Positions 1 through 64,000 of a DNA stretch of 64,000 bases are shown here, one piece after another. The notes beneath the pieces were generated by a model. That model saw only the letters and a program-made list of their open reading frames with translations. It ran no database searches and was not told the DNA's origin. This DNA is from Caldilineaceae bacterium (GTDB lineage Bacteria > Chloroflexota > Anaerolineae > Caldilineales > Caldilineaceae), in the NCBI GenBank assembly GCA_020433455.1, contig JAGRCP010000018.1, positions 1-64,000 of the forward strand, given 5' to 3'. Within the stretch, counting starts at the first letter, position 1; every line of letters begins with the position of its first letter. The translations under genes were made by a program, and so were the position numbers.

Positions 1-126
1 ACACTATCGCCCGTTATTTGACACGCAGAAAGAGACGAACGGGTCACATCTGTGTTCTGTCCTCATTGTGGTCAGCCCATGAGCATTGTGCGGCGCATTC
101 GACCGAAAGCGCGTTGCCCGTCATAG
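1..126 (+). pseudogene. C-terminal remnant of an IS91-like transposase
   Basis: The reading frame ending at the TAG at 124-126 encodes a short tail with a CPHCGQPM zinc-ribbon-like motif followed by basic residues. This resembles the C-terminal tail of IS91-type rolling-circle transposases. The same frame has a TGA at 19-21, so what is visible is at most a decayed end. A longer frame over this interval (18-422) gives a composition that does not look like protein. The link to IS91 is inferred, and rests partly on the N-terminal IS91 transposase fragment at 2885. The sequence left of the window would settle it. Confidence 0.35.
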
Positions 127-504
127 GTAGATATAGCGGGGGAAAACGGAAGCAAAAAAGTGGGGGGACGATCTTGCCGCTTCACTTTTTCCGCGCGCTT
201 AGGTTTGGCGGGGCGTCTTCCCGTCAGGCGTTGTTGTCCATGTTTGCCGAGGGTATGAGCAGGAGTTCGTCTTTGGCGGTTGCTTCCGTTCAATTTTTTG
301 CCTACAATGGCTGTGCAACAGTGACCATTCTCGCCCGCCTGACACCATATCAACGAGGCTTAATTTCCATAGTGTGTCCAGCGGGTCACCGGCTTAGTTC
401 AACAAGGATTATGCGGCGGTGACCGTATACGGGACTCATCGACTTTCTTCCACGCCGCATAATCCTTATTCGTTTTATTCGTTTTTAGGTGAAGAGAGCG
501 TGAG
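127..504. other. Non-coding stretch, probable mobile-element end
   Basis: I see no convincing gene here. Open frames on both strands have implausible composition. The notable content is the 15-bp inverted repeat at 404-467. A segment around 398-418 (TTCAACAAGGATTATGCGGC) resembles the sequence just upstream of the second transposase fragment (TTCAAAGAAGTTATGCGGC near 2808). That would fit related element termini. This is an inference from one short similarity. Confidence 0.4.
404..467. repeat. 15-bp perfect inverted repeat, possible element terminus
   Basis: AAGGATTATGCGGCG (404-418) is matched by its exact reverse complement at 453-467, with a 34-base loop. It lies 37 bases upstream of the AT-rich phosphoribosyltransferase operon. 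It could be the hairpin end of an IS91-like element or a terminator. No clean T-tract follows the right arm, although TTATTCGTTTTATTCGTTTTT downstream is T-rich. Confidence 0.55.
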
Positions 505-1077
505 ATGAATATTCAGAAACTAAGTGGCAATTGGAAGGCTGGTTGGGCATTGGATTTGCACACAATCAGTAGCATTCCGCTTGGTGGTGGGCATTTCGAT
601 ACAACCTATACGGATGTGGGCTATGCCCTGAATCATCTAAAATATCATCAAGATTTTAGTCAAATAGATGTGCTGGCTAAACATGTCATTGAATTTATGC
701 GAACAAGAAAGGTTACACCTTATTTAAACGCAATAATACCGACGCCAGCATCAGTGCATAGAGAAATACAACCAGTTTACGAGATAGGATCAAAAGTAGG
801 AAAAGCGCTAAACATAGTCGTAGACTTTCAGTATCTGATAAAGAAAAAGGACACAAATCAACTCAAGGAAATAGAAGATCAAGAGCAAAGAGAAGATGTA
901 TTGAGTGGCGCTTTTGATGTTTCAGACCAAAGATATGCAAATAAAAAAGTAATGTTATTTGATGACTTATATAGATCCGGAACCACTTTAAATGAGATTA
1001 CGAGCACTTTATATAAATCTGGAAAAGTTCAAAATGTCTATGTGGTGACTCTTACGAAGACTAGGAGCAAGAGATGA
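505..1077 (+). CDS. ComF-like type I phosphoribosyltransferase
   Basis: This 190-residue protein carries a type I phosphoribosyltransferase PRPP-binding motif, VMLFDDLYRSGTTL, at about residues 149-162. It comprises the acidic pair followed by the SGTT loop, as in ComF and purine salvage enzymes. The N-terminus (GWALDLHTISS near 13-23, then FDTTYTDVG near 31-39) belongs to a ComF-like subgroup without the zinc-binding cysteines of classical ComF. The stop overlaps the start of the next gene by four bases (ATGA at 1074-1077), so the two are almost certainly co-translated. Codon use is strongly AT-biased compared with genes from 4 kb onward, suggesting transfer. The substrate is unknown; a nucleotide or nucleobase role next to a SLOG protein is inference. 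Confidence 0.75.
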   Translation: MNIQKLSGNWKAGWALDLHTISSIPLGGGHFDTTYTDVGYALNHLKYHQDFSQIDVLAKHVIEFMRTRKVTPYLNAIIPTPASVHREIQPVYEIGSKVGKALNIVVDFQYLIKKKDTNQLKEIEDQEQREDVLSGAFDVSDQRYANKKVMLFDDLYRSGTTLNEITSTLYKSGKVQNVYVVTLTKTRSKR

Positions 1078-1823
1078 GTAAAGTATTCATTTCTGGGTCT
1101 ATCAGCATTAAAAGACTGCCTGCTGCTGTAGAGAGTAGCCTGGATAATATATTTAAAGAGGGCATGGAGATATTAATTGGCGATGCAGACGGCATTGACA
1201 CCATGGTTCAAAACTATTGCAGTCGAGCAAACTATAGCAAGGTTACTGTTTACTCAATTTACCCGACTCCAAGATTTATGGTTAATGGGTTTAATAACAA
1301 ATACATAATTCCAAAAAGTGATTCAAAAAAGGAGCGAGAGCTTCAAAAAGAGAAGGATGAAGCAATGACTTTGGATAGCGACTACAGCTTTGTGATTTGG
1401 GATGGAAAAAGCAAAGGAAGTTTCAGCAATGTTATTAGAGCACTGGATAATAATAAAAAAATAAAATTATTTTTGAGCGAAATAGACGGTTATATCCAAC
1501 CGAGCAAAATCACAAAAGCTGAAATTGAATTCATATTCAGAAAGAACAACGGTTACTCAGCTGCTGAAGTGGTTGAATACTTAAAAAGTGAAGGAGAAGA
1601 CTACTTTCAGCAAACAAGAGCTTTCAATAAGGCTCTTGTAGAGCACAAAATTATCAAGAAAGAGAATGGTGTTTACCTCCCGATGCCAGAGTACAAGAAC
1701 CTATTTATGATCGATAAATATAGGGGAAAGGTTACCGGCATAAGATTTACCAATGAATTTATAAATTGGGTAGAGAAATGGGTAAAAAAAATAAAACCAC
1801 CAGAAGAACAAAGCCTGTTTTAA
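1074..1823 (+). CDS. SLOG/DprA-like Rossmann protein with C-terminal winged-helix-like region
   Basis: The first ~145 residues resemble a SLOG (DprA/YspA-like) Rossmann fold: a VFISGS start at residues 4-9, then ILIGDADGIDTMVQNY at about 33-48, the usual phosphate or nucleotide-binding glycine/acidic loop. The remaining ~105 residues (from about 145) are helical and basic, compatible with a winged-helix DNA-binding or partner domain, but I cannot name the family. The gene overlaps the phosphoribosyltransferase gene by four bases and shares its AT-rich codon use. SLOG proteins are known to bind nucleotide-derived ligands or DNA and recur in conflict systems (Burroughs and Aravind's SLOG superfamily). 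Whether this one senses a product of its PRTase neighbour is speculation. Confidence 0.65.
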   Translation: MSKVFISGSISIKRLPAAVESSLDNIFKEGMEILIGDADGIDTMVQNYCSRANYSKVTVYSIYPTPRFMVNGFNNKYIIPKSDSKKERELQKEKDEAMTLDSDYSFVIWDGKSKGSFSNVIRALDNNKKIKLFLSEIDGYIQPSKITKAEIEFIFRKNNGYSAAEVVEYLKSEGEDYFQQTRAFNKALVEHKIIKKENGVYLPMPEYKNLFMIDKYRGKVTGIRFTNEFINWVEKWVKKIKPPEEQSLF

Positions 1824-1828
1824 ATATT

Positions 1829-1908
1829 AGAGTTGTTCCTCAATAGTTTTCTGCCAGAGTGATGCAGAATCGATTCTCAGAGAGGAACGTTTAATCGGGA
1901 ACAACTCT
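1829..1908. repeat. 11-bp inverted repeat downstream of the SLOG gene
   Basis: AGAGTTGTTCC (1829-1839) is matched by GGAACAACTCT (1898-1908). A 12-bp palindrome, AGAATCGATTCT, sits in the loop at 1866-1877. The element starts five bases after the SLOG stop codon. It may fold as a structured 3' UTR or be a small RNA or element end; there is no typical T-run. Confidence 0.5.
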
Positions 1909-1922
1909 ATTCCACTAAATCA

Positions 1923-1972
1923 CCTAACCCGGACAAGCCGGAGCCAAAAAGGGATGGCTTGTCCGGGTTAGG
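1923..1972. repeat. 17-bp perfect inverted repeat just before the P-loop gene
   Basis: CCTAACCCGGACAAGCC (1923-1939) pairs exactly with 1956-1972, leaving a 16-base loop. The right arm ends six bases before the ATG at 1979, so a transcript from upstream would fold directly over the ribosome-binding region of the next gene. No Shine-Dalgarno sequence is visible between the arm and the ATG. It could be a terminator, a translational hairpin or a mobile-element end. Confidence 0.6.
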
Positions 1973-1978
1973 ATACCG

Positions 1979-2623
1979 ATGATGAAACTCAACCAGCATA
2001 TCAAGGAACTATTTGGGCAAGCATACATCTTGGGTGGATCGCCTTGCAGCGGGAAAAGTACAGCAGCAGCAAGACTCCACGCCGAGTTTGACTTTCAAGC
2101 ATATAATGTTGATGGGCGTGAAAGAGAGCATCTGAATCGAAGCCGACTTGGCCAACATCCAGTCATGTTCAGATTATCGAAAATGACATGGAATGAGATC
2201 TGGTCTCGTCCTGTTGAGCAGCAGGTTGCAGAAGAATTCGACTTCTATCGAGAGCGTTTCGAATTCGTTATGGACGATCTCAAGCAATACGCTGCTGATG
2301 ATCTGATCGTGCTTGAAGGCGCCGCCTATCTACCTGAATTACTGGCACGAGTGGAAGCGGATTCAAGACGAGTGTTGTATTTGATTCCAACCAAGACATT
2401 CCAACTGCACCACTATTCGCAGCGGTCCTGGATTCACAAGATATTGCAGGAGTGTGATGATCCCGAGCAGGCATTTGCGAATTGGATGGAACGAGATCAT
2501 CTATTTGGGCAGGAAGTTCAGCGTCAAGCGAAAGAGTTCGGATTTAGAGCGATCACGGTGGATGGAGGACTTGATATCGATGAAACGTACAGGCAGGTAA
2601 CGGGCTATCTTGGGTTGACATGA
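1979..2623 (+). CDS. P-loop kinase-like NTPase, function unknown
   Basis: This 214-residue protein has a clear Walker A motif, GGSPCSGKST, at about residues 19-28. An NVDGRE segment near 48-53 sits where small-molecule kinases and zeta-toxin-like kinases place a catalytic aspartate. DDLIVLEGA near 108-116 resembles a Walker B strand. The overall size and layout fit the uridine kinase/shikimate kinase/zeta toxin class, not a multi-domain ATPase. I cannot assign a substrate. GC content is intermediate between the AT-rich pair upstream and the GC-rich chromosome downstream. The start is the first of two adjacent ATG codons; the second (1982) is equally possible. Confidence 0.6.
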   Translation: MMKLNQHIKELFGQAYILGGSPCSGKSTAAARLHAEFDFQAYNVDGREREHLNRSRLGQHPVMFRLSKMTWNEIWSRPVEQQVAEEFDFYRERFEFVMDDLKQYAADDLIVLEGAAYLPELLARVEADSRRVLYLIPTKTFQLHHYSQRSWIHKILQECDDPEQAFANWMERDHLFGQEVQRQAKEFGFRAITVDGGLDIDETYRQVTGYLGLT

Positions 2624-2884
2624 ATCTAAAGCGGTCCATTTGCGGTTGCATGAATTGCAGCAGCAAGGTCAGCATAAGCCGCCGAGCCAACCTCCAGTCC
2701 ACTTGACCGGGCCTACCCTGCGCGTTATCAACGTTGTCGGCACGCTCAACCGCCCGAGTAAGCCGAGTTGTCTGCACGCTATCCGGCCCGGCAAGTGACT
2801 GAGCCGTTCAAAGAAGTTATGCGGCACGTCTGTGCGAATAGAGTGAAGTGACGACTCGAATCGTCTTATCCCCTGGAGACGAGA

Positions 2885-3651
2885 ATGGTACGGGACAACG
2901 GTATCGATCCGGCTACGCCCGAGAGGGAGTGGGAGATCGCCGACGTTTTTCGAGCGTATTTTGACGACTACCTGCAGAAGCATCACTGCACCGCCCAGGA
3001 GTTCAAGGCGGTCAATGCAATCCTGGGCTGTCGCACGGCCGCCATGGGCGAATACATTCGAATGTGCGATACGTGCGGCAATGTGGAGGTTGCCTATTGC
3101 TCATGCAAGAATCGCCATTGTCCCAAATGCGGTCACCTGGAAAAGGCGCAGTGGGTCGCAGAGCAAGAAGCGCGGCTCTTGCCGGCGCCCCATTTTCAGG
3201 TCGTCTTTACGGTTGACCATGGGGTTAACGATATCGCCCATGTGGATCCGAAGGCAATCTGCAATCTGCTCTTTCGGGTAGCGGGCAAGCTGTTGAAGGA
3301 ATATGGACGGCGCTATCTTGGGGGCGACACGGGCGCAACCATGGTGCTCCACACCTGGGGCCGGACGTTACAGCATCACATTCATCTGCATTGCATGGTC
3401 CCCGCGGGTGCATTGGTCAAGACGAGCGGAGGCCACGAGTGGCAGGAGAGCGGAAGACGTTTCTGATGCCGGTGGTCGCCTTGTCGGAAGAATTCAGAGA
3501 TGCCTTCTGCAATGGAGTCCTGAAGCTGTATGGTCAAGGCGAACTGCGCCCGGCGGGTTCAGGAAGCGAGTCGGAGGTGGAAGAGACGGTCAGAAAGATG
3601 CGGGCCAGGAAGTGGGAAGTCTATATCCGGAAGCCGCCCGCCGGTACGGAT
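2885..3651 (+). pseudogene. IS91-family transposase, frameshifted and 3'-truncated
   Basis: The frame from 2885 encodes the N-terminal zinc-binding region of an IS91-type transposase (CDTCGNVEVAYCSCKNRHCPKC at about residues 62-83) and the HUH-like motif HIHLHCMVPAG near residues 160-170. It stops at 3466. The homologous reading continues in another frame (ERKTFLMPVVALSEEFRDAF, from about 3447), so there is a frameshift near 3443-3452. Similarity ends at KPPAGTD around 3651, before the region that carries the catalytic tyrosines in intact family members. The enzyme is therefore dead. A GGAG ribosome-binding site precedes the ATG. Fused directly downstream is an unrelated gene fragment. Confidence 0.85.
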
Positions 3652-3756
3652 CGCCTGGATGGCATAGCAATGATGTTGATAGCCATTGGCGAGCAGGTAA
3701 AGCGGCTTGACGGCGCCACCGAGTCAAATCTAGACGATGCGTACAAAGGGTGGACC
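3652..3756 (+). pseudogene. Internal fragment of a HepT/DUF86-like HEPN toxin gene
   Basis: The residues following the transposase break, LDGIAMMLIAIGEQVKRLD, match the helix of HepT-like (DUF86, HEPN superfamily) proteins. Those typically read 'DGIAMNLIAIGEAVK.LDK', followed by a Leu-rich stretch and 'YP..DWK'. Here TESNLDDAYKGW follows and then the reading breaks. Neither the catalytic R-x4-6-H motif nor the N-terminus is present, so this is a scrap of about 35 codons. No MntA antitoxin is nearby. The identification is by recognised motif only. Confidence 0.45.
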
Positions 3757-4063
3757 AGCACGTCACAGCCATCATGACCAAGATGAGTGGTTCTACGTGC
3801 TGGAGGGCGAGTTTGCATTTGAGGTGGGAGGCGAAAACTACAGGCTGAAAGCAGGGGGCTCACTACTTGCACTGAGAAAGATACCACATGTATGGGCGAA
3901 TATTGGCGAGGGAGTCGGCCGCATACTGGCGTCGTTCTACCCAGCGGGAAAGATGGAATCGTTTTTCCGAGAAGTAACGAAGGCCAATGCAATGCCGCCA
4001 CTAGATCCAGAGTTGTGGCGAGCACATGGAATGGAGTTGGCAGGGCCGCCGATAAAGGTTTAG
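3737..4063 (+). CDS. Cupin-domain protein, 5'-truncated
   Basis: This 108-codon frame contains cupin motif 1, with metal ligands H-x-H-x4-E and the glycine six residues later (RHSHHDQDEWFYVLEGEF, about residues 9-26), and motif 2 around KIPHVW. It is a single-domain small cupin of the quercetinase/mannose-isomerase-like type. Homologues generally have 30-50 more residues before motif 1. Here a TAG lies two codons upstream of the ATG and no ribosome-binding site is visible, so the gene has probably lost its start at the junction with the HepT-like fragment. Substrate unknown; possibly a pseudogene. Confidence 0.6.
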   Translation: MRTKGGPARHSHHDQDEWFYVLEGEFAFEVGGENYRLKAGGSLLALRKIPHVWANIGEGVGRILASFYPAGKMESFFREVTKANAMPPLDPELWRAHGMELAGPPIKV

Positions 4064-4177
4064 TAGCAGAAGCCGAAACACTTGCGAGCGCCGCGCCCAA
4101 CACAGCATGCACCCGACGCCCATGGCCGTGCGAATATTGAGTTGGTACGCCCAAATTGGCTGCGCGTGACACAGGAG

Positions 4178-5275
4178 TCATGCATGCTTCTGACGTAAAC
4201 CGCCGGACTCGCGCTGCAAAATTGTCCGCTTGCGCTCCACGCCCCACCGGTATCCGCCCAAAGCGCCGTCGCTGCGCACCACGCGGTGGCAAGGAATGGC
4301 CACGGCAAGTTTGTTCGCGGCACAGGCCTGGGCCACAGCTCTGGCCGCCTTGGGAGTCCCGACGCGTGCAGCAACTTCGCCGTAAGGTACGGTTGTACCG
4401 GGCGGGATGTTCTGCAATTCGCGCCAGACCCGTCTCTGGAAAGCGGTCCCCTGAATATCCAGGGGGAGAGAAAAGTCGCGGCCGGGCTCTTCCAAAAATC
4501 TCACGGTTTCTTCTACAAACGACTTGAATTCAGGGGGATTCTCTTCCAGCTCCGCCAGGGGGAAGAGAGCCCTGATGCTGTCGCGCAGCGGCTCGACGGC
4601 ATCGTCAAACTCAATTCGGCAAATCCCCTTTTCCGTCGCGGCAATCAGCACCCAGCCCAAAGAAGACGGAACGACGGCGTAGCGGATCATTTTGCCTTTC
4701 CCGCCTTTTTTATAGACGGACGGCTTCATGCCCAGGCGCTCGGTTGCCGTTGCGTAAAAGCGGCTGCTCGATTCATAGCCTGCCTCATACAGCGCATCTG
4801 TAACCGTTGCACTGTCGGGCAAATTGTTGCGCATACGATTCAAGCGGTTTTCCATGGCGTATTGCTTGGGCGTAATCCCCACCGCCTGCTTGAAGACCCG
4901 ATGAAAATGAGACGGGCTTAACCCGACAGCGGCAGCCAACTCATTCAATGTCGGCTCTTGTTCGGCTTCCTCAATCATCTTACAGGCTTGAATAACCAGC
5001 TCATTGTTTGGATTTGTCCCATCGGTTGCCTGAGGCGCACAGCGCTTGCACGGACGAAACCCATTCTTTTCGGCTGTGCGCCAGGTATCGAAAAAGCGCA
5101 CATTCTCGCGGTTGGGCCTGCGCGACGGGCATGTGGGGCGACAGTAAATCAGCGTCGTTGTAACGGCATAGACAAACTGGTCATCAGCCTGCACGTTTCG
5201 GGTAAGAACAGCCTGCCAACGATGCGCATCAGTTCCATACGCAGGAGAAGATTGCATAATGAAGAGACCTTTCAA
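4178..5275 (-). CDS. ada: Ada: bifunctional methylphosphotriester/O6-alkylguanine methyltransferase and regulator
   Basis: A 365-residue three-part Ada protein. The N-terminal zinc domain has YCRPTCPSRRP near residues 44-54 and FRPCKRCAP near 72-80, giving the four zinc cysteines, one of which accepts methyl groups from phosphotriesters. An AraC-type helix-turn-helix (LAAAVGLSPSHFHRVFK region) follows. The C-terminal MGMT domain has the active-site IPCHRVV near residues 327-333. In the family, methylation of the N-terminal cysteine turns Ada into an activator of alkylation-repair genes. A second ATG at 5257 (MQSSPAYG) is an alternative start. No partner alkB or alkA gene is adjacent, so it probably acts alone. 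Confidence 0.93.
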   Translation of the reverse strand: MKGLFIMQSSPAYGTDAHRWQAVLTRNVQADDQFVYAVTTTLIYCRPTCPSRRPNRENVRFFDTWRTAEKNGFRPCKRCAPQATDGTNPNNELVIQACKMIEEAEQEPTLNELAAAVGLSPSHFHRVFKQAVGITPKQYAMENRLNRMRNNLPDSATVTDALYEAGYESSSRFYATATERLGMKPSVYKKGGKGKMIRYAVVPSSLGWVLIAATEKGICRIEFDDAVEPLRDSIRALFPLAELEENPPEFKSFVEETVRFLEEPGRDFSLPLDIQGTAFQRRVWRELQNIPPGTTVPYGEVAARVGTPKAARAVAQACAANKLAVAIPCHRVVRSDGALGGYRWGVERKRTILQRESGGLRQKHA

Positions 5276-5449
5276 AGATTATCTTTTCTGATGCCACGAT
5301 TGTATTGTGGCGTAAATGCCGCCGCTCACAGGAATTGGTTCGAGCCGGAGTTGATTCGAGTGTAAAGCAGCTATTGAAAGAATACCATCCGTTTCTTGCT
5401 TTCTAATTCTGGTTCTCTGACGGATTATGGGCAAGCAAGCGGGGCGGCA

Positions 5450-5558
5450 GCGGTTGAAACCGCAGCCTGCTACGGGAAACCGGCTCAAAGCCGGTTCGTC
5501 CAGCGGAGACCAACGTGCTGAGCCACGTTTCCCGTAGCAGAAGCCGAATTCATTCGGC
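5450..5558. repeat. Composite hairpin repeat block
   Basis: Four inverted repeats are packed into 109 bases: GCGGTT/AACCGC (5450-5463); an outer 14-bp pair CTGCTACGGGAAAC (5467-5480) with 5527-5540; an inner ACCGGCT/AGCCGGT hairpin (5479-5495); and GCCGAAT/ATTCGGC (5543-5558). The composition is that of a dispersed intergenic repeat or MITE-like element. It sits exactly where the S8 protease reading begins, so it probably marks the rearrangement that removed the 5' half of that gene. Confidence 0.6.
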
Positions 5559-5565
5559 GATTTGA

Positions 5566-7275
5566 CCCCTTCTGGGCACGGCGGGACAGCGCTGGGGCTT
5601 TACCACAGAGCCGCTCAACAGCGACGTGACGGCCGGCGACATCGAACAGATGGCCCCCTTCTCCAGCCGCGGCCCCACCGACGACGGCCGCATCAAGCCG
5701 GATGTGGTGGCGCCGGGAACGTGGATCCTCTCAACCGCATCCGACCTCTATCAGGAAGGATACGGCGATCCGGTTAATCCCCAGACCAACACCTACCAGT
5801 ACGACGGCTGGGGCATGCCCTATAACCAGCAGTACAAGTACATGGGCGGCACGTCCATGGCGAATCCCATTGCGGCGGGCGGCGCGGCCGTGATCCGGGA
5901 CTTCTACCAGAAGGCCCACAGCGTGAGCGCCAGCGCGGCGTTGGTCAAGGCCACGCTTATCAATTCAGCCGTCGATCTGCTGGATGAAAATAACGACGGC
6001 ATAGATGATAACGACTACCCCATCCCCAACGTGCATGAAGGATGGGGACGCATCGATTTAGCAGCAGCAACCGGCGGCAATCACCAGTTTGTGGATAATA
6101 CGACCGGTCTTGCCACCGGAAACTCGGTCAGCTATCAGTTCGCAGTAGGAACAGCCGGCGCGCCGTTCAAGGCGACTCTGGTTTGGAGCGACTATCCTTC
6201 CACAGAGAGCGCGGCGAAGAATCTCGTCAACGATCTGGATATTCTGGTGACCGCGCCGAATGGAACCCAGTACCGGGGCAATGTCTTCAGCGGCGGCTGG
6301 ACGCAAACCGGCGGCAGCGCTGATCGGGTGAACAATGTGGAAAATGTCTACGTTCAGTCGGCCGCGACCGGAACGTGGACGGTGCAGGTAAGCGGCTACA
6401 ACGTGCCCAATGGGCCCCAGCCCTTCGCCCTGGTCGCCGGCGGCAATCTGGGCACAGCGCCGACGCCGACGCCGACCAATACGCCGGGACCGACGAATAC
6501 CCCCGCGCCCACCAGCACGCCTACAGCAACCAACACGCCGTCACCCGCGGTCGCCATTCACGTACAGCAGATCAACATGACTGTCGTTCAGGAAGGCGGA
6601 CCCTGGTATCACGCGGACGCGGCCGTTACGATTGTGGACAGCGGAGGCCAGCCGGTTAACGGCGCCACGGTGAACGGGACGTTTAGCGGCGACTCCTCGG
6701 GCGCGGCTTCGGGCGTCACCAATGCCAACGGTCTGGTGACTCTCTCATCCGCCCGGGCCAAAAACGGACAGAGCTGGACCTTCTGCGTGGATAACGTGAG
6801 CCGCGGCAGCGACGTCTACGATGCAGGCGCCAATGGGGAGACCTGCGACAGCACCGGCGGGTCATCGCCAACCGCCACGCCTCAACCCACCAATACGCCC
6901 ACGCCCGGACCAACGCCGACCACGGGACCCGGTGTGGTAATGCGCATCGGCGATCTCGACGGTTCTGCCGCTTCCGGCAGCCGCAACCGCTGGGATGCCA
7001 CGGTGCTCATCACCGTGCACGATGCGAATGAAAGCCCGGTGGCCAATGCCACGGTCGACGGTTCCTGGAGCGGCGGTGCGAACGGCGGCGGCTCATGCGT
7101 CACGAATGGCGCGGGCCAATGCAGCGTCGGCAAGGCCAACCTCAAGGGCAACGCCACCGATGTGACCTTCACCGTTAATAACGTAACCTTGGCCGGCAGC
7201 AGCTATAATGCCGGAGCCAACCACGATCCAGACGGCGACAGCAACGGCACGTCGATCACGGTCCTGCAGCCGTAG
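5566..7275 (+). CDS. S8 (subtilisin-like) secreted protease, 5'-truncated
   Basis: Protease homology runs from just after a TGA at 5563. It includes MAPFSSRGPTDDGRIKPDV, the substrate-binding region, and GGTSMANP with the catalytic Ser. The family's catalytic Asp and His and the signal peptide should lie upstream and are absent, so activity is unlikely. A GTG at 5626 is the first usable start but has no leader. After the catalytic core come a P-domain-like beta region, a Pro-Thr linker, an Ig-like module of about 90 residues, a second Pro-Thr linker and a second copy of that module. Such tails are typical of Chloroflexota extracellular proteases. The upstream hairpin block suggests truncation by rearrangement. 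Confidence 0.8.
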   Translation, partial: PLLGTAGQRWGFTTEPLNSDVTAGDIEQMAPFSSRGPTDDGRIKPDVVAPGTWILSTASDLYQEGYGDPVNPQTNTYQYDGWGMPYNQQYKYMGGTSMANPIAAGGAAVIRDFYQKAHSVSASAALVKATLINSAVDLLDENNDGIDDNDYPIPNVHEGWGRIDLAAATGGNHQFVDNTTGLATGNSVSYQFAVGTAGAPFKATLVWSDYPSTESAAKNLVNDLDILVTAPNGTQYRGNVFSGGWTQTGGSADRVNNVENVYVQSAATGTWTVQVSGYNVPNGPQPFALVAGGNLGTAPTPTPTNTPGPTNTPAPTSTPTATNTPSPAVAIHVQQINMTVVQEGGPWYHADAAVTIVDSGGQPVNGATVNGTFSGDSSGAASGVTNANGLVTLSSARAKNGQSWTFCVDNVSRGSDVYDAGANGETCDSTGGSSPTATPQPTNTPTPGPTPTTGPGVVMRIGDLDGSAASGSRNRWDATVLITVHDANESPVANATVDGSWSGGANGGGSCVTNGAGQCSVGKANLKGNATDVTFTVNNVTLAGSSYNAGANHDPDGDSNGTSITVLQP

Positions 7276-7593
7276 GGGTAAAAAGCGGGATCGGGTACAA
7301 CAGCAGTTCTACAGAGAGAACGTAGAGTAGGCATAGAGGGTCGCAGAGAGAGTCATCATAAGCTCTGCGGCCCTCCGTTCTCTTAGTGAGATCTGTATCC
7401 GATCCCCCCGCCTTGTCAGGCAATCTCTCCTCCGTTTTTCCCCGCACGTCAACCACATAAAATCTTCCCGGCATCTTCACAATTTCTTAAGATTTCTCCC
7501 ATAAGCTGGCCTCCAGGCGCATGGTTGCGGATGACCAAGGATATCATTCGGCGGTATGGACCATGTCTGCTATAGCCGAGAGGAGAAGTCTGT
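7276..7593. other. Intergenic region with a large hairpin
   Basis: No gene is seen in these 318 bases. They hold the hairpin described at 7315-7383. The 3' part probably carries the promoter and leader of the polyphosphate-polymerase-like operon; GAGAGGAGAAG lies just before the ATG at 7594 as ribosome-binding site. Confidence 0.6.
7315..7383. repeat. Two-tier inverted repeat, terminator-like
   Basis: An outer arm AGAGAACG (7315-7322) pairs with CGTTCTCT (7376-7383). An inner arm GAGGGTCGCAGAG (7336-7348) pairs with CTCTGCGGCCCTC (7363-7375) with one G-U. The motif 'CAGAGAGAACG...CTCTGCGGCCCTC.GTTCTCT' resembles a dispersed intergenic repeat seen in many bacteria. It lies 40 bases after the S8 protease stop and may serve as its terminator. 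Confidence 0.55.
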
Positions 7594-8472
7594 ATGTTTC
7601 CGAAAGAATATGAGACCCAGGTCGCACCCTGGCCCCCGGTACTGCCACAAGCGCTGCCGCCAGGATTTGAACAAGCGGGAATCCCGGACGATGAGCTGAA
7701 GGCCGGCCTGGAGCGCTTCCAGCCCATTCAGCTGGACGCCATGGAGAGCGTCGCCCTGCTCAAGCGGGTGGAAGTCAAGTACGTCATGCCCGCGGGAATG
7801 CTCCCGTTCATCCTGGACGCACTATATGATCGCTATGCCGTTTTAGAGGTGGCCGGGCAGCGCCTCAATCGCTATCGAACCCTCTACTTCGACACCGCGG
7901 ATTTCGCCATGTATCGACGTCATCATGCCGGCGCGGCTGATCGGTACAAGGTGCGGTCGCGCACCTATGTGGATTCGGACAGCTCCTTTCTGGAAGTCAA
8001 GCACAAGACCAACCGCAAACGCGTGATCAAAAGCCGTATCCCAACGTCGGAGCAGATCAACCTGCTGCGAGGAGAAGCTGCTGGGTTTGTAAATGACGCC
8101 TGCCCCTACGACCCAAACCGGATGCAGCCGACTCTGGGCAACAGCTATCGACGCATCACGCTCGCGGACACGGTGCGCCAGGAGCGGGTTACGCTGGACG
8201 TAGACTTACGCTTTGACGGAGCCGGCCGCAGCGTGAGCCTGCCCCATATTGTCATTGCAGAGGTAAAGCAGGAGCGCTTCTCCCAGGCGTCCGAGTTTAT
8301 CCGGCTGATGCATCAGTACCATGTGCGCAGGAACGGATTCAGCAAATATTGCATGGGGGCCAGCATGGTCTATCCGGAACTCAAGCAGAATCGTTTCAAA
8401 AAGAAGCATCGGCTGCTGGCCCGGCTGGCAGAGTGGCAACCAACGGAAAGAATCGGTCATGAACTTTATTGA
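7594..8472 (+). CDS. VTC-domain polyphosphate-polymerase-like protein
   Basis: This 292-residue soluble protein has the features of the VTC catalytic tunnel domain: RVEVKYVMP near residues 56-64; RYRTLYFDTADFAMYRRH near 91-108; RYKVRSRTY near 117-125; SFLEVKHKTNRKR near 130-142; and a C-terminal VIAEVKQE glutamate strand. In the family these Arg/Lys/Glu residues line the tunnel and bind polyphosphate and metal. The bacterial versions are mostly uncharacterised. The gene overlaps the following DUF4956 gene by 14 bases, and a secreted beta-helix lipoprotein gene follows. This matches a recurring bacterial cassette and suggests a shared envelope-associated job rather than cytosolic polyphosphate storage. 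Confidence 0.82.
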   Translation: MFPKEYETQVAPWPPVLPQALPPGFEQAGIPDDELKAGLERFQPIQLDAMESVALLKRVEVKYVMPAGMLPFILDALYDRYAVLEVAGQRLNRYRTLYFDTADFAMYRRHHAGAADRYKVRSRTYVDSDSSFLEVKHKTNRKRVIKSRIPTSEQINLLRGEAAGFVNDACPYDPNRMQPTLGNSYRRITLADTVRQERVTLDVDLRFDGAGRSVSLPHIVIAEVKQERFSQASEFIRLMHQYHVRRNGFSKYCMGASMVYPELKQNRFKKKHRLLARLAEWQPTERIGHELY

Positions 8473-9100
8473 TCTCTTCAGCGGATTCATCATCAACCTG
8501 GTGATTGCCGTCATCATCGTTCGGGGCATCTACTACCCGATTAAACAAGACAAGAACTATATCTTTACCTACATCGCCTTTAATACGATCATCTATTTCG
8601 TCATGGCGTTTCTTTCCAGCACAGAGATGAGCGTTGGCGTAGGATTCGGGCTCTTTGCCATCTTTTCGGTTTTACGCTATCGCACCAACACCATGTCCAC
8701 GCGTGAGATGACCTATCTTTTCATCTTCATCGCGCTGCCGGTCATGAACTCCATCCTCATGCGGAACGATGCCTGGCCTACGCTGCTGGCCGTCAACGCG
8801 GCCATCATCGCCGTCCTCTTCGTTCTGGAGCATGAGTGGGGATTTCACTATGAGCGCGCCAAGTCCATCCGCTATGACCGGGTGGATCTGGCCACGCCCC
8901 AAAATTATGCCGCCATGGTTGATGATCTGCGCCGGCGCACGGGGCTGCCCGTTAATCGGGTGGAGGTAGGCAACCTGAACTTCCTGAGCGATACCGCCGA
9001 CATCACGGTTTATTATGACGAACCCCAAATGATTGACAGTCCGAGCGGCGAACATCCCGCTTACATCAATGGCTATCTTGCGGAGACGCCCCAGTTCTAA
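8459..9100 (+). CDS. DUF4956 multi-pass membrane protein
   Basis: A 213-residue protein starting MNFIDLFSGF, with about four to five predicted transmembrane segments in the first 130 residues and a soluble C-terminal domain of about 80 residues. It matches the DUF4956 layout, including the FGLFAIFSVLRYRTNTMS segment in the loop. The start is the ATG at 8459, inside the end of the VTC-domain gene, indicating translational coupling; an upstream in-frame ATG at 8321 would lie deep inside that gene and is unlikely. DUF4956 proteins commonly sit beside VTC-domain proteins and may form the membrane channel or anchor for the polymerase, by analogy to the yeast VTC complex. That role is inference. 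Confidence 0.8.
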   Translation: MNFIDLFSGFIINLVIAVIIVRGIYYPIKQDKNYIFTYIAFNTIIYFVMAFLSSTEMSVGVGFGLFAIFSVLRYRTNTMSTREMTYLFIFIALPVMNSILMRNDAWPTLLAVNAAIIAVLFVLEHEWGFHYERAKSIRYDRVDLATPQNYAAMVDDLRRRTGLPVNRVEVGNLNFLSDTADITVYYDEPQMIDSPSGEHPAYINGYLAETPQF

Positions 9101-9142
9101 CCGTCACCGCTCGAGCACTCAACAGAAACGGATAAACAACCC

Positions 9143-11017
9143 ATGAGAAAACTTTTACTGCCCGCAATTATCGTCCTGATCCTTGTCATCAGTGCGTGCG
9201 TTGCCACCAACACCAACAGCAATGGCAACGCAGCCGACGATACAGGAGCCGATAACGCAGCGACCGCCTCCCAGACGGCAGCAAGTGCGGAAGATGCATC
9301 CTCGGCTGCAGCGACAGCAGCCGAAACGACGGTAACGGAAGTCGCAGAGGAGCAAGTTCAAACCGCTCCGCCCGCGCAAGTCTCTGCCGCGACCGCTTCC
9401 ATCATGCTGGCGGATGACGGCATCACGACGGAAGGCGACGGCGTCGCGGTGGACGGCGCAATCGTTACCGTCAGCGCCGCGGGCGTCTATCACGTTACCG
9501 GCGCGTCGAGCAACGGCCAAATCGTGGTGGATTCGGACGAAGAGGGCGATGTCGTCCTTCTTCTGGACGGCGTGGACATCGCCTATGCCGGCAGCGCGCC
9601 CATCTTCGTGAGCAACGCCGACAATGCGGTGATCACCCTGGTGGAAGGCACGCAGAACACCGTCACCGACAGCGAAGAGTATCTCTTCCCCGATGCCGAA
9701 ACCGATGAGCCCAACGCAGCTATCTTCAGCGATGATGATCTGCTTATCAACGGCGGCGGCTCGCTGATGGTTACCGGAAATTACAACCACGGCATCTACG
9801 GGAAAGACGACCTGGAAATTGACCTGACGCCCAATGCAGGCAGCCTCTCCATAACAGCCGTCAATGACGGCCTCAAGGGCAAAGATTCGCTCGTGGTATA
9901 TGGCGGCGACATCACCATCAATGCGGACGGCGACGGTATGCAGTCCAACAATGATGAGGATCCGGAAAAGGGCGTCATCACCATCTGGAACGGGACGCTC
10001 GCCATTACCGCGGGCGAAGACGGCATTCAGGCCGAGACCGACCTCACGGTGAACGGCGGCGTTCTCAACCTGACGACCGGCGGCGGGAGCGGCTTCACGG
10101 CCGCTGACAGCGCCAAAGGACTCAAAGCCGGCGTAAACCTGACAATTTCGGGCGGAGAGATCAACGTGGATTCGGCTGATGACACTGTGCACTCAAACGA
10201 CGCAATCATCATCAACGACGGCAGCCTTCAACTCGCATCGGGCGATGACGGCGTCCACGCCGACGCCTCGCTGGAGATCAATGCCGGCCAGGTTATCGTT
10301 ACCAAATCCTATGAGGGGCTGGAAAGCGCCATCATCACCCTCAACGGCGGCACGATACGCGTCGTGGCCTCGGATGACGGCATCAACGTTGCAGGCGGCG
10401 CAGACGGATCGGCCATGGGCGGTCGGCCGGGTCAAAATCAATTCGCGGCCACGAACGGCCAATACCTGTCCATCAACGGCGGCATCATTTACGTAGACGC
10501 AAACGGCGATGGACTGGACGCCAACGGGTCCATCCACATGACCGGCGGCCAGGTGATCGTCAACGGTCCTGTAGCCAACAACAACGGCGCCTTGGATTAT
10601 GACGGTACATTCGACATCACGGGCGGAATCCTGGTGGCCGCGGGCAGCGCGGGCATGGCCCAGGCGCCTGGCCTGGATTCCACCCAGAATTCCGTCCTCT
10701 ACGCCTTTAGCGCCGTACAGCCGGCCGGCACACTTATTCATGTGAAAGACGCGGCGGGCAACAACATCCTGACCTTTGCTCCCCTGCGTGATTACCAGTC
10801 GGTTGCGATCTCTTCTCCGGCGTTGGTTGACGGCGCGACCTACACGATTTACAGCGGAGGAAGCGCCACTGGTACGGCGCAGGACGGGCTGTACACGGAC
10901 GGAAGCTATAGCGGCGGCACAGAGGTGGAAAGCTTTACGCTTTCCGGCCCAGTAACCACCGCGGGCGCGGCAGTCGGCGGCTTTGGTCGCCCGGGCGGCG
11001 GCCGGGGTCGCCCGTAA
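9143..11017 (+). CDS. Secreted Cthe_2159-like beta-helix carbohydrate-binding lipoprotein
   Basis: The 624-residue product begins with a lipoprotein signal (hydrophobic residues 4-17, lipobox ISAC with Cys19), then an Ala/Thr/Glu-rich spacer to about residue 90. The rest is a right-handed beta-helix type sequence with repeats of the form 'DDGIxxxxDLTINGGxLxVTA', for example DGLKGKDSLVVYGGDI and DGVHADASLEINAG. This matches the Cthe_2159 family (annotated as carbohydrate-binding, reported to bind cellulose or acidic polysaccharide). The C-terminus ends in a Gly/Arg-rich tail. It is the third gene of the VTC/DUF4956 operon, 42 bases downstream. A surface-exposed binding or scaffold role is likely; the ligand is unknown. 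Confidence 0.8.
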   Translation: MRKLLLPAIIVLILVISACVATNTNSNGNAADDTGADNAATASQTAASAEDASSAAATAAETTVTEVAEEQVQTAPPAQVSAATASIMLADDGITTEGDGVAVDGAIVTVSAAGVYHVTGASSNGQIVVDSDEEGDVVLLLDGVDIAYAGSAPIFVSNADNAVITLVEGTQNTVTDSEEYLFPDAETDEPNAAIFSDDDLLINGGGSLMVTGNYNHGIYGKDDLEIDLTPNAGSLSITAVNDGLKGKDSLVVYGGDITINADGDGMQSNNDEDPEKGVITIWNGTLAITAGEDGIQAETDLTVNGGVLNLTTGGGSGFTAADSAKGLKAGVNLTISGGEINVDSADDTVHSNDAIIINDGSLQLASGDDGVHADASLEINAGQVIVTKSYEGLESAIITLNGGTIRVVASDDGINVAGGADGSAMGGRPGQNQFAATNGQYLSINGGIIYVDANGDGLDANGSIHMTGGQVIVNGPVANNNGALDYDGTFDITGGILVAAGSAGMAQAPGLDSTQNSVLYAFSAVQPAGTLIHVKDAAGNNILTFAPLRDYQSVAISSPALVDGATYTIYSGGSATGTAQDGLYTDGSYSGGTEVESFTLSGPVTTAGAAVGGFGRPGGGRGRP

Positions 11018-11034
11018 AACGGCGAAATACGGAA

Positions 11035-11085
11035 AACCCAAGAGGGCCGCAGGAAGAGATTTTCTTCCTGCGGCCCTCTTGGGTT
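11035..11085. terminator. Bidirectional terminator hairpin, 23-bp perfect stem
   Basis: The arms at 11035-11057 and 11063-11085 are exact reverse complements around a five-base loop (core AAGAGGGCCGCAGGAAGA). It lies between the convergent lipoprotein gene (ending 11017) and the leftward membrane-protein gene (ending 11161). Only short A/T runs flank it, so intrinsic termination may rely mainly on the long stem. Confidence 0.75.
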
Positions 11086-11160
11086 CATGCGACATACCGA
11101 CGCCGGAACGGAACAGCCGGAACGATCAGGCCATCCCGTCACGCCGCAACCAATTACGTA

Positions 11161-12087
11161 TCACTCATTACCGACAGGCGTCGGCGCGGCGGGCGGGAGC
11201 GAAGCGGTAAGCGACGGCGGCGTTCTGCCTGTCCACTCACGCCAGGCCAAAGTCCAAACCGACGAGAAATACGCCTTGACCGCGCCGTTGATGATAAGGA
11301 ATAAAGGCCAGAGCAGGAAGCAGAGAATCGCGGCAAAACCGAGGAAAATCGCCCCGAAGCCAATGACCAATCCAAGCGCGAGTTGCAGGACGAAGATGAT
11401 AATCGCGGGGCCCAGATTCGCCGTCAACACATCCCACGCCCGTCGATAGGAGTCAAAGACGCCCGTATTCTCCAACATGGCCGCACGCACGCTCAGGTCC
11501 GACAAGATCATCAGAACAAGCATAATGGGAAGAAGCAGGCAGGTCAGGCAGAGGAAGACTATGACGCTGCCGCCGGTCAGGGCGTTCGCAACGGATTCGC
11601 TGGAGAGGTTGGAAAAGCCGATCGCGGTTGTAAAGGCGAAGAGTCCCATCCCGGCAATGAGCAGGGCGGGAATTGCCGGGACCAACCCGATCCCCGCCAG
11701 TCGCCAGACTTTTTGCCACGCCTGGCTCCAGGCCGCTTTAAAGCCGGTCGTGCGTCCTTCCTCAATATCATCCACGCCCGCGACCAACGCACCGCTCGCC
11801 ACCATACTCAGGACGACAAAGACAATCATCAGGACGAGGATCAAACAGGCGATCGCGATGATCAGCCCGATGGCGATGCCGCCGAACCAGGACATATCGC
11901 CGACCGGAAACGAGACGTCCGCGCCCGGCGTCGTGACATTGCCGCCGGTGGATGAAAGGTCAACGCTACTGCTGTTTCCACTGCTGCCGCCTCCGCCGCT
12001 GAGCGCGGCAATAATGCCCAATCCAATCAGAAAGGGACGCGCGCGTAGAAGTTCGAAACTGCGGCTGAATAACTTGCCGTAATCCAT
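11161..12087 (-). CDS. Multi-pass membrane protein of unknown function
   Basis: The 308-residue product begins MDYGKLFSRSFELLRARPFL. This N-terminus is typical of proteins resembling the membrane domain of glycerophosphodiester phosphodiesterase or DUF975-like families. A Gly/Ser-rich segment lies at about residues 30-60, followed by five or so hydrophobic helices. A cytoplasmic-looking VDDIEEGRTTGFKAAWSQAW stretch sits between helices. No catalytic motif is seen. It stands alone, with a GAGG ribosome-binding site before the ATG and terminators on both sides. Function unknown. Confidence 0.6.
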   Translation of the reverse strand: MDYGKLFSRSFELLRARPFLIGLGIIAALSGGGGSSGNSSSVDLSSTGGNVTTPGADVSFPVGDMSWFGGIAIGLIIAIACLILVLMIVFVVLSMVASGALVAGVDDIEEGRTTGFKAAWSQAWQKVWRLAGIGLVPAIPALLIAGMGLFAFTTAIGFSNLSSESVANALTGGSVIVFLCLTCLLLPIMLVLMILSDLSVRAAMLENTGVFDSYRRAWDVLTANLGPAIIIFVLQLALGLVIGFGAIFLGFAAILCFLLWPLFLIINGAVKAYFSSVWTLAWREWTGRTPPSLTASLPPAAPTPVGNE

Positions 12088-12148
12088 ATATCCTCCTCAG
12101 AGGGATTGGCGGCTCGCGCGGAATTCATGCGGGTCAGCGTCTAAAACG

Positions 12149-12194
12149 TGCCCCGTGATGCGTGACAGAAGGCGCCGTCACGTATCACGGGGCA
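12149..12194 (-). terminator. Hairpin terminator of the RidA-like gene
   Basis: TGCCCCGTGATGCGTGAC (12149-12166) pairs with 12177-12194 over 18 positions with one G-U, loop of ten bases. It lies downstream of the leftward RidA-like gene and upstream of the next leftward gene. On the minus strand CGTTTTAG follows, a short T-run. Confidence 0.6.
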
Positions 12195-12313
12195 AACATT
12201 CACGTGTCATCCACCAATCAACCACACAAAATTCCGTCAAGCCTGTTTTGATGCGCCATCGTTCACCATCATCAATACGAGCAAAGCGTTTAAGAAGTTG
12301 CTGCGTGGCGGAT

Positions 12314-12712
12314 TCAATCGCCATGGACCAGGAACGCATCCGTTTCGATCTCCACCAGCATGGCCGGATCGATCAGTCCGCTGACTTCCACCATGGTCGT
12401 CGCGGGCCGGATCGCGCCGAAGACCTCGCCATGGGCTCGACCAATGCTTTCCCAATGCTCGCCGATGTTGACCACATAGATGCGGGTGCGCACCACATCT
12501 TCCAGGCCCGCGCCGGCATTACGCAGTGCAGATTCAATATTTTTTAGCGTTTGTACAGTCTGGGCATAGGCATCGCCGGGCCCGACAAGCCGGCCGTTTT
12601 CACCCGTTGCCGTCGTGCCGGCGACCCAGACGTGATGACCGATGCGCACAGCGCGTGAATAGCCCACCACAGGCTCCCACGGCGTTCCGCTGGAGAAATT
12701 TTTGCGCTGCAT
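12314..12712 (-). CDS. RidA/YjgF-family protein
   Basis: A 132-residue RidA-fold protein. Recognisable family features are [39 protein letters not shown] and the VVRTRIYV strand, whose Arg binds the carboxylate in active RidA enzymes, followed by [11 protein letters not shown]. RidA hydrolyses reactive enamines and imines made by PLP enzymes; this paralogue class (TTATG-type N-terminus) is often annotated only as RidA family. The ATG at 12712 is chosen because AGGAGG lies about ten bases upstream; a longer frame to 12760 lacks such a site. No metabolic partner is adjacent. Confidence 0.85.
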
Positions 12713-12943
12713 GTTTGGTTTTCCTCCTGTGTGGTTTTCATTGCCCGGCAGGAATGTCAAAATACCCTCCTGGCACCCTGCTTTCGACGCCTTTTCGGCG
12801 GCCGGGCCAAGCCTGAAATTCGGTTAGTTCAATCGTCTGTCCCATGATAATCTAGATGGAAGCATACCGATCCCCATTGAGGAGCGCAGACCCTTGCCCC
12901 GGGCGTCGCGCAATCAACAAAACCGAATAGGAAATCGCCCTTT

Positions 12944-13714
12944 ATGAATACCCTCCTCGCTATCACGCGCATGACGCTTATTACGATAGCGGCTCTGATC
13001 GCCTTAGTCCTGGTCTTTTTTGCATCGCTTCTGCCCGTCCGGGTGCGGCGCGCTTCCCTCTCTTTATGGGTTGTCGTCTATGCCGCGCGGGTCTTCATGT
13101 TTCTCTTCAATGTACGGGTGATCTGCACGGAGCTGGAACTGCTGCGTCAGCACGAGGGGCTGATCTTTATGAATCACATGTCCTATTTGGAGGCATTGGG
13201 CATTCTCTCGCTGACGCCCGTACGCTTTATGGCCGCGGTGGAGGTGCGGCGGCGTGCGATCAGCGGCTGGATCGCGGCCCGTATGGGGACTATCTTTGTG
13301 GAGCGGGACAACGCATCTTCCCGCTCAATCACGCGCGATTCCGTGCGGACCGTCATGCAGCTTTCCCCCTATCCGCCCATGGTGGTCTTTCCCGAAGGCA
13401 GGCTGGGGGACGGCGTGCGTCTGCATCAGTTTCGCTTCGGCATCTTTGACATCGCCTGTGAAGGCAGCATCCCCTATCTTCTCTGCGCCGTCCAGTTTAA
13501 CCGCCCTGATGTGGCTGTCTGGCGCGGGCCGCGCGGCGAAAGCCTCATGTCCGCAATCTGGAAGCTGGCAAAATCCCGCGGCAAAATTTTTGTGGACATC
13601 TTTCCCCTCTACGTGGTTCATCCCACGCCCCAGGACAATCCCCGCCAGCTGGCCAGAAACGCCCGGCGCGACGTCGCCGAGCATCTAGGGATTGCCGCGG
13701 GCATTCCCGAATAG
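12944..13714 (+). CDS. PlsC-like 1-acylglycerol-3-phosphate acyltransferase
   Basis: The 256-residue product starts with a hydrophobic helix (about residues 5-30). It has acyltransferase motif I as FMNHMSYLEALG near residues 75-86, motif II around GTIFVERDN near 115-123 and motif III as VVFPEGRLGDG near 147-157. In the family this makes phosphatidic acid from lysophosphatidic acid at the inner membrane. Motif I reads H-x4-E where the canonical catalytic pair is H-x4-D, a conservative but unusual change. The gene is alone, between the leftward RidA gene and the convergent restriction gene. Confidence 0.8.
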   Translation: MNTLLAITRMTLITIAALIALVLVFFASLLPVRVRRASLSLWVVVYAARVFMFLFNVRVICTELELLRQHEGLIFMNHMSYLEALGILSLTPVRFMAAVEVRRRAISGWIAARMGTIFVERDNASSRSITRDSVRTVMQLSPYPPMVVFPEGRLGDGVRLHQFRFGIFDIACEGSIPYLLCAVQFNRPDVAVWRGPRGESLMSAIWKLAKSRGKIFVDIFPLYVVHPTPQDNPRQLARNARRDVAEHLGIAAGIPE

Positions 13715-13739
13715 GAGATAAATAGTTCAAACACTCAGG

Positions 13740-14684
13740 CTAACTTGTCTCGTACGGCCCAAGAAAACGCCGACCGTTAAAATGAATCAGATGAGAGGGT
13801 GCTTCGGCTACCCAAACTTCCGTTTCCCACGATATGGCGGATAGATAGCGAGCCATAGTTGCCCGATCAGGGAATGTAGTTACATAGACAAGCCCCGCGG
13901 TCGAGCCGCGAAAGAGATCGGCAAGTTCTGCATGGCGCTTGCTGTCAACCGGGCCATGACTGGTCACAGATTCTACCAGCAAAAGCCAGTTTCTCACGCG
14001 GTAATAGAAGACAACATCGGGCATCTTACCGCGCGCATGGACTTGTACGCCCAGTTCTGCCAACAGTGCTGCATCGAAATAGCCCCACTTCTCGCCCGTA
14101 TCGCCTACATAAACGAGTGCGCTTCCCGGTGCAAAGCGCAGAACGAACTCTTCGATGACGGCGCGGATCAACTCGCTGTGAGCACCAGGGCTAAGCGTAA
14201 TGCGCTTACCCGGAGCGATCTCTACCGGAATACGGTTTTGCTGTCTTTCTTTCGCATACCGGACGATCAGAGTCTCACGATTTGCTAGATAATCGATGAG
14301 ATTATCATGCCATGTATGCGTGTCAAAGGTGCGAATCAAATCCAATGTAGCCGGTTCAATCTGGTAGACGGATTTAGGGCTATTTATTGGACGATCGGGC
14401 CGATCCGGGTTATAAAGCGCAATACCCGCGTCACAGAATTGATGCATCGTGTGACGCCGAATAGTCTCCCGAGTGTTAGGCGCGTAATCCTTATCATAGT
14501 GCACCTGCATCCAATCCATTATGGGCGTGATGCCCATAAGTGGACATTCAGCATCGATCCAGGCTTTATCTGGCGTAAGATTAAGCAGGGCAAGCAAACA
14601 GAGCGCAGAACGTTCGTTATGTTGACCTTTCGGCAAGCCAAGCGAGACAAGTATCCGTTGCGCAGCCTCGATTTTATCAGTCAT
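13740..14684 (-). CDS. BsuBI/PstI-type type II restriction endonuclease
   Basis: A 314-residue protein with the two-part layout of BsuBI_PstI_RE enzymes. An N-terminal helical region of about 130 residues (ERSALCLLALLNLTP, ETIRRHTMHQFCDAGI) is followed by the catalytic domain with ITLSPGAHSELIRAVIEEF, LVYVGDTGEKWGYFD and KMPDVVFYYRVRNWLLLVE. The last carries PD...(x)VE residues compatible with a PD-(D/E)XK site, then SVTSHGPVDSKRH. Family members cut CTGCAG. The gene overlaps the end of the methyltransferase gene by four bases (ATGA), so it is translated after the protecting enzyme, as expected for a restriction-modification operon. Confidence 0.88.
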   Translation of the reverse strand: MTDKIEAAQRILVSLGLPKGQHNERSALCLLALLNLTPDKAWIDAECPLMGITPIMDWMQVHYDKDYAPNTRETIRRHTMHQFCDAGIALYNPDRPDRPINSPKSVYQIEPATLDLIRTFDTHTWHDNLIDYLANRETLIVRYAKERQQNRIPVEIAPGKRITLSPGAHSELIRAVIEEFVLRFAPGSALVYVGDTGEKWGYFDAALLAELGVQVHARGKMPDVVFYYRVRNWLLLVESVTSHGPVDSKRHAELADLFRGSTAGLVYVTTFPDRATMARYLSAISWETEVWVAEAPSHLIHFNGRRFLGPYETS

Positions 14685-16177
14685 GTGGTGAGGGATTCCA
14701 GTTGCGCATCAAGTTTTTCCTGCGTCATCTCATTCTGATTCATGGACCATATTCCCAACTCGAACAAAGCTTGACGACTAGGGTATTTCATTAGTCGAAG
14801 ATCAGTCGCATTCACTTGGGTATGCCCGTTGAAACGTCGAAAATATTCATCAACTGCCGTCATATTTAAAAATGCAGTTAAGCCGTGAGCCAACTGTTCT
14901 GGTAACCCTTGCTTATTCGCATGGAAAAGATTTAAGTGATTTTCAAATCCCAGAACAGGCGCTCCATCGAACACATCCGGCTCGACCACACTTGCCACAA
15001 TGCGACGCTTTTCTTCCTTGGAGGAAAAGCGCCGAACAACACAATAGTAGCCGTTTGGATAGAGCCATTTTTCCGTATCATCATTGCGTTGGATGGCATT
15101 AGGCTTCTTTATTCCGTCCATAGGCCACGTTGTACCATCACCGCTGAAGTGGACAGGGTAGAGGAGGGGAACCGTGCCCGGCTCAGCCGTGTCTCTCAAA
15201 TGAGCTTTAAGCCGAAAATCCACAACCGGACCGGTTGACACAGTAAGGCCCAAGTCATTCAACGTGTAGCGAATTGCATCAGACTCTTCCAGCGCGTTCT
15301 TATCCAAAGAGGTCGGCACATGGATAAACCGTTCCGGATCATCAGGAAAAACGATCCGATCATAAGGATGCTCATAGGTGATTAGATCGGCAAACGTATC
15401 ATCTACAGAGGTAGAAACTGCCACCGGTCCCTGACAGCCGTCGCGTTCCAGGCGGATGATAATATTTTCCTGCAAAACGCTATCATCCTTGAAGGTGGCA
15501 TTACGCGCTTCGAACAAGTGGATACGATGTAGGGCGGCCCTCGCCAGAATGAAGTCGCGGAACGGGCGATAATACGGCCCGTTGCAGAAACTGCGCGGGA
15601 TGATGGCCACAATTTGGCCGCCCGGCGCAGTCAAAGCAACTGCCAAGGCGACAAAGGCTGAGTACAGGTTGACCGTTTCAATACCCACGCGACGCAAAGC
15701 CAGACGATGGGCAGATTTACTGTTGATCTTCTTGTAGGGCGGATTGAGGATAACATGAGTATAACGGGGCAGAGGCTTGGCGAAGAAATTGCCCGAGAGC
15801 GCATCGACCGCCGCGTGGATAAAATCTTCGGCGTAAATGTTGGCGGCGAAGTCATCTCGCCCCTCGAATTGCTGAAGGGTTTGCAACAGATGATCCAGCA
15901 GCGCAGGATCCAGCTCAAACGCATCCACTTCCACCCGCCGGAAGTGAAGCCCTCCTCTCTGCCAACGTTCCAAAAACGCCGCCGAGAGCGAGCCGATGCC
16001 CGCACCCGCATCCAATAGGCGACACGCGTCTTGATCATCCGGAAAGAGACCTGCCATAAATGTAGCCGTACTTAAAGGCGTCAAAAATTGGCCGAGCTGC
16101 GCTTTCTTTTTCGCTCGAGTCTGCTGAGAGATTTGCTTTCGTTTCTTTTCCAAAATGGACGATAAATCAGCTATCAT
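14681..16177 (-). CDS. N6-adenine DNA methyltransferase of the BsuBI/PstI-type system
   Basis: The 498-residue class I methyltransferase has an AdoMet-binding motif (LLDAGAGIGSLSAAF near residues 54-68) and the N6-adenine catalytic motif NPPYKK near 146-151. The remainder forms the target-recognition region, with a C-terminal segment (NHLNLFH...HGLTAFLNMTAVDEYFRRFNGHTQVNATDLR, noted in parts) typical of Eco57I/BsuBI-type enzymes. It methylates the adenine of the recognition site and protects the host. It is the first gene of the leftward RM operon, with the endonuclease gene overlapping its stop. The promoter should lie between 16178 and 16262, next to the terminator of the rhodanese gene. 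Confidence 0.88.
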   Translation of the reverse strand: MIADLSSILEKKRKQISQQTRAKKKAQLGQFLTPLSTATFMAGLFPDDQDACRLLDAGAGIGSLSAAFLERWQRGGLHFRRVEVDAFELDPALLDHLLQTLQQFEGRDDFAANIYAEDFIHAAVDALSGNFFAKPLPRYTHVILNPPYKKINSKSAHRLALRRVGIETVNLYSAFVALAVALTAPGGQIVAIIPRSFCNGPYYRPFRDFILARAALHRIHLFEARNATFKDDSVLQENIIIRLERDGCQGPVAVSTSVDDTFADLITYEHPYDRIVFPDDPERFIHVPTSLDKNALEESDAIRYTLNDLGLTVSTGPVVDFRLKAHLRDTAEPGTVPLLYPVHFSGDGTTWPMDGIKKPNAIQRNDDTEKWLYPNGYYCVVRRFSSKEEKRRIVASVVEPDVFDGAPVLGFENHLNLFHANKQGLPEQLAHGLTAFLNMTAVDEYFRRFNGHTQVNATDLRLMKYPSRQALFELGIWSMNQNEMTQEKLDAQLESLTT

Positions 16178-16199
16178 GCCGGCATTATAGCAGAAAAGA

Positions 16200-16231
16200 G
16201 CCGGGTTTCTGAACGAAACCCGGCCCTTTTT
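16200..16231. terminator. Terminator hairpin after the rhodanese gene
   Basis: GCCGGGTTTC (16200-16209) pairs with GAAACCCGGC (16215-16224), loop TGAAC. CCTTTTTG follows on the plus strand, and CTCTTTTCT follows on the minus strand. In position it ends the leftward rhodanese transcript; the A/T runs on both sides would allow bidirectional use. Confidence 0.75.
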
Positions 16232-16262
16232 GCTCGTAACGATTATCTGAGAGTCAACTCCC

Positions 16263-18068
16263 CTATTGCGCGGCCTCCCAAGCGCCGTAGCCCGGCGGGA
16301 AGGAACGCACGTTGTTCAGGCCCATGGTCTGCAACGCGGCCAGAGACATGCCCGCTCGATGGCCCGAAGCGCAATAGACGATGACCGGCGAATCGGCGGG
16401 AATCTGGTCCAGGTTTTCGGCCAGGGTGCGGATGGGAATGTTGATCGCGTCGGTGACGTGACCGGCATCATACTCGTCGGGCTGGCGTACGTCGATGACC
16501 GTCGCGCCCGCGTCCATGGCGGATTCCAGCGCCGCCGGATCGCTGCCCAGGGAGTAATAGCCCTCAGGCATGTTGTTGAGAAAATTCTGAACCGCGGCCA
16601 GCGTATCGGGGTCTACGGTCGGCTCGTCGAAGGAGCCCGGCTCCACAGCCTCGGTGCTCACTTCCTCTTCCGCGTCGCTCCAGCCGCGCCAGCCGGGCGG
16701 GAAGGCCTTGGCGTTGGTGTAGCCCAGTTCCTGCAGGCTGGCCAGGGACATGGCCGCGCGATGGCCCGATGCACAGTAGACCATAACCGGCTGGTCCGCG
16801 GGAATCTTGCTCAGGTCATCGGCCAGGGTGCGGATGGGAATATTGACCGCTCCGGGGATGTGCCCCTCGGCATACTCGCTCTCTTCGCGCACGTCAATAA
16901 GGTAGACGTTGCTGTTCTCCAGCATATCCTTAAACGTATCGATATTGCCCACAGACAGATAGCCGTCAGGAATGTTGACCAGGAAGTCGTCTACGCTGCT
17001 GATGACCACATCCTCTGCCACGGCCGCATCGGCCATTCCGGTATCTTCCGCGGCCGCAGCGTCTTCGGCAGCCGCCGTATCAGCCTCGCCCTGCGCGGCC
17101 TCCCACGCGCCGTAACCCGGCGGGAAGGAACGCACGTTGTTCAGGCCCATGGTCTGCAACGCGGCCAGGGACATGCCGGCCCGGTGGCCGGAAGCGCAAT
17201 AGACGATGACCGGCGAATCGGCGGGAATCTGGTCCAGGTTTTCGGCCAGGGTGCGGATGGGGATGTTGATCGCGTCGGTGACGTGACCGGCATCGTACTC
17301 GTCGGGCTGGCGTACGTCGATGACCGTCGCGCCCGCGTCCATGGCGGATTCCAGCGCCGCCGCATCGCTGCCCAGGGAGTAATAACCCTCAGGCATGTTG
17401 TTGAGAAAATTCTGAACCGCGGCCAGCGTATCGGGGTCCACGGTCGGCTCGTCAAAGGAGCCCGGCTCCACAGCCTCGGTGCTCACTTCCTCTTCCGCGT
17501 CGCTCCAGCCGCGCCAGCCGGGCGGGAAGGCCTTGGCGTTGGTATAGCCCAGCTCCTGCAGGCTGGCCAGGGACATGGCCGCGCGGTGGCCCGATGCACA
17601 GTAGACCATAACCGGCTGGTCCGCGGGAATCTTGCTCAGGTCATCGGCCAGGGTGCGGATGGGAATATTGACCGCGCCGGGGATGTGCCCCTCGGCGTAC
17701 TCGCTCTCTTCGCGCACGTCGATGAGGTAGACATCCGTGTTGGCCAGCATATCCTTGAAGGTATCGATATTGCCCACGCTCAGATAACCGTCGGGGATGT
17801 TGACCAGGAAATCATTTACGCTGCTGATGACGACATCTTCTTCCATCGCGGCTGCATCCCCCGCGGCAGGCTCCTCCGTCGGCGCCTCGGTAGCGGCCTC
17901 TTCAGCCGGCGCGGCTTCGGTTGCAGTCGCTTCCGCGGTCGGAGTATCTTCCTGGGCCAGAGGCGCAGCGGCCTCGGCCGTCGGTTCTTCCGTCTTGTTG
18001 CCGCCGCCGCAAGCGCCCAGCGCCAGCACAATCAGCAAAATAATCAGGAACTTCCAATACTTGTACAT
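16263..18068 (-). CDS. Four-domain rhodanese lipoprotein
   Basis: The 601-residue product has a lipoprotein signal (lipobox LGAC, Cys about residue 20) and a Glu/Ala/Thr/Pro-rich spacer. Four rhodanese-like domains follow in an A-B-A-B order. Every domain keeps an active loop of type VYCASGHRA with the sulfur-carrying Cys, preceded by a V/IDVR motif. The A-B pair is duplicated as an 825-bp tandem DNA repeat. Rhodaneses move sulfane sulfur between donors and acceptors; a surface-anchored one next to a molybdopterin oxidoreductase operon suggests thiosulfate or polysulfide handling outside the membrane. A 163-base gap separates it from the cytochrome b gene, so it may have its own promoter. Confidence 0.85.
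   Translation of the reverse strand: MYKYWKFLIILLIVLALGACGGGNKTEEPTAEAAAPLAQEDTPTAEATATEAAPAEEAATEAPTEEPAAGDAAAMEEDVVISSVNDFLVNIPDGYLSVGNIDTFKDMLANTDVYLIDVREESEYAEGHIPGAVNIPIRTLADDLSKIPADQPVMVYCASGHRAAMSLASLQELGYTNAKAFPPGWRGWSDAEEEVSTEAVEPGSFDEPTVDPDTLAAVQNFLNNMPEGYYSLGSDAAALESAMDAGATVIDVRQPDEYDAGHVTDAINIPIRTLAENLDQIPADSPVIVYCASGHRAGMSLAALQTMGLNNVRSFPPGYGAWEAAQGEADTAAAEDAAAAEDTGMADAAVAEDVVISSVDDFLVNIPDGYLSVGNIDTFKDMLENSNVYLIDVREESEYAEGHIPGAVNIPIRTLADDLSKIPADQPVMVYCASGHRAAMSLASLQELGYTNAKAFPPGWRGWSDAEEEVSTEAVEPGSFDEPTVDPDTLAAVQNFLNNMPEGYYSLGSDPAALESAMDAGATVIDVRQPDEYDAGHVTDAINIPIRTLAENLDQIPADSPVIVYCASGHRAGMSLAALQTMGLNNVRSFPPGYGAWEAAQ
16268..17842 (-). repeat. 825-bp tandem duplication inside the rhodanese gene
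   Basis: The plus-strand segment from about 16268 to 17017 reappears at 17093 to 17842 with a constant offset of 825 bases (275 codons). Landmarks are CGGCCTCCCA at 16271 and 17096, and TACGCTGCTGATGAC at 16992 and 17817. Differences are scattered and mostly silent. The remaining ~75 bases between the copies encode an Ala/Glu-rich linker. The high identity indicates a recent duplication or ongoing gene conversion. Confidence 0.85.
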
Positions 18069-18128
18069 GTTCTCCTCGTTGAGGTGGTAAATAGTGATAA
18101 GGATAGGGATTGGAGGGTGTGAGATTAT

Positions 18129-18198
18129 GAGATTGGGAGATTAAAAGCTCCGTTCCTACCCAAATCGCCAATCTCTAAATCCCCAATCTCCCAATCTC
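18129..18198. repeat. GATTGGGA-type inverted low-complexity repeat
   Basis: GAGATTGGGAGATT (18129-18142) is matched by its reverse complement at 18185-18198. The interval is filled with CCAATCTC-like units (for example 18168-18176). Related intergenic blocks occur near 56562-56625 and 61008-61046. It lies between the cytochrome b subunit and the rhodanese gene. Confidence 0.55.
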
Positions 18199-18231
18199 TA
18201 CCCCTGGATCCCAATCTTCATTCTTCAATCT

Positions 18232-18912
18232 TCATTCCTTGCCCATCACCTCTTCCCGCTCCAACTCCTCCACCCACTTGGCATGCTCCAACCGCGCGTC
18301 CTCCTCGTCGATATAACCGGTGGTCATACCGGAGAGCGCACGATAGACAAAAGTGAAGTAGAGGTGCCCCACCAGCAGCACGGTGAGAACGAGCATAGAG
18401 AGGTCATGGATGCTCACGGCAATCGCCAGATTGGCGGGACCAAGATCGCCCTTGCCCGCCCACAGGATGATGCCGCTGATCACGATGAGGGCCGAAAAGA
18501 TGACCACGCCCGCATGGTGCAGCTTCTGCCCGGCGTTGAGGCGCCCCTGGGGCGGCATTCCCTCGGCGTGGCCCATGAAGTAGCGATAGACGTGGAGCAG
18601 CCAGTCCAGATCGTCCCGGTCATAGTGGAACGAGTCCCAGAGCAACTCCCGGGCGGCCGGGCGATCCACCAGCAGGTACATGAAGGGAATCGCCATGTAG
18701 ATGATCGCCCCCACCCGATGCAATACGCGGGACGTGCCGCCTGACGCATATTGGGAGAACCAGGGCAGAAAGAGCGCCAGCCCGGTGATGAGCAACAGCA
18801 GGAAGGAGATGGCCAGCATCATGTGGATGATGCGCGGCGTCCGCCGGTAGCGCAGAACCAGATCGTGGTCGCCGTCATGGATGATGGGTTGGGGATAGGC
18901 CTGGGTTGTCAT
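18232..18912 (-). CDS. Cytochrome b subunit of a molybdopterin oxidoreductase (FdnI/PhsC-like)
   Basis: The 226-residue protein has four predicted membrane helices and histidines in the positions used for di-haem ligation in FdnI/PhsC-type cytochromes b: RTPRIIHMML near residue 26-35, VLHRVGAIIY, LHHAGVVIFSAL and SIHDLSMLVLTVLLVGHLYF. It would exchange electrons between the quinone pool and the iron-sulfur subunit. Its start overlaps the stop of the ferredoxin-type subunit gene by four bases (18909-18912), so the three subunit genes form one operon. The class covers both respiratory formate dehydrogenase and thiosulfate reductase; sequence alone does not separate them. Confidence 0.82.
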   Translation of the reverse strand: MTTQAYPQPIIHDGDHDLVLRYRRTPRIIHMMLAISFLLLLITGLALFLPWFSQYASGGTSRVLHRVGAIIYMAIPFMYLLVDRPAARELLWDSFHYDRDDLDWLLHVYRYFMGHAEGMPPQGRLNAGQKLHHAGVVIFSALIVISGIILWAGKGDLGPANLAIAVSIHDLSMLVLTVLLVGHLYFTFVYRALSGMTTGYIDEEDARLEHAKWVEELEREEVMGKE

Positions 18913-19685
18913 GCGGACGTCTCCTCTTCTTCCTTCTCGGCTTTCTGCTCCGCTTCGACGGCGTGGATATGCTTAATCTCCTGCATGTGATTGCGCCGGG
19001 CAATGATCGCGGCCACGCCCGTCACGGCAATGCTCAGGCCGGTCACCGCGGCGCTCATGGGCTGGACGACCTTCTGCCAGGCGTTGATGACCAGGGGCGC
19101 ATCGGGATCGGCCGGCAGATTGAACGCGCCGGGCTCATCGGGCAGCACCATGATGACGCCCAGGCCGCCGGCTTCCGTCTCGCCGTAGATGCGGGCGTTG
19201 GCATAGCGTTCCTTGAGCTTTGTCAGCCGCTCCCGGGCCAGCGCCAGGATCTCCTCCCGCTCGCCATAGCGCAACGCGTCGCTGGGACAGGTCTTGACGC
19301 ACCAAGGTTCGCCCCCGGCTTTGACCACGGCCGCGCAGCCGTCGCACTTGCTGGAGAATCCCTCATAAATATGGGGGATGTGGAAGGGGCAGGCGTCCAC
19401 ACAGTAGGAGCAGCCGCTGCACGCTTCCCGATTCAACCGGGTGAGGCCGTCTTCCTTGTAGAGTGCGCCCGTGGGACAGACCGTGACGCAGGCCGCGTCG
19501 CCGCAGTGCATGCAGCGCTGATTAATGACGGTAGACGCAATGTCAGGGAAAGTTCCGGTGGTCTTCTCGTCGAAATGAATGTACTGGACGCCCGCGGGCA
19601 GTTCGTTGCCCGTCTTACAGGCCGCCACGCAGGCTTCGCAGCCGATGCAGCGTCCCATGTCCAGAAGATAGGCGTAGTTGGTCAC
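18909..19685 (-). CDS. 4Fe-4S ferredoxin-type electron-transfer subunit
   Basis: The 258-residue protein has sixteen cysteines arranged as in DmsB/FdnH/PhsB: CIGCEACVAACKTG near residues 13-26; CMHCGDAACVTVCPTG; CSGCSYCVDACPF; CDGC; and CVKTCPSDAL. This predicts four [4Fe-4S] clusters. A C-terminal hydrophobic helix (AAVTGLSIAVTGVAAIIA, near residues 215-235) would anchor it to the membrane, as in FdnH. It links the catalytic subunit to the cytochrome b. It begins one base after the catalytic subunit's stop codon and overlaps the cytochrome gene at its own 3' end. Confidence 0.9.
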   Translation of the reverse strand: MTNYAYLLDMGRCIGCEACVAACKTGNELPAGVQYIHFDEKTTGTFPDIASTVINQRCMHCGDAACVTVCPTGALYKEDGLTRLNREACSGCSYCVDACPFHIPHIYEGFSSKCDGCAAVVKAGGEPWCVKTCPSDALRYGEREEILALARERLTKLKERYANARIYGETEAGGLGVIMVLPDEPGAFNLPADPDAPLVINAWQKVVQPMSAAVTGLSIAVTGVAAIIARRNHMQEIKHIHAVEAEQKAEKEEEETSA

Positions 19686-19686
19686 G

Positions 19687-21978
19687 TCAGGCCTCCTTCA
19701 CGAGCTTGACAAAATTCACGCGCAATCCCGCGCCGCCGCAGATGGGGTCCATGGCGTAGCGACTAATGAGCTTGGCGTCGCTGGCGCCCTTGCCGTCGGC
19801 GTTGGTCAGCCGGGCATCGGCCTGGCCGAAGCCGTGGGACATGAAGACCGCGTCCGGCCGAATGCGCTGGGTCGCCTTCACCACAATGGGGCCGCTGACG
19901 ATGCCGTCCTGGTTCTCCACCATGACCCGGTCGCCGTTTTTGATGCCCATCTCCTCGGCCATGCCAGCGTTGAGCCAGAGATCATTTTCGGGATTCAACT
20001 CGTTGAGCAACGGCGTGTTCTGGGTTTTGGCAAAGGTATGGACCGGGTGGCGGCCATAGAGCAGGCGGAAATAGCCGTCGGGCGGCTCTTCCACCGCCTC
20101 ATAGGCGGGAACGCCGTCAAAGCCTGCCAGGGCCAACTCCTCGGAGTAGAGTTCGATCTTGCCCGAAGGCGTAGCGAAAGGCGAGCTGTCGCCGTAATCC
20201 TCGAAATAGGGCTTGCCTTTCTGGACGATGACGCCGTCCTCTTCCCGCAACTTTTCGATGCTGGAACCGATGGACATGAGGCGTGCATCCAGATATTCCT
20301 CGATGGTCTCCCACTGGAAATACTTTTCCAGTCCCATGCGCAGGCCCAATTCCCGTGCAATCCACCAGCCCGGTTTGGTCTCATACATGGGCTCAATGGC
20401 CGGCTCGCGCAGGGCGATGTAGGGCGTCTTGTGGGGCAACGTCCACAAATCGTCATAACGCTCCAGCGAAGTAGCTTCGGGCATGACCATATCGGCCCAG
20501 GCCACGTGCTCCTGGGGCAGCACGTCGATGGCCAACACGAAGTCCAGATTGCGCAGGGCTTCCTTGGTGCGTTCGGTGTCGGGCACGGAATTGAGCAGAT
20601 TGACGCCATAGACGATCAGCCCCTTGATGGGATAGGGTTCGCCGCTGATCATGGGCTCAATCAGCTCCTGCATGGCCGTTGCGCCGCGCATAAATCTGGT
20701 GCGCCCGCCGTCGGCCCGGACCTTGCCGGTCGGCCCTTCGGGCAGGGTGGCGCTCTCCGCGCCCGGCTCAGCCGAGCAGCCGCCCGACGTGCCGGTGATG
20801 GTGAAAGGCGGATGGGGATAGCTCTCAATATAGGGCGACTTGTTGAAGTAGATGCCGCCTTCCCGCCCGTAGGCGCCCAGCAGCGCGTTGACGATATAGA
20901 TTGCCCGCATGCGCTGGGTGTCGTTGCCGTACCACGTCACGTGGCGGCCGGGCATAATTGCGGCCCGAGGCAGGTTATCGGCCATGACCCGAGCCGTCTC
21001 CCGGATCAGCTCAGCGGGCACGTCGGTAATCTCCGCGGCCCATTCGGGCGTCATGTCGGCCACGTGGGCCTTGAGCTTGTCGAAGCCCGTGGTCCATTCG
21101 GCCACGTACTCCACATCGTAACGCTGCTCGGTGATGAACACGTTGATCCACGCCAGGAGCAGCGCGGTATCCGTGCCCGGCTTCACGGGCAGCCAGTAAT
21201 CGGCCTTGGCCGCCACCTGCGAAAAGCGGGGATCGGCTACGATGACCTTCATGCCCCGCGCCCGCGCGTTGGCGAAATCCTGCATGACCGTATTGCGGGC
21301 GTCCTCGCCGATGTGGCTGCCGATGAGGGTCAGGCACTGGAGCCCTTCCCAATCCATGGGTTCATGACCGCCCACGCCCGAACCGTAGGTCAAGGTAGCG
21401 GCCTCTTCCCGAGGCGACGTGCAGATGGAGGCCGAGGGTTTGGCCGCGTTGGGCGTGCCCCAGGCCTGTGCGAAATAGTCGACAAACCAGAAGTCGCCCG
21501 CTGTGTGACCAAAGACGGCAATGGACTCAGGGCCGTACTGGTCGGCAATGGCCATAAGCTTCTCAGCGCTCTGGTCCAGGGCTTCTTCCCAGGTCACTTC
21601 CTGGAACTTGCCCTCGCCCCGTTCGCCCGTGCGCACCATGGGCGCCTGCAGGCGGTCCGGATCATAGGCAAAAGAGACGAGCCCCTGACCCCGCCCGCAC
21701 AGCATGCCCCGGCTCTTGGGATCCGCGGGGTTGCCGTCTACTTTATAGACCCGGCCGTTTACCGTGGAAGCAATGATGCCGCAACTCCACGGGCACATGC
21801 TGCAACAGCTGTAGCTCTTCTTGATCTCTCCTTCCCGGAACCAGGTCGGTCCCAGAGTGGGGGCTGCGGCCGCGGCCTGAAGCGCGCCTACGCCCGGCCC
21901 GGCCAGCGCAAAGGCTCCCCCTGCGGCTGTGGCCTGGAGAAACTTTCTGCGTGTAATCTGCAATTCAACTTTGGCCAT
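19687..21978 (-). CDS. Molybdopterin oxidoreductase catalytic subunit (thiosulfate/polysulfide reductase-like)
   Basis: The 763-residue protein has a Tat signal (TRRKFLQAT near residues 9-17 followed by an Ala/Gly-rich hydrophobic stretch). A [4Fe-4S] motif C-x2-C-x3-C follows around residues 56-64 (CCSMCPWSC), with the distal Cys in GMLCGRGQG. Mo-bis-MGD binding segments follow, e.g. VFGHTAGDFWFVDYFAQ, TLIGSHIGED and LYGRHPVHTFAKTQNTP. It would be exported folded and act outside the membrane with the two downstream subunits. Its length is that of PhsA/PsrA, and shorter than FdnG; no in-frame UGA for selenocysteine is seen. The neighbouring rhodanese lipoprotein favours a sulfur substrate, but an alternative oxyanion or formate substrate is not excluded. 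Confidence 0.82.
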   Translation of the reverse strand: MAKVELQITRRKFLQATAAGGAFALAGPGVGALQAAAAAPTLGPTWFREGEIKKSYSCCSMCPWSCGIIASTVNGRVYKVDGNPADPKSRGMLCGRGQGLVSFAYDPDRLQAPMVRTGERGEGKFQEVTWEEALDQSAEKLMAIADQYGPESIAVFGHTAGDFWFVDYFAQAWGTPNAAKPSASICTSPREEAATLTYGSGVGGHEPMDWEGLQCLTLIGSHIGEDARNTVMQDFANARARGMKVIVADPRFSQVAAKADYWLPVKPGTDTALLLAWINVFITEQRYDVEYVAEWTTGFDKLKAHVADMTPEWAAEITDVPAELIRETARVMADNLPRAAIMPGRHVTWYGNDTQRMRAIYIVNALLGAYGREGGIYFNKSPYIESYPHPPFTITGTSGGCSAEPGAESATLPEGPTGKVRADGGRTRFMRGATAMQELIEPMISGEPYPIKGLIVYGVNLLNSVPDTERTKEALRNLDFVLAIDVLPQEHVAWADMVMPEATSLERYDDLWTLPHKTPYIALREPAIEPMYETKPGWWIARELGLRMGLEKYFQWETIEEYLDARLMSIGSSIEKLREEDGVIVQKGKPYFEDYGDSSPFATPSGKIELYSEELALAGFDGVPAYEAVEEPPDGYFRLLYGRHPVHTFAKTQNTPLLNELNPENDLWLNAGMAEEMGIKNGDRVMVENQDGIVSGPIVVKATQRIRPDAVFMSHGFGQADARLTNADGKGASDAKLISRYAMDPICGGAGLRVNFVKLVKEA

Positions 21979-22058
21979 GAATCCGGCTCCTCATGATTGA
22001 AAATAGGCCCGCGCTGCCCGATGAGTGCAGCCCGGCGTGAATACCGCGGCGGCATTCC

Positions 22059-22544
22059 CTACTGGATGTCCTGCATTGCCCGGACTTCCGTACTGTGGTC
22101 CGAGGCGGACCGGGCGGCCAGCTCAGCACGCAGGACCTGCTCGCGCTGCATGGCCCGGTACATAACGCACAAGATGCTGGACAGCCATTCCTGATCCATG
22201 TGCTCCTTGGGGATGCTGTTGCATGCGCCCGAGCACCAGACTTTCTCTCGATATTGGCGGTGATCCAGCGGCAGCAAAACCACTGCGCGAATTTGGGGAT
22301 TCTGCTGAATCAAGGTCTCGACCAGCATGGGCGTTCCCGCCTCGGCAACATCCCAATCCAGGAAAATAACGTCGTCCATCTGCGCCGCCACCCGCGCCCG
22401 CAACTCTTCCTGGGTAGTCGTGCTGGCGGCGTGCACCTCAAAGCACATCAAATCAACGGCAGAATTCAGCAGCGAATGGAGCAAAGCCAGAGATTGCTCA
22501 TCCGATGTAGCAAAGAGAACTTTTACGGGCAACGATTGCATCAT
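22059..22544 (-). CDS. Degenerate response-regulator receiver domain protein
   Basis: The 161-residue product resembles a stand-alone receiver domain: VLFATSDEQSLALL near residues 9-22 supplies the acidic pair; VIFLDWDVAEAGTPML near 59-74 supplies a phospho-acceptor Asp; and SIPKEH near 108-113 supplies the conserved lysine. The usual Ser/Thr after beta-4 is not obvious (AVVLLPLD). There is no output domain, only a short C-terminal helix. The gene is leftward and ends 80 bases before the oxidoreductase operon, so it may be co-transcribed with it. A regulatory link to that operon is inference. Confidence 0.55.
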   Translation of the reverse strand: MMQSLPVKVLFATSDEQSLALLHSLLNSAVDLMCFEVHAASTTTQEELRARVAAQMDDVIFLDWDVAEAGTPMLVETLIQQNPQIRAVVLLPLDHRQYREKVWCSGACNSIPKEHMDQEWLSSILCVMYRAMQREQVLRAELAARSASDHSTEVRAMQDIQ

Positions 22545-22559
22545 TCGCTCCTTACTTGC

Positions 22560-22784
22560 GCCTCATTTCACAAGCGTTAGCGCCAGTGTAGCAAAAAGCG
22601 CCAGGGGACGGTATCAGGAAAAGTTTGACAGATCCAAGGACTTTTTCCCTACAGCGTTGTTGCTTTATTTTGCTTCCGGGTTGATTTTGCGTACTATTTG
22701 ACAGGGAGATTTGATAGAGAGACCTTTCAACGACGGTTCCGAATGGGGATTTAGAATTTCGGAACGGCTCAAGGAAAAATACGC
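22560..22784. other. Divergent intergenic region
   Basis: This space between the leftward receiver gene and the rightward membrane-protein gene is locally AT-rich (22640-22700). It should contain both promoters. I could not pick a -35/-10 pair with confidence. An A-rich stretch with AAGGAAAA precedes the ATG at 22785. Confidence 0.4.
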
Positions 22785-24383
22785 ATGAGCCAACAGATTA
22801 GGGAGATGGAGCTGACCCGGCCGACCTCCTTACGCATGACAATCGAATCAGCGCGGTTCCGTCAAAGCCTGTTCTTTCTGCTGGGCGCGGTCCTCTTCGC
22901 CACGGCCTACGGGCAATGGCCCCTCTACAGTGAGAATCAGCATACCAAGTTCCTCCACGGCCTGGCGGCCGCGGGTTACGGCCAATTGCGCCATGACTGG
23001 CTGGCCAATACCATCGACCCATTGCCCGCATTCTCCGCCCTGGTCGCCGCGACCTACGCTCTCCTGCCCACGGCGACCTTTTATCTCTACCATGGTCTGT
23101 TGCTGGGGCTCTTGCTCTTCAGCCTGATAAGCATCGCCAACCGCGTCCTGGCGCTAAACAGGACCAAAATCGGACCGTTCCTCTTCGCCGTGCTGCTCAT
23201 CGCTCTCTTCGCCGGGCGCATGCCGCCCTTCTCGTGGCCGGTTCTGGGCACGAGCTGGAGCTGGCTGCTTCAGGCCGGAGTGGCCAACCAGTACCTGATC
23301 AATCCCGTCTTTCAACCCAGCTCCTTCGGCGTACTGCTCATAACGTCCATTGCCCTTTTCCTGGCGGATCGCCCCTACGCAGCCGCGGCCGCGGCTGCAC
23401 TGGCCGCGGTCATGCACTCCACCTATCTGCCCACCGCCGGCGTCCTTACCCTGGCATACATGGTCATTTTGCTCCGGCAGACGCGCGATTGGCGGCGTGC
23501 GCTCATCACCGGGCTCATCGCGTTGGGCATGGTTCTGCCGATCATTCTGTACAGCGTCCTGCGCCTGGGACCGACAGCGCCGGAACTGTGGCAGGAGGCC
23601 CAGGCCATCATTGTCCACTACCGCATTCCCCATCATTCGCTACCCGAAATCTGGCTGGATCGTACGGTCTATGTCAAAATTGCCTTGTTTGCGGTTGCGC
23701 TCTGGATCGTACGGCGCACCCGGCTGGCCCCCATCATGGCATTGGCCGGAGCCGTAGCAATTCTGCTCACCATCTGGCAGATGATCCGGCCCAATGATAC
23801 CCTGGCTTTTGTAGCGCCCTGGCGTATCTCAGCCACGCTCGTTCCGCTGAGCAGCGCGCTCGTTCTGGCATGGGCGACGGCAGCCCTCTGCAAACTCGGC
23901 GCCGCCATAGCTCCGCGTCTGCGCCGTCTGCCATATCTGCACTATCTGCTATGGGGCATGGTTTTAATCATCGCGCTTGTGGAAGCTGCGCAAGGCGTGC
24001 AAAGCATGTCCGACGCCTGGGCCGCGCGCCGGACGGATTCCCGTCGGGGGCTCTATGAATTTGTAGAAACCGCCCTGGCTCCGACGGATCAATACCTGAT
24101 CCCCACGGGGATGGCCGAATTCCGCCTGGAAACGGGCGCACCTGCGTTGGTGACCTTCAAGTCCCATCCATACAGGGATGTAGAAGTCATTGAGTGGCGC
24201 AGCCGCATGGACGCCGCCGGCGGGTTTTACAACAATCCTACCTGCGAGGGACTCCTGGCCGTAAGCGAAGCATATGCGTTAACCCATGTCGTGCTGGAGC
24301 CTCAGCAACTGCCTGACGGCTGTCCGGCACTTCAGTTCGTCTATATCGACAACGCGTATCGCGTAGCGGCAATCGTACCGTAA
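22785..24383 (+). CDS. Polytopic membrane protein, GT-C/DUF6798-like, function unknown
   Basis: The 532-residue product has about ten to twelve hydrophobic helices and a C-terminal soluble portion of about 120 residues. The N-terminal loop WPLYSENQHTKFLHGLAAAGYGQL, after the first helix, and the overall topology recall GT-C-fold glycosyltransferases or the uncharacterised DUF6798 group. No aspartate motif typical of GT39 is evident there. The first ATG (22785) or the in-frame ATG at codon 18 could start it. It leads a rightward run of envelope genes, with a 27-base gap to the flippase-like gene. Role probably in glycan or lipid-linked sugar metabolism, low certainty. Confidence 0.5.
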   Translation: MSQQIREMELTRPTSLRMTIESARFRQSLFFLLGAVLFATAYGQWPLYSENQHTKFLHGLAAAGYGQLRHDWLANTIDPLPAFSALVAATYALLPTATFYLYHGLLLGLLLFSLISIANRVLALNRTKIGPFLFAVLLIALFAGRMPPFSWPVLGTSWSWLLQAGVANQYLINPVFQPSSFGVLLITSIALFLADRPYAAAAAAALAAVMHSTYLPTAGVLTLAYMVILLRQTRDWRRALITGLIALGMVLPIILYSVLRLGPTAPELWQEAQAIIVHYRIPHHSLPEIWLDRTVYVKIALFAVALWIVRRTRLAPIMALAGAVAILLTIWQMIRPNDTLAFVAPWRISATLVPLSSALVLAWATAALCKLGAAIAPRLRRLPYLHYLLWGMVLIIALVEAAQGVQSMSDAWAARRTDSRRGLYEFVETALAPTDQYLIPTGMAEFRLETGAPALVTFKSHPYRDVEVIEWRSRMDAAGGFYNNPTCEGLLAVSEAYALTHVVLEPQQLPDGCPALQFVYIDNAYRVAAIVP

Positions 24384-24410
24384 CATCTACGCCCAACCAT
24401 ATCAGACCTA

Positions 24411-25415
24411 ATGGATCCCAGCGTAAAGCGCACCCTGACAAAACCGACAAATTGGCTGACCTTCAGCGGCGGGCTATTGCTCATTTTTCTGCTCCTGCGC
24501 CAAATCAACGGGCGGGACGTGCTGGATATGCTGCTGGCCACGGATCCGGGCTGGTTTCTCCTTGCGTGCGGCGTCTACGTACTGGCAAACCTACTGCGGG
24601 CGGAGCGCTTTACGGTAATGCTGGCCATGCCGGGAGCCTGGGCGCCCGTGACCATCTTACCCCAAATGTTTGCCCTCAGCCTGCTCAACAACGTATTGCC
24701 CGGCCGCGCGGGAGAACTCTCCTTTCCCTACTACATGTACAAGCGCCACGGGATGAGTATTGGCGAAAGCGGCTCCGCCCTGCTCACGGCACGTATTTTT
24801 GACTATGTGGCTATCGCCGTCCTCTACCTCTTCTTCACCCTGCGCGAGCTGGACAACCTGAATCCCGACGCAGCCCGTATCGTCACGGGCGTAGGCGTCT
24901 TGCTGGCAATTTCGGTCCTCCTCCTGGTCAGCGCACCCTGGCTGGCGGATGCGGCGGTGATTTTTACCGAGCGATTGCTACGCGCAACGAAACGCCATGA
25001 AGCATCCCCGGCCCGCTCCCTCATCGCCACGGGGAAGCAAGCGGCCATCGCGTTGCGGCGCATGCGCAATCCCCGCACCTACCTGCTCACCTTTGTCTGG
25101 TCATTGGCCGTATGGCTGGTCACCTTCGCCTGGTTTGCCGCGCTCATGCAGGCCATTGGTTTGAAACAGCGCTATCCGCTGGTCGTCGTAGGCAGCACGT
25201 TTGCCAGCTTGGCCAAAGCCATCCCTTTTGTTACGATTGGCGGGTTCGGGGCGCACGAAGCCGGCTGGACCATCGGCTTCACCCTCACGGGCATGGCTCG
25301 TGAGACCGCCATTGCCAGCGGTTTTGCCGTAAACATTCTAACGCTGCTCATGTCGGTGATTTTCGGCAGCGCAGCGCTGATCTATTTGCAGCGGAATGGC
25401 GGGGAAGCGGAGTAG
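24411..25415 (+). CDS. LPG-synthase-TM / UPF0104 flippase-like membrane protein
   Basis: A 334-residue, roughly eight-helix protein of the lysylphosphatidylglycerol synthase transmembrane (UPF0104/AglD-like) family. Characteristic segments are LLNNVLPGRAGELSFPYYM near residues 91-109, ARIFDYVAIAVLYLFF, and the FVTIGGFGAHEAGWT loop near 275-288. Without the cytoplasmic aminoacyltransferase domain, members are usually inferred to move or modify lipid-linked glycans. It lies between two GT-C-like membrane proteins, which supports involvement in cell-surface glycan assembly. Its end overlaps the longest possible reading of the next gene. Confidence 0.78.
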   Translation: MDPSVKRTLTKPTNWLTFSGGLLLIFLLLRQINGRDVLDMLLATDPGWFLLACGVYVLANLLRAERFTVMLAMPGAWAPVTILPQMFALSLLNNVLPGRAGELSFPYYMYKRHGMSIGESGSALLTARIFDYVAIAVLYLFFTLRELDNLNPDAARIVTGVGVLLAISVLLLVSAPWLADAAVIFTERLLRATKRHEASPARSLIATGKQAAIALRRMRNPRTYLLTFVWSLAVWLVTFAWFAALMQAIGLKQRYPLVVVGSTFASLAKAIPFVTIGGFGAHEAGWTIGFTLTGMARETAIASGFAVNILTLLMSVIFGSAALIYLQRNGGEAE

Positions 25416-25488
25416 TGATGTGGCGGAGTTGCACAGTCGCCCCTCCGCCACCCCGCAACCTGCCACTTGCTACCTGCCCACCTGCCTC

Positions 25489-27714
25489 ATGCCGCTCCGC
25501 CACCGCGCAACCTCGCCCCTCCGCCTCATTCTTGCTGCGTACATCCTGCTCGCAGTGGCGTACAGCGTGGTGAATCCCCTCTTCGAATCGCCGGATGAAA
25601 TTTGGCATTACGAATACGTACGCTGGCTGGCGGAAGGCAACGGCCTGCCCCATCCCGATGATGTGGGAGACGCGCCCTGGCACCAGGAAGGCAGCCAGCC
25701 GCCCCTTTACTACCTGAGCGCAGCGCTGCTGACCAAACCCATTCCCACCGACAACGCGGCCGCAGTCATCCGCTACAATCCCCATGCGGCCATCGGTCAG
25801 GCGGAGGCATGGGGCAATCGCAACGTCATGGCCCATGGTCCGGCTGATCAATGGCCCTGGCGAGGCGTAGCCCTGGCCGCACACATAGCCCGCTTCTTCT
25901 CCATTGCGCTGGGCGCGCTCACCGTCTTTTTCACGTACAGGATTGGTCGCACGATCTTTCCCGCGCGACCGGCCATCGCGCTCTGCGCCGCGTTGCTGGT
26001 GGCATTCAACCCCCAGTTTCTCTTTCTCTCCGCGGCGGTGAACAATGACAACCTGGTCACCATGCTGAGCGCGGCCGGCCTCCTGCTGGCGGTGACGGCC
26101 TTGGCGCAGCGCACGCCCCAGGGAGATCAGGCCGCTCCGTCATGGCAGTTGGTTGCGCTTATGGGCGGCGTGGCGGGATTGGCCATGTTGAGCAAGCTGA
26201 GCGGTCTCTTCACCCCTCTGCTCGTGGGCGCGGCGCTGACGATCATCGCCTGGCGGCTGCGCTCATGGCGGGCATGGCTCGGCTTTGCCGCGTTGGCAGG
26301 CGGCACGGCCTGCCTGGTTGCAGGCTGGTACTATGTGCGCAACCAGATCCTTTTCGGCGATCCCCTGGCCCTGTCGGCCATGTTCGACATCCTGCCCCGC
26401 CGGGCCTTTCCGCCCACAACCGACGAACTTCTGGCGCGCGCACAAGGTATTTGGCGCTCCTATTGGGCCGTCTTCGGCTGGTTCAACGTGGTGACGGCCG
26501 ACTGGATCTACGCCGTCTTTACCGGTCTCACCCTGGCGGGGCTGGCCGGTCTTTTGCTCAGCGGTCCGTTGGCTCGCCTCACCCGGCGCACGCGCGCGGC
26601 CGTGGATCCCTGGCAGGTCGCGCTGCTGATTGGCCTGAGCGCAGGGATTCTCCTGCTTCTCTGGCGCTGGGCCCAGATGCGCTATCCCCAGGGGCGGCTC
26701 CTCTTTCCCGCCATCAGCGCCAACGCAATCCTGCTGGGCTGGGGATTAACGAATTGGTTTCCCCGCTCCCGGGCAAACTGGGCGCCGATTCTGCCGGCCG
26801 GGTTGTTGGTTCCCCTTGCCATCGTCATGCCCTGGTCAACCATTACGCCCGTCTACGCGCCGCCGGTTCCGGTAACGCGCGCCGCCATCCCCCAGCAGAC
26901 GGACGTTTCCTTCGGCGACGCCCTGAATCTGGCGGGCTTTGAGTTGGGAGCGGAGGAAGTGCATCCCGGCGGCGCTCTGCCCGTCACCCTTTATTGGGAA
27001 GCTTTACGCCCGCTGGAACAGGATTACAGCATCTTCATTCACCTGACCGACGAAAACCAGATCCTGCAGGCCCAGCGCGATTCCTGGCCAGGCAAGGGAA
27101 ATGCACCGACGCGGAATTGGTCGCCCGGCGTCATTCTGCCCGACGAGTACCGGATTAGCGTACCCGCTACCACGCCCGCTCCGGCCCGCCTGCGCGTGGA
27201 TGTAGGAGTTTACGACTACGCTTCGGGCGACCGCCTCCTGGTCAACGGTCAGGACTACTGGACGGTGGGTTACATTACCCTCACGCTCGCGGTGGAGGGC
27301 GATCTGCCCCACGCCACCTTCGTCAATTTTCAGGACGAAATTGCGTTGGTCGGCTTCGACTTCGACCGCCGAGTCATGCAGCCGGGCGAAACCCTCGCGC
27401 TTACCCTCTGGTGGGAAGCGCTGTCCGCGCCCGCCCAGGACTACAAAGTCTTCACCCACTTGGTTTTACCGCCGGAGTCAGTCTGGGCCCAGGAAGACGA
27501 TCGCCCCCAGGACGGCAACCGACGCACCAACACCTGGCAATCCGGCGAGCGCATCGAAGACCACTACACGCTTACGCTGCCCCCGGACGCGCCATTGGGG
27601 GTTTACTTTGTGGAGATTGGCCTTTATGATTCAAAGACGGGCAAGCGTCTCCAGGTCGAATTCAGCGACAAGGGCATCGTCCTGGGGCAGGTACGGGTGA
27701 CAGAGGATGAATAA
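25489..27714 (+). CDS. GT39/PMT-like membrane glycosyltransferase with tandem C-terminal beta domains
   Basis: The product has a GT-C loop after the first helix with the paired acids in FESPDEIWHYEYVRW, as in the ArnT/PMT (GT39) families, then about ten helices. After the last helix come two copies of a ~125-residue beta-sandwich-like module. Each opens with 'LAGFELG..EVHPGG.LPVTLYWEAL' or 'LVGFDFDRRVMQPGETLALTLWWEAL' and contains 'DY.(I/V)F.HL'. The start is taken at the ATG at 25489 (MPLRHRATS); an upstream ATG at 25396 lies inside the previous gene and gives a Pro-rich leader of unlikely composition. It probably transfers sugar from a polyprenyl donor outside the membrane. Confidence 0.72.
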   Translation: MPLRHRATSPLRLILAAYILLAVAYSVVNPLFESPDEIWHYEYVRWLAEGNGLPHPDDVGDAPWHQEGSQPPLYYLSAALLTKPIPTDNAAAVIRYNPHAAIGQAEAWGNRNVMAHGPADQWPWRGVALAAHIARFFSIALGALTVFFTYRIGRTIFPARPAIALCAALLVAFNPQFLFLSAAVNNDNLVTMLSAAGLLLAVTALAQRTPQGDQAAPSWQLVALMGGVAGLAMLSKLSGLFTPLLVGAALTIIAWRLRSWRAWLGFAALAGGTACLVAGWYYVRNQILFGDPLALSAMFDILPRRAFPPTTDELLARAQGIWRSYWAVFGWFNVVTADWIYAVFTGLTLAGLAGLLLSGPLARLTRRTRAAVDPWQVALLIGLSAGILLLLWRWAQMRYPQGRLLFPAISANAILLGWGLTNWFPRSRANWAPILPAGLLVPLAIVMPWSTITPVYAPPVPVTRAAIPQQTDVSFGDALNLAGFELGAEEVHPGGALPVTLYWEALRPLEQDYSIFIHLTDENQILQAQRDSWPGKGNAPTRNWSPGVILPDEYRISVPATTPAPARLRVDVGVYDYASGDRLLVNGQDYWTVGYITLTLAVEGDLPHATFVNFQDEIALVGFDFDRRVMQPGETLALTLWWEALSAPAQDYKVFTHLVLPPESVWAQEDDRPQDGNRRTNTWQSGERIEDHYTLTLPPDAPLGVYFVEIGLYDSKTGKRLQVEFSDKGIVLGQVRVTEDE

Positions 27715-27725
27715 AGGAGGCAATC

Positions 27726-28925
27726 ATGCAGTTCGATATGGTTTTTGAGGGCGGCGGAGCCAAGGGCATTGTCTTTATCGGCGCATTGCAAAAATTTGTG
27801 GAAGCCGGACACGAGTGGGGACGCCTCATGGGCACGTCCGCGGGAGCCATTACGGCCGCGCTCCTGGCTACGGGCTATTCTCCGGCTGATCTGGACGCCA
27901 TTATGCAGGAGACGGTGGACGGCAAGCCCGTCATGCTCACCTTCATGGACACGCCTCGGACGTTTGGCGAAGCGACTATTGAGCAGAGCCTCATGCGCAC
28001 GTGGCTACGGGAAGAAGACAACCCCTTCCTGCCCAACCGCCTGGAGGAGCGCATGGACGATTGGATTGCCGATAGCCTATTGCGCTCGTCAACCTTCCGC
28101 CACATCTTTTCCCTGGTGGAGCGGGGCGGTTGGTTCGCAGCCGATTCCTTTGAGGATTGGCTGACGAACAAGCTGAATCACGCACCCGGTCACGGCGGCG
28201 CGCCTGATTACGGGACGATGACGCTGGCCGAATTTTATGCCGCCACCGAACGCCATCTTTCCCTCGTGGCCGCGGATACGACCGCGGGCCGGCTCCTGGT
28301 GCTCAACCACAAAACCGCGCCCAACTGCCCCCTGGTCATGGCCGTGCGCATGTCCATGAGCATCCCGCTCCTCTGGCAGGAGGTCGTCTGGCAGGCCGAG
28401 TGGGGGCCGTACATGGGGCGCGATCTGACCGACGACACCATCGTGGACGGCGGCGTCCTCTCCAGCTTTCCCATCGAACTCTTCATCGCGCGGGGATGGG
28501 AGCGGTGGATGGACGAACAGGCGGGCGGGCGCATTCTGGGCCTGCTGATCGATGAACAGTTGGAAGTGCCCGGCCAGCCGGCACGGCAAAACAGCGGCGC
28601 GCTGGACAGTGCGTTGGGGTATTGGCGCACGGGACGACGCCTGCTCAACCTCATCAACACCATGATGCAGGCGCGGGATAAGGAAGTGATCGAGGCCAAC
28701 CGGGAATTGGTGGTGAGCCTGCCGGCGCGCGGCTATGACACCGTGGAGTTTGCCATGACCGACGCGCGCCGCACGGACCTCATCGCGGCCGGGGCCGCGG
28801 CCATGCAGGCCTATCTGACCGAACTGGGCCCGGAGCCGGCCATGCTGCCCCAGCCCGCGGCTGATGATGCAACCCGCATCACGACGGCTGAAGCCAGCGC
28901 TGAACGAATTTTGGGCGGATGGTGA
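27726..28925 (+). CDS. Patatin-like phospholipase
   Basis: The 399-residue protein carries the patatin fold's oxyanion motif EGGGAKG at residues 8-14, the nucleophile elbow GTSAG at 38-42 and the catalytic aspartate in VDGGVLSSFP near residue 240. This completes the Ser-Asp dyad of lipid acyl hydrolases. No signal peptide is seen, so it is probably cytosolic or membrane-peripheral. AAAGGAGGCAATC before the ATG is a strong ribosome-binding site. It lies 11 bases after the GT39-like gene and probably shares its transcript. The lipid substrate is unknown. Confidence 0.88.
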   Translation: MQFDMVFEGGGAKGIVFIGALQKFVEAGHEWGRLMGTSAGAITAALLATGYSPADLDAIMQETVDGKPVMLTFMDTPRTFGEATIEQSLMRTWLREEDNPFLPNRLEERMDDWIADSLLRSSTFRHIFSLVERGGWFAADSFEDWLTNKLNHAPGHGGAPDYGTMTLAEFYAATERHLSLVAADTTAGRLLVLNHKTAPNCPLVMAVRMSMSIPLLWQEVVWQAEWGPYMGRDLTDDTIVDGGVLSSFPIELFIARGWERWMDEQAGGRILGLLIDEQLEVPGQPARQNSGALDSALGYWRTGRRLLNLINTMMQARDKEVIEANRELVVSLPARGYDTVEFAMTDARRTDLIAAGAAAMQAYLTELGPEPAMLPQPAADDATRITTAEASAERILGGW

Positions 28926-28973
28926 GTTCACGCTCGTCAACCATTCCGGGCTACTCTAAGGAATTACGCCTCC

Positions 28974-30620
28974 ATGCCTAAATTTGATTTTCAGAAGAAA
29001 AACATAGGAGCCGATGCCGGAGCCGGCTTGACCATGGCGATTGTGGCAATCCCGGACGCAGTCGCATCGGCAATTTTGGCCGGCGTCAATCCGATCTTCG
29101 GATTCAACGCCTACATGATCGGGATGCCCGTTTCGGGCCTCTTCACCAGTTCCCAGTTTATGAACTGCGGCCTGACCACGGCCATGATGTTGATCGTTGC
29201 AGGGGCGGTGGCAGGCGCTTCCGACTCGGAACAGGCTGGGATTCTGGTCACGTTGACGATCCTGGTCGGCATCTTCCAGCTGGTCCTGGGCTTTTTCAAG
29301 CTGGGACGGTTGACCCGCTTTATCTCCAATGCGGTGATGACCGGCTTCTTTACCGGGATCGCGGTCTCCATCATTCTCGGCCAATTAAGCGGTTTGACCG
29401 GCTATGAGAGCGAAGCCGGCAATCATATCAGCCGCACGGTGGATTTGCTGCTCCACTTGGATCAGGTTCAATGGCCCACATTCCTGACGGGCGCCGCAAC
29501 GATCATCCTGAGTGCGGTGCTGACGCGCACGAAAATCAGCAATTACGCCCTGATTGCGGCGCTGCTGGTTGTGACTGCGCTGGTGGCTCTACTGGGCCTT
29601 TCGTCCGTGCCGCTCATCGGAGACAGCTACGAGATATCGGGCGCGCTGCCCCGGCTGTCTTTACCGGACCTGACGCTCATCCCCCAGCTGATTTTGCCGG
29701 CTGTCTCGGTAGGCCTGATTGGCTTGATCCAGGCTGCGGGCGTCAGCCAGAGCATCCCCAACCCCGACGGCTCTTACCCGGATCCGTCAGGCGATTTTGT
29801 GGGCCAGGGCATCGGGAACACAGCTGCGGGTCTGTTTCAGGGCCTGCCCGTGGGCGGTTCGCTGGCGGGCACGGCGCTGACCATCAGCTGCGGGGCCCGG
29901 TCGCGCTGGGCCAACATCTTTGCCGGCATACTCTTTGCGCTTCTGGTAATTCTGGTGGGGAGATGGGTGGGGTTGGTGGCCGAACCGGCCATTGCCGCGC
30001 TCTTGATCCTGGCCGGTTGGGCGACGATCAAAGTCAGCAGCATTTTGAATGTGTGGGACGTGGGTCTGGGTTCGCGCCTGATCATGATCATCACCTTCCT
30101 GGCGACGCTGCTGATTCCCGTGCAGTGGGCCGTTTTGCTGGGGGTGGGCCTGTCGTTCCTGGTCGAATTCCTGCGCTCGGCGAATGACGTTCGTTTGGTC
30201 GAGGTGCGCCGGAACGAAAACGGCGCCTTTATTGAGCAGGATGCGCCTGCACGCTTATCCTCCCACCAGGTGACCCTGCTCCAGGTATGGGGCACCCTGG
30301 AATTCTCCAGCGCCCACATATTGGAGGGGGCGCTCCCCGACGTGGGGGATGCAGAGCGCCCGGCGGTTATCCTGCGCATGCGGGGACGAAACGATATCGG
30401 CAGTACGCTCATCGGCGTATTGGAGCATTACTCCCAGCGCCTGGCCGCCAACGGCGGCAAGCTGTTCCTGTCCGGCGTAGACCCTCATATGTTGGCCCAA
30501 CTGCGCAAAACCCGCACAACCAAAGTCATTCCGGAAGAAAATATTTTCCCTGCAACGCCTGAGTTGGGTGAATCTACCAGGCAGGCCATGCAGGCAGCGC
30601 AAGCGTGGCTTGAACAATAA
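28974..30620 (+). CDS. SulP-family anion transporter with STAS domain
   Basis: The 548-residue protein shows the SulP/SLC26 layout. An N-terminal amphipathic helix leads into TM1 with AGLTMAIVAIPDAVASAILAGV, followed by IFGFNAYMIGMPVSGLFTSS, the anion-binding region. In all there are about twelve to fourteen helices. A C-terminal STAS domain from about residue 430 (VTLLQVWGTLEFSSAHILEG, then VILRMRGRNDIGSTLIG) follows. Substrates in the family include sulfate, bicarbonate and dicarboxylates; this one is not assigned. It ends the rightward envelope run, facing the convergent rhamnosidase gene across a hairpin repeat. Confidence 0.88.
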   Translation: MPKFDFQKKNIGADAGAGLTMAIVAIPDAVASAILAGVNPIFGFNAYMIGMPVSGLFTSSQFMNCGLTTAMMLIVAGAVAGASDSEQAGILVTLTILVGIFQLVLGFFKLGRLTRFISNAVMTGFFTGIAVSIILGQLSGLTGYESEAGNHISRTVDLLLHLDQVQWPTFLTGAATIILSAVLTRTKISNYALIAALLVVTALVALLGLSSVPLIGDSYEISGALPRLSLPDLTLIPQLILPAVSVGLIGLIQAAGVSQSIPNPDGSYPDPSGDFVGQGIGNTAAGLFQGLPVGGSLAGTALTISCGARSRWANIFAGILFALLVILVGRWVGLVAEPAIAALLILAGWATIKVSSILNVWDVGLGSRLIMIITFLATLLIPVQWAVLLGVGLSFLVEFLRSANDVRLVEVRRNENGAFIEQDAPARLSSHQVTLLQVWGTLEFSSAHILEGALPDVGDAERPAVILRMRGRNDIGSTLIGVLEHYSQRLAANGGKLFLSGVDPHMLAQLRKTRTTKVIPEENIFPATPELGESTRQAMQAAQAWLEQ

Positions 30621-30626
30621 GGAATT

Positions 30627-30692
30627 ACGTCCCCGGCACTGGCCACAAACTTTGCCGATAGCCAGTGTGGCGTCGGCCAGTGCCGGGGACGT
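30627..30692. repeat. Hairpin repeat (GGAATWACGTCCCCGG family), copy 1, between convergent genes
   Basis: ACGTCCCCGGCACTGGCC (30627-30644) is matched exactly at 30675-30692. The copy is bordered by GGAATT on the left and TTAAG on the right. A related hairpin with the same border words occurs at 49811-49852. Both lie between convergent genes, so they may act as bidirectional terminators. Confidence 0.65.
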
Positions 30693-30718
30693 TAAGGGAT
30701 TCGATTTTCTGGAGCAGC

Positions 30719-33529
30719 CTAGACTGAACTGCCCGCCTCGGCCAACTCCTCGTTTAATAGTTCCGCGGCCCCGGCTTCATCCGGCAACATGCGAAGCGCC
30801 TGACGCAGGGGCATCCCGCCCTCGTTAGCGAGGATGATCTGTAAAAAGTGGGGCGCGCCCAGGCGCTCTAATCCGATCATGACGGCTTCACGCGCGGCCG
30901 GCTCGCTCATGATCTCGCTCACCAGATCGTCAACCGTGTACGGGCCGCGGGCATCGGAAGCGGCGTAGTCCGCTGACCAACTCCACGTACCGGAGCCCAC
31001 CTCCAGGGGCGATCCGTCGTTGCCGGGCAGGCTGACCAATGCAGTTGTGTTAGGCGGGATAACGACGCTCATGTGTATACGGCCATTTTCGATTCTCCAC
31101 GCACACTCGGCCGGGCCGTAAGGGGTTAGGTGGCGAACTTCGGCCTGGGTAATACCGCCGCCCGGCCGGGGCTTGATGGCGATGCGCCCATAGCCGGGTG
31201 CATCCGGGGCCAGGCCGCAGATCGTGCGCTGCATCCAATCCGCCACCGCGCCCAGCGCGTAATGGTTGAAGGAAGTCATCTCGCCGGGGTTGATGGATCC
31301 GTCAGGCAGCATGGAATCCCAACGCTCCCAGATGGTGGTGGCGCCCATGGTCACCGGGTAGAGCCAGGAAGGACATTCCCGCTGGGTCAACAGGCGATAG
31401 GCAGTCTCGTAATGGCCGGTATCGCACAGCGCGTCGCAAATGAGCGGCGTGCCCACAAACCCGGTACGGATGCGATACCCGCCGTCCCGCACCAGCGTCG
31501 CCAGCCGGTCGCCCGCGCGCCGGCGCTGCTCGTCCGTCGGCAGCAGGTCGAAAGCGATGGCCAGGGCATAGGCCGTCTCGGTATCGCTCATCATGCGCCC
31601 CGCGGGCGTGATGTACTCCCGGATAAAAGCGGCCTTGGCATTGGCGGCCACTTCCGCATAGCGAACTTCGTCAGCCGTCCGCCCCAGAATCGCCGCGGTC
31701 CGGGCCGTCAGAGCGGCGGAGTGGACAAAGTAGGCCCCGGCGACGACGGCCTTGTCCGTACGCGCCTCCCACGGCTTATCGGGCGGTGCGGCAGGGTCCA
31801 ACCAGTCGCCGAACTGAAAGCCGATATCCCACAGGAAGTTATCGCCCGCGGCCTGAACCATGTAGTCCACCCAGTCGCACATGCTCTCAAACTGGTCGGC
31901 CAGGATCAGGGGATCGTCATAACGCTGATAAAGCACCCAAGGCACGATCACGGCCGCATCAGCCCAGGCTGCCGCGGCGCCATCGCCCAAAATATCGGGC
32001 ACAATGTGGGGGACGGCGCCGTCAAGTTTGGCCTGCTCAGCCGCCAGATCGGCCAGCCAGGAACGCAGGAAGCCGCTCACGTCGTAGAGAAAAGCCGCGG
32101 TGGGCGCAAAGATCTGGATATCACCCGTCCAGCCCAGGCGCTCATCGCGTTGGGGGCAGTCGGTGGGTACGTCCAGGAAGTTGCCGCGCATGCTCCAGAT
32201 CACATTTTCATGCAGCTGGTTGAGCAGCGGGTCCGAGCACTCGAACCAACCGGTGCGCTCCATGTCCGAGTAGAGGACGACAGCCGTAAGATTATCGGCC
32301 CGCAGCTCGCCGGGCCAATTCTCGATTTCGACATAGCGAAAACCGTGGAAGGTGAAGTACGGCTCATACTCCTCAACGCCCCCGCCGCGCAGGGTATAGC
32401 GATCGACGGCCTCGGCCGTGCGCAGCGGCCGCGTGCCCAACTCGCCCTCTTCCAGAACCTCGGCATGGCGCAATGTGATAGTGCGTCCGGCCTCGCCTTC
32501 CACCGTAATGCGCAGGCGGCCGACCAGGTTCCGGCCAAAATCCGCCAACGTCTTGCCCGAGGGGGATTGAATGATGCTCACCGGAGCAAACTCCGCCATG
32601 CGACGCACGGGCGGGCCGACCGGTGCGGTTAGAATCGCCAGGTCCCGGGGCAGGATGCCCACGTCCGACCAGGCGCTTGCGTCAAAGCCCGGGACCGCCC
32701 AGCCGTCCATCTCCAGCCGCGCATCATAGGTTTCGCCGTCGTAGATGCTGCTGACCCGAATGGGACCCGTGGCCGCGCGCCAGTCGGCATCGGTGACAAT
32801 GCGCTCCGTGGTCCCGTCGGCATAGGTCACTTCGAGTTGGGCCAGCAGCGCCGGCTTATCGCCGTAAATGTTCATGCGCCCGCCGCCGAATCCAAAACGT
32901 CCCCGATACCAACCGTCGCCCACGATCGCGCCGACAACGTTTGCGCCCGATTGGAGCAGATCGGTCACGTCAAATGTCTGATAGCGCAGGCGGCGATCGT
33001 AGACGGTCCAGCCCGGGGCAAGGACCTGATCGCCCACCGGCCGGCCGTTGATGTACGCTTCGTAAACGCCGAATGCAGTTACATAGAGGCGGGCGGATTG
33101 GATTGCGTCGCCCAGTTCAAATTCCCGGCGCAAATAGGGCGCCGGGTTGGGTTGGGACGTATCTTCATCCCAGGCGGGCGTGATGAAGCGGGCCGACCAG
33201 TCGTCAACGTGCAGGAACCCCGCTTCAATGAACGCGGGTTCGCTCCAGAGCGATTCGCTGCCGTCCGCGCCCCAGACGCGCACCTTCACGCTCACCCGGC
33301 GGCGGGATGGAAGGGACGTAAAGGGCCAGTCAACCAACACAGATTGATCCGATTCCACACGGCCGGTCTGGTCGCCGTCAGCGTCGCAACAGGCAATCTC
33401 ATAGGCGGACTGCCGCCAGTTTGGGATATCGGTTTCGACCTGCCACGATAAGCGCGGCCGATCAAAGCCGATGCCTGTGGGCTCGCTTAAATGCTCAACT
33501 TTTATGCTGGAAACAGCAACCTCTGACAT
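30719..33529 (-). CDS. GH78 alpha-L-rhamnosidase
   Basis: The 936-residue enzyme follows the GH78 order: an N-terminal fibronectin-like domain (PTGIGFDRPRLSWQV near residues 17-31), two beta domains (YLRREFELGDAIQSARLYVT; GDGWYRGRFGFGG), then an (alpha/alpha)6 catalytic barrel. The active-site loop reads DVPTDCPQRDERLGWTGD in mid-protein and holds the general acid and neighbouring acids. A C-terminal beta domain follows. No signal peptide is present, so it is cytosolic and acts on imported rhamnosides. About 60 extra helical residues at the C-terminus (from EIMSEPAAREAVM) are not part of usual GH78 proteins. It is the last gene of the transporter operon. Confidence 0.92.
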   Translation of the reverse strand: MSEVAVSSIKVEHLSEPTGIGFDRPRLSWQVETDIPNWRQSAYEIACCDADGDQTGRVESDQSVLVDWPFTSLPSRRRVSVKVRVWGADGSESLWSEPAFIEAGFLHVDDWSARFITPAWDEDTSQPNPAPYLRREFELGDAIQSARLYVTAFGVYEAYINGRPVGDQVLAPGWTVYDRRLRYQTFDVTDLLQSGANVVGAIVGDGWYRGRFGFGGGRMNIYGDKPALLAQLEVTYADGTTERIVTDADWRAATGPIRVSSIYDGETYDARLEMDGWAVPGFDASAWSDVGILPRDLAILTAPVGPPVRRMAEFAPVSIIQSPSGKTLADFGRNLVGRLRITVEGEAGRTITLRHAEVLEEGELGTRPLRTAEAVDRYTLRGGGVEEYEPYFTFHGFRYVEIENWPGELRADNLTAVVLYSDMERTGWFECSDPLLNQLHENVIWSMRGNFLDVPTDCPQRDERLGWTGDIQIFAPTAAFLYDVSGFLRSWLADLAAEQAKLDGAVPHIVPDILGDGAAAAWADAAVIVPWVLYQRYDDPLILADQFESMCDWVDYMVQAAGDNFLWDIGFQFGDWLDPAAPPDKPWEARTDKAVVAGAYFVHSAALTARTAAILGRTADEVRYAEVAANAKAAFIREYITPAGRMMSDTETAYALAIAFDLLPTDEQRRRAGDRLATLVRDGGYRIRTGFVGTPLICDALCDTGHYETAYRLLTQRECPSWLYPVTMGATTIWERWDSMLPDGSINPGEMTSFNHYALGAVADWMQRTICGLAPDAPGYGRIAIKPRPGGGITQAEVRHLTPYGPAECAWRIENGRIHMSVVIPPNTTALVSLPGNDGSPLEVGSGTWSWSADYAASDARGPYTVDDLVSEIMSEPAAREAVMIGLERLGAPHFLQIILANEGGMPLRQALRMLPDEAGAAELLNEELAEAGSSV

Positions 33530-33705
33530 TATTTTCTCCTGATTGCGCAGCGCTGATCCGCGGCACGTTGATAGTAACTCAACTCAAATTTGATTGTAAG
33601 CAAAAAAAGACCGTCTCACAGGTTCGGAAAAACCGCGCAGAACGCTCACTTGCAGTTCAAAATATACAGCACCCCAAGGCGCATGAATATCCGCTTGCCG
33701 CAACC

Positions 33706-34542
33706 TCAGCCTTTGATAGCGCCGCCCATCATCCCGGACACCAGTTGGCGCTGGAAGAAGATGAAAATAATCAGCGGGATAATCGTCATAACCACTACGT
33801 CTGCAAAGAGCAGATTGTACTGCGAACTGAACTGACTGATAAAGCTGAAGAGCGTCAGGGGCGCGGTAACGTTTTTCTCGCCGGGAAGGAAGTAAAGCGG
33901 TCCGACAAAGTCATTAAAAATATTCACGGACGAAGTGACGACCACCGTCACGATAGCCGGACGCAGCAGCGGCAGAATAACGGAGAAGAAGATGCGCAAA
34001 GGAGACGCGCCGTCAAGAATAGCCGCTTCATCCAGTTCCCGGGGAATGCTGTTCATAAATGCACGGAAGATCAGGATGGCAAAAGGCATGTTCAAGGCGA
34101 CATCGACCATAATCATACCGGTGAGCGTCTTGTACAGGTTCAGCCACTGCAAAAAGAATACTGTAGGCACGACGGCCGGCGGAATGATGAGCCCGGCCAG
34201 CATAAATGAACCAACCACCGAGGCCAGTCGGTCGGAGCGGCGCTGCATCACAAAGGCGACGAGCGCGGATAAAACCACGATCAGCGTGACCGACCCCACG
34301 GTCAGAAGCGTGCTGTTCCACAAGGCCAGGAGCATGCGATTCTCGCCGTAGGTGATGACCTCCCTGAGATTTGCCCACAGTAAAAATTCACTCGGCCAGC
34401 GGAATTCCAGCAGGGCGGCTTCCTGGCGGGTTTTTGCCGCATTCAGCAGAATAAAGATAAACGGTACGAGGAAAACGAGGATGAAGGTAACGAGCAAGAT
34501 AACGTCGCGCAGGAGGTTGGTTATGGTCCGTCGAATGCTCAT
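33706..34542 (-). CDS. Carbohydrate ABC transporter permease (MalG-like)
   Basis: The 278-residue permease has six predicted helices and the EAA loop typical of CUT1 transporters (IPRELDEAAILDGASPLRIFF near residues 175-195), which docks to the ATPase. The N-terminus carries one helix after a short cytoplasmic stretch, as in MalG. It overlaps the upstream MalF-like gene by four bases. No ATPase gene is present in the locus, so a shared MsmK/UgpC-type ATPase encoded elsewhere probably powers it. Confidence 0.88.
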   Translation of the reverse strand: MSIRRTITNLLRDVILLVTFILVFLVPFIFILLNAAKTRQEAALLEFRWPSEFLLWANLREVITYGENRMLLALWNSTLLTVGSVTLIVVLSALVAFVMQRRSDRLASVVGSFMLAGLIIPPAVVPTVFFLQWLNLYKTLTGMIMVDVALNMPFAILIFRAFMNSIPRELDEAAILDGASPLRIFFSVILPLLRPAIVTVVVTSSVNIFNDFVGPLYFLPGEKNVTAPLTLFSFISQFSSQYNLLFADVVVMTIIPLIIFIFFQRQLVSGMMGGAIKG

Positions 34543-35417
34543 AGCTCCAGCTCCTTGCGATTAAAATAGCTCATCAAGGGATAGACGATAATGGTTACGA
34601 GGATAAACAGAACGACATTCCCCGCGGTTGATAAGCCATAGAAACCGGCCTGATACTGCTTGTAAATCACCGAAGTGAGCACATCTGAAGCAAAGCCGGG
34701 GCCGCCGCGGGTCATGGTCCAAATCAAATCGAACGTGCGCAGCCCGCCGATAAACGACAACAGGATAACGGTAAAAGTGGCATTACGCGCCAGGGGAATA
34801 ATGATGTAGCGGAACTTTACCCAGGTTCCGCCCTCAAGCCGGGCCGCTTCAAAATACTCCTGGGGAATGGACAAAATGCCCGCCATAAAGATCACCGTGG
34901 CAATTCCCAGGCCCTTCCAGACGTCAACCAGGGCAACCGAATAGAGCGCCAGGTCTGGATTTCCCAGCCAGTCAGGCTGGGGCAGCCCTATGGCCCCAAG
35001 TACGTTATTGATGAGTCCTGTAGACGGCTGCATCAGCATGGAGAAGGTAATGCCGACGGCCACCGTGCTGACCAACACGGGGAAAAAGGTAATGCTCCGG
35101 TAAAAATCCTTGAAGCGGATGTTGGAGGTGAGCAACATGGCCAGGGGGAGTGAGATGATGACTTTGAGACCGCTGGTCATCACAGCGTAAATAATTGTGT
35201 TGATTAGTCCCGATTTTAGCGAGGGATCGTTGAGAAACGTGATGTAGTTTTGAAATCCGATAAACGTGGCGTCAAATAGCGTCCAGCGGGTCAGGCTGTA
35301 GTAAAACGCCATCACCGTGGGTATCAGGAAGAAAAGGCCGAAGACAATTGCGGCCGGAAGGTAAAACCAGTTTGGATAGGCTTTCATGATTACCCGCGGC
35401 CGGGCGGAAGTAGCCAT
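34539..35417 (-). CDS. Carbohydrate ABC transporter permease (MalF-like)
   Basis: The 292-residue protein has six predicted helices and an EAA loop (IPQEYFEAARLEGGTWVKFRY near residues 203-223). SVALVDVWKGLGIATVIFMAGI precedes it as in other CUT1 MalF/UgpA-like permeases. It pairs with the MalG-like permease downstream (four-base overlap) and the binding lipoprotein upstream, separated by 102 bases. It forms the inner-membrane channel for oligosaccharide or glycoside uptake. Confidence 0.88.
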   Translation of the reverse strand: MATSARPRVIMKAYPNWFYLPAAIVFGLFFLIPTVMAFYYSLTRWTLFDATFIGFQNYITFLNDPSLKSGLINTIIYAVMTSGLKVIISLPLAMLLTSNIRFKDFYRSITFFPVLVSTVAVGITFSMLMQPSTGLINNVLGAIGLPQPDWLGNPDLALYSVALVDVWKGLGIATVIFMAGILSIPQEYFEAARLEGGTWVKFRYIIIPLARNATFTVILLSFIGGLRTFDLIWTMTRGGPGFASDVLTSVIYKQYQAGFYGLSTAGNVVLFILVTIIVYPLMSYFNRKELEL

Positions 35418-35519
35418 AGCATCTCGCTCCTGTAGGCGATAGCCGCCTGAATGTGAGACTCAGCTGGAGATTGCCAAGCCTCACATTCAGGCGGTTTATA
35501 ACAAATTTACGGCCTCGAA

Positions 35520-36854
35520 TTACCAGCCTTCCAGACCCAACTGCTGGGCTTGCTTCTTGACGTCCTCATCATAGGCAGCGGCAGCTTCTTCGGCTGTCAT
35601 CTGACCGGTGCCTACGGCAACGCAAAGGTGCTCCAAATTGGGGCCCTTGACTGGGGAGAGGAACTCCAGCGCAGGCGCAGAATCGCCGGATTCGATATAG
35701 GCGGCAATATCCTGCACGGCCGGCAAAACGTCAGCAGGCAGCTCCGCACCTTTGATCAGGTACGGGCCCGACGGGGGAACCCGCTCATTCAGCAGCTCGA
35801 TTGCTGCGGATGAAACGGTGTAGGCCAGGAAATCTTTGGCCACGGCCAGCTTGTCGCCGGTGGTCGTCAGGGGAATATAGTTAGCCGAAAGCATCCAAAT
35901 CGTCGCGCCGTTCTCATCAGCGGAAGCGCCGGGCTGGGCGAAGAAACCGATGTCATCGATTTTATCAGGGAAATTCGTGGCAATAGTCGGCAGCGCAAAG
36001 GAGAGCATGGGGTAGTGGGCGCCCTCGCCGTTTGCAAGCAGTCCCATTCCCTGTTCATAGGTCGTGGTGGCGTAATCCTGCTGATACCAGCCTTTGTCAT
36101 AGCCTTCCTGAATATGCGCAAAGCCGGCCAGAGCCGCCGGGGTGGTGGCATACTTTGCCTGATTGGCCGTATACTCTTCAGCAAAATTCGGATCAGCCGC
36201 CTGCACGTTGTAGTAATCGGCCAGCACGAACAGTTGGGAAGTCCAGGTATCGCCGTACGAAGCAATCACGGGCGCAATACCGGCTTCCTTGATGATTTCG
36301 TTGTTGGCGGCAAATTCCTCCCAGGTCGTAGGAATGCTCAGACCCAGGTCCGCGTAGATTTTCTTGTTGTAAAGAATACCGCCGCCCATGGCCGACTGAC
36401 TCGGCACGCCGTAAATTTTGCCGTCCTGAGCCACAGTCTGCTTGAACGCGTCATCAACGGTATCCATATAGGGTTCATCGGTAAGGTCAACCAGCGTATT
36501 GGCCGGCTGCAGGGCCTGGAGCAGCGAACCAGCGTTGTAGAAGAAGACGTCGGTCATATCGCCGGTAGCCAGGCGCGTTTTGACCACGTTATCGCCGTCA
36601 CCGCCGCCGGGCCGGTTTTCAACCTCAATGGTCACATTGGGATGCAGCTCCATGTACCCGTCGGCAAACGCGTGGGCCAGCAGCTGATCGGTTTCGCCGT
36701 CATCAACCAGGTAGGTCAGGGTGATGGGCGCATCTTCAGCGGCAACGGCTCCAGAATCAGAAGAAGTATCCGCCGGCGCCGTCTGACCGGCGCAAGCAGC
36801 CAGTATCAGGCTCAAGCCAAGTAGGGCAACCAGCAGCATCGTCTGCTTTTTCAT
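35520..36854 (-). CDS. Carbohydrate ABC transporter substrate-binding lipoprotein
   Basis: This 444-residue solute-binding protein begins MKKQTMLLVALL with lipobox LAAC (Cys about residue 20). It continues with family-1 extracellular solute-binding features: ENRPGGGDGDNVVKTRLATGD, MDTVDDAFKQTVAQDGKIYGVP, and YNKKIYADLGLSIPTTWEEF. The ATG at 36854 is preceded by GGAGGAATTGAG; a longer frame to 37052 lacks a signal peptide at its start. Extracytoplasmic and membrane-tethered, it delivers sugar to the two permeases downstream. The GH78 gene in the same operon suggests rhamnose-containing oligosaccharides. Confidence 0.9.
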   Translation of the reverse strand: MKKQTMLLVALLGLSLILAACAGQTAPADTSSDSGAVAAEDAPITLTYLVDDGETDQLLAHAFADGYMELHPNVTIEVENRPGGGDGDNVVKTRLATGDMTDVFFYNAGSLLQALQPANTLVDLTDEPYMDTVDDAFKQTVAQDGKIYGVPSQSAMGGGILYNKKIYADLGLSIPTTWEEFAANNEIIKEAGIAPVIASYGDTWTSQLFVLADYYNVQAADPNFAEEYTANQAKYATTPAALAGFAHIQEGYDKGWYQQDYATTTYEQGMGLLANGEGAHYPMLSFALPTIATNFPDKIDDIGFFAQPGASADENGATIWMLSANYIPLTTTGDKLAVAKDFLAYTVSSAAIELLNERVPPSGPYLIKGAELPADVLPAVQDIAAYIESGDSAPALEFLSPVKGPNLEHLCVAVGTGQMTAEEAAAAYDEDVKKQAQQLGLEGW

Positions 36855-37041
36855 CTCAATTCCTCCATGAGAATATAGATAAGTAGGTCGGACAAGATCC
36901 ATCTTCAGCAAATTCATGTTACATTTCCATCGTTTCAAAATTAACTTGACGGCATCATCTCCTTTCATGCCTGCAAACTCGTCAGGTATATACGGCCGTA
37001 ATCTCGGCGGCAATAACTGTAAAAACAGCGTTCGGCTTCTC

Positions 37042-38271
37042 CTACCCGGCAAATAGCTGGAGGCTTTGGTCTTGAACCGTAAACAGCGCGTTCAATACAA
37101 CGCATGCTACACCGCGCGCCCACATATTTTCTTCACCGGCTTCGTACACGATACGAAATGAATCCTGAAAGCCGATAAAAGCATTCTCCCGCATCGCGGT
37201 TTCCATGGGCGCAAGAAAGGCCTGGCCGAGATTGACGGCTTCGCCGCTTATGATAAAAAGCTGAGGGTTCAGCATATTCACAAGAGTAGACAATCCCCGG
37301 CCCAGTAATCGGCCCGCCCCCGTTACAACGCGCAAAGCGAGCGCGTCTTCCGCCTTCACCGCATCCGCGACCGCGGCTAACGACAGCGGAGTTTTGCCTT
37401 GCAGAACGCTTGCTTCGCCGGCGGCAAGCGCATCCTCCAGCATCCGGACAATCGCGGGCACAGCCGTGAGCGCCTCAAGGCAGCCATGCCGGCCGCAAGA
37501 ACATATGGGCCCGCCGGGCTGCATGATGATATGCCCAATCTCGCCCGCGCCGCCCAGATTACCGCGGTAGATGTTTCCGTCTATCACCACGCCCGCGCCG
37601 ATGCCGTATCCGACGGCTACGGTAACGAAGTTATCAACTTCCCGCCCCGCGCCGTATAACTGTTCCGCCAGCGTCAACGCACGCACGTCGTTTTCGAGAA
37701 AGACGGGGATGCCAAAATGAGCTTCGATGGGGGCCGCAACGGGAACGTCATACCATTCATAATGGGGTGCGAATTTCGACACGCCCGTAGCGTACTGCAC
37801 GATACCGTTAATGCCGATCCCCAATCCCAGAACCAGTTCGGCATCAATGCTCACGGTTGCCAGCAGCTCTTCCACGGCCGCAATCACGCCGGCAATGACC
37901 TGGAGTGGCTCATATGCTGTACCAGATTGGGGCAAAGGGTGATCCGCGCTGTAAAGAATGTTCGCTTCCAAATCGGTCAAAGCGCAGGTAAAGCGATGCA
38001 TTGCCAGACTCACGCCGACGACATAGCCCGCCGTCGGATTGAGCTCCAACAGGATAGCCCGTCGTCCGGCCCGGCCCTTGCGCTCGATCTCACCTGCGCT
38101 GCGTACCAGTCCCTGCTCAACAAACTCGTTGGTAATGCCGCTGACCGCGGCCGGACTGAGACCGGAAATATTGGCAATGTCGCGCCGGGCAATCGGTCCG
38201 TTACGCTGAATAAGGCGCAGAACCAATTGCTGATTCATCTGTTTGATGAGCGTGCGGTCGCCCTTTTTCAT
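37042..38271 (-). CDS. ROK-family transcriptional regulator
   Basis: The 409-residue protein has an N-terminal winged helix (LRLIQRNGPIARRDIANISGLSPAAVSGI near residues 18-46, referred to in parts) and a ROK domain. The domain includes LGLGIGING, an EIGHI motif and the zinc site CSCGRHGCLEAL. Such proteins (XylR/NagC/Mlc types) repress sugar operons and respond to a sugar or sugar phosphate. It lies upstream of the binding protein and permease genes in the same direction, with a 187-base gap that should hold the transporter promoter. A 29-bp palindrome about 20 bases upstream of its own start is a likely autoregulatory operator. Confidence 0.88.
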   Translation of the reverse strand: MKKGDRTLIKQMNQQLVLRLIQRNGPIARRDIANISGLSPAAVSGITNEFVEQGLVRSAGEIERKGRAGRRAILLELNPTAGYVVGVSLAMHRFTCALTDLEANILYSADHPLPQSGTAYEPLQVIAGVIAAVEELLATVSIDAELVLGLGIGINGIVQYATGVSKFAPHYEWYDVPVAAPIEAHFGIPVFLENDVRALTLAEQLYGAGREVDNFVTVAVGYGIGAGVVIDGNIYRGNLGGAGEIGHIIMQPGGPICSCGRHGCLEALTAVPAIVRMLEDALAAGEASVLQGKTPLSLAAVADAVKAEDALALRVVTGAGRLLGRGLSTLVNMLNPQLFIISGEAVNLGQAFLAPMETAMRENAFIGFQDSFRIVYEAGEENMWARGVACVVLNALFTVQDQSLQLFAG

Positions 38272-38290
38272 GCTGATGATCTATATGGAT

Positions 38291-38319
38291 TTATTTAATT
38301 CATTCGGTGAATCAAATAA
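38291..38319. promoter_or_regulatory. Probable ROK operator palindrome
   Basis: TTATTTAATTCA (38291-38302) and TGAATCAAATAA (38308-38319) form an inverted repeat with one mismatched pair around TTCGG. It lies 20 bases upstream of the ROK regulator's start codon. AT-rich palindromes with TTATTT/AAATAA ends are typical of ROK-family sites such as NagC and Mlc. I found no equally good copy before the transporter genes. Confidence 0.6.
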
Positions 38320-38435
38320 TAGCATGGAGAAGTTGGGCTGTCAAGCACTAAATTATGGGGCGCTTCTCATAAGCCGCAAAAAGCCCTGCTGCCGTATACG
38401 AATTGGACAGCAGAGCAGCTGACTTAAAGTCGTAA

Positions 38436-38481
38436 AAATGAGGAAAACAAAAAACAGCCCTTGAGCATTGCTCAAGGGCTG
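38436..38481 (-). terminator. Intrinsic terminator of the YceI-like gene
   Basis: CAGCCCTTGAGC (38455-38466) pairs with GCTCAAGGGCTG (38470-38481) around a three-base loop. On the minus strand it is followed by TTTTTTGTTTTCC, a good T-run. It lies 25 bases beyond the stop of the leftward YceI-like lipoprotein gene. Confidence 0.85.
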
Positions 38482-38505
38482 CCAAAATGAAGCGGGGTTT
38501 GACGG

Positions 38506-39369
38506 TTAACTCCGGGCTGCCAGGCTGATGGTGATCTCCATGTCGTCGCTGATCAGATCATCGCCCAGATTGTCGAAGAACGAGCCTGAGCCGTAGCGCA
38601 CATCATAGACCGAGCGATCCACGATGATGACCGCGCTGGCGCTCAGCGTTTCGGCGTCTTCCGTGACCAGGGCGGTGAACTCTACCGGCGCGGTGGCCTC
38701 TTTGATGGTGAGATCGCCCGTCACCGCGTACTCGTTCTCAACATCGGTCGGCTCCACCGCGGTGATCACGAAGGTCGCGGTAGGATAGGTCTCCACGCCG
38801 AAGAACTCATCGGACTTGAGATGGCCTTCGAGCATATCCTTCATGTTGCCGCTTTGGCTGTGCGCGATGATGGAAGTCATGTCGATTGTGAACGACCCAT
38901 CGACCAACTGGTCGCCGTCGACACTGAATTGGCCGTCGGCAATATTGACCGTGCCCCGTTCCTCGCCGCCGGCCGGCCGATAGCCGTACCACTCAATGAG
39001 GCTGGCTTCGGGGTCGACGGTGTAGACGACAACGCCGTCCGCGACTTCGGCGTCCCCTTCTTCTGCCGGCGCGGCTTCTTCCTCGGCGCTCTCTTCGTCA
39101 GCGGTTTCTTCCTCAACAGGGGCCTCGGTCGGCTCCGCTTCTTCAGCCGGCGCTTCAGTGGGAGCGGCTTCTTCAGCCGGGGCTTCCGTCGGCGCGGTTT
39201 CTTCCTCGGCAGGCGCTTCGGTGGGGACAGCTTCTTCGGCCGCGGTTGCCGTGTCTGTATCGCCCGCATCCGTTGTGGATGATTGTGAAGTGGACGATTG
39301 TGAACCACAGGCGGTGAAAATCAGCAACGCAACCAGCGCAATCGCGGTCAGGATAAGCTTGCGGCGCAT
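38506..39369 (-). CDS. YceI-like lipoprotein
   Basis: The 287-residue product has a lipoprotein signal (lipobox FTAC, Cys about residue 20). A long low-complexity spacer of PTEAPAEE-type repeats extends to about residue 110. A YceI domain follows: SLIEWYGYRPAG, then GQFSVDGDQLVDGSFTIDMTSI, FFGVETYPTATFVIT and GDLTIKEATAPVEFTA. YceI folds as a lipocalin-like barrel that binds isoprenoid or amphiphilic ligands; here it would be displayed at the cell surface. The ATG at 39369 has AAAGGAA upstream. Function in this host unknown. It is divergent from the large regulator gene. Confidence 0.85.
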   Translation of the reverse strand: MRRKLILTAIALVALLIFTACGSQSSTSQSSTTDAGDTDTATAAEEAVPTEAPAEEETAPTEAPAEEAAPTEAPAEEAEPTEAPVEEETADEESAEEEAAPAEEGDAEVADGVVVYTVDPEASLIEWYGYRPAGGEERGTVNIADGQFSVDGDQLVDGSFTIDMTSIIAHSQSGNMKDMLEGHLKSDEFFGVETYPTATFVITAVEPTDVENEYAVTGDLTIKEATAPVEFTALVTEDAETLSASAVIIVDRSVYDVRYGSGSFFDNLGDDLISDDMEITISLAARS

Positions 39370-39562
39370 GTCTGTTCCTTTCTGATTCGTAAGACTTTTA
39401 TGGTGTCGGCAAAATGTACATAACCGTTCTACGGTATTCGACATATGTCCCAACCTGCGTCCCAATCCCGGCGGAAGAAGCGTCCCAAGCTTCCGGCCGC
39501 CCCGTCCTGAATTAACAGTCGGTTACTTTGAAAGGGCTCGGAAGCAACCTATAATAGGGCCC

Positions 39563-42500
39563 ATGTTGCCGACACGATTCCACTTTCTCGGTCCCGTCCG
39601 ACTGCAGCGCCAGGACACGCCGGTCAACCTGACAATCGCCAAGGCCCAGGCGTTGCTTGCCTGCCTTGCCCTCTCCGGGACGCCGCTGTCCCGCGAGCAG
39701 TTGATCGCCCTGCTTTGGCCGGAGAGCCATCCAGAGGCTGCGCGCAAAAATCTGCGCAACACCCTGTGGCAGATCCGGCGCGCGTTTGACGATGAGTCGC
39801 TCATCAGCGGCGATGAGACGCTCACGCTCTCCCCCGCGGTCGGCATCGATGTGATCGATTTCGAAGCGGCTTTGACCGACGCGCTGGACCGCAAGGACAC
39901 GTCCGATGCCCAACTGAAAAACGCGCTGTCCCTGCGGCGCGGCCCGCTCTTGCAAGATCTCTCGCTGCTGGGCGCGCCGGATTTTGAGCTCCGGCTGGAA
40001 TCCGAGCGCCGCAGGTTGGATCGCCTCTATCTGTTGGGGCTGAGCCGCTTGATGGCGTGCCAGGAAGAGGCCGCCGACTGGGCGCAACTGGCCGAGACCG
40101 CGCAGCGCGTCCTCGCGGAGGATCCCACGGCTGAAGCCGCCTGCATCGCGCTCATGAAGGCCGACATGCAGCTGGGACGACGCAGCGACGCGCTGCAGGA
40201 ATATGACCGCCTGCAGAGAACGCTCAGCGAAGAACTGGGAGCAGCGCCTTCGCCGGAAGCCACGGCGCTCTACCGACAGATCCTCCAGGCTGACGGGACG
40301 GCCGAACACACGCCTGTCCCACAACGGCCCCCGATTGCAGCGGACACGCCTTCCACATCCGCCGCGCCCTTCATCGGCCGCGGCGCGGAGCGGCTCGCCC
40401 TCGACGCCGCACGGCACGCCGCCGAAGACGGCCGGTTGCAGATCGCCCTGATCTCCGGCGAACTGGGCATGGGCAAATCCTATCTCTGGCGGCGCTGGTC
40501 TGAAGGTCTTCCGGCGGGGAGTGTGGTTCTGGAGACCCGCTGTCTGGACTCCACCCGTCTGCTCCCGTTTGTGCCTTTGACAGCGCTCTTCAGCGCCCGC
40601 AACTGCGCGCAACGGATCATCGGGCCGGAGTCGCCGATTTCGCCGGTCTGGCTGACGGAGCTGGCGCGCCTTCTGCCCCAGATCCGCGAGCATCATCCCC
40701 AGCTGCCCGAAAGCCTGCCCCTGCCGCCTGAAGAAGAGCATCGGCGCATCTTCGAAGCCTTTGTCCAGGCGCTGCTCTCTCTCGATGCCGGGCCGCTGAT
40801 CCTCTTCATCGACGATCTGCACTGGGCGGATCAGACCACGCTGGAGTGGCTGGTCTATCTGGCGGAACGAATGCGGGATGAACCGCTCCTGCTGGTCGGC
40901 GCCTATCGCGCGGACGAAGCGTCGCCCCTCTTGCGCACCATCTGCGCGGAGTGGGACCGGGGCGGTCGCCTGGCCCGTCTGCCGCTGGAGCCGCTGACCA
41001 CGGAGGAATCAGTGGAACTGATCGCCGCGCTGCACGGCGATCCGGCAAGCGTTGACCGGCTATACGCGCGCAGCCGGGGCAACCCCTATTTTCTGGCGGA
41101 GCTGAGCCGGGCCCGCCCCGACGGATTGCCCGACGCCCTGGCCGATCTGATCCGCAGCCGTCTGCACCATCTGCCCGAACAGGCCCGGCGGCTCCTGCAG
41201 GTGGCCGCGATCCTGGAACCGAGCATCAGCTTCCGCACCCTGCAGGCCGTCAGTCGCCAACCGGAGGACGTCACCCTGGACGCGCTGGATACGCTGTTGG
41301 ACCGTTCGATTCTGGTTGAACATGACGACGCGCTGGAATTCACCCATCCGCTTCTGGCGGATCTTGTGCGCCGTGAACTCAGCCTTGCCCGCAGGCGCAG
41401 CCTGCATCTGCGCGTGGCTGAGTATCTGCGTGAATCCTACGGCGGCGGCAGACAAACCATCGCCGGGCTTCTGGCGCGCCACTACGCGGAAGCGGACCAG
41501 CCGACGGAGGCCGCCCGTTACGCCGAGAGCGCGGCGCAGCAGGCGTTTCAGGTAGGGGCGGTGGTCGAAGCCGCGAACTTTTACCGCCAGGCCAATGAGC
41601 TGGAACCGACCCCGTTCCGCCTTCTGGAACTGGGCCACGTGCTCATGCATCTCCCCGGCGAGGCGGAGGCGGCGCGTGCGGCCATGTTGGCTGCGCTGGC
41701 CGCCTACGAGGAGACGGCTGATCAGCAGGGTATTTTGCAGGCGGGGTTGCGGGTGGCCTTCAGCTATCTGGCGCTGGGCAAGGGAGATCAGGTGCTCTTC
41801 TGGGCGGAACGAATTCAGGCGACCCTCACCGAGGAAAGCACGGCTGAGATGAAAGCGACCCTGCAATATCTCATGGGCGCGGGCAAAAGTTATACGCCCC
41901 ACGCCCTAGCCGAAGCTGACATCCATTTCAGCGTTGCAACCCGGCTGGCCGCTGAACAGGGAATCGTGTCCGATATCGCGGTCCAGAGCTGGTTCGGCTG
42001 GGGCAATCTCTCGCTGCATCAAGGGGATTATGGCCGCGCGTTGCATCAATTCAGCGAAACGCGCGCCCTCGCCCGCAAGAGCCGCAACATCTATTTCGAG
42101 GCGCTCAGCTACAACAACTTTGCGCATGCCGCCCATCTGGCAGGCGATCTGGACGACGCGCACGCGGCCATCCGCGAAGGGCTCGACTTCATCGAACGAA
42201 ACCAGCTCATGCGCCCGCGCCAATATCTCTACAGCACCCAGGGCGAACTTGCGCTGGCTCTGGGCGATCCAGATCTGGCGGAATGGTGGTTGCGCGCGGC
42301 GCTGGACGAAGCGCAGATCTACAACAACCTCACCCAGGCGGCCAACATCCGCGCCAATCTGGGCCGCGTTGCGTTGACGCGCGGCGATGACCAAACCGCC
42401 GAACGGGAGCTCCTGGCCGCGCTGGCGTCCGTCGTGGAGATCAGCGCGCCCCATTTGCAGACTCAAATCGAGCTGTGGCTGGCTGATCTCTATGCGAACC

Positions 42501-42640
42501 GAGCCGATCCCGCTGAATCCCGGCGTTTTCTGCAGAGCGCCCGCACCCGGCTGGGGCAAGGCGAACGGGGCGCGCTCCACACCCAGGCGGAGAGCATCGC
42601 CGGGCGGTTGGGTGCCCTGTCCGAGTCGAAGCCGACTTAG
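39563..42640 (+). CDS. SARP/BTAD transcriptional regulator with AAA ATPase and TPR region
   Basis: The 1025-residue protein begins with an OmpR-type DNA-binding domain of the SARP class (LTIAKAQALLACLALSGTPLSR near residues 23-44, then LIALLWPESHPEAARKNLRN). A bacterial transcriptional activator domain (BTAD) follows to about residue 245. An AAA ATPase has Walker A GELGMGKS near residue 305 and Walker B ILFIDDLHWAD. The C-terminal 400 residues look like TPR helices. There is no LuxR helix-turn-helix at the end. Proteins of this AfsR-like architecture integrate a signal through the ATPase/TPR part. The target genes are unknown; the divergently placed YceI-like gene is one candidate. Confidence 0.85.
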   Translation: MLPTRFHFLGPVRLQRQDTPVNLTIAKAQALLACLALSGTPLSREQLIALLWPESHPEAARKNLRNTLWQIRRAFDDESLISGDETLTLSPAVGIDVIDFEAALTDALDRKDTSDAQLKNALSLRRGPLLQDLSLLGAPDFELRLESERRRLDRLYLLGLSRLMACQEEAADWAQLAETAQRVLAEDPTAEAACIALMKADMQLGRRSDALQEYDRLQRTLSEELGAAPSPEATALYRQILQADGTAEHTPVPQRPPIAADTPSTSAAPFIGRGAERLALDAARHAAEDGRLQIALISGELGMGKSYLWRRWSEGLPAGSVVLETRCLDSTRLLPFVPLTALFSARNCAQRIIGPESPISPVWLTELARLLPQIREHHPQLPESLPLPPEEEHRRIFEAFVQALLSLDAGPLILFIDDLHWADQTTLEWLVYLAERMRDEPLLLVGAYRADEASPLLRTICAEWDRGGRLARLPLEPLTTEESVELIAALHGDPASVDRLYARSRGNPYFLAELSRARPDGLPDALADLIRSRLHHLPEQARRLLQVAAILEPSISFRTLQAVSRQPEDVTLDALDTLLDRSILVEHDDALEFTHPLLADLVRRELSLARRRSLHLRVAEYLRESYGGGRQTIAGLLARHYAEADQPTEAARYAESAAQQAFQVGAVVEAANFYRQANELEPTPFRLLELGHVLMHLPGEAEAARAAMLAALAAYEETADQQGILQAGLRVAFSYLALGKGDQVLFWAERIQATLTEESTAEMKATLQYLMGAGKSYTPHALAEADIHFSVATRLAAEQGIVSDIAVQSWFGWGNLSLHQGDYGRALHQFSETRALARKSRNIYFEALSYNNFAHAAHLAGDLDDAHAAIREGLDFIERNQLMRPRQYLYSTQGELALALGDPDLAEWWLRAALDEAQIYNNLTQAANIRANLGRVALTRGDDQTAERELLAALASVVEISAPHLQTQIELWLADLYANRADPAESRRFLQSARTRLGQGERGALHTQAESIAGRLGALSESKPT

Positions 42641-42882
42641 CAGGAAAGCGTCTCCGTGCATAGTTGCTCAATCAAGAACATACTATCAGTACCTTTTTTG
42701 ATGGCGCAAAAAATTTTGGCTCTTTAGGAATTCTGTGGTTGGCATGGCAACCCAACCAGATCGGTGCATCCCTGCCCGGCCCGGTCGCTGAATCGAATAT
42801 GTCGGGCCGGAGGCGCCGACCGACCACATGAGATCCTGTTGAGTCAAAATTTTATGCACAATTCTCAGGATGGTTTAATACG
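42641..42882. other. Intergenic region before recQ
   Basis: Between the SARP regulator stop and recQ there is no plausible gene. The last 60 bases are AT-rich and probably hold the recQ promoter. GGCCCGGTCG and similar words near 42777-42805 form weak inverted repeats that I do not consider a convincing terminator. Confidence 0.4.
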
Positions 42883-45108
42883 ATGAGAGTCACACAAGAG
42901 AACAAAACGCCTAGCCAATCAAGGCCAATGCAGGACCTGCCGCCCGACGCCTACGCTGTCCTGCGCCGAACCTTCGGCTATGATGACTTCCTGCCCCTCC
43001 AGGCCGAAGCGGTTCACAATGTGCTCAACGGGCAAGACTGCCTGGTTGTCCTGCCTACGGGCGGCGGCAAGTCTCTCTGCTATCAGTTACCCGCCCTCCT
43101 GCTGGATGGACCGACCGTAGTGGTTTCGCCCCTGATCTCGCTCATGCAGGATCAGGTAAGCCAATTGCGCGGGAACGGCGTAGCCGCCGCCTTCCTCAAC
43201 AGCACGCTCACCTTTCACGCGCAGGCGCAAGTCCTGCAAGCTCTGCGCGCCGGCGAGCTGCGCCTGCTCTACGTTGCGCCGGAGACGCTCCTGCGCCCGG
43301 AGGTACTGCTGGCTCTGGAAGAGAGCAACCTGGCCTGCCTTGCGATTGATGAGGCCCACTGCATCTCCGCCTGGGGCCATGATTTCCGTCCTGAATACCG
43401 TCAACTGGCGCCTCTGCGCAGTCGCTTTCCCGCCGCGGTCTGCATTGCGCTCACCGCCACGGCCACCCAGCGGGTGCGCGAGGATATCCTCGCCAGTCTG
43501 GGTATGGATAAGGGCGCGCTCCTTGTCGGCAACTTCGATCGCCCCAACCTAAACCTGGCTGCGGCCGTACGGGCGGATGACCTGAGCCAAACATTGGCGT
43601 TCCTGCGCGGCCACGAGAAACAGGCCGGCATCGTCTATTGCAGCACGCGCAAGACCGTAAACAGCTTAGCTGCTCGACTCCAGGAGGAAGGCTTCGCTGC
43701 GCTGCCCTATCATGCGGGGCTGGATGCGCCGGTCCGCCAACGTAATCAGGAGGCGTGGGTGCGGGATGATGCGGCCGTCATGGTGGCCACCGTCGCCTTC
43801 GGGATGGGTATCGACAAATCCAACGTACGCTTTATCGTTCACTACAACCTGCCCCAAAGCCTGGAAAGTTACTATCAGGAGATCGGTCGGGCCGGCCGTG
43901 ACGGACTGCCCGCGGATTGCCTCCTCCTCTACACGACCCAGGATCTGGGCTCCGTCCGTTATCACATCAATAACGGGGCGGAAAGCGAGCGTCAGGGACG
44001 GGAGCTGCGTCTTCAGGCTATGTATCGCTACGCAAAAACGCCTTACTGTCGACGCAGCGTTGTCCTACCCTATTTCGGCGGAGAGTTTCAGCCGCCCTGC
44101 GGCAATTGCGATAACTGCGCGGCTGAAGAGGCAGGACGCAAACGGATAGACGTAACCGTAGATGCGCAGAAATTTCTCTCCTGCGTCGCCCGCACCAACC
44201 AACGCTTCGGCATCAGCCACAACGTCAAAATCCTGCGCGGTTCGCGAGAGAAGAAGGTGCTCCAGTGGGGTCATGACAAGCTCTCCACTTACGGTATCGG
44301 CCTGGATCGCAGCACCGGCCACTGGAAAGAGTTGGCCCAGCGCCTCATCATTCAGGATATCCTAATCCAGGACCCCACTCACGGCACGCTCCAGCTTACC
44401 GATAGGGCGTGGGCGGTCATGAAGGGTGAGGAACGGGTGGAGATTATCCAGCAGGCCGTACCGGTCAGCAAACAAACGCCGCTGGCGGACAGCGATATGG
44501 ACCTCTTTGAGATTTTACGCGATCTGCGGAAATCCCTGGCCGACGAGGCGGTTGTGCCTGCCTACATTATTTTTTCCGATCGCTCCCTGGCGGAGATGGC
44601 CGCTCATTTCCCCCAAACCGAAGAGCAGCTCCTGGCCATGCACGGCGTGGGCGAAGCCAAGCTGGCCGCCTATGGGCAGGCGTTTCTGACCGCAATTCAG
44701 GCTTACTGCGCGGACACGGGCAAAGCATGGCGCCCGCCAAGCAAATCAGCGCCTTCCGCCGCCGGCCCCACGCCTCGCCTGGGCGCGAGCCTCCATAAGC
44801 GCCGTTTTGAGGAAGTAGGGGAACTGTTTGCCGAGGGGCAAACCGTCGAGGAGATCGCCGCCCAGTACGACGTGAAGCGACAAACGATAGTCAACCACCT
44901 TGCTAAATACGTGAATGCGGGCGGCGTGCTCCAGGCCGAACGCCTACAGGCCGAGTCACGCCTGAACGCAGCCGCCCAGGCGCGGGTCATGCAGGCTTTT
45001 GATGAGCTGGGCAGCCAGGCCCTCTCGCCCGTCTATGAGGCCCTGAACGGCGAGATAGAGTATGACGAATTGCATCTGCTGCGGCTGGTACGGGTTTGTC
45101 AAGAATAG
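42883..45108 (+). CDS. recQ: ATP-dependent DNA helicase RecQ
   Basis: The 741-residue helicase has all main RecQ elements: FGYDDFLPLQAEAV (motif 0), Walker A PTGGGKS at about residues 58-64, DEAHCISAWGHDFRPEY from about 156, the helicase C domain ending with GRAGRDG, and an RQC zinc site (PYCRRSVVLPYF, CGNCDNC). An RQC winged helix and an HRDC domain (LRKSLADEAVVPAYIIFSD) follow. The last ~110 residues form a further helix-turn-helix region (VEEIAAQYDVKRQTIVNHLAKY), as in longer RecQ proteins. It unwinds DNA 3'-to-5' in recombinational repair. A second ATG at 42928 is an alternative start, with AAGG just upstream. Confidence 0.95.
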   Translation: MRVTQENKTPSQSRPMQDLPPDAYAVLRRTFGYDDFLPLQAEAVHNVLNGQDCLVVLPTGGGKSLCYQLPALLLDGPTVVVSPLISLMQDQVSQLRGNGVAAAFLNSTLTFHAQAQVLQALRAGELRLLYVAPETLLRPEVLLALEESNLACLAIDEAHCISAWGHDFRPEYRQLAPLRSRFPAAVCIALTATATQRVREDILASLGMDKGALLVGNFDRPNLNLAAAVRADDLSQTLAFLRGHEKQAGIVYCSTRKTVNSLAARLQEEGFAALPYHAGLDAPVRQRNQEAWVRDDAAVMVATVAFGMGIDKSNVRFIVHYNLPQSLESYYQEIGRAGRDGLPADCLLLYTTQDLGSVRYHINNGAESERQGRELRLQAMYRYAKTPYCRRSVVLPYFGGEFQPPCGNCDNCAAEEAGRKRIDVTVDAQKFLSCVARTNQRFGISHNVKILRGSREKKVLQWGHDKLSTYGIGLDRSTGHWKELAQRLIIQDILIQDPTHGTLQLTDRAWAVMKGEERVEIIQQAVPVSKQTPLADSDMDLFEILRDLRKSLADEAVVPAYIIFSDRSLAEMAAHFPQTEEQLLAMHGVGEAKLAAYGQAFLTAIQAYCADTGKAWRPPSKSAPSAAGPTPRLGASLHKRRFEEVGELFAEGQTVEEIAAQYDVKRQTIVNHLAKYVNAGGVLQAERLQAESRLNAAAQARVMQAFDELGSQALSPVYEALNGEIEYDELHLLRLVRVCQE

Positions 45109-45135
45109 AAGCTTTCTCATCAGCCGACGCGAACG

Positions 45136-45187
45136 CCAAACCGGGCCCGCTGCTTCGTACCTGAAGCAGCGGGCCCGGTTTGGTTTT
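45136..45187. terminator. Intrinsic terminator between recQ and the convergent membrane-protein gene
   Basis: Arms at 45136-45156 and 45163-45183 (core CCAAACCGGGCCCGCTGCTTC) are perfect 21-bp complements around a six-base loop. TTTT follows on the plus strand. It ends recQ and can also serve the leftward gene ending at 45203. Confidence 0.88.
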
Positions 45188-45202
45188 GAGCAGGGTTAAG
45201 CG

Positions 45203-46420
45203 TTAGTCATCTGCATAAGCAGGCGCTCCCGGCTCCTCAACATAAGCCCAATTGCCCAGCATCTTTAACAGCTGCACGGCGATGGGAAGCATGGAGAGCG
45301 CGTAGAGCGCATAGCCAAACCCCTGAAGGGCCCCCGTCCATTGGACCAGGAAAATGCTGAGCCAGATAAAGACGCTGCCCACATTGGCTGCCAGCAGGCT
45401 TAACCAACAGCCGCCCAGTTCGGCATCCCCCTGCGCGGATATGAAACGGCGTGCGAAATAGGGGATAACGGCGTAGGCAAACTGCAATACCCAGCCGTAG
45501 ATCAAGGCCTGGGGAGCCGTAGCCTCAATAACGGCGCCGGGTATGCCGGGCACGCCCAGAATGATCAGCGGCGCCACCATTACCGGCAACAAAATCCAGA
45601 AATAGGCGGTTACGATATGCCATGCGCCAGGTTGCCGAAAGCCCCCGCTTTGGGAAAGCGCCCGCACCACAATCACGAGCAGGGTGAGGGTAGCGCCGAT
45701 GTGCAGGATCAACCCCGGCACGGTGACAATCAGCGCACCGCCCAGCCACGGTCCCAGAACCAACCCCAACGCGCCCAGGGTCATGCTCCAGAAGATAGCA
45801 TTGTTCGTGCGGGACGCGATCGGCGAACGGCCCGTTATCGGCGGGATGATGCTAATCAGCACCCCGGCGAAGACCAGAGAGAGAAATCCCCAGTTATTGG
45901 CATGGATGTGAGCCTCCAGCGGAATCTGGATACGCAGAGGGTCGCTCCAGCCGAACCAGTAGCCCGTGCCGATAAGGATGCCGACAAGAAAGTAGCTCAA
46001 TCCGCTCACGTAAAACTTTACGCTCCCATGCGAGGATGAGCCTGAGGATTTGGCCATCTGCCATAGCTGTATGCCCAACAGAATCGTCGTCACGAAGATC
46101 AACGTGCCGCCGGTAATGATGAGCGTGGCGTTCATGCTTGCGATGCCGGCCGCCAGGACGACCAACCCGGCGTTGAGGCCCAGCCAGATGTCCCAACGCA
46201 TGGCCGGACGTTCCTGTTTCATACGCGCCGCAGCGAGAACGGGCAGCACGCCGAAGAGCGTCTCCGTCATCATGCCCAGCGTAATGAAATGGATGCGGAA
46301 CCAACGGATCCCCTGGAAAAAAGGCAGAAAATCCAGGCTGATGAGGGATGCATCGATTACCGCCATAAGGGCCACAAAGAGATAGAGCAAAGCCATTAAA
46401 AAGTAGGGCAGCAGCATCAT
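45203..46420 (-). CDS. Polytopic membrane protein resembling haem-copper oxidase subunit I or NnrS
   Basis: The 405-residue protein has about twelve predicted helices. Histidines occur in helices at WFRIHFITLGMMTETLFGVL (near residues 40-60) and IPLEAHIHANNWGFLSL (near 165-182), giving an arrangement reminiscent of NorB/cbb3 subunit I-like or NnrS-like membrane proteins. I cannot identify a full haem-copper ligand set, so catalytic activity is doubtful. The gene overlaps the upstream cupin gene by four bases (46417-46420), and a Crp/Fnr gene precedes both. That context suggests a redox or nitric-oxide related role. This is inference. Confidence 0.5.
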   Translation of the reverse strand: MMLLPYFLMALLYLFVALMAVIDASLISLDFLPFFQGIRWFRIHFITLGMMTETLFGVLPVLAAARMKQERPAMRWDIWLGLNAGLVVLAAGIASMNATLIITGGTLIFVTTILLGIQLWQMAKSSGSSSHGSVKFYVSGLSYFLVGILIGTGYWFGWSDPLRIQIPLEAHIHANNWGFLSLVFAGVLISIIPPITGRSPIASRTNNAIFWSMTLGALGLVLGPWLGGALIVTVPGLILHIGATLTLLVIVVRALSQSGGFRQPGAWHIVTAYFWILLPVMVAPLIILGVPGIPGAVIEATAPQALIYGWVLQFAYAVIPYFARRFISAQGDAELGGCWLSLLAANVGSVFIWLSIFLVQWTGALQGFGYALYALSMLPIAVQLLKMLGNWAYVEEPGAPAYADD

Positions 46421-46764
46421 TCCTCCTCTGCCTGGGCGACATTTTCGCTTTTCGCGGCCAAGAATATCAACTGACTCTCCGCCTTCATCCCGCGGCTTGC
46501 GCCGTTGAGCGTGATGATCGTGGCGCCGGGCTGCACGACGTGGGTAACGCCGTCCACGGTCATGGTCCCCGTACCGGAGAGAAAGTGGTAGACGGCCGCG
46601 GATTCGGGATGCACAGGAATCATCTGCCCCGGCTGCAATCCGGCTACCAGAACTTTGAAGGCGTTACTGTCTAATAAAAAACGGGGTTGGGGGCCTGTCT
46701 CGCCGAAGACCGCCTGTGCGGCCGTATCAGCAAAGAATAGGTCAGGACTTGCAAGCTGGTTCAT
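46417..46764 (-). CDS. Small cupin-domain protein
   Basis: The 115-residue single-domain cupin has MIPVHPESAAVYHFLSGTGTM near residues 49-69 as motif 1, although only one of the two canonical histidines (H-x-H) is present, replaced by H-P-E. The conserved glycine spacing and a second motif around TIITLNGASRGM are also seen, with no histidine there. Metal binding may therefore be lost or altered. AAAGGAGCGATGCC precedes the ATG. It overlaps the membrane-protein gene, so the two are co-expressed. The cupin could act as sensor or carrier for the membrane protein. Function unknown. Confidence 0.7.
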   Translation of the reverse strand: MNQLASPDLFFADTAAQAVFGETGPQPRFLLDSNAFKVLVAGLQPGQMIPVHPESAAVYHFLSGTGTMTVDGVTHVVQPGATIITLNGASRGMKAESQLIFLAAKSENVAQAEEE

Positions 46765-47059
46765 GGCATCGCTCCTTTGAGTTTAACGGATACAATTTGA
46801 GTGTGTTGGCCCTCCGGGCCTGCTGTACGAACAATATGAGTTGGCCGGTAGAGGCGCGCTCCGGCGATCGCCCGCATTGCGTCAACCGATTTTGAACGCA
46901 CTCATGCAGTTTGCAAACGGCATGCCATGAGATGCGCACTTCCATCGGCGGCGTCACGGCTGCAAAAAGACCGATTTGCACGCTGCTATGAGCAGCATAG
47001 CACGCAAATCGGTCCGTGTATTCGACATTTATCGGATTGGGTAAAAATCGAGGAGAGCG
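46765..47059. other. Intergenic region between the Crp-like gene and the cupin operon
   Basis: This 295-base space holds the terminator of the Crp-like gene (46962-47014) and should hold the promoter of the cupin/membrane-protein operon. I found no clear FNR/CRP-type box (TTGAT-N4-ATCAA). GTCAACCGATTTTGAAC near 46878 is only a weak inverted match. Confidence 0.4.
46962..47014 (-). terminator. Intrinsic terminator of the Crp/Fnr-like gene
   Basis: GACCGATTTGC (46969-46979) pairs with GCAAATCGGTC (47004-47014). An inner GCTGC/GCAGC stem (46982-46986 with 46992-46996) sits inside. On the minus strand TCTTTTTGC follows the stem. It lies 46 bases beyond the stop of the leftward regulator gene. 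Confidence 0.75.
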
Positions 47060-47755
47060 TTATCCGTCGTCAATCAGCGCCATCTCGGCCAGGGCGTCGC
47101 GATCCAGAATACGGATTTCCGATCGTTCTACGGCGATAATTCCGGCTCCGGCCATGCTGCGCAAGGCGCGGCTGAGCACGTCGGGCACCGTTCCCAATCG
47201 TGCGGCCAATTCCGTCTGCGTAGCCCAGGGCCGCCGCGCCATGACGTCAGCATCGGCTTCGCGCAATAACAGGCGCGCCACCCGCCCCTCTACCGAATGC
47301 AGGGAGAGATCGGCCACCAGCGACGCGAGATAGATAGCCCGATCTGCGACGCTCTCAATCACCTGGATGGCAACCTGGGGATAGTCAATCAGCAGTTGCT
47401 GCACCGCCCGGCGGGGAATCAGCCAGGCGTTCACCGCTTCGAGTGCAACGGCTGTGGCCGGATTCTGCTTGTTAGCGAAAATGCTCAACTCGTTGAAGGT
47501 CTCGCCCGGCCCCAGAAAACGCAATATCTGCTCCCGACCTTCGGGTGAGCTCTTGCTTACCTTAACCCAGCCGGCGTCCAGATAGTACATGGCCGACGCG
47601 GCATCGCCCTCCAGGAAAAGAATTGCGCCGGGTGCGTACTCCCGTCGGATTGAACTTTGGGATAGCAGGACAAGAGTCTCCTCGTGCAGACCAGTAAAAA
47701 ATGAAATTCGGCGTAGTTGTTCAAGAGAAATGCTCATGGGGCAAACAATGTCCAT
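47060..47755 (-). CDS. Crp/Fnr-family transcriptional regulator
   Basis: The 231-residue protein has a cyclic-nucleotide-binding-like beta barrel (YAPGAILFLEGDAASAMYYLDAGWVKV near residues 35-61). A long dimer helix follows, then a Crp-type helix-turn-helix (TQTELAARLGTVPDVLSRALRSM near residues 180-202). No N-terminal FNR cysteines are seen, so it is not an oxygen-sensing FeS type; DNR-like haem sensing or nucleotide binding remain possible. It lies upstream of the cupin/membrane-protein operon and divergent from the HdeD gene, so both are candidate targets. Confidence 0.87.
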   Translation of the reverse strand: MDIVCPMSISLEQLRRISFFTGLHEETLVLLSQSSIRREYAPGAILFLEGDAASAMYYLDAGWVKVSKSSPEGREQILRFLGPGETFNELSIFANKQNPATAVALEAVNAWLIPRRAVQQLLIDYPQVAIQVIESVADRAIYLASLVADLSLHSVEGRVARLLLREADADVMARRPWATQTELAARLGTVPDVLSRALRSMAGAGIIAVERSEIRILDRDALAEMALIDDG

Positions 47756-47873
47756 CTATGGCTGCGAGGTAAATACCCCGGCCAATTCACACTTATTGAA
47801 AATTGATGCGAAAACGACGATAGATTTAGCTGCATGGGGTAAGAAGTTTAAGCTCTCCACATATAATTCCCAA

Positions 47874-47936
47874 TTTAGATATAGCGACATTTCAGATATA
47901 ATGATGTTGTTATTCTACCATCAAAACGACAAGGAG
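47874..47936 (+). promoter_or_regulatory. Putative promoter and ribosome-binding site of the HdeD gene
   Basis: TATAAT at 47897-47902 is a perfect -10 box. A weak -35 candidate, TTTAGA, lies at 47874-47879 with a 17-base spacer. AAGGAG at 47931-47936 precedes the ATG at 47943 at good spacing. The whole 47800-47940 interval is clearly more AT-rich than its surroundings. A second TATAAT occurs at 47862-47867. Confidence 0.6.
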
Positions 47937-47942
47937 ATTTCT

Positions 47943-48506
47943 ATGTCAACACTAAGTGAGACGCCGCAACAACAGATGCTTTCCGAACTATGGTGGATGC
48001 CATTAGTACGCGGAATTCTACTAATACTCTTTGGGCTATTTATGTTTGCCTGGCCAGGAGCGACGCTGATTTCTCTGGTCGTTTTCATAGGCGCGTATTG
48101 GTTGGTTGGCGGCGTATTTGATCTGGTTGAAGGGATTATCGGCCATACGGATCGCTCACGCATGTGGATGATCCTGAGCGGTATCATCAGCATTCTTGCC
48201 GGCTTTTTTGTCATGGGACGACCAATTATCGCCGGCGTAATCACAGGCGCAGTATGGGTTTATATTACAGGTTTTATGGCCATTGTAATCGGCGTAATGC
48301 AAATCTTCGCTGGACGCGACGGCGATTGGTCATGGGGCGGCTTCTTTCTGGGCATTCTCTCCATCATCTTCGGGCTGATCATCATTTTCAACCCGCTTTT
48401 GACTGAGGCAATGTTAATCCTTATCCTCCCCATCTGGGCAATCGTGGCCGGTATTTTTGCTATCGTTGCCGCCTTTACCTTACGCGGGCAAGCAAGCAAC
48501 GCATAG
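47943..48506 (+). CDS. HdeD-like membrane protein (DUF308)
   Basis: The 187-residue protein has six hydrophobic helices. It has the internal repeats typical of HdeD/DUF308 proteins: WWMPLVRGILLILFGLFMFAWPGATL near residues 17-42 and the later GGFFLGILSIIFGLIIIFNPLL. In enterobacteria HdeD is part of acid resistance; in other bacteria its role is unknown. The ATG at 47943 is chosen for its AAGGAG site; an upstream extension to 47589 overlaps the divergent regulator gene. It ends at a strong intrinsic terminator and is probably transcribed alone. Confidence 0.82.
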   Translation: MSTLSETPQQQMLSELWWMPLVRGILLILFGLFMFAWPGATLISLVVFIGAYWLVGGVFDLVEGIIGHTDRSRMWMILSGIISILAGFFVMGRPIIAGVITGAVWVYITGFMAIVIGVMQIFAGRDGDWSWGGFFLGILSIIFGLIIIFNPLLTEAMLILILPIWAIVAGIFAIVAAFTLRGQASNA

Positions 48507-48532
48507 TCGCATTAGCCCAGCAACGGTGGACC

Positions 48533-48567
48533 AAAAAGCCGAGTTTCAGACTGAAACTCGGCTTTTT
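48533..48567. terminator. Intrinsic terminator after the HdeD gene
   Basis: AGCCGAGTTTC (48537-48547) pairs with GAAACTCGGCT (48553-48563) around a five-base loop. It is flanked by AAAAA and TTTTT, so the signal is symmetrical. It lies 30 bases after the HdeD stop. Confidence 0.9.
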
Positions 48568-48642
48568 GAAACCAGCAGAATCGCTTTTGATGCAAAAATA
48601 TAGGTCGGCAAACATTTTATCCACCCGGGAGGGGACGAGGCA

Positions 48643-49722
48643 ATGAGCCAAACAACACAGCAAGACTCGTTCTTCACGCGTATATGGCGAAGCCTGGAAG
48701 AGCGCTTGCCCACGCTAAGCAGAAGTGAACAAGCAGCCGTATATAAAGATATGCGCCACAATGCACAGGCGGATGTGGACTTTTATGTCCTCATTACCTT
48801 AGCGTCCATCATCGCCTATTACGGCCTACTGCAAAATAGTGCGGCAGTGATCATCGGCGCTATGCTGGTAGCGCCGTTAATGAGCCCGATGATTGCCATG
48901 GCCAATGCAGTCGTCATGGGCAATCTGCATATGCTGCGCCGTGCTGCAACCTCCACACTGGCGGGGATTGCCATTGCGATTGGCATTTCCGCTCTGTTCA
49001 CGTGGCTGCTACCGTCCCTGCCTCCGGGCAGCGAAATTATGGGGCGCACGCAACCGACGCTGCTTGATCTGATTGTAGCCCTTGCCTCGGGCGCAGCCGC
49101 CGCCTATGCGCTGGCGCGCAAAGAAGTCGCCGCAGCATTGCCGGGTGTGGCGATTGCCGCAGCGCTGGTCCCGCCGCTGTGCGTTGTGGGGTATGGTATA
49201 GGCTCATTTCGCTGGCATATTGCAAGCGGTGCGGGCTTGCTCTTCCTCACCAACCTGGCTTCCATCATTTTGGCCGGCGCCGTCATGTTTCTGCTGCTCG
49301 GTTTCCGACCAACTCACGATGGGCAAGAGAAGGACGTGCGCCGCGGTCTGCGTTATGCCATTATCGGACTGCTGATCGTCTTTATCCCCCTGGCAATTTC
49401 AACCGTCACTATTGCGCGTCAGACCCGAATGCAGAGTACCATACAGAACATTCTGCTTGAAGATCTGCCGGTTGATCGGGCCGAGATCGAAAACATTGCG
49501 ATTGAGCAAAAAGATAATGGCCTGGTTGTCGGCTTTACCGCTTATTTATACGAGGATCAGAACTACGCGGAAGTCATCGAGGAAATTCGGCAAACGCTCA
49601 AAGAAGCTGTAGATGCGCCGGTGACGCTGCGCGTACGTGTGGTGGATTCCACGCTGGCGAGCATTGATGAAACCGGCATTCACACGTCGCCGGACGTTGC
49701 TCCGCCCGACGGCTCACAGTAA
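48643..49722 (+). CDS. DUF389 membrane protein
   Basis: The 359-residue protein has the DUF389 signature. About six helices include LQNSAAVIIGAMLVAPLMSPMIAMA near residues 63-87, a Gly/Ala-rich RKEVAAALPGVAIAAALVPPL region near 165-185, and a soluble C-terminal domain of about 110 residues. The family is uncharacterised; members occur widely in bacteria and archaea and are sometimes fused to transport-associated domains. GGGAGGGGACGAGG supplies a ribosome-binding site. It follows the HdeD gene after a terminator, so it is an independent unit. Confidence 0.85.
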   Translation: MSQTTQQDSFFTRIWRSLEERLPTLSRSEQAAVYKDMRHNAQADVDFYVLITLASIIAYYGLLQNSAAVIIGAMLVAPLMSPMIAMANAVVMGNLHMLRRAATSTLAGIAIAIGISALFTWLLPSLPPGSEIMGRTQPTLLDLIVALASGAAAAYALARKEVAAALPGVAIAAALVPPLCVVGYGIGSFRWHIASGAGLLFLTNLASIILAGAVMFLLLGFRPTHDGQEKDVRRGLRYAIIGLLIVFIPLAISTVTIARQTRMQSTIQNILLEDLPVDRAEIENIAIEQKDNGLVVGFTAYLYEDQNYAEVIEEIRQTLKEAVDAPVTLRVRVVDSTLASIDETGIHTSPDVAPPDGSQ

Positions 49723-49810
49723 ACGACCAATTGGCAACGTAGTGTTCACCCCAGACCCGTTGCCGATATTGTTGTGCCAACGCATCGTCAAGTTCGTCAG
49801 GCCGCCCCAA

Positions 49811-49852
49811 GGAATAACGTCCCCGGGGCCGGCCGGCGCCAGGGACGTTAAG
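49811..49852. repeat. Hairpin repeat (GGAATWACGTCCCCGG family), copy 2, between convergent genes
   Basis: The copy starts GGAATAACGTCCCC (49811-49824) and ends GGGACGTTAAG (49842-49852). Its stem is shorter and less perfect than the copy at 30627-30692, but the border words are the same. It sits between the DUF389 gene and the leftward secreted-protein gene. Confidence 0.6.
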
Positions 49853-49878
49853 TAACCCGTATTCTGTCTGATTGGGGC

Positions 49879-50655
49879 TCAGAACGAACCCGCCAGTATC
49901 GCCGGCAGATAAATATTTGTATTGCTGTCTAGCCCGTCCGGCAGTTCGCCATACGATTGTCCTAACTCATATGGTCCGAAAATCCGTTGGGCTCCGCTTA
50001 TGGATACTTCCTGCAGGTAGAAAGTCGTTCCGTTTACCGACCTTTCATACTCATAAAATTGCGAAAGCACGGAATCGACGACCAATGATGGAATCAACTC
50101 CTCATTGATTTTTTGAAGCTCGCCCCCTACTTCCTCAAACAGATTAAAGCCGGCATTGCCGTTCTCCGATACCGTAGCCCAGGTAAAACGCGCCGCGCCG
50201 TTCTCCAGCATAGCGCTGCCAAAATAGGCTACGGTTATGCCTAACGGCCCCGATCCGTAAGTGATTGTAATTTGAGACGGGTTCGATAGTTGTCCTGCAT
50301 CGTCCTGCACAATATAGTCAATTGGGAACGGGTTGCTATCAAATCCAGATTGAGGCGTGAAAGTAATCAAACCATTATTAACCGTCCATGTTCCCTGGCC
50401 GGGTTCCGTATAGGACGTTAGCTGCGTCACCATATTATTTGGATCAACAATGCGTACGGTAGACGCCAGCCATACCCCCTGCGTATCATTCGCCAGAATA
50501 TCGACCGTAACAGGATAGCCCTTCAAATTGTCCAGGCTTTCATCATTGACCGTTTGCGGCTCCTGGCCAAATACAACACTGACCAGGGCGGCATTGAGAA
50601 TAAATGCGAGCAAGAGCAATACACAATGGTTGTGTAACGTATATTTCTGAATCAT
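49879..50655 (-). CDS. Secreted protein with a module shared with the neighbouring C25 protease
   Basis: The 258-residue product starts with a signal peptide (hydrophobic core about residues 10-27, cleavage near VFGQ). A cadherin/Ig-like region of about 100 residues follows, with a NDTQG motif and FTPQSGFDSNPFPIDYIVQD. The second half is a ~95-residue module (FTWATVSENGNAGFN, NEELIPS, FYLQEVSISG) that also occurs at the N-terminus of the upstream C25 protease. It ends NIYLPAILAGSF, resembling the 'YLPL' tails of Chloroflexota secreted proteins. The ATG at 50655 is preferred to a longer frame with a cysteine-rich leader. Function unknown; possibly a surface partner of the protease. Confidence 0.65.
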   Translation of the reverse strand: MIQKYTLHNHCVLLLLAFILNAALVSVVFGQEPQTVNDESLDNLKGYPVTVDILANDTQGVWLASTVRIVDPNNMVTQLTSYTEPGQGTWTVNNGLITFTPQSGFDSNPFPIDYIVQDDAGQLSNPSQITITYGSGPLGITVAYFGSAMLENGAARFTWATVSENGNAGFNLFEEVGGELQKINEELIPSLVVDSVLSQFYEYERSVNGTTFYLQEVSISGAQRIFGPYELGQSYGELPDGLDSNTNIYLPAILAGSF

Positions 50656-50783
50656 CTTGACAACTCCTTCAGCATACCGGCAAAAAGGTAGATTTATAAA
50701 ACTGCAGGTGAGATCACACTCTTTGCACTGAAATTCTGGTTTCTCAGACTTCACAAAATATCCGACTGATTGCTGTATCTCCG

Positions 50784-53519
50784 CTAGGGGGTAACCACCA
50801 GTGTCGGATCTCCAAGTAGAATTAATCCGTGAACCGTATCCTCTCTGAGATAACCGAACTCTGCGGTTGCCGCCAGGTTTGCTTCCTGAATCGCTGTGCC
50901 GATTGTCTTACCCGGCTCCGCCAATTTTGGCAGTAAATGAAGCGCCGTTATCCTGTCAGAGGACAGTAATGTTATTCCCGTGGATCCAAAGGTTGCAACT
51001 GCGCCGCGGTTTTCAGAGACCAACAATGTTTCAGATATTGATGTAATAGAATCAGAAGTGTAGACTGATGTGTAGCAGGCCCATTGAAGGAAAATAGCTG
51101 CCTTATCAGCATTGCTTAGATTGGCAGCCGCTGTACTATTAAATAAGTTAGTGGAGGCTGTCCATTTCTTTATGACGCCGTGACCAAGATAACTTACAAT
51201 AGTCGTTCCATCATTGATCAATGCGATAAGCTTATCATGTGCTGCAGTAGGAGACAGATCATCTAAAAAAGCTGTCTCGACAATACTTTGCCACGTATCT
51301 ACTGGTAATACACTGATAAATTGTTGACTCTCATCGCTAAAGGTTACATCCGCAGCAAAGACAGATGCATATTTTTGAGGCTCTCCCTCCAATGGTTCAG
51401 GCCCATTAGGTGCATAGTTAAGGGTTTTTTCAACGACCCATTCGGCCTCTTGCACGGTATCTACCGGGAACCGGCCAATTTTTGCATCGGGAATGCCATC
51501 ATTATTTATATCGGTGAGAATTGGATCTGAAGCAGCATATCTCCAAGTTAATATTTCGGTATACAAAGTGGGAATAAACGAAAGCGAATTATGGTAGTCG
51601 TATACATCATCGCCAACTAATAAAACATATTCAACATCCATATTTTGAATAGCATGGACTAAGTATTCCTGAATGGGCTCTATACCAAACAATCCATCAC
51701 CAACTTGTGCGTAGATATCCATGACATCTACAATTTTAACCCTATATCCATCCTGCAAACGCCGATCTCTTAGCGGTTCAACGGCATTTATGAAATTTGG
51801 ATGTGAGATAATGAGATAATCGTAGCTACCGTTGGTGATGTCCGTCGTTAGCACTTGTCCGGCTTGAATAACAGGGGTATCGACGCTATCGGTGTCGGCA
51901 ATATAATACTGAGCCTCATCATCCCAGCCATAAATCATCGCGCTATAGCTATCACCAACAGAAGTAATGAAGGCCGCTTCATGACGCCAAGTGCGACCGC
52001 CGTATACGCTGTAAATCACTATGTTGTTGCTGGGGAAATTATTGACAGTATAGCGCTTTGCAGAATCGACAAAATCTAACGAACCGCCCACAACAAAAAA
52101 TTGGCGGGGATAAATAACTCTGAATTCCTCCACAGCTTGGGCATCCGTCTCCACAGAATCACTTGCAGGCACGGTCAATTTAAGGCTATTCGCACCGTTT
52201 TGTAGAGCGGCTGCAGGCACATCCAGAATTACCTCATGGGCTACCAGACCGCTATAGCTAATATCGGGCGATAGTCTTACTCCGTTTAATTCAACGATCA
52301 GTGTATGGTCGCCATCCGTATATCCCCATACTTTAAGTTGAAGTTGTATGGTTTGGTTCGGATATATTGCTGTAATATCGTCAAAATCAATTGTTTGAGA
52401 AACGGCTGTGGATCCTGTACGGTTTAGCAATGCCCATCCCCACGGGTCATCAATTGGGGATACAGAAAACCATACGTTATTTTCTTCATACGAGGCCGAT
52501 TCCAGATAGTAGTTATTAGTCGCATCGGCTGTATCTGGTTTACGCAGATTACGATAGGTACGGAAGGCTTTACTTCGGTCAACCTGCAAAACATAGACAT
52601 TTTGCTTGGTATAAAGCGTGTCAATTCTCTCACCGATAAATTCAAAGTAGGCGCCGGGCCCCCAATTTTGAGCTGCCACCATACGAATGCGTACTGGTGC
52701 ACCCTGATTAGTTAATGCGAGGTAAATCGAAGGAACGCCGGAAAAATCAATGCCTGTCGCCGCAATATCGTCATACGTCACTCGGTAGATGCTGCTCTCT
52801 TCTACGAGGAGATTTACTGCTACTCCCGGCACTACATCAACCGCTCCCGCTTCGGCGGCCTGCATGCCATTATCATGGCCGGTAACAAAGGGTAAGAAAA
52901 TGCTGCTCTCGCCCAACACGCCAGCTGACTGTTCGATCAACGGTTCATCGGGCAACGGGATAGGTCCGCGTACTGCATCCAACATTTTGTTGATCTTCAT
53001 CACTCGTATGGCTTCCCGCTCTTCCGCCAATGCATCACTCTCGGCACGAATAGCAGCCCAATCTATCTTATCCGGTTCACCTACTTCCCCCACCGTCTCG
53101 CCGACAATGAACGGACCAGTGCTATAGCGCTGGCCGTCTACCGTAACGTGCTGCAAATAAAACTCGTCAAAAGTCATAGTAACAGTCGCAGCATAGCTTT
53201 GCGGCTCTAAAGAATCGATCACAGTTGACGGAATTAGGTTCTCGTTTACGACAACCATTTCAGCGCTATCTGCAACGACGATATTGAAACCGGCATTGCG
53301 GGTCTCATACGCCGTAGTCCACTCAACCATGATGACCCCGTCTGCAGCCGGTCGGGAAGTAACGCGGGCATATACGGTATACCTTCCAATATCAGAATCC
53401 TGCTCCATAATGACAGCAGGAATAGAGCGATCATCCTCACTATTTTGTGCAACGGCAACCCGAGGCTGAATTGCCAAAAGAACTACTGCCAACGTCAAAA
53501 GAATACCTACAATTCGCAT
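50784..53519 (-). CDS. C25 (gingipain-like) cysteine protease
   Basis: The 911-residue product begins MRIVGILLTL with a signal peptide (cleavage near residue 25, AVAQ). An N-terminal module follows (MVEWTTAYETRNAGFN, NENLIPS, FYLQHVTVDG) with an IFLPFVTG segment after it, then beta-rich domains. A C25 catalytic domain has YDYLIISHPNF, LLVGDDVYDY, the catalytic His in SYLGHG and the catalytic Cys in LQWACYTS, and ends with LILLGDPTLVV. Family members are secreted proteases, some acting in type IX secretion sorting in Bacteroidota, which this organism probably lacks. AAGGAG precedes the ATG at 53519. GC content is lower than in the neighbouring genes. Confidence 0.82.
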   Translation of the reverse strand: MRIVGILLTLAVVLLAIQPRVAVAQNSEDDRSIPAVIMEQDSDIGRYTVYARVTSRPAADGVIMVEWTTAYETRNAGFNIVVADSAEMVVVNENLIPSTVIDSLEPQSYAATVTMTFDEFYLQHVTVDGQRYSTGPFIVGETVGEVGEPDKIDWAAIRAESDALAEEREAIRVMKINKMLDAVRGPIPLPDEPLIEQSAGVLGESSIFLPFVTGHDNGMQAAEAGAVDVVPGVAVNLLVEESSIYRVTYDDIAATGIDFSGVPSIYLALTNQGAPVRIRMVAAQNWGPGAYFEFIGERIDTLYTKQNVYVLQVDRSKAFRTYRNLRKPDTADATNNYYLESASYEENNVWFSVSPIDDPWGWALLNRTGSTAVSQTIDFDDITAIYPNQTIQLQLKVWGYTDGDHTLIVELNGVRLSPDISYSGLVAHEVILDVPAAALQNGANSLKLTVPASDSVETDAQAVEEFRVIYPRQFFVVGGSLDFVDSAKRYTVNNFPSNNIVIYSVYGGRTWRHEAAFITSVGDSYSAMIYGWDDEAQYYIADTDSVDTPVIQAGQVLTTDITNGSYDYLIISHPNFINAVEPLRDRRLQDGYRVKIVDVMDIYAQVGDGLFGIEPIQEYLVHAIQNMDVEYVLLVGDDVYDYHNSLSFIPTLYTEILTWRYAASDPILTDINNDGIPDAKIGRFPVDTVQEAEWVVEKTLNYAPNGPEPLEGEPQKYASVFAADVTFSDESQQFISVLPVDTWQSIVETAFLDDLSPTAAHDKLIALINDGTTIVSYLGHGVIKKWTASTNLFNSTAAANLSNADKAAIFLQWACYTSVYTSDSITSISETLLVSENRGAVATFGSTGITLLSSDRITALHLLPKLAEPGKTIGTAIQEANLAATAEFGYLREDTVHGLILLGDPTLVVTP

Positions 53520-54077
53520 GTGCCGGTTCTCCTTATTGGGTTTCATTAGTGAAGCCCAGAACATTCTGTTGACCAATCTTGGCTGATATATAGCGTCCGG
53601 GGCGCAGTTGGCTATCAGAGGAAGATTTTAAATCCTTGTCTTTGGGGGAGTGTTAACGTAACTTTTGCACAATCAAGGCTGGCTTCGAGAAAAGACTGCG
53701 AAAAATGAATGGTTACCACGATTAAGTGCGGTCATGCCAACGCTTATCGCATAACTGTAAATGTTTGCTTACACAGTCACGCTCTTCTATCCGAACATTG
53801 AGCGGGTCCACTATCGATTGCAGGCCGTTGTCAACGTGGTTTCCAGCATATAATGTTGATGAACGCGCGGCAACGTTATGGCGAGTAGTTATCTCCCATA
53901 TCATTCAACAGGCTATATACCGCTCAAGGGGGTAGGCAAGTATCGTCAGGGCAGGATGGCGAAGAGCAGAGTCAGGGAAGTCGGCGTGTCGAGGAAGATA
54001 TCCCGCGCTATGGATATCCAAAGCATCAGAACATGCGGCAATTACACCATCGGGGGGAGGAGAGGATTATAAAAATT
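53520..54077. other. Non-coding interval upstream of the C25 protease
   Basis: These ~560 bases show no convincing gene. Open frames are short with unlikely composition. The part next to 53520 should hold the promoter of the C25 protease gene. The part near 54060 is beyond the stop of the leftward TauE/SafE gene. No tRNA or repeat was recognised. Confidence 0.45.
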
Positions 54078-54866
54078 TCAGGCAAACAAAAACCCCAGCA
54101 GATTTCTGCCGGACATGAGCTGCACGCCGGTGAGGAAGAGGAGGACGTAAATCACGCGGTTAAACCACCTGTCCGTAAAGCGATGATTCAGATAGATGCC
54201 GGCTCGCACGCCCAGATAGGCCATGGGCGAGAGGATAAGAATCGTGGTCAGGTTCCCCACGCGCAGCAATCCCAAATAGCTGTACGGGATGAGCTTGATC
54301 AGGTTCACGGCGGTAAAGAAAACGACCGACGTACCCACAAAGACCTGCCGGGAAAGCTTCTGGGGCAGAAGGTACATAGTTGCCGGCGGGCCGCCCGCAT
54401 GGGCCAAGGTAGAGGTAAAACCGGCCACGCTGCTGAGGAGGATGCCTGCGCCGTCAGAGGGTCGATGCTCCTCCAGGCGGTCGAAAATCCGGGTGCGGAA
54501 AAGCTCAAAGAGCACAAATAGGACGGACAGCAACCCGATGCCGAACTTCAAGATACGATCATTGTGGCTGAACGTGTTGAAAAACAGCGCGCCCAGCGCA
54601 ATTCCCACCACTGCCGCCGGAACCATAATGCGGATCAAGCGGCGGTCATAAACGCCCCAATAATGATAAATCGAAAAAAGATCGGCAATGATGAGCAGCG
54701 GCAGGAGCAGCGCGGCTGCATCCGCCACAGGGATGGTCAGAGCCAGCAAAGGCGTAGCGATGAGTCCGGTACCGCCGCCAAACCCCGCTTTAGAAACCCC
54801 GACCAGGAAGATAGCCAGGACCGCCGTAACCCAGAAGAGATCCGGGTAAGTTGGGATGCTAAACAT
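54078..54866 (-). CDS. TauE/SafE-family membrane transporter
   Basis: The 262-residue protein has about eight helices and the TauE/SafE (UPF0721) signature. The N-terminal repeat is VGVSKAGFGGGTGLIATPLLAL near residues 20-41, and the second-half repeat is SVAGFTSTLAHAGGPPATMYLL. Family members export sulfite or sulfoacetate or other small organic anions. The ATG at 54866 (MFSIPTYP) is chosen because it avoids overlapping the amidohydrolase gene; the ATG at 54884 would add six residues. It follows that gene by seven bases and is likely co-transcribed. Confidence 0.82.
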   Translation of the reverse strand: MFSIPTYPDLFWVTAVLAIFLVGVSKAGFGGGTGLIATPLLALTIPVADAAALLLPLLIIADLFSIYHYWGVYDRRLIRIMVPAAVVGIALGALFFNTFSHNDRILKFGIGLLSVLFVLFELFRTRIFDRLEEHRPSDGAGILLSSVAGFTSTLAHAGGPPATMYLLPQKLSRQVFVGTSVVFFTAVNLIKLIPYSYLGLLRVGNLTTILILSPMAYLGVRAGIYLNHRFTDRWFNRVIYVLLFLTGVQLMSGRNLLGFLFA

Positions 54867-54873
54867 TAATCTA

Positions 54874-56484
54874 CTATGCCTCAAATACCGCCAAACCGTC
54901 TAAAACGGTCATCAAAGGGCAAATCTCCTTGATCTCTTCCTGCGCGACGGTGAAGTAATCCCGATCCAGCACGACAAAATCCGCAACCTTCCCTGGTTCA
55001 AGCGTTCCCTTGAGGCGCTCTTCCCGGGTAAGCCAGGCGCCATTGATCGTGTAGGCGCGCAGCGCTTCTTCCCGGGTGAGCGCTTGATCCGGCGCGACGG
55101 TATGGCCCAGGTTGTTCTTGCGCGTAACCAGCGCGTAGAGCGCGGGAAAGGGGTTGGCGGACACCGTACTGGGGGCGTCGGACGAGGCCATGACGCGCAC
55201 GCCGTGATCCAGATAGGCGCGGGCGGGTTTGTAGTTGGCGGCCCGATATCGACCCACATCACGGAAGATGTCGTCTCCCTCCCAATAGAGAAATGTGGGT
55301 TGGATAACCGCGGCAACATTGTGCTTGGCCATGCGCGCCAGCGCTTCGGGCGACGGAAAGTAGGCGTGGATGGCGCTATGGCGCGCATCGGGCCAGGGGA
55401 TATCCCGCGCAACCTGGGCGAAGGCCGCGGTGACCATATCCAATGCGCGGTCGCCACAGACGTGAATACCCACATCCCAGCCCAGTTCCTGCGCCGCGCC
55501 GAAGTAGGCAAGCAGGTTGTCAGTGGAGAGACGATTGAAATCGTGCACCACGCTTTCGCCCTCAAATGGTTCATACATGAACGCGGTATGAGGCGAAGTG
55601 CCGCCGTCGATAGCCATCTTCAAGCCGCCCAGCCGCAGCCATTCATCGCCCAGCCCGGAGTTGACGCCCAGCTCTCGGGCCCGGGCATTCAGCTGGGCCT
55701 CGGTCTCGTCCTCATGGAAGCCGTGCCAGCTGGGCATGATGTTCATACGCAGGCGTAGTTGATCCTGACGATAGGCGGCCGCGTAGGCGCGCATTTCCCA
55801 GGGATAGAGGCCCGGATCCAGCGCACTGGTGATGCCGAAGCTGTGCAATTCCTCCTGCGCAAGGCGGAAGGCGGCGACAAGCTCGTCTCGGGTCGGTTGG
55901 GGCAGGAGATCGCGCACAAGAGGCTTAGCCCCGGCGCGGATGAGGCCATTGGGCTCCCCGTCCGCGTCCTTTTCGATGCGTCCTTGATGAGGATCGGGCG
56001 TGTGGCGGGTGATGCCGGCCAGACGAAGCGCTACGCTGTTGACCAGATCGGTGTTGAAGAAACGCTGAAGCATGACCGGATGCCGATCCGTGGCCCAATC
56101 GATATCGGCGCGCGTCGGCAAACGGGCCGCGTCAAAACGGGCCTCGTTCCAGCCCTCGCCGATGATCCACTGGCCTGGCGGCGTCTCCTGCGCACGGGCA
56201 TGGACCAATTCGGCCATCTCTCCGGGCGAGCGGCATTCGTCCAGGCGAATGCGCGTCAGCTTGACGCCGATCTGCAAGACGTGGATATGACTGTCGAAAA
56301 TGCCGGGAATGACCGCATGGCCGCGCAAGTCAATAAGGCGGGTCTGATCATGCGCAAGACGCAGGATTTCTCCATCCGCTCCCGTGGCGAGGATGCGGCC
56401 GTCCCGTACGGCCAGCGCCTGCACCATAGAATTTTCGCTGTCCAATGTGTAAATGTTGCCGTTATAAAAGATCGATTGGGGCAT
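54874..56484 (-). CDS. YtcJ-like metal-dependent amidohydrolase
   Basis: The 536-residue enzyme belongs to the amidohydrolase-3 group. It has the N-terminal AVIPGIFDSHIHVLQIG with the H-x-H metal ligands near residues 66-68, a mid-protein KMAIDGGTSPH region, IHVCGDRALD with a further histidine, and ASSDAPST near 435-442 providing the last metal-binding aspartate. Substrates in this group are mostly unknown N-acyl or cyclic amides. It is downstream of the Dpp-type transporter genes in the same direction, with a 183-base gap, and upstream of TauE/SafE. This suggests use of an imported compound. Confidence 0.85.
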   Translation of the reverse strand: MPQSIFYNGNIYTLDSENSMVQALAVRDGRILATGADGEILRLAHDQTRLIDLRGHAVIPGIFDSHIHVLQIGVKLTRIRLDECRSPGEMAELVHARAQETPPGQWIIGEGWNEARFDAARLPTRADIDWATDRHPVMLQRFFNTDLVNSVALRLAGITRHTPDPHQGRIEKDADGEPNGLIRAGAKPLVRDLLPQPTRDELVAAFRLAQEELHSFGITSALDPGLYPWEMRAYAAAYRQDQLRLRMNIMPSWHGFHEDETEAQLNARARELGVNSGLGDEWLRLGGLKMAIDGGTSPHTAFMYEPFEGESVVHDFNRLSTDNLLAYFGAAQELGWDVGIHVCGDRALDMVTAAFAQVARDIPWPDARHSAIHAYFPSPEALARMAKHNVAAVIQPTFLYWEGDDIFRDVGRYRAANYKPARAYLDHGVRVMASSDAPSTVSANPFPALYALVTRKNNLGHTVAPDQALTREEALRAYTINGAWLTREERLKGTLEPGKVADFVVLDRDYFTVAQEEIKEICPLMTVLDGLAVFEA

Positions 56485-56561
56485 AGAACGGTCAATTTCT
56501 CTTCAGGAAATGTTCATATTGATTTCAGGCTGTTTTACGCCCGCCGCGCGGTCAACAAAAC

Positions 56562-56625
56562 AGGGGGGATTGGAAATCGAGAAACCGGTCTATGCAACCC
56601 AATCTCTCAATCTCCAATCCCCTAA
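56562..56625. repeat. GATTGGAGA-type intergenic repeat
   Basis: GGGGATTGGAAATCGAGA near 56564-56581 is approximately complementary to the stretch AATCTCTCAATCTCCAATCCCC near 56600-56621. Composition and word content match the intergenic blocks near 18129-18198 and 61008-61046. It lies between the amidohydrolase and the peptide-binding lipoprotein genes. Confidence 0.5.
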
Positions 56626-56667
56626 TCCCGCGCGATCAGAAGCGTAGCTGCTTCTGTCCTCCCTCAA

Positions 56668-58494
56668 CTACTCGCGATCGCTGCTCGACTTGTAGATGAG
56701 CGCTTCGCGGGAGGTGAAGCGGAAGCGGTGCCAGTTCTGCACGCCGCTGTCACCGACTTCAAACATGGGACCCTTGATGTTGGGCTTGACCATAGCGGCC
56801 AGAATGCCGTGGTAAATCGGAATCAGACCTACGTCTTCCACCAGAATGCGCTCGGCCTGGCCATAGAGTTCGTTGCGCTTGGCCTCGTCGCCGAAGATGG
56901 AGCCGGCCTCGCAGAGCAGGTCATTGTATTCCTGGTTATACCAGGTGTGGCGGCCAGGCATCTGCGGCATGTTCGCGCCTTCATCCTCACAGCCGCCCCA
57001 GACGCCCAGGAGGTTGCTGCCGTCCACGAAGTCAAACTCATAAGGGACCAATGCCAAGAGGAAGTCGCCGCTTTCCTCATTCTTCTGGCTGCGCATCTTG
57101 TCGGTAAAGATACTGTAATCCAGATTTTGAATTTGCACGTCCACGCCGATATTCTGCTTGAGCATGGCCGCAATCGCCTCAGCCGCGTTGGTGAGCGCGG
57201 GGAAGGCTTCGCGGGTATAGAGCGTCAGCGTGGGGAAACCCTCGCCGCCGGGGAAGCCGGCCTCTTCCATGAGCTGCGCGGCCAGTTCCGGATCGTAGTT
57301 CTGCACGTCCTTAAGCGCCTCGACGGATTCGCCGGGGAAGCCGGGCGGGTTCATGGTGTAGGCGGCTACGGCCTGGTTCTGCAGCGGCCCGTTGATGAGC
57401 TGGTCCCGATCAATCGCGTGGCTAAAAGCCTGGCGTACTTGCAGACTGTCAAAAGGCTCATTCCACGTGTCAAAGAAGAGGTAATAGGTAATGAAGTTGG
57501 GCCAGGCGATGAGTTGACTGGTCAGATCCGGATTGGCCATTACCTCGGCCATGGCGGAAGGCGGCAGGTCCTGCTGATAGCCGCCGCCGATATAATCCAG
57601 CTCGTCATTCTTGTAGGCGGCAAAGCGCACTTCCGGCGTCATAAAGATCAGCTCGATGCGATCGACGAAGGGCTTGAAAGGGCCGGTATACGTTTTGTTG
57701 GCTTCAAAGACGATGCGCTCGCCCTTATCATATTCCGCCACAATGAAGGGACCGGCGAAGACCTGCTTCTCCGGGTCAAAGGCCCAGGAACCGTCATCCA
57801 GCCGATCCTGCACCACGTGCTCGGGAACGACCCAGACATCGGCCATGATCTTGTAGAGGAAGGGCGTGGGCCTGTCCGTGGTGATGGTGAAGGTGTAGTC
57901 ATCGACCTTGGCGACGCCCAACTCCTCCGGCGGCAGATCGCCGCTGACGACCGCGCCCCAGTTGCTGATGCCCATCATGCTGTAGAACCACTCAAAATCG
58001 TAGTCCGGTCGGGCAAAGCGCTGGAGGGTGAAGACAAAGTCGTCTGCCGTAAGCGGCTCGCCGTCGCTCCAGACCCGATTCTCATCCAGATGGAAGGTCC
58101 AGGTGAGGCCATCATCCGAGGTTTCCCAGGATGTGCAGATGTTGGGCTGGGGTTCGTAATTCTTGTCCGGCCGGAGGCACGAGTCGGCCCAGGCGAAGAC
58201 GTCTCCCTCGTTCTCGTCATAGACGCTGGCGTCCCAGGTCATCCAGGTGGCTTCCGTAGCCGGTATGCGCAGGACCTGCTGGTCCACGGGCAGGGCGTCA
58301 TCGGGCAGGGTGACGCCTACACTGTTGACCTGAGGTTCGCCTGCCGTGCCGGAATCGGCGGCTGCGCTATCGCCCGAATCGGCGGCCGGCGCCTCAGCCG
58401 GCGCTGCAGGCGCGCCGCAGGCGCCCAGCACAAACGCCAGGATTAGCAGTGCGGCCGATAGCCAATAAATTCTTTTTGGGGATTGATGAGTCAT
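56668..58494 (-). CDS. Peptide/nickel ABC transporter substrate-binding lipoprotein (family 5)
   Basis: The 608-residue lipoprotein (lipobox LGAC, Cys about 26) has a short Ala/Pro/Asp-rich spacer. The family-5 solute-binding fold follows (LTWTFHLDENRVWSDGEPLT near residues 128-147, DDFVFTLQRF, RQAFSHAIDRDQLINGPLQN and LMEEAGFPGGEGFP). It would capture oligopeptides or related solutes outside the membrane and deliver them to the two permeases encoded upstream. CAGGAGGAAAC is its ribosome-binding site. No DppD/DppF ATPase genes are in the window. Confidence 0.9.
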   Translation of the reverse strand: MTHQSPKRIYWLSAALLILAFVLGACGAPAAPAEAPAADSGDSAAADSGTAGEPQVNSVGVTLPDDALPVDQQVLRIPATEATWMTWDASVYDENEGDVFAWADSCLRPDKNYEPQPNICTSWETSDDGLTWTFHLDENRVWSDGEPLTADDFVFTLQRFARPDYDFEWFYSMMGISNWGAVVSGDLPPEELGVAKVDDYTFTITTDRPTPFLYKIMADVWVVPEHVVQDRLDDGSWAFDPEKQVFAGPFIVAEYDKGERIVFEANKTYTGPFKPFVDRIELIFMTPEVRFAAYKNDELDYIGGGYQQDLPPSAMAEVMANPDLTSQLIAWPNFITYYLFFDTWNEPFDSLQVRQAFSHAIDRDQLINGPLQNQAVAAYTMNPPGFPGESVEALKDVQNYDPELAAQLMEEAGFPGGEGFPTLTLYTREAFPALTNAAEAIAAMLKQNIGVDVQIQNLDYSIFTDKMRSQKNEESGDFLLALVPYEFDFVDGSNLLGVWGGCEDEGANMPQMPGRHTWYNQEYNDLLCEAGSIFGDEAKRNELYGQAERILVEDVGLIPIYHGILAAMVKPNIKGPMFEVGDSGVQNWHRFRFTSREALIYKSSSDRE

Positions 58495-58528
58495 AGTTTC
58501 CTCCTGTGGGTTGATTGGTGATTACGTC

Positions 58529-59470
58529 CTACTTATCATCCAGCATACGCGGGTCCAGCGCATCACGCAGGCCGTCGCCCATGAGCGTGAAACCGAGCAT
58601 TGTCAGTGCAATAAAAAGCGCGGGGAAGAAAGCCAGATGCCAAAAGTAGGTCATGTTGGCAATGCCGTCCTTGCCGATCATCTGCCCCCAGCTAGGCGTG
58701 GGCGGATTGATGCCTACGCCGAGGAAACTCAACGAGGCCTCGGTGAAGATGGCCCGGGGAATGCCCAACGTCAGCGAGACGATAATGGGCGCCAGCGCAT
58801 TGGGCAGCAGGTGCAGGCGGATGATGCGCGGCGTAGATAATCCGATCATGCGCGATGCTTCGATATATTCCTTTTCGCGCAGGGAGAGGAATTGGGCCCG
58901 GGTCAAGCGGCAAATCTCGATCCAGCTGGTGAGGCCAATGGCCAGCATGACGTTCCAATAGCCCGCACCCAGCCGGGCCATGAGCAAAAAGGCCAGGAGT
59001 AGCGTCGGCAGTGCGGACATCACGTCTACCAGGCGCATAATGATAAAATCCACCTTACCGCCCATCCAGCCGGCCAGGCCGCCGAGGGGCACGCCGATGG
59101 TCAAGGCGATAAGTTGGGAGAGGATGCCGATGCTGAGAGAAACCCGCGCGCCGTAAACAATGCGGCTCCAGAAATCCCGGCCGTTCAAGTCCGTTCCCAT
59201 CCAGAATTCCCGGCTGGGGAAAGCGCCTGTGGGCCCGACAAAAATATCGTTGTAGCCCGTCTTGGCCAGCAAAGGTTGAGGCTCTCGACTTAAAAAAGGC
59301 GCGATAAACCAATCATCAGCAAAGACAGCCAGGATCGTTAAGATTATAACCAAAATCAACCCCAGGACCGCCAAATAATTGCGTGTGAAGCGGCGGCGGG
59401 CGTCGCCCAGCAGGCTGCGGCTGCGCATGGGGCGGGCGGCCGTTTCGATGGAAAGTTCGGCTGTAGTCAT
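58529..59470 (-). CDS. Dpp/Opp-type ABC permease (DppC-like)
   Basis: The 313-residue permease has an N-terminal helix after a basic segment, the OppC/DppC N-terminal loop (FVGPTGAFPSREFWMGTDLNGRDFWSR near residues 76-102, with key GTD..GRD), five more helices, and an EAA loop (SLREKEYIEASRMIGLSTPRII near residues 195-216). It pairs with the DppB-like protein. It is separated by 42 bases from that gene and 34 from the binding-protein gene, so the three form one leftward operon. Confidence 0.9.
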   Translation of the reverse strand: MTTAELSIETAARPMRSRSLLGDARRRFTRNYLAVLGLILVIILTILAVFADDWFIAPFLSREPQPLLAKTGYNDIFVGPTGAFPSREFWMGTDLNGRDFWSRIVYGARVSLSIGILSQLIALTIGVPLGGLAGWMGGKVDFIIMRLVDVMSALPTLLLAFLLMARLGAGYWNVMLAIGLTSWIEICRLTRAQFLSLREKEYIEASRMIGLSTPRIIRLHLLPNALAPIIVSLTLGIPRAIFTEASLSFLGVGINPPTPSWGQMIGKDGIANMTYFWHLAFFPALFIALTMLGFTLMGDGLRDALDPRMLDDK

Positions 59471-59512
59471 AGGCTAACCTGACGGCTGATGAAACGAGGG
59501 CTGATGGGTTGA

Positions 59513-60433
59513 TTAACGGACGCGGACCCGGGGGTCGGCAAAGACGTAGAGGATATCCGTGAGCAGGTAGGTGACGGCAATGAGGACCGCCCAAAGCATG
59601 GTCAGACCAATAATCATGGGGTAATCACGCTCAAAGGTGCTGGTAACCCAGTAGCTGCCCAGTCCCGGAATGCGGAAGATGGCCTCAATAAAGATGGAGC
59701 CGGTAATCAAATCGGGGATCAGCGGACCAAAGACCGTGAGCATGGGCAGAAGGGCATTGCGCAGCACGTGGCGAAAGACGACCGCCCGCTCGCTCAAGCC
59801 CTTGGCCCGGGCGGTGCGCACATAATCAGCCCGGATGGCGTCGATAACGCTGGTGCGGGTATAGCGGGCAATAATGGCAATGGGGCCCAGGGCGTAAGCG
59901 ACGACGGGCAGCACCCAGTAACGGGGACCGTCCCAACCGCCGGTGGGGAACCATTTCAAACGCAGGGAAAAGACCAGAATAAAGAAGATGCCCCAAACAA
60001 AATGGGGCGTGACGTAGCCCAGAATCGAGATCAGCGTAGCCCCGTAATCAACCCATGTATTCTGGCGCAGGGCCGCGATAATGCCCAATGGTATCCCCAC
60101 GCCAAACGCAAGCAGGATAGTCATGGCGCCCAATTGCAGCGTGACCGGCCAGGTACGCCCAATCAGTTGGAGGACCGTCTCATCGGGTCGGTCGAACGAA
60201 TCGCCCAAATCCAGGCGCGCGACGCCGCTCAGCCAGGTTGTGTATTGCTGCCAGAGCGGCTTGTCCAGCCCATAGCGGGCGCGCATAGCCTGGAGTTGCT
60301 CCTCGGACATGGGACGCTCGCCCTCTTTCCACGGGCCGCCGGGAATGCCGTGCATGAGGGTAAAGGTGATCATGGAAAGGACGAGGAGCACGAAGACCAG
60401 GCCGGCCAGGCGCAAGAGGATAAAGCGAATCAT
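59513..60433 (-). CDS. Dpp/Opp-type ABC permease (DppB-like)
   Basis: The 306-residue protein starts MIRFILLRLAGLVFVLLVLSM. It has the DppB/OppB layout with six helices, a periplasmic loop after TM1 (GGPWKEGERPMSEEQLQAMR) and an EAA loop (RADYVRTARAKGLSERAVVFRH near residues 205-226). It ends in DPRVRV as usual for the family. It is the first gene of the transporter operon. Its promoter should lie in 60434-60665. Confidence 0.9.
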   Translation of the reverse strand: MIRFILLRLAGLVFVLLVLSMITFTLMHGIPGGPWKEGERPMSEEQLQAMRARYGLDKPLWQQYTTWLSGVARLDLGDSFDRPDETVLQLIGRTWPVTLQLGAMTILLAFGVGIPLGIIAALRQNTWVDYGATLISILGYVTPHFVWGIFFILVFSLRLKWFPTGGWDGPRYWVLPVVAYALGPIAIIARYTRTSVIDAIRADYVRTARAKGLSERAVVFRHVLRNALLPMLTVFGPLIPDLITGSIFIEAIFRIPGLGSYWVTSTFERDYPMIIGLTMLWAVLIAVTYLLTDILYVFADPRVRVR

Positions 60434-60665
60434 GGGAAGAAAGAAGAGCCTTTCGTGGCCGGCGTAACGGCCCCACGAATGGAATCGGGAAAAATCGAAT
60501 CATCGCACCGGCAAGATAGAGCATCCGGCTAAGGTTGAAGACCGAAATCAGAACCGACGAGTCGAAGCGGGGCCGTCAGAAGGAAATATGTAACCCCAGG
60601 CAGAGGATATATACGTTTTACAACAAAGTGGGCGGCAGGTCAAACGATAAAAAAGCAGCCGTTAG

Positions 60666-60944
60666 TTAGAAGCGACTCGCCAGCTCTCCTTCGATTTCCT
60701 GCCAGGTTTGGCCGCGCTGGGCCAGCAAGACCAGACAGTGGTAGAGCAGATCGGCCATTTCGTAGCGGACGCGTTCATCGCCTTCGCCCTTGGCCGCAAT
60801 GATGACTTCAACCGCCTCCTCGCCGATCTTCTTCAGGATTTCGTTTTCGCCGGCACGCAATAGTTCAGCCGTGTAGGAGCCTTCCGGCATGGTTTCCTTG
60901 CGCGCTTCGATTGTAGCAAACAGGTCGGATAACGTATTGGACAT
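60666..60944 (-). CDS. hisE: Phosphoribosyl-ATP pyrophosphatase HisE
   Basis: The 92-residue all-alpha MazG-like enzyme matches stand-alone His[25 protein letters not shown] followed by [32 protein letters not shown] (cited in part). The latter supplies the EExxE and ExxD metal-binding acids. It hydrolyses phosphoribosyl-ATP to phosphoribosyl-AMP in histidine synthesis, the step before HisI. It is the last histidine gene of the leftward group, 137 bases after hisI. Confidence 0.93.
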
Positions 60945-61007
60945 TGGGAACTCCAGTGGGTGGGATTGGTATCGGGTTGTTGGGATATGTGGTGGTGATT
61001 AGGAGAT

Positions 61008-61046
61008 GTGGGATTGAGAGATTGGAGATTGGAGATTCAAAGATCG
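61008..61046. repeat. GATTGGAGA low-complexity repeat between hisI and hisE
   Basis: A run of near-tandem units (GGGATTGAGAGATTGGAGATTGGAGATT) lies in the hisI-hisE gap. The same words occur in the intergenic blocks near 18129-18198 and 56562-56625. It may be a dispersed repeat; no function is suggested. Confidence 0.45.
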
Positions 61047-61081
61047 GGGAGAATCTACCTGTCTCCCTACTTTCTATCTCT

Positions 61082-61459
61082 TTACAGATTACCGTTCTCC
61101 ACACTCACCGCCCTGAAAAAGCACGTCTCAGCGCCGGTATGACAGGCCGGACCGGCCGGATTGACCAACACAAGCAGCGTATCGCCGTCGCAGTCGATGA
61201 GCAGATCGACAACCGGCTGGACATGACCGCTGGTCGCGCCTTTGTGCCATAACTCTCCACGGCTGCGGCTCCAAAAAACGGTCTCGCCTGTGGAGAGGGT
61301 CTGTTCCAGGCTTACAGCGTTCATCCACGCCAGCATGAGCACGCGGCCGGTCACCGCGTCCTGGACGACGGCTGGAACCAGTCCCGCAGCATTAAAATGC
61401 ACCTGGGCGATAAATTCTTCAACAGGAAGAGAGGCGGAGAAAACGACAAAATCGTTCAT
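61082..61459 (-). CDS. hisI: Phosphoribosyl-AMP cyclohydrolase HisI
   Basis: The 125-residue protein has the HisI signature residues: MLAWMN near 42-47, [18 protein letters not shown] near 61-78, the metal-binding DCDGDTLL near 88-95 and [11 protein letters not shown] near 106-116. It opens the purine ring of phosphoribosyl-AMP. HisI and HisE are separate here rather than fused as in enterobacteria. It starts two bases from the hisF stop, so it is translated with hisF. Confidence 0.95.
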
Positions 61460-61461
61460 GC

Positions 61462-62259
61462 TTAGATGATATCCGCGGGCGGAATGCGTACAGCCACGCC
61501 TGCCTCGACCAGGCTACGCTTGACATCCATGATGGAGAGTTGACGGAAGTGAAAAAGACTGGCTGCGAGCGCGGCCGCGGCCCGGCCCTCGGTGAGGGCC
61601 TGGGCGAAATGTTCGGGACGCCCCGCGCCGCCCGAGGCAATCACGGGAATGCTGACGGCGTCGCTGATCGCGCGGGTCAGACTCACGTCATACCCTTCCT
61701 GGGTGCCGTCGCCGTCCATGGAGGTGAGGAGAATTTCGCCGGCGCCCCGGGCTTCCACTTCCCGGGCCCAGGTCACGGCGTCCAATTCCGTCCTGATACG
61801 CCCGCCGCTCACGTAGACGTCCCAGCCCGGTCCGCGCGCTTCCGCCTCAACGGGCGTACGCAATTTGGCGTCGATCGCGACCACGATACACTGGCTGCCG
61901 AAACGCTTGGCGCCCTCATTGATGATGGCAGGGTTGGCCACAGCCGCGCTGTTAAGGCTCACCTTATCCGCCCCGGCCAGGAGAATAGCGCGCATATCCT
62001 CAACGGTACGCAGCCCGCCGCCCACAGTGAAAGGAATAAAAACGGTGTCGGCCACCCGGCGCACCATCTCAGTGACAATCTCCCGGGCCTCATGGGTTGC
62101 GGTTATGTCAAGGAAAACCAGTTCATCCGCGCCTTCCTGATCATAGATGCGGGCCTGCTCCACCGGATCGCCGGCATCCACAAGGTCCACAAAGTTGACG
62201 CCCTTGACAACGCGCCCGTTTTTGACATCCAGACAGGGGATAATGCGTTTGGCAAGCAT
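61462..62259 (-). CDS. hisF: Imidazole glycerol phosphate synthase cyclase subunit HisF
   Basis: The 265-residue (beta/alpha)8 barrel starts [18 protein letters not shown] with the catalytic aspartate near residue 11. It has [13 protein letters not shown] and a second catalytic aspartate in LTSMDGDGT, then [14 protein letters not shown]. With HisH it converts PRFAR to IGP and AICAR; hisH is not in this window. It is six bases from the HisA-Nudix gene. Confidence 0.96.
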
Positions 62260-62265
62260 AGAAAT

Positions 62266-63531
62266 CTATTCGTTGAGAGGAATGCCCAGATAGGCTAGCG
62301 CAGCATCCAGCGCGGGCAATTGCTCAGGCGAGGTTTCGGTCAGCAGTTCCCACGTCTCACGCGGATTGCCCCAGCGCGATTCACAGTGATTCTCATTGCC
62401 CAGGCAGATCACGCCGTCAGCCACCCGGGCCAGATAGTAGACGACCTTGCGCTGCACATCATAACAGCGGATTTTGGCGACGTAATTCAACTCCGTCCGA
62501 CACGTCTCATGCAGCTCTTCTATGCTCAGATTCGTCTCTTCGCTGAACTTCCGCAAGGCGCAGGCCAGGTCATCCTCGCCTCCTTCATAACAGCCGCGGG
62601 GAAATTGCCACTTTTCAAAATAGAGATTAAAGAGCAGCAAAAATTCAGGTCCGTCAGGCGTTAGGCGATAGGGAACAATGCCGGCGCTCCGGCGAGTCAA
62701 CGGTCGGGCGGCCACGTCAATCGCCTCGACCAGGTCCAGCGCGCCGGTGTAAATCGCCTGTCCGGTAATAACGCCCTCAATGTGAAATTGCTCATGCTGC
62801 TTAAGAAGACGAATATCGTCCAGGGAAGCTACGCCGCCGCTGGCGATGACCTGCAAGCCGGTCACGTCGCCCAATCGGCTGGTCATGTCGATGTCCACCC
62901 CGCTGAGCATGCCGTCCCGCCCAATATCCGTGTAGACGACCAAGCGCACGCCCAGGGCGAACATGCGATGCCCCAACTCAATCACATCCAGCGCACTGGT
63001 CTCCTGCCAGCCGTGGGTAGCGACCTTGCCGTCACGCGCGTCAATGCCCGCCACGATACGCTCTGCGCCCCAAATACCGATGGCCTCGCGTACCAAAGCC
63101 GGATCCTTGACCGCTGCTGTCCCCAGCACGACCCGATCGGCGCCCAACTCCAGCGCCAGCCGAATATCATCCAGGCTGCGCAGACCGCCGCCGAACTGAA
63201 TGGGAATATCCACCGCCTGACGGATTTCAGTCAGACGCCACAGGTTGACGGGCAGACGGCGGCGCAACTCGTCCCGGGGCGCTTCCGGCGCATCGGCATC
63301 AGGATGTTGGACCAGAATAGAAGGGGGACGATGCAGCGCCAGGAGATATTCCGACGAATCGCCCAGCGCGCCGTCCAGATTAACGACGTGAAGCCACTGC
63401 GCGCCCTGGTCCGCCCAGTGGCGAGCCATGGCCGCGGGGTCCTCGCCAAAGACCGTTTCGGCATCCGGATCGCCTTGGCGCAGGCGCACGCAGCGTCCGT
63501 TACGCAAATCGATAGCAGGGTAGATGATCAT
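62266..63531 (-). CDS. hisA: HisA fused to a C-terminal Nudix-like domain
   Basis: The first ~270 residues form HisA (ProFAR isomerase): [21 protein letters not shown] with the catalytic Asp near 8, [28 protein letters not shown] with the second catalytic Asp and [14 protein letters not shown]. An insertion of about 30 residues ([20 protein letters not shown] and beyond) lies after beta-2. From about residue 285 a ~130-residue Nudix-like domain follows ([35 protein letters not shown]). Its box reads R-K-F-S-E-E where the consensus is R-E-U-x-E-E. The ATG at 63531 begins the HisA N-terminus. The gene lies between an MBL-like gene and hisF. A Nudix hydrolase could act on phosphoribosyl nucleotides, but this is speculation. 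Confidence 0.85.
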
Positions 63532-63533
63532 GC

Positions 63534-64000
63534 CTACAACTCTAGCACAAGAGTATCGCAGGCGAACGTAACGTCCCATCCTCGTTGTGCGCGCAAATTG
63601 GCGGCAAGTTGCTCATATTCCGCCGGAGTAACGGAAAAGGGCTCTTCAAGATGGCCGAAAACGATGCGTTTAGGCTGAATTTGTTCGATTATCTCCAGGG
63701 TTTGGAGAAAGGTCGCTTCTGATTGCAGCACCGGATGCCCCAAAGGAATCAGCCGCTCGCCACTCAGGGGGTGAAACTCAAAGACGCCGGCAGGCAGATA
63801 GAGAAAATCCACGCCCTGAAGGAAAGCGGGCGGCGCCCAGCCGACCAGTTCATCCATGCAGATAAGAGCCCGACGGGGCGTGGAGCCGTCGTTGATCTCC
63901 TCCTCGAAGAGGTAACCGTAGACGTAGCCGATATCCAGCAAAACTGGGGTGACGCGCCAGCCGCCGAACGTGAGCGGTGCGTCAAATCTGTGCAGGTCCA
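63534..64000 (-). CDS. Metallo-beta-lactamase-fold protein, C-terminal part (runs off the window)
   Basis: The frame is open to the right edge and ends at 63534, two bases before the HisA-Nudix start. The visible ~155 residues resemble the C-terminal half of an MBL-fold hydrolase: [19 protein letters not shown] leads to [12 protein letters not shown] with a metal-ligand aspartate, and [13 protein letters not shown] supplies the C-terminal histidine. The order recalls PhnP-like or lipoate-associated MBL proteins. The start and the HxHxDH motif lie outside the window, so the subgroup cannot be named. It is probably translated just ahead of hisA. Confidence 0.65.

Follow-up and report, generated by a model that had tools for sequence, protein, structure and literature searches.

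The window analysed here, the first 64,000 nucleotides of a contig of a Caldilineaceae bacterium (Chloroflexota), carries near its start two overlapping genes, one for a phosphoribosyltransferase (PRTase) and one for a SLOG-domain protein, and the question they raise is what the two proteins do together. The initial annotation saw in them the best candidate in the window for an undescribed defence or stress system; the claim of novelty is not supported, as pairs of a PRTase with a DprA/SLOG protein are already established as a toxin-antitoxin and phage-defence kind (PsyrTA, RqlHI and ShosTA). Analysis of the pair and its relatives suggests, with a probability of roughly 0.77, that it is a mobile two-gene module of a PRTase toxin and a SLOG antitoxin, a variant of the PsyrTA/RqlHI/ShosTA kind that has no helicase. 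Bearing directly on this reading are the observed order and overlap of the genes, their co-occurrence, the folds, the conservation of active-site and nucleotide-loop residues, mobility, and decay biased towards the PRTase gene.

An overlapping gene pair in an AT-rich insert

The left end of the window holds the following features:

38-261 (224 bp), no strand: left edge of the insert, probably an IS91-like tail; 73% identical to C151:45810-46035
505-1077, + strand: PRTase gene, 190 aa, proposed toxin (open reading frame)
1074-1077, + strand: ATGA stop/start overlap (sequence)
1074-1823, + strand: SLOG gene, 249 aa, proposed antitoxin (open reading frame)
1826-1911, no strand: MITE-like insertion of ~84 bp with 12-bp inverted ends TAGAGTTGTTCC/GGAACAACTCTA; 98% identical copy on contig C81
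1923-1972, no strand: dispersed palindrome with 17-bp arms; copied in part on C161, where unrelated genes flank it
1979-2623: P-loop kinase-like ORF, GC 0.47
2805-3660, + strand: truncated IS91-family transposase (5' part), right flank; Zn_Tnp_IS91 1e-30, Y2_Tnp; C143 carries an 88% copy whose left boundary is sharp

Both reading frames of the pair are complete exactly as initially drawn, and they share four nucleotides, ATGA, through which translation of the second gene would be coupled to that of the first. The overlap is exactly 4 nt in 49 of 93 homologous pairs and 1 nt in 8, the remainder being separated by gaps of at most 14 nt; given this spacing, the overlap is not a matter of chance. 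The AT-rich character reported for the island is evident in the GC content of the PRTase gene (0.370) and the SLOG gene (0.356), compared with 0.583 for positions 4064-64000 of the window. This contrast points to recent import, because the pairs most closely related to that of the window are AT-rich regardless of their surroundings (29-38% GC; the pair at locus L130 has 35% GC within a contig of 52%) and two other Chloroflexota copies have a GC content near that of their own loci. The SLOG gene is single-copy in the host genome (5.25 Mb, 172 contigs). Horizontal transfer, as first proposed, is supported both by the GC contrast with the host and by the carriage of related pairs on plasmids (Klebsiella, Enterobacter, Agrobacterium) and prophages.

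IS91 debris does surround the pair, with the 5' part of a transposase on the right and, on the left, a stretch (38-261) of which one frame reads as a Cys-rich CPHCG C-terminus and which is probably the tail of an IS91-like element. The MITE was inserted 2-3 bp past the SLOG stop codon; it is outside the system and marks its right edge. The kinase-like ORF was rejected as a member of the system: it lies beyond the MITE, has a GC content of 0.47, and is absent from the pairs of the four closest relatives listed. An integron cassette was also rejected, the attC-like hairpins being the MITE, with its 98% copy on C81, and the dispersed palindrome rather than attC sites that recur behind each ORF; no palindrome array is present on C161, and the identity of 1923-1972 as attC is not supported as far as tested. 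At the very start of the window (1-29), the first 24-29 bp recur on contigs C115, C148, C113, C97 and C77, on C115 30 bp short of its end, as though contig breaks fall at a repeated element.

The PRTase and its SLOG partner

The PRPP loop of the PRTase (VMLFDDLYRSGTTL) is intact, as the initial annotation stated, and D153, D154 and G159 are invariant in an alignment of 37 homologues. Structures that match the AlphaFold2 model (pLDDT 95.4) are class I PRTases, among them ComF (7p0h) and ShosT (8zvb, rank 40); a search of the PDB by sequence with the PRTase profile and a search of the viral structure library both return generic PRTases only. In PADLOC the protein matches PsyrT at 1.2e-18, at model positions 538-687, which are the C-terminal PRTase part, and ShosT weakly at 2.9e-4 (best family member 1.4e-9), with 11/11 family members matching PsyrT and 10/11 weakly matching ShosT; retron type III-A PRTase effector models match weakly (3e-3; best member 7.5e-6). 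NCBIfam comF scores 46.6 bits, compared with a cut-off of 233, and in the search of domain and family models no salvage family scores above its curated cut-off.

The N-terminal beta extension of the PRTase (GNWKAGWALDLHT) places it more precisely. Its GNWxxGxALDxH is common to the window family and the RecQ-PRTase toxins (PsyrT/RqlH), whereas at this position ComF has a CxxC zinc finger and lacks the motif. Because of this difference, the family PRTase profile, run against 400 Chloroflexota genomes, separates full-length matches (start position 2-10, >125 bits) from partial matches (start at least 41, at most ~82 bits) that are mostly ComF-like. In the full-length set, four genes stand alone and four are RecQ-PRTase fusions, each fusion followed by a DprA gene; these fusions (L108-L111) with their DprA are PsyrTA/RqlHI proper. 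The stand-alone PRTases form one group in the tree, apart from ComF and from the RecQ-PRTases (support 100/97). Judged by its sequence, the window PRTase is not a housekeeping ComF.

The second protein had been described as a SLOG protein with a helical C-terminal domain, of which the first part stands and the second needs revision. In the AlphaFold2 model (pLDDT 95.1) a SLOG domain (residues ~1-136) is followed by a winged-helix-like domain (~146-240), in which three helices with a beta wing come first and a beta hairpin and a final helix close the chain; a KilAC-like phage antirepressor was rejected as a reading of this C-terminus, with no Pfam or PHROG support. The family alignment shows no variation in the phosphate-loop motifs GDAxGxD and WDxKSxG, nor at G36, D37, A38, G40, D42, R67, K94, D95, W109, S113 and G115 in 38 homologues, and because these loop residues are kept the domain probably still binds a ligand. 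The best solved structures for the model are ShosA (8zva), then a MoCo-binding-type SLOG protein and DprA, at TM-scores that are modest (0.39-0.44; ShosA 0.39 by query) because the N-terminal domain alone aligns. By sequence, the protein is named by no domain, family or defence-model library searched, matches nothing in the PDB, and in PADLOC has no PsyrA match at E<=1 and no ShosA match. Its relatives match DNA_processg_A, PsyrA and ShosA weakly (one member ShosA at 0.0026), and because the profile match between the SLOG family and the DprA antitoxins of RecQ-PRTase pairs is also weak (probability 4%, E 0.01), homology to those antitoxins rests mainly on fold.

SLOG partners vary behind this domain: 79 of 108 are 161-215 aa long, essentially SLOG alone; 17 of the 108 exceed 255 aa, most with an XRE/HigA-type HTH; and the winged-helix-like tail is common to the window protein and those of four other loci (L020, L021, L022 and L130). 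The C-terminus of the antitoxin is swappable, being absent, an XRE-type HTH or, in the window, a predicted winged helix. NCBI annotates some partners as 'addiction module antidote protein' because of their C-terminal HTH.

Partnership, mobility and lopsided decay

Co-occurrence of the two proteins as a pair, which the initial annotation had offered as a check, is extensive. A scan of the genome collection with the SLOG alignment finds 365 relatives; one of the best 80 of these starts at a contig end, leaving 79 testable loci. In 73 of these the SLOG gene is immediately preceded by a PRTase gene or what is left of one, which is intact in 59 cases, truncated by the end of the contig in 3, broken or vestigial in 10 and divergent in 1; at the other 6 there is none. 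The genome scan began from the SLOG gene, and the reverse, PRTase-first test covers the plasmid and viral collections. A SLOG gene lies directly downstream of the PRTase in 8/8 viral loci, and adjoins it in the plasmid records with a full-length PRTase that were inspected or matched between searches, a set outside which two K. oxytoca-type records lie; a viral scan using a single SLOG sequence returned nothing. PRTase and SLOG are partners across bacteria.

The hosts of the pair belong to many phyla and include one archaeal MAG contig, and the distribution is patchy, the stand-alone PRTase form occurring in 4/400 Chloroflexota. Full-length relatives with 63-65% identity occur in an Endozoicomonas and a viral contig. 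A further close relative (65% PRTase identity) is on the archaeal contig, a 4.1-kb piece of an Archaeoglobaceae MAG (L022); it represents either transfer across domains or mis-binning, binning being doubtful at that length. In a Gracilibacteria MAG (L023), a SLOG gene with a divergent PRTase lies within a polysaccharide-biosynthesis gene cluster. Another Chloroflexota genome (G174, locus L107) has an intact stand-alone PRTase of the family without this type of SLOG and with a DprA-like gene behind it, a possible intermediate between the window family and ShosTA/RqlHI.

The expected clustering with defence and mobile genes holds for many hosts. The pairs occur in plasmid and prophage contexts and near CBASS genes in A. 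fabrum, a restriction-modification (R-M) system elsewhere, and plasmid partition and replication genes; in a qualitative comparison, 120 neighbour proteins on genome contigs include matches to DpdF, a CBASS cyclase, a 4TM effector, AbiEi/AbiEii, capP and others, and the 30 proteins around ComF-type PRTases yield DprA (PsyrA/ShosA) matches only. Some neighbours are housekeeping genes.

When pairs decay, the PRTase is often the gene that suffers. In Agrobacterium vitis plasmids it is destroyed by a stop codon and frameshifts beside an intact SLOG gene, and the instance on the CG78 plasmid (L019/L050) is a natural toxin-dead pair that recurs in several related plasmids; in Enterobacter hormaechei the PRTase is split by an IS3 element and SLOG is intact; and about ten more loci on genome contigs have a broken PRTase beside SLOG, although sequencing errors may account for some of the frameshifts in MAG contigs. 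Those PRTases without SLOG that were examined on plasmids (L125, L127) are themselves broken, one locus (L129) has both genes in pieces, and no intact PRTase of the SLOG-paired family was seen without SLOG in the PRTase-first view of the plasmid and viral collections. This bias is the pattern predicted for a toxin-antitoxin pair, and therefore argues for the PRTase as toxin and SLOG as antitoxin.

A toxin-antitoxin reading and its alternatives

The general feature of the known systems, a tightly coupled two-gene operon of a PRTase and a SLOG/DprA-fold partner, is present in the window. With PsyrTA and RqlHI the pair shares a homologous PRTase domain including GNWxxGxALDxH, a feature of the PsyrT/RqlH lineage, and the order of toxin first with a SLOG/DprA Rossmann-fold partner directly downstream. 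It differs in that their PRTase is fused N-terminally to a RecQ-type helicase, whereas the window ORF of 190 aa starts at the PRTase extension, with no helicase among the genes adjacent to the pair; in that its antitoxin is a short SLOG of related fold with no PsyrA model match (in the same library, DprA genes at two other Chloroflexota PRTase/ComF loci score PsyrA up to 1.3e-78); and in that their clades are separate from the window family in the PRTase tree. The RecQ encoded elsewhere in the window (42883-45108) is an ordinary RecQ without a PRTase. ShosTA offers a stand-alone PRTase toxin of similar size with a SLOG/DprA-fold antitoxin, ShosA (8zva) being the best solved-structure match of the window SLOG model; in contrast, sequence similarity is weak (ShosT 2.9e-4; ShosA unmatched), ShosA is longer (308 residues in 8zva) than the usual SLOG partners of 161-215 aa, and a Chloroflexota ShosT match (L124) is not recognised by the window-family profile. 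The likeness to type III-A retrons is limited to weak similarity of the PRTase domain; the window pair has two genes with no reverse-transcriptase ORF beside it in the window, and an Rfam search found no RNA, hence no retron ncRNA. A PRTase-containing operon is also among the E. coli phage-defence systems validated by DefensePredictor (2026, PMC13092281) and may or may not belong to this family. The pair would work like PsyrTA, RqlHI and ShosTA, yet is filed with none of them, because it lacks the helicase and no model of their antitoxins matches it.

From here the model argues by analogy, in PRTase toxicity and its neutralisation by SLOG as in phage defence, ligand and autoregulation. A review (PMC12593503) describes ShosT as a PRTase that is also a pyrophosphatase and upsets purine metabolism, ShosA as a DNA-binding antitoxin, and T7 Gp0.7 as a trigger; a DprA and PRTase pair defends E. 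coli against T7 and lambda (PMC9122126). RqlH needs the pocket of its PRTase domain to be toxic, and this domain is what RqlI binds; on its own, without the rest of RqlH, the PRTase domain is non-toxic (PMC4670107), so that toxicity of a stand-alone PRTase is not assured. By analogy with ShosT, the window PRTase would use PRPP and disturb the purine nucleotide pool, leading to DNA stress and growth arrest. The SLOG protein, whose translation would be coupled to that of the PRTase through the gene overlap, would restrain the enzyme, most likely by binding the PRTase as RqlI binds the PRTase domain of RqlH, and its predicted winged-helix tail would probably bind DNA and repress the operon, a role that an XRE-type HTH may play in other family members. 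Phage infection or another stress that upsets the antitoxin would then free the PRTase, with plasmid maintenance, abortive infection or both as the outcome.

Alternatives to a toxin-antitoxin module differ in what they make of the same features. SLOG proteins occur in nucleotide-signalling conflict systems, and the invariant phosphate-loop residues of SLOG (38 homologues) and active-site residues of the PRTase would also suit a pair in which SLOG senses a nucleotide produced or altered by the PRTase, with a response by the C-terminal domain or an unknown effector. We consider this, the hypothesis of the initial annotation, unlikely, as 79 of the 108 SLOG partners end soon past the SLOG domain, leaving no effector in the pair, and loss of the PRTase first is unexpected if the PRTase makes the signal and SLOG kills. 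Fold kinship, with ComF (7p0h) and DprA among the structural matches, is also what the parallel with a competence module drawn in the initial annotation comes down to. Against an accessory DNA-uptake or competence role, which is scarcely credible, stand the separation of the family from housekeeping ComF in the tree, the zinc finger of ComF in place of the beta extension, the lack in the window SLOG protein of the N-terminal domain of DprA, the occurrence on plasmids and prophages of diverse hosts, and the absence of competence genes from the neighbourhoods looked at.

The intact PRPP loop and class I fold would equally fit an ordinary nucleotide salvage PRTase beside an unrelated neighbour; the obligate SLOG partnership, the patchy, mobile distribution and the lack of any salvage family above cut-off make this very improbable, and the PRTase is taken not to be a salvage enzyme. 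Much the same low odds apply to an inactive remnant stranded amid IS91 debris: transposase fragments and a MITE do flank the pair, but neither frame is truncated, the active site retains its residues, and full-length relatives exist in Endozoicomonas and a viral contig.

The toxin-antitoxin reading can be extended, tentatively and at well below even odds, to one in which the helicase-free PRTase/SLOG family forms a defence system in its own right, with a distinct trigger, in bacteria and perhaps also in archaea. SLOG would then be both antitoxin and sensor of a ligand, such as a nucleotide or PRPP-derived signal changed by phage infection, and the swappable DNA-binding tail would turn what is sensed into renewed expression of the operon. 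With 365 SLOG relatives across the genome collection, the module is widespread, and it is annotated only as 'ComF family protein' with 'hypothetical' or 'antidote', and defence catalogues relying on PsyrTA/ShosTA models would miss it. Having no helicase and often no more than a SLOG domain as partner, it offers the simplest form of the system for studying how the PRTase toxin acts and how SLOG restrains it.

Two other loci in the window lie on the minus strand. A type II R-M pair (13740-16177, 51% GC), the second defence locus in the window, consists of a BsuBI/PstI-type endonuclease (13740-14684, 5e-61) and an overlapping Eco57I-type methylase (14681-16177), and a gingipain-type Peptidase C25 (50784-53576) is encoded in an AT-richer stretch of 46-47% GC beside a Big_9/CshA-repeat protein.
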